From Candidatus Zixiibacteriota bacterium (GTDB lineage: Bacteria > RBG-13-66-14 > B26-G2 > WVWN01): 5,102 nucleotides of DNA. Below, in pieces: positions 1-5,102 of the stretch. Location: contig JAUWLW010000083.1 in assembly GCA_030613505.1 (NCBI GenBank), positions 1 through 5,102 of the forward strand, written 5' to 3'. The notes beneath the pieces were generated by a model, which worked only from the letters and a program-made list of their open reading frames with translations, was not told where the DNA came from and did no database searches. How positions within the stretch are numbered: the stretch's first letter is position 1; every line of letters begins with the position of its first letter. The translations under genes were made by a program, and so were the position numbers.

Positions 1-391
1 CGGTTTCCGGGTTGCCTTCTTCGATTTCCGGGGCAGCGTCCCCGGCTCGAGGTTGTGGCCCACGTCGGGGAGCGGTTATTTTTTCAAGCCGAGCGGCCTC
101 CACGGCCATTGTTGGGTGGAAATAAATATCGGCTGGACTTGTCCTACCACCGCCTTCGTCGCCGCCGAGGAACAATTTTATAATTACCCCAACTGCGACC
201 CTTACGCGGTCGACAACAACACCGTCTTTATGCGCCACTCGTGGCGCTACTTTAACGGCAGGTGGGAACCGATTAGTTTTTCGCCGCCGTATGACGCTTA
301 CCGCAACGTCATGATACGCGTCTTCGTCGACAACGAGACGGTAAACGTTTCGCCGACGAGCTTGGGGCGCGTGAAGGCGTTGTACTACTAA
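1..391 (+). CDS. P1: secreted Trp-rich tandem-array protein, 3' part only
   Basis: This reading frame is open from base 2 to the TAA at 389-391 and gives 129 residues. It is cut by the window edge. Its first visible residues (GFRVAFFDF) align with residues near 101-109 of the complete paralogs, so about 100 residues, including the signal peptide, lie outside the window. A TTG at 53-55 is internal to the conserved domain and is not the real start. The visible half carries the family blocks: VPGS followed by LWP, the NYPNCDPYAVDNN loop, a Trp after the loop (HSW), and the tail PTSLGRVKALYY. It has three visible cysteines (in HCW, WTCP and PNCDP), two of which are absent from most paralogs. Function is unknown; export is inferred from the complete copies. 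It lies 64 bp upstream of P2 on the same strand with no terminator between them. Confidence 0.9.
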   Translation, partial: GFRVAFFDFRGSVPGSRLWPTSGSGYFFKPSGLHGHCWVEINIGWTCPTTAFVAAEEQFYNYPNCDPYAVDNNTVFMRHSWRYFNGRWEPISFSPPYDAYRNVMIRVFVDNETVNVSPTSLGRVKALYY

Positions 392-455
392 TCGCGAGAT
401 AGGGTGCAGGGGTGAGGCCGCGGTTATTCAAGGCCGCCCCAAGGAGGTCGGGGCT

Positions 456-1136
456 ATGAAGTACGTAACGTCATTGGCGGTCGCGACCGCTATAATTGCC
501 GGCGCGGCGTGGGGCGTGGACGTCGTCGTGGAGAGGGCGTCTTACCCTTCGAATATCCCGTCTTCGCCGGCGCACGACATGACGTTGGAGTTGAGGTGGG
601 ATAACGGCTGGGGTATGTGGTGGTATTGCTGGTATACCGGCCGGGGTTACTGGGTGGGCAACGACTTCGATATATCGACCATAAAAACGTTCGGCACCAT
701 AAAGACGATAAAGTTACAATTGCGCAGCAACTGGCCCAACACCGGGTGGGACGGCGTCCGTGCCGGCATCTATGCGTTCGAACGCGTCCCCGGCTCGCTT
801 ATATGGCCCACCGCCGGCGGCCCGTACTTCTTTAAGCCTACGGGCCGAACCGGGTGGCAGGAAATCCCGGTGGCGTGGGTTCTACCGGCGGGCGTTAGGA
901 AGTTCGTCGCCGCCGCCGAACAGTACTACGACTACCCCAATTGCGACCCTTTCCTCATCGACAACAACCCGACGTTTCGGGGTCATACGTGGCATTATCT
1001 GGCCGGGAAGTGGGAACCTTTTTATCACGCGCCGATTGCCCCGTACCGGAACCTGATGTTACGCGTCGTCGTCGGTAAAGAGTCGGTAGCGGTCGCTCCG
1101 ACGAGCCTGGGGCGCGTGAAGGCGCTGTATTATTAA
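456..1136 (+). CDS. P2: secreted Trp-rich tandem-array protein
   Basis: The product has 226 residues. The ATG is chosen because AAGGAGG (441-447) lies 8 nt upstream and the frame opens directly into a signal peptide: K2, a hydrophobic stretch at about 4-18, and probable cleavage after AWG (residue 20). A Pro/Ser linker follows (about 28-42), then one aromatic-rich domain (about 43-212). Conserved blocks include LELRWDNG (44-51), WVGNDFDIS (66-74), WPNTGWDG (93-100), VPGSLIW (111-117), YPNCDPFLIDNNPTF (160-174) and PYRNLMLRVVV (197-207). The tail PTSLGRVKALYY occupies 215-226. I count 14 Trp, about 6% of residues, which is very high and suits a beta-sandwich or ligand-binding surface. Cysteines are C58 and C163, a possible disulfide after export. 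The function is not recognised; a carbohydrate-binding, adhesive or surface-structural role is only inference. P3 follows after 18 bp, which supports co-transcription. Confidence 0.93.
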   Translation: MKYVTSLAVATAIIAGAAWGVDVVVERASYPSNIPSSPAHDMTLELRWDNGWGMWWYCWYTGRGYWVGNDFDISTIKTFGTIKTIKLQLRSNWPNTGWDGVRAGIYAFERVPGSLIWPTAGGPYFFKPTGRTGWQEIPVAWVLPAGVRKFVAAAEQYYDYPNCDPFLIDNNPTFRGHTWHYLAGKWEPFYHAPIAPYRNLMLRVVVGKESVAVAPTSLGRVKALYY

Positions 1137-1154
1137 CCCGGAGGCGAAGAGGAA

Positions 1155-1823
1155 ATGAGACGTATCGTATTATGGGCGGCGGTCGTTGGCCTGGGCGCCG
1201 CGGCGTGGGGTGCGGACGTCGCCGCGGAGGTTGTGTCGTCCGGCGCCGAGGCCGTAGCGTCGCCGGCTTACGACGCGGAGTATGAGCTCAAGTGGGACGA
1301 CGGGCGCCCGACCTGGTTTATGAGTTGGAATACGGGCGCGGGCTCTTGGGTGGGCAACGACTTCGACATTTCCACCCTCGCCACCGGGTGGTGGATTGAA
1401 ACGATAAAGGTTATGTCCGGCGCGAGCTGGCCTAACGGCCGGTGGGACGGCTTCCGCCTCGGCGTCTTCACTTTTTCCGGCAGTCTACCGGGCTCGCGGT
1501 TTCACGGCCCCAGGTTCGTAAGGGGGAGCGGTGCAGGTTATAGGTGGTGCGAGTTTAAATTCGGAATGTGGGAATGGGCGCTCGGCGGCCATAAAAGGTT
1601 CGTAGTAGCCGTGGAGCAGTATTATAACCATCCCGACTGCGACCCGTACGTGCTCGACGGCAATAGGAGGTTCCAAGGGCACTCGTGGCAATGTCAAGGC
1701 GGAAAGTGGGAACCCCTTGTCGGCACAGCAGGGTACTGGAACATGATGCTCCGCGTTGTAATCAACGACACGATGGCCGTCGCGCCCACCAGCCTGGGCC
1801 GCGTCAAGGCTTTGTACTATTAA
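1155..1823 (+). CDS. P3: secreted Trp-rich tandem-array protein, most divergent copy
   Basis: The product has 222 residues. The start is supported by GGAGG (1140-1144) 10 nt upstream and by an immediate signal peptide (RR at 2-3, hydrophobic 4-17, cleavage probably after AWG at residue 19). It has the family layout: linker about 20-42, ELKWDDG (44-50), WVGNDFDIS (65-73), WPNGRWDGFRLGVF (92-105), PGSRF (112-116), the loop HPDCDPYVLDGN (159-170), HSW (176-178), and tail PTSLGRVKALYY (211-222). Of the complete copies it departs most from the consensus. The usual GWTLPSG segment is replaced by KFGMWEWALGG, and DNNPTF is replaced by DGNRRF. It has 16 Trp and three cysteines (C132, C162, C180), an odd number that would leave one thiol free or available for dimers. 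Function is unknown. Its last bases and downstream spacer closely match those of P4, marking a duplication boundary. Confidence 0.92.
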   Translation: MRRIVLWAAVVGLGAAAWGADVAAEVVSSGAEAVASPAYDAEYELKWDDGRPTWFMSWNTGAGSWVGNDFDISTLATGWWIETIKVMSGASWPNGRWDGFRLGVFTFSGSLPGSRFHGPRFVRGSGAGYRWCEFKFGMWEWALGGHKRFVVAVEQYYNHPDCDPYVLDGNRRFQGHSWQCQGGKWEPLVGTAGYWNMMLRVVINDTMAVAPTSLGRVKALYY

Positions 1824-1891
1824 TCGATAAGTATCGCTTTTAAGCGGAGCTTCACGGCACCCAGGGGAAGTTCTATTGTGGAGGTTATAAG
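1824..1891 (+). repeat. 68-bp duplicated intergenic spacer, copy 1 (P3-P4)
   Basis: This spacer aligns without gaps over its whole 68 bp with the P4-P5 spacer, at 60 of 68 positions by hand count. Both start TCGAT directly after the TAA stop, contain GTATCGCTTTTAA and CCCAGGGGAAGTTCTATT, and end in the ribosome binding site and the ATG. The small inverted repeat CGAT-AAGT-ATCG at its start is retained in both copies with a changed loop base. I see no clear promoter or terminator, so readthrough from P3 is likely. The similarity continues into the last bases of the upstream gene. Confidence 0.9.
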
Positions 1892-2560
1892 ATGAATAAA
1901 GTAACGACGTTCGTAGCGCTTGGGCTGGCCATATCGGCCGCGGCGGCGTGGGGCGCCGACCGCGTCGTCGAGCGGGCGGCCTCGGCGCCGGCCGCGCCCG
2001 AGCCGGAGGCCACCGACGACGCGCTGGAGCTCAAGTGGGATTCCGGCTTCACCAGGTGGTGGATGTGTTGGTATACCGGCCGCGACACCTGGGTCGGCGC
2101 CGACTTCGACATATCCACTATCTCGGGCTACCGCGCCTTACACGCCATAAAGCTCCAGTCGCGCTGGGACTGGCCCAACGTAGGTTGGGACGGCTTCCGC
2201 CTTGGCATCTTCGACTTTCGGGGCGGCGTTCCGGGGTCGCTGTTGTGGGGGCCGAAGTTCGTCGTGCCGACCGGCTCGACGGGGTGGAAGGAGTTTTCCG
2301 TGGGCTGGACGCTGCCCTCCGGCGTATACAAGTTCCTGGCCGGCCAGGAGCAATATTACAACTACCCCAACTGCGACCCCTTCGCGTTGGACAACAACCC
2401 GACGTTTAGAGGCCACTCCTGGCAATACCACGGGGGGTCGTGGGCCCCGCTTCAAGGTTACCAAGGCTACCGCAACCTCATGCTCCGCGTCATCCTCAAC
2501 AATGCGACCTTGGCCTTAACGCCCACCAGCATAGGCCGCGTCAAGGCTTTGTACTATTAA
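1892..2560 (+). CDS. P4: secreted Trp-rich tandem-array protein
   Basis: The product has 222 residues. The start is supported by GGAGG (1880-1884) 7 nt upstream and by a clean signal peptide: N2-K3, hydrophobic 4-19, and the AWG cleavage site at residue 21. An Ala/Pro/Glu linker (22-43) follows. The domain shows LELKWDSG (45-52), a W56-W57-M58-C59-W60 cluster, WVGADFDIS (67-75), WPNVGWDGFRLGIF (94-107), VPGSLLWGPKF (113-123), NYPNCDPFALDNNPTF (157-172) and tail PTSIGRVKALYY (211-222). N70 of the usual WVGND motif is Ala here. It has 14 Trp, and its cysteines are C59 and C161. By hand alignment it is about 83% identical to P5, the closest pair in the array. It is two residues shorter than P5 in the loop at about 187-191. 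It is flanked on both sides by copies of the same 68-bp spacer. Function is unknown; export is inferred. Confidence 0.93.
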   Translation: MNKVTTFVALGLAISAAAAWGADRVVERAASAPAAPEPEATDDALELKWDSGFTRWWMCWYTGRDTWVGADFDISTISGYRALHAIKLQSRWDWPNVGWDGFRLGIFDFRGGVPGSLLWGPKFVVPTGSTGWKEFSVGWTLPSGVYKFLAGQEQYYNYPNCDPFALDNNPTFRGHSWQYHGGSWAPLQGYQGYRNLMLRVILNNATLALTPTSIGRVKALYY

Positions 2561-2628
2561 TCGATGAGTATCGCTTTTAAACGGAGCTTCACTGTTCCCA
2601 GGGGAAGTTCTATTAAGGAGGTTATACG
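2561..2628 (+). repeat. 68-bp duplicated intergenic spacer, copy 2 (P4-P5)
   Basis: This is the second copy of the P3-P4 spacer. It differs at eight positions, four of them in the middle (GGCA region) or directly before GGAGG, where this copy has the stronger site AAGGAGG instead of GTGGAGG. The altered Shine-Dalgarno context could give P5 a different translation level from P4; that is inference. No gap is needed in the alignment, so the two duplicated units have kept identical length. Confidence 0.9.
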
Positions 2629-3303
2629 ATGAATAAATTAACGACGTTCGTAGGGCTGGGGCTGGCCATATCGGCCGCGGCGGCGTGGGGCGCCGACTGC
2701 GTCGTCGAACGGGCGGCCTCGGCGCCGGCCGCGCCCGAGCCGGCGGCCACCGACGATACGCTGGAGCTCAAGTGGGATTCCGGCTTCGGCAGGTGGTGGC
2801 TCGTCTGGTATACCGGCCGGGACACCTGGGTCGGCAACGACTTCGACATATCGACTATCTCGGGTTACCGCGCCATACACGCCATAAAGCTCCAGTCGCG
2901 CAACAACTGGCCCAACATAGGTTGGGACGGCTTCCGCCTCGGCATCTTCGACTTTACGGGCAGCGTGCCAGGGTCGCTGTTGTGGGGGCCTAAGTTCGTC
3001 GTCCCGACCGGCTCGAGCGGCTGGAAGGAGTTCTCCGTGGGCTGGACGCTCCCCTCCGGCATATACAAGTTCCTGGCCGGCCAGGAGCAGTTCTATAACT
3101 ACCCCACCTGCGAACCCTTCATGATCGACAACAACCCCACATTCATGGGGCACTCCTGGCAATACATGAGCGGGAGATGGAGCCCGTTCCTACAAACGAA
3201 CATTTTACCGTACCGCAACATCATGCTCCGCGTCATCGTCAACAACGCGACCTTGGCCTTAACGCCCACCAGCATAGGCCGCGTCAAAGCGTTGTACCAT
3301 TAA
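2629..3303 (+). CDS. P5: secreted Trp-rich tandem-array protein, last gene before the first terminator
   Basis: The product has 224 residues. The start is supported by AAGGAGG (2615-2621) 7 nt upstream and by a signal peptide almost identical to that of P4, ending AWG at residue 21. Residues 1-57 differ from P4 at only six positions, including the Ala/Pro linker, which is unrelated in P2, P3 and P6. The domain blocks are present: LELKWDSG (45-52), WVGNDFDIS (67-75), WPNIGWDGFRLGIF (94-107), VPGSLLWGPKF (113-123) and YPTCEPFMIDNNPTF (158-172). The WSPFLQ loop (184-189) resembles P6 rather than P4. The tail ends ALYH instead of ALYY. Cysteines are C24, in the N-terminal linker, and C161. C24 is not in a lipobox context (WGADC), so a lipoprotein is unlikely. 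Function is unknown. It ends 14 bp before a strong hairpin and so probably closes the P1-P5 transcript. Confidence 0.93.
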   Translation: MNKLTTFVGLGLAISAAAAWGADCVVERAASAPAAPEPAATDDTLELKWDSGFGRWWLVWYTGRDTWVGNDFDISTISGYRAIHAIKLQSRNNWPNIGWDGFRLGIFDFTGSVPGSLLWGPKFVVPTGSSGWKEFSVGWTLPSGIYKFLAGQEQFYNYPTCEPFMIDNNPTFMGHSWQYMSGRWSPFLQTNILPYRNIMLRVIVNNATLALTPTSIGRVKALYH

Positions 3304-3317
3304 CGCGACCTGTTTCC

Positions 3318-3348
3318 CCAAAAAGGAGCCGTTTAGGCTCCTTTTTGG
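3318..3348 (+). terminator. Intrinsic terminator after P5
   Basis: A perfect 13-bp stem runs from 3318-3330 (CCAAAAAGGAGCC) to 3336-3348, with a 5-nt loop GTTTA. The stem's 3' arm contains TTTTT (3342-3346), acting as the U-tract, and the matching A-run on the 5' side would serve the opposite strand. It lies 14 bp after the P5 stop and probably ends the P1-P5 transcript. Confidence 0.9.
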
Positions 3349-3382
3349 TATGACCGGGCCCCGCCGACCCAAGTCTTTTTTA

Positions 3383-3411
3383 TTGTCGGACCATTGGAAA
3401 TTTGTTAGCAT
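3383..3411 (+). promoter_or_regulatory. Possible sigma70-like promoter for P6
   Basis: TTGTCG (3383-3388) and TAGCAT (3406-3411) are spaced by exactly 17 bp, each with 4 of 6 consensus bases. They sit in the only clearly AT-rich patch of the P5-P6 gap, just after the terminator, where a P6 promoter would be expected. The predicted transcript start near 3418 gives a leader of about 80 nt. Other hexamer choices are possible, and the host's promoter consensus is unknown. Confidence 0.45.
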
Positions 3412-3433
3412 TATCCCGTTGTTGGGAAGTACC

Positions 3434-3446
3434 TTTTCCGGGAAAA
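3434..3446. promoter_or_regulatory. 13-nt dyad in the P6 leader, possible operator
   Basis: TTTTCCGGGAAAA is a near-perfect palindrome (6-bp arms around one central G), about 16-28 nt downstream of the predicted P6 transcription start. Its position would suit a repressor site. It is a single short occurrence and could be chance. Confidence 0.25.
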
Positions 3447-3458
3447 CCGCGCATAAAC

Positions 3459-3476
3459 GGCGGCCCGCGCGCCGCC
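3459..3476 (+). other. GC-rich leader hairpin directly upstream of the P6 ribosome binding site
   Basis: GGCGGC (3459-3464) and GCCGCC (3471-3476) pair as a 6-bp all-GC stem with a 6-nt loop. The stem ends 6 nt before AAGGAGG (3483-3489). It is not followed by a T-run, so it is not a terminator. It could stabilise the leader or influence translation of P6. In a GC-rich genome such short stems also occur by chance. Confidence 0.35.
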
Positions 3477-3497
3477 TTAAGCAAGGAGGTTTAAGAG

Positions 3498-4172
3498 ATG
3501 GGGAGCAGAACATTTATCGTCGTCTTCGCGGCATTGGCCGCGGCCGCGGCGTGGGCTACGGACCTGGTAGTAGCGCCGACGGCCCCCGCGGCTTCGGGCG
3601 CCCCCTACGACTACTACGACGGGCCTTTGGAGCTGAAGTACGACAGCGGGACGCAGCGGTACTTCATGGCCTGGTACTCCGGCGCCGGCAGCTGGGTCGG
3701 CAACGACTTCGACATAAGCGCCATCTCGGCCTATCGGGCCATTATGAGAGTCAGGTTTTATTCGAGACCGGACTGGCCCAACAGCCGGTGGGACGGTTTC
3801 CGCGTCGGCATCTACGCGTACGCGGGCGGCCAGCCGGGCTCGGTTTTGTGGGGGCCCGAGTACTTTAAACCCGCGAGAGCCAGCTACGGATGGTGCAATT
3901 GCGCCGTCGGTTGGACCCTTCCCGCGGGCAACGACGCGTTCGTGGCCGCGGTGGAACAATACTACAACTATCCCAACCTCGACCCGTTCGCTCTGGACAA
4001 CAACCCGACGTTTAGAGGCCACTCCTGGCAATATTACCGGGGCGTGTGGAGCCCGTTCTTGCAATCGAGTGTTGCGCCGTACCGCAACGTAATGATACGC
4101 GTCGTCGTGAACAACGTGCCGGTAGGCCTTACGCCCACAAGCGTAGGTCGCGTCAAGGCGCTGTACTACTAG
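3498..4172 (+). CDS. P6: secreted Trp-rich tandem-array protein, separate transcription unit
   Basis: The product has 224 residues. The start is supported by AAGGAGG (3483-3489) 8 nt upstream and by a signal peptide: R4, hydrophobic 6-18, probable cleavage after AWA at residue 20. Linker 21-42 is Ala/Pro/Tyr-rich and differs from the other copies. The domain shows LELKYDSG (44-51), WVGNDFDIS (66-74), WPNSRWDGFRVGIY (93-106), PGSVLWGPEYF (113-123), NYPNLDPFALDNNPTF (157-172) and PYRNVMIRVVVNN (194-206). The tail PTSVGRVKALYY is at 213-224. It has 10 Trp, fewer than its neighbours, with Tyr or Phe at several of those sites. The cysteine usually found in the NCDP loop is Leu here, and two cysteines appear close together instead (C133, C135, in WCNC). 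It uses a TAG stop, while the other copies use TAA. It is isolated from P5 by a terminator and a 194-bp gap and is followed by its own terminator. Function is unknown. Confidence 0.93.
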   Translation: MGSRTFIVVFAALAAAAAWATDLVVAPTAPAASGAPYDYYDGPLELKYDSGTQRYFMAWYSGAGSWVGNDFDISAISAYRAIMRVRFYSRPDWPNSRWDGFRVGIYAYAGGQPGSVLWGPEYFKPARASYGWCNCAVGWTLPAGNDAFVAAVEQYYNYPNLDPFALDNNPTFRGHSWQYYRGVWSPFLQSSVAPYRNVMIRVVVNNVPVGLTPTSVGRVKALYY

Positions 4173-4189
4173 CCGACGAGCCGTCAAAT

Positions 4190-4216
4190 AAAAAGGGGCC
4201 GCGAGGCCCCTTTTTT
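4190..4216. terminator. Bidirectional intrinsic terminator shared by P6 and the convergent membrane-protein gene
   Basis: An 11-bp perfect stem runs from AAAAAGGGGCC (4190-4200) to GGCCCCTTTTT (4205-4215), with a GCGA loop. It is followed by TTTTTT (4211-4216) on the plus strand. On the minus strand the same hairpin is followed by TTTTTATTT. It lies 17 bp after the P6 stop and 31 bp beyond the end of the minus-strand gene, so it can stop both convergent transcripts. Confidence 0.92.
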
Positions 4217-4247
4217 CTTTGCGAGAAATCGTCCGCCCAAGCCGCGC

Positions 4248-4982
4248 TCAGTTCGCCACCAGCCGCAGCTTACCCGTGAACGACGGCGCCGCGGCGTAGG
4301 CGTTGTTGGCGTCCGCGACCACCGCCAGCTCGTACTCGCCCTTCTTCTTGGCCTTCACCCGGGCGCGGAAGGCGAAGTACGTGTCCGGGTGCAGCGGCCG
4401 GCCGGTCGGCCAATCCACCGTCACCAGCGTGCCGCCGGGCCGCGGGAACTTCTGCACCGTAGCGCCCGGCGCCTTGACCGCCGCCACCTCCACGTCCGCC
4501 GGGAACGCCACCGTTACCGAGACCCCCTCGGCGCGTCTGAGCGCCGGGGGCGGAGCCGGAGCCGGCTTCTCCTCCGCCGGCGCGCCCTCCTCCTCTACCG
4601 CCTCTTCCTTCCCGGGCGCGGGCGTCTCCGGCGGCGGCGTCACGTTGTAGACGCGCAGTTCGACGTACGTCGCCTTGCCCGCCTTGACCACCTTGCTGTC
4701 GGTGAGCGGCGGCTCCTTCTCGGCCTCGGCCGCCGGGAAGCCCACCGCCAGGTTGTAATCCGGGGCCGCGGCCTCGGCGAACTCGCGCGTCTCGGCCAGC
4801 GCCTCGGCGTCGGCCTCCGCCCCGGCCCGCAGCTCCTCCACGCCGCCGGCCAGCGTGCCGAGCTTCCCCAGCACCAGTACGCCGACGATGACGGCGACTA
4901 TGGCCGCGGCGGTGATTATAATGGCGCAGACGTCGGCGAACTTGGCCAGCGCGGCGCCGGTATCTTCCTCGTGGTGGACCAT
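4248..4982 (-). CDS. Single-pass membrane protein with DUF11-like beta domain split by a Pro/Glu-rich insertion
   Basis: The product has 244 residues. The start is set by AGGAGG (complement of 4990-4995) 7 nt upstream of the ATG. Residues 1-16 are polar and 17-39 form one long hydrophobic segment (AIIITAAAIVAVIVGVLVLG core), most likely an uncleaved membrane anchor. Residues 41-72 are Ala/Glu-rich and may form a short helix or coiled coil. Residues 94-113 (TDSKVVKAGKATYVELRVYN) look like the opening strands of a DUF11-type domain. They are followed by a Pro/Glu/Ala low-complexity stretch (114-148), then the rest of a beta-sandwich (151-232) with the DUF11-like order VTVAFPADVEV, a DW before a PL-x-P turn, FRARVKAKKKGEYEL, and ADANN. 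The match to DUF11 is my reading of the pattern and was not searched. The C-terminal domain is probably outside the cytoplasmic membrane. It is convergent with P6 and shares its terminator. It has its own promoter; no link to the array is proven. Confidence 0.88.
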   Translation of the reverse strand: MVHHEEDTGAALAKFADVCAIIITAAAIVAVIVGVLVLGKLGTLAGGVEELRAGAEADAEALAETREFAEAAAPDYNLAVGFPAAEAEKEPPLTDSKVVKAGKATYVELRVYNVTPPPETPAPGKEEAVEEEGAPAEEKPAPAPPPALRRAEGVSVTVAFPADVEVAAVKAPGATVQKFPRPGGTLVTVDWPTGRPLHPDTYFAFRARVKAKKKGEYELAVVADANNAYAAAPSFTGKLRLVAN

Positions 4983-5016
4983 ATCGAAACCTCCTACGGT
5001 TTAAATTTTCGGGGGG

Positions 5017-5035
5017 CCCGGGCGCGTGGCCCGGG
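5017..5035 (-). other. GC-rich hairpin in the leader of the membrane-protein gene
   Basis: CCCGGGC (5017-5023) and GCCCGGG (5029-5035) form a perfect 7-bp GC stem with a 5-nt loop. It falls at the very 5' end of the predicted transcript. No T-run follows on either strand, so it is not an obvious terminator. A role in transcript stability is possible but unproven. Confidence 0.4.
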
Positions 5036-5043
5036 ACGGCGGT

Positions 5044-5072
5044 AGTATAGCGTGTTTTACGGGAAGAAACAA
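5044..5072 (-). promoter_or_regulatory. Sigma70-like promoter for the minus-strand membrane-protein gene
   Basis: On the minus strand TATACT (complement of 5044-5049, 5 of 6 consensus) is preceded, with an exact 17-bp spacer, by TTGTTT (complement of 5067-5072). The expected transcription start is near 5037, about 55 nt ahead of the start codon. The -10 match, spacing and position agree; the -35 is weak (3 of 6). Confidence 0.65.
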
Positions 5073-5102
5073 GGCCGGGGGCCGTTTTTTCGCCCCGCCC
5101 CC

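Follow-up and report, generated by a model that had tools for sequence, protein, structure and literature searches.

A short C-terminal tail on unrelated exported proteins of several FCB-type candidate phyla, and its probable role as a sorting signal

Sorting signals have revealed secretion pathways before, and the exosortase/PEP-CTERM system was proposed from a sequence pattern alone (PMC1569441). In the type A C-terminal domains (CTDs) of the type IX secretion system (T9SS), the last 13 residues and the lysines of motif E are needed, and the final 22 residues of the HBP35 CTD are enough for export of GFP (PMC10202324). A near-invariant lysine lies close to the CTD end (PMC10994853). In the T9SS literature covered here, no substrate was found with a signal as short as the C-terminal tail described below.

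The window, that is the whole stretch of DNA analysed (5,102 bases), is the entire contig C12 of a genome of 2.86 Mb in 100 contigs. It carries six tandem paralogs on the + strand, here called P0 to P5, every one of which ends in [VL]xPTS[LIV]GRVKALY[YH]. The features are listed below.

2..391, + strand: P0, jelly-roll family plus tail, 5'-truncated at the contig start
347..391, + strand: P0 tail, VSPTSLGRVKALYY and stop (14 residues plus stop)
456..1136, + strand: P1, signal peptide, jelly-roll domain, tail
1092..1136, + strand: P1 tail, VAPTSLGRVKALYY and stop
1155..1823, + strand: P2, signal peptide, jelly-roll domain, tail
1779..1823, + strand: P2 tail, VAPTSLGRVKALYY and stop
1892..2560, + strand: P3, signal peptide, jelly-roll domain, tail
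2516..2560, + strand: P3 tail, LTPTSIGRVKALYY and stop
2629..3303, + strand: P4, signal peptide, jelly-roll domain, tail
3259..3303, + strand: P4 tail, LTPTSIGRVKALYH and stop
3498..4172, + strand: P5, signal peptide, jelly-roll domain (residues ~44-205, pLDDT ~90), tail
4128..4172, + strand: P5 tail, LTPTSVGRVKALYY and stop (pLDDT ~45-50, outside the fold)
4248-4982, - strand: protein of 244 residues, without the tail, having a single membrane helix at the N terminus and a linker rich in Ala, Pro and Glu

A preliminary description of this DNA had noted a near-invariant C-terminal tail common to all six paralogs, with codons that vary from copy to copy. Both points were borne out when the ORF ends were checked. 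The tail is thus real, but its restriction to six paralogs proved too narrow, since it is found genome-wide and in several phyla.

The extent within the genome was assessed using a DNA pattern for G-x-[VI/M]-K-x-[hydrophobic]-[YF], written without any stop requirement. This core pattern gave 160 matches in the window genome, compared to 3 for a reversed control pattern. Not all of the approximately 160 matches were examined in sequence: 82 non-redundant ones were, and 79 of these lie exactly one codon before a stop. Because such a large share of the examined matches adjoin a stop, the genome is estimated to contain about 155 tails; we infer some 150-155 tail proteins, which would be around 6% of the genes if gene density is typical. 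The tail recurs far beyond chance.

The peptide GRVKAL[FY] occurs in 50 copies, written in 33 distinct 21-base DNA spellings. Recent copying is therefore excluded as the main cause, which upholds the earlier suggestion that the tail is maintained by selection at the protein level. A broader version of the same objection would reduce the tail to a structural element of the fold, or to a relic of common ancestry, of gene conversion or of gene ends copied recently. Some copying is apparent: window 4132-4215, comprising a tail and the terminator-like sequence downstream, is repeated at 84-88% DNA identity at C41:28811-28893 and 29444-29516 (locus L005), and one of the C41 gene ends is a frame-shifted fusion to the tail, in a different reading frame. 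Gene ends are thus sometimes copied as a unit. This cannot readily accommodate the 33 spellings of the 50 peptides, nor the occurrence of the tail in 33 unrelated protein clusters and several phyla and its position outside the fold in two models (all discussed below), and we give the objection almost no weight.

The proteins carrying the tail are diverse. Across all the loci, 125 proteins have both the tail and a signal-peptide-like start, and these fall into 33 clusters (blastp, E 1e-4) with no detectable similarity outside the tail. A search for the tail on proteins of other architectures, as had been proposed, is thus clearly positive. The domains identified include NHL and PD40 propellers, NosD-type β-helix, FG-GAP, DUF642, choice_anch_C, CBM96/DNRLRE, Temptin_C and GDSL lipase. 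The choice_anch_C, DUF642 and CBM96 models, and an NHL model named for a PEP-CTERM protein, are all found among the tail proteins; these domain types are the ones that have exchangeable surface anchors elsewhere. No Pfam or NCBIfam model is common to more than two of the 33 cluster representatives, and hence none of these models describes the tail.

The consensus of the tail is V-x-P-[TAS]-[ST]-[LW]-G-x-[IV]-K-[AS]-[LM]-[FY]-[RK]-stop. When the sequences are anchored on the stop and weighted by cluster, the conserved columns are V-14, P-12, [AST]-11, [ST]-10, [LWF]-9, G-8, [IV]-6, K-5, [AS]-4, [LMI]-3, [YF]-2 and [RK]-1. Conservation sets in sharply at about -16, and the column information is close to zero upstream of -18. 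The columns from G-8 to [YF]-2 were partly preset by the search patterns; in the set from the window's own genome, they left V-14, P-12, S-10, L-9 and the spacing to the stop free.

By a hydrophobicity rule, 157 of the 172 complete tail ORFs have a signal-peptide-like start. For 10 of the 15 exceptions, an in-frame TGA directly precedes the ORF, and the same frame has a signal-peptide-like start farther upstream.

It is worth describing these proteins separately. At L090:1-7001 (window genome C56:27500-34500), L011 (C7), L081 and L086, tail proteins have an intact signal-peptide start followed by an in-frame TGA. They comprise six tail-bearing paralogs with the sequence GC(TGA), and thioredoxin/Omp28-like proteins with LFTATW(TGA)GYCPYAE or LFSGIP(TGA)[SG]YCHWADEAL. 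Each has a stable hairpin 3' of the TGA, and an 8-bp stem is common to the GC(TGA) set (RNAalifold -8.4). They are probably selenoproteins that also bear the tail, a proposal whose basis does not include tRNA-Sec or SelB.

Structure predictions were made for two unrelated tail families. For the window family, AlphaFold was run on 31 relatives, and predicts a domain at residues ~44-205 (pLDDT ~90) followed by an unstructured tail (pLDDT 45-50). The P5 domain most closely matches the lectin-like domain of Cwp84 (4d59; Z 17.4, rmsd 2.6 over 157 residues, 13% identity), Cwp84 being an S-layer-associated protease, and the next matches are jelly-roll proteins, including carbohydrate-binding modules. 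In the AlphaFold model of the second family, the domain has a pLDDT of ~95 and the tail 38-45, with a short helix at 205-210 for which the pLDDT is only ~40. In both families the tail is therefore a low-confidence segment following a complete domain, which favours a free extension over a last strand. The tail could have been dismissed as part of the fold had it been restricted to one family and buried as a strand; neither holds, because it is found in 33 clusters and is unfolded in the two models. The tail's hydrophobic moment has maxima near 115 and 180 degrees, neither exceeding permutations, and for this reason no claim is made about its secondary structure.

The preliminary description had linked the tail to uncultivated FCB-type bacteria. 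When 84,980 species were scanned blind using a longer pattern, the link was confirmed: the pattern matched 39 stretches, where by our own estimate only ~0.1-0.3 would be expected by chance, and all the records are labelled Coatesbacteria, Delongbacteria, Latescibacterota, Zixiibacteriota or Eisenbacteria, or are unnamed MAGs. The tail is thus lineage-restricted, and spread across several FCB-type candidate phyla. The window genome is congeneric with another genome of the set (G005), whose tail protein is the same as that in Coatesbacteria bin961 (CP070633.1). Outside Coatesbacteria, position -9 is mostly W, as in PSTWGxIKAMFR. One Coatesbacteria family lacks the final residue and ends TWGEIKALY-stop, which accounts for the low counts in a first search of the phylum. 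CP070631.1 was deposited as Latescibacterota; in its GTDB phylum the W form of the tail is present in 76 of 80 genomes, with almost no control matches. The number of tails per genome ranges from a few to more than 100.

One further MAG, WVWN01, deposited as 'Zixiibacteriota A-C077' (L055, L058, L061, L065-L067, L086), contains the protein family of the window. The coordinates of its SprA match are identical to those of the match in G004, which belongs to the same genus as the window genome, and the phylum under which this MAG was deposited looks wrong.

PDZ domains bind C-terminal peptides with aromatic or hydrophobic ends. The tail might in principle be such a ligand, recognised in periplasmic quality control by a chaperone or protease and with no role in localisation; its position at the chain end, its aromatic/hydrophobic terminus and its flexibility in the models would all suit this. 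But the tail has 14 conserved residues, including particular P, S/T, G and K positions, which exceeds what a PDZ domain needs, and the tail is lineage-restricted and confined to one class of proteins, those with surface-type domains. We consider such a role improbable.

We conclude instead that the tail is very probably a sorting signal of one kind or another, modular and locked to its position at the C-terminus. A sorting or anchoring signal had been suggested previously, and the modularity of the tail and its freedom from the fold support this. The sorting function itself is inferred, there being no secretion or localisation data.

It had also been suggested that the tail might co-occur with a particular secretion system. 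For the T9SS component SprA the co-occurrence is total. SprA is found in 14 of 14 Coatesbacteria genomes, in all 20 of the tail genomes reached from the scan (which partly overlap the Coatesbacteria set), and in every one of 80 genomes from another phylum, so that no tail genome without SprA is present among all the genomes checked for it. SprA is, however, also found in the four genomes that lack the W-form tail. With T9SS present throughout these phyla, the co-occurrence does not discriminate. All 14 Coatesbacteria genomes have PorV-family matches (6-14 per genome), together with 23-67 canonical CTD matches per genome; PorV copy number bears no relation to tail number in Coatesbacteria.

Of 21 loci, only 2 place tail genes next to sprA, and both belong to the genus of the window: two tail genes adjoin sprA in the window genome, and three are near it in one close relative. 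No such linkage is present in the 19 other loci, some of which are short. In the window genome the locus is on C76 (L193:3797-11797), where two tail-bearing NHL genes stand upstream of sprA on the opposite strand, and downstream of sprA come two genes, one ExbB/TolQ-like and one ExbD-like, named from sequence reading only, which are perhaps the motor of the T9SS.

Our working hypothesis, which we hold to be somewhat more probable than its competitors but far from established, is that the tail is read by the type IX machinery; T9SS-dependent secretion is itself an inference. The protein would enter the periplasm by the Sec route using its N-terminal signal peptide, a step supported by sequence. 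It is then predicted to fold into autonomous, mostly β-rich domains, with the last 14 residues left as a flexible peptide. An outer-membrane receptor may then read the chain end by way of [LW]-9, G-8, [IV]-6, the invariant K-5, [LM]-3 and [FY]-2, and the protein would be translocated or fixed at the cell surface. The likeliest reader is inferred to be SprA with a PorV-type shuttle, for which the tail would serve as a minimal substitute for the type A CTD.

It is also possible, as a more tentative proposal, that the signal is read by a different machine altogether: a translocon of the outer membrane or a processing enzyme, in either case undescribed, or else a scaffold or polymer on the surface to which the peptide would bind, so that the protein is held on the cell much as a dockerin or an S-layer anchor would hold it. 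Within one genome, canonical CTDs and the tail are both present but on separate proteins, the CTD proteins examined ending in motif E and never in the tail. The tail motif is unlike motif E, linkage of tail genes to sprA is not consistent, and the number of tails varies widely without a matching change in the numbers of CTDs or PorV. No candidate machine has been identified, though, and every tail genome examined has T9SS. Were it nevertheless correct, which we regard as a minority possibility, the tail would mark a secretion or surface-anchoring pathway of its own across FCB candidate phyla, with an undescribed machine and, in Coatesbacteria, more cargo than the canonical CTD.

If type IX does read the tail, then the tail shows the minimum requirement of that system; if not, a new machine remains to be found. 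In either case the tail is a practical predictor of the surface proteome for several uncultured phyla. Among open-licence PMC papers we found no description of the tail motif, and nothing relevant on secretion in Coatesbacteria or Latescibacteria.

The tail can be compared with several known C-terminal signals. It shares with LPXTG/sortase the logic of a C-terminal surface-sorting signal, but the LPXTG motif (0 of 125 tail proteins, last 45 residues) and the hydrophobic segment are absent, and sortase belongs to Gram-positive cell-wall chemistry. Substrates of T1SS have a C-terminal signal and no cleavable signal peptide; this system was ruled out, signal peptides being present. The signal of outer-membrane β-barrels for BAM is likewise read at the chain end, with an aromatic residue near the terminus, but the tail proteins tested are soluble propellers, β-helices and jelly rolls, and the tail is not a strand. 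PEP-CTERM/exosortase (PMC1569441) and GlyGly-CTERM/rhombosortase (PMC3237569) resemble the tail in that a short C-terminal region is found on many unrelated exported proteins of one genome, with the same choice-of-anchor domains. They differ in having a transmembrane helix before a basic end, whereas no C-terminal transmembrane segment was found in the 125 tail proteins (17-residue window, mean hydropathy >=1.6, in the last 45 residues). The T9SS type A CTD (TIGR04183 / PF18962) is similarly C-terminal, on Sec-exported modular surface-type proteins of the same genomes, with a near-invariant Lys near the end and a basic final residue. None of the 33 representatives matched TIGR04183 or a type A CTD (NCBIfam families shown, E<=1), and there is no sequence match between the tail and motif E. 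The lack of LPXTG, PEP-CTERM and T9SS CTD features noted in the preliminary description therefore stands. The type A CTD spans ~70-80 residues, which fold into an Ig-like domain carrying motifs A-E, and it ends here in motif E (VYTYRLEAGG...KRMVVVR or similar). The tail, by contrast, has only 14 residues, is unfolded, has another motif and is carried by other proteins. We are thus confident, though short of certain, that it is a C-terminal sorting signal not previously described, and one that is covered by none of the public models tested.
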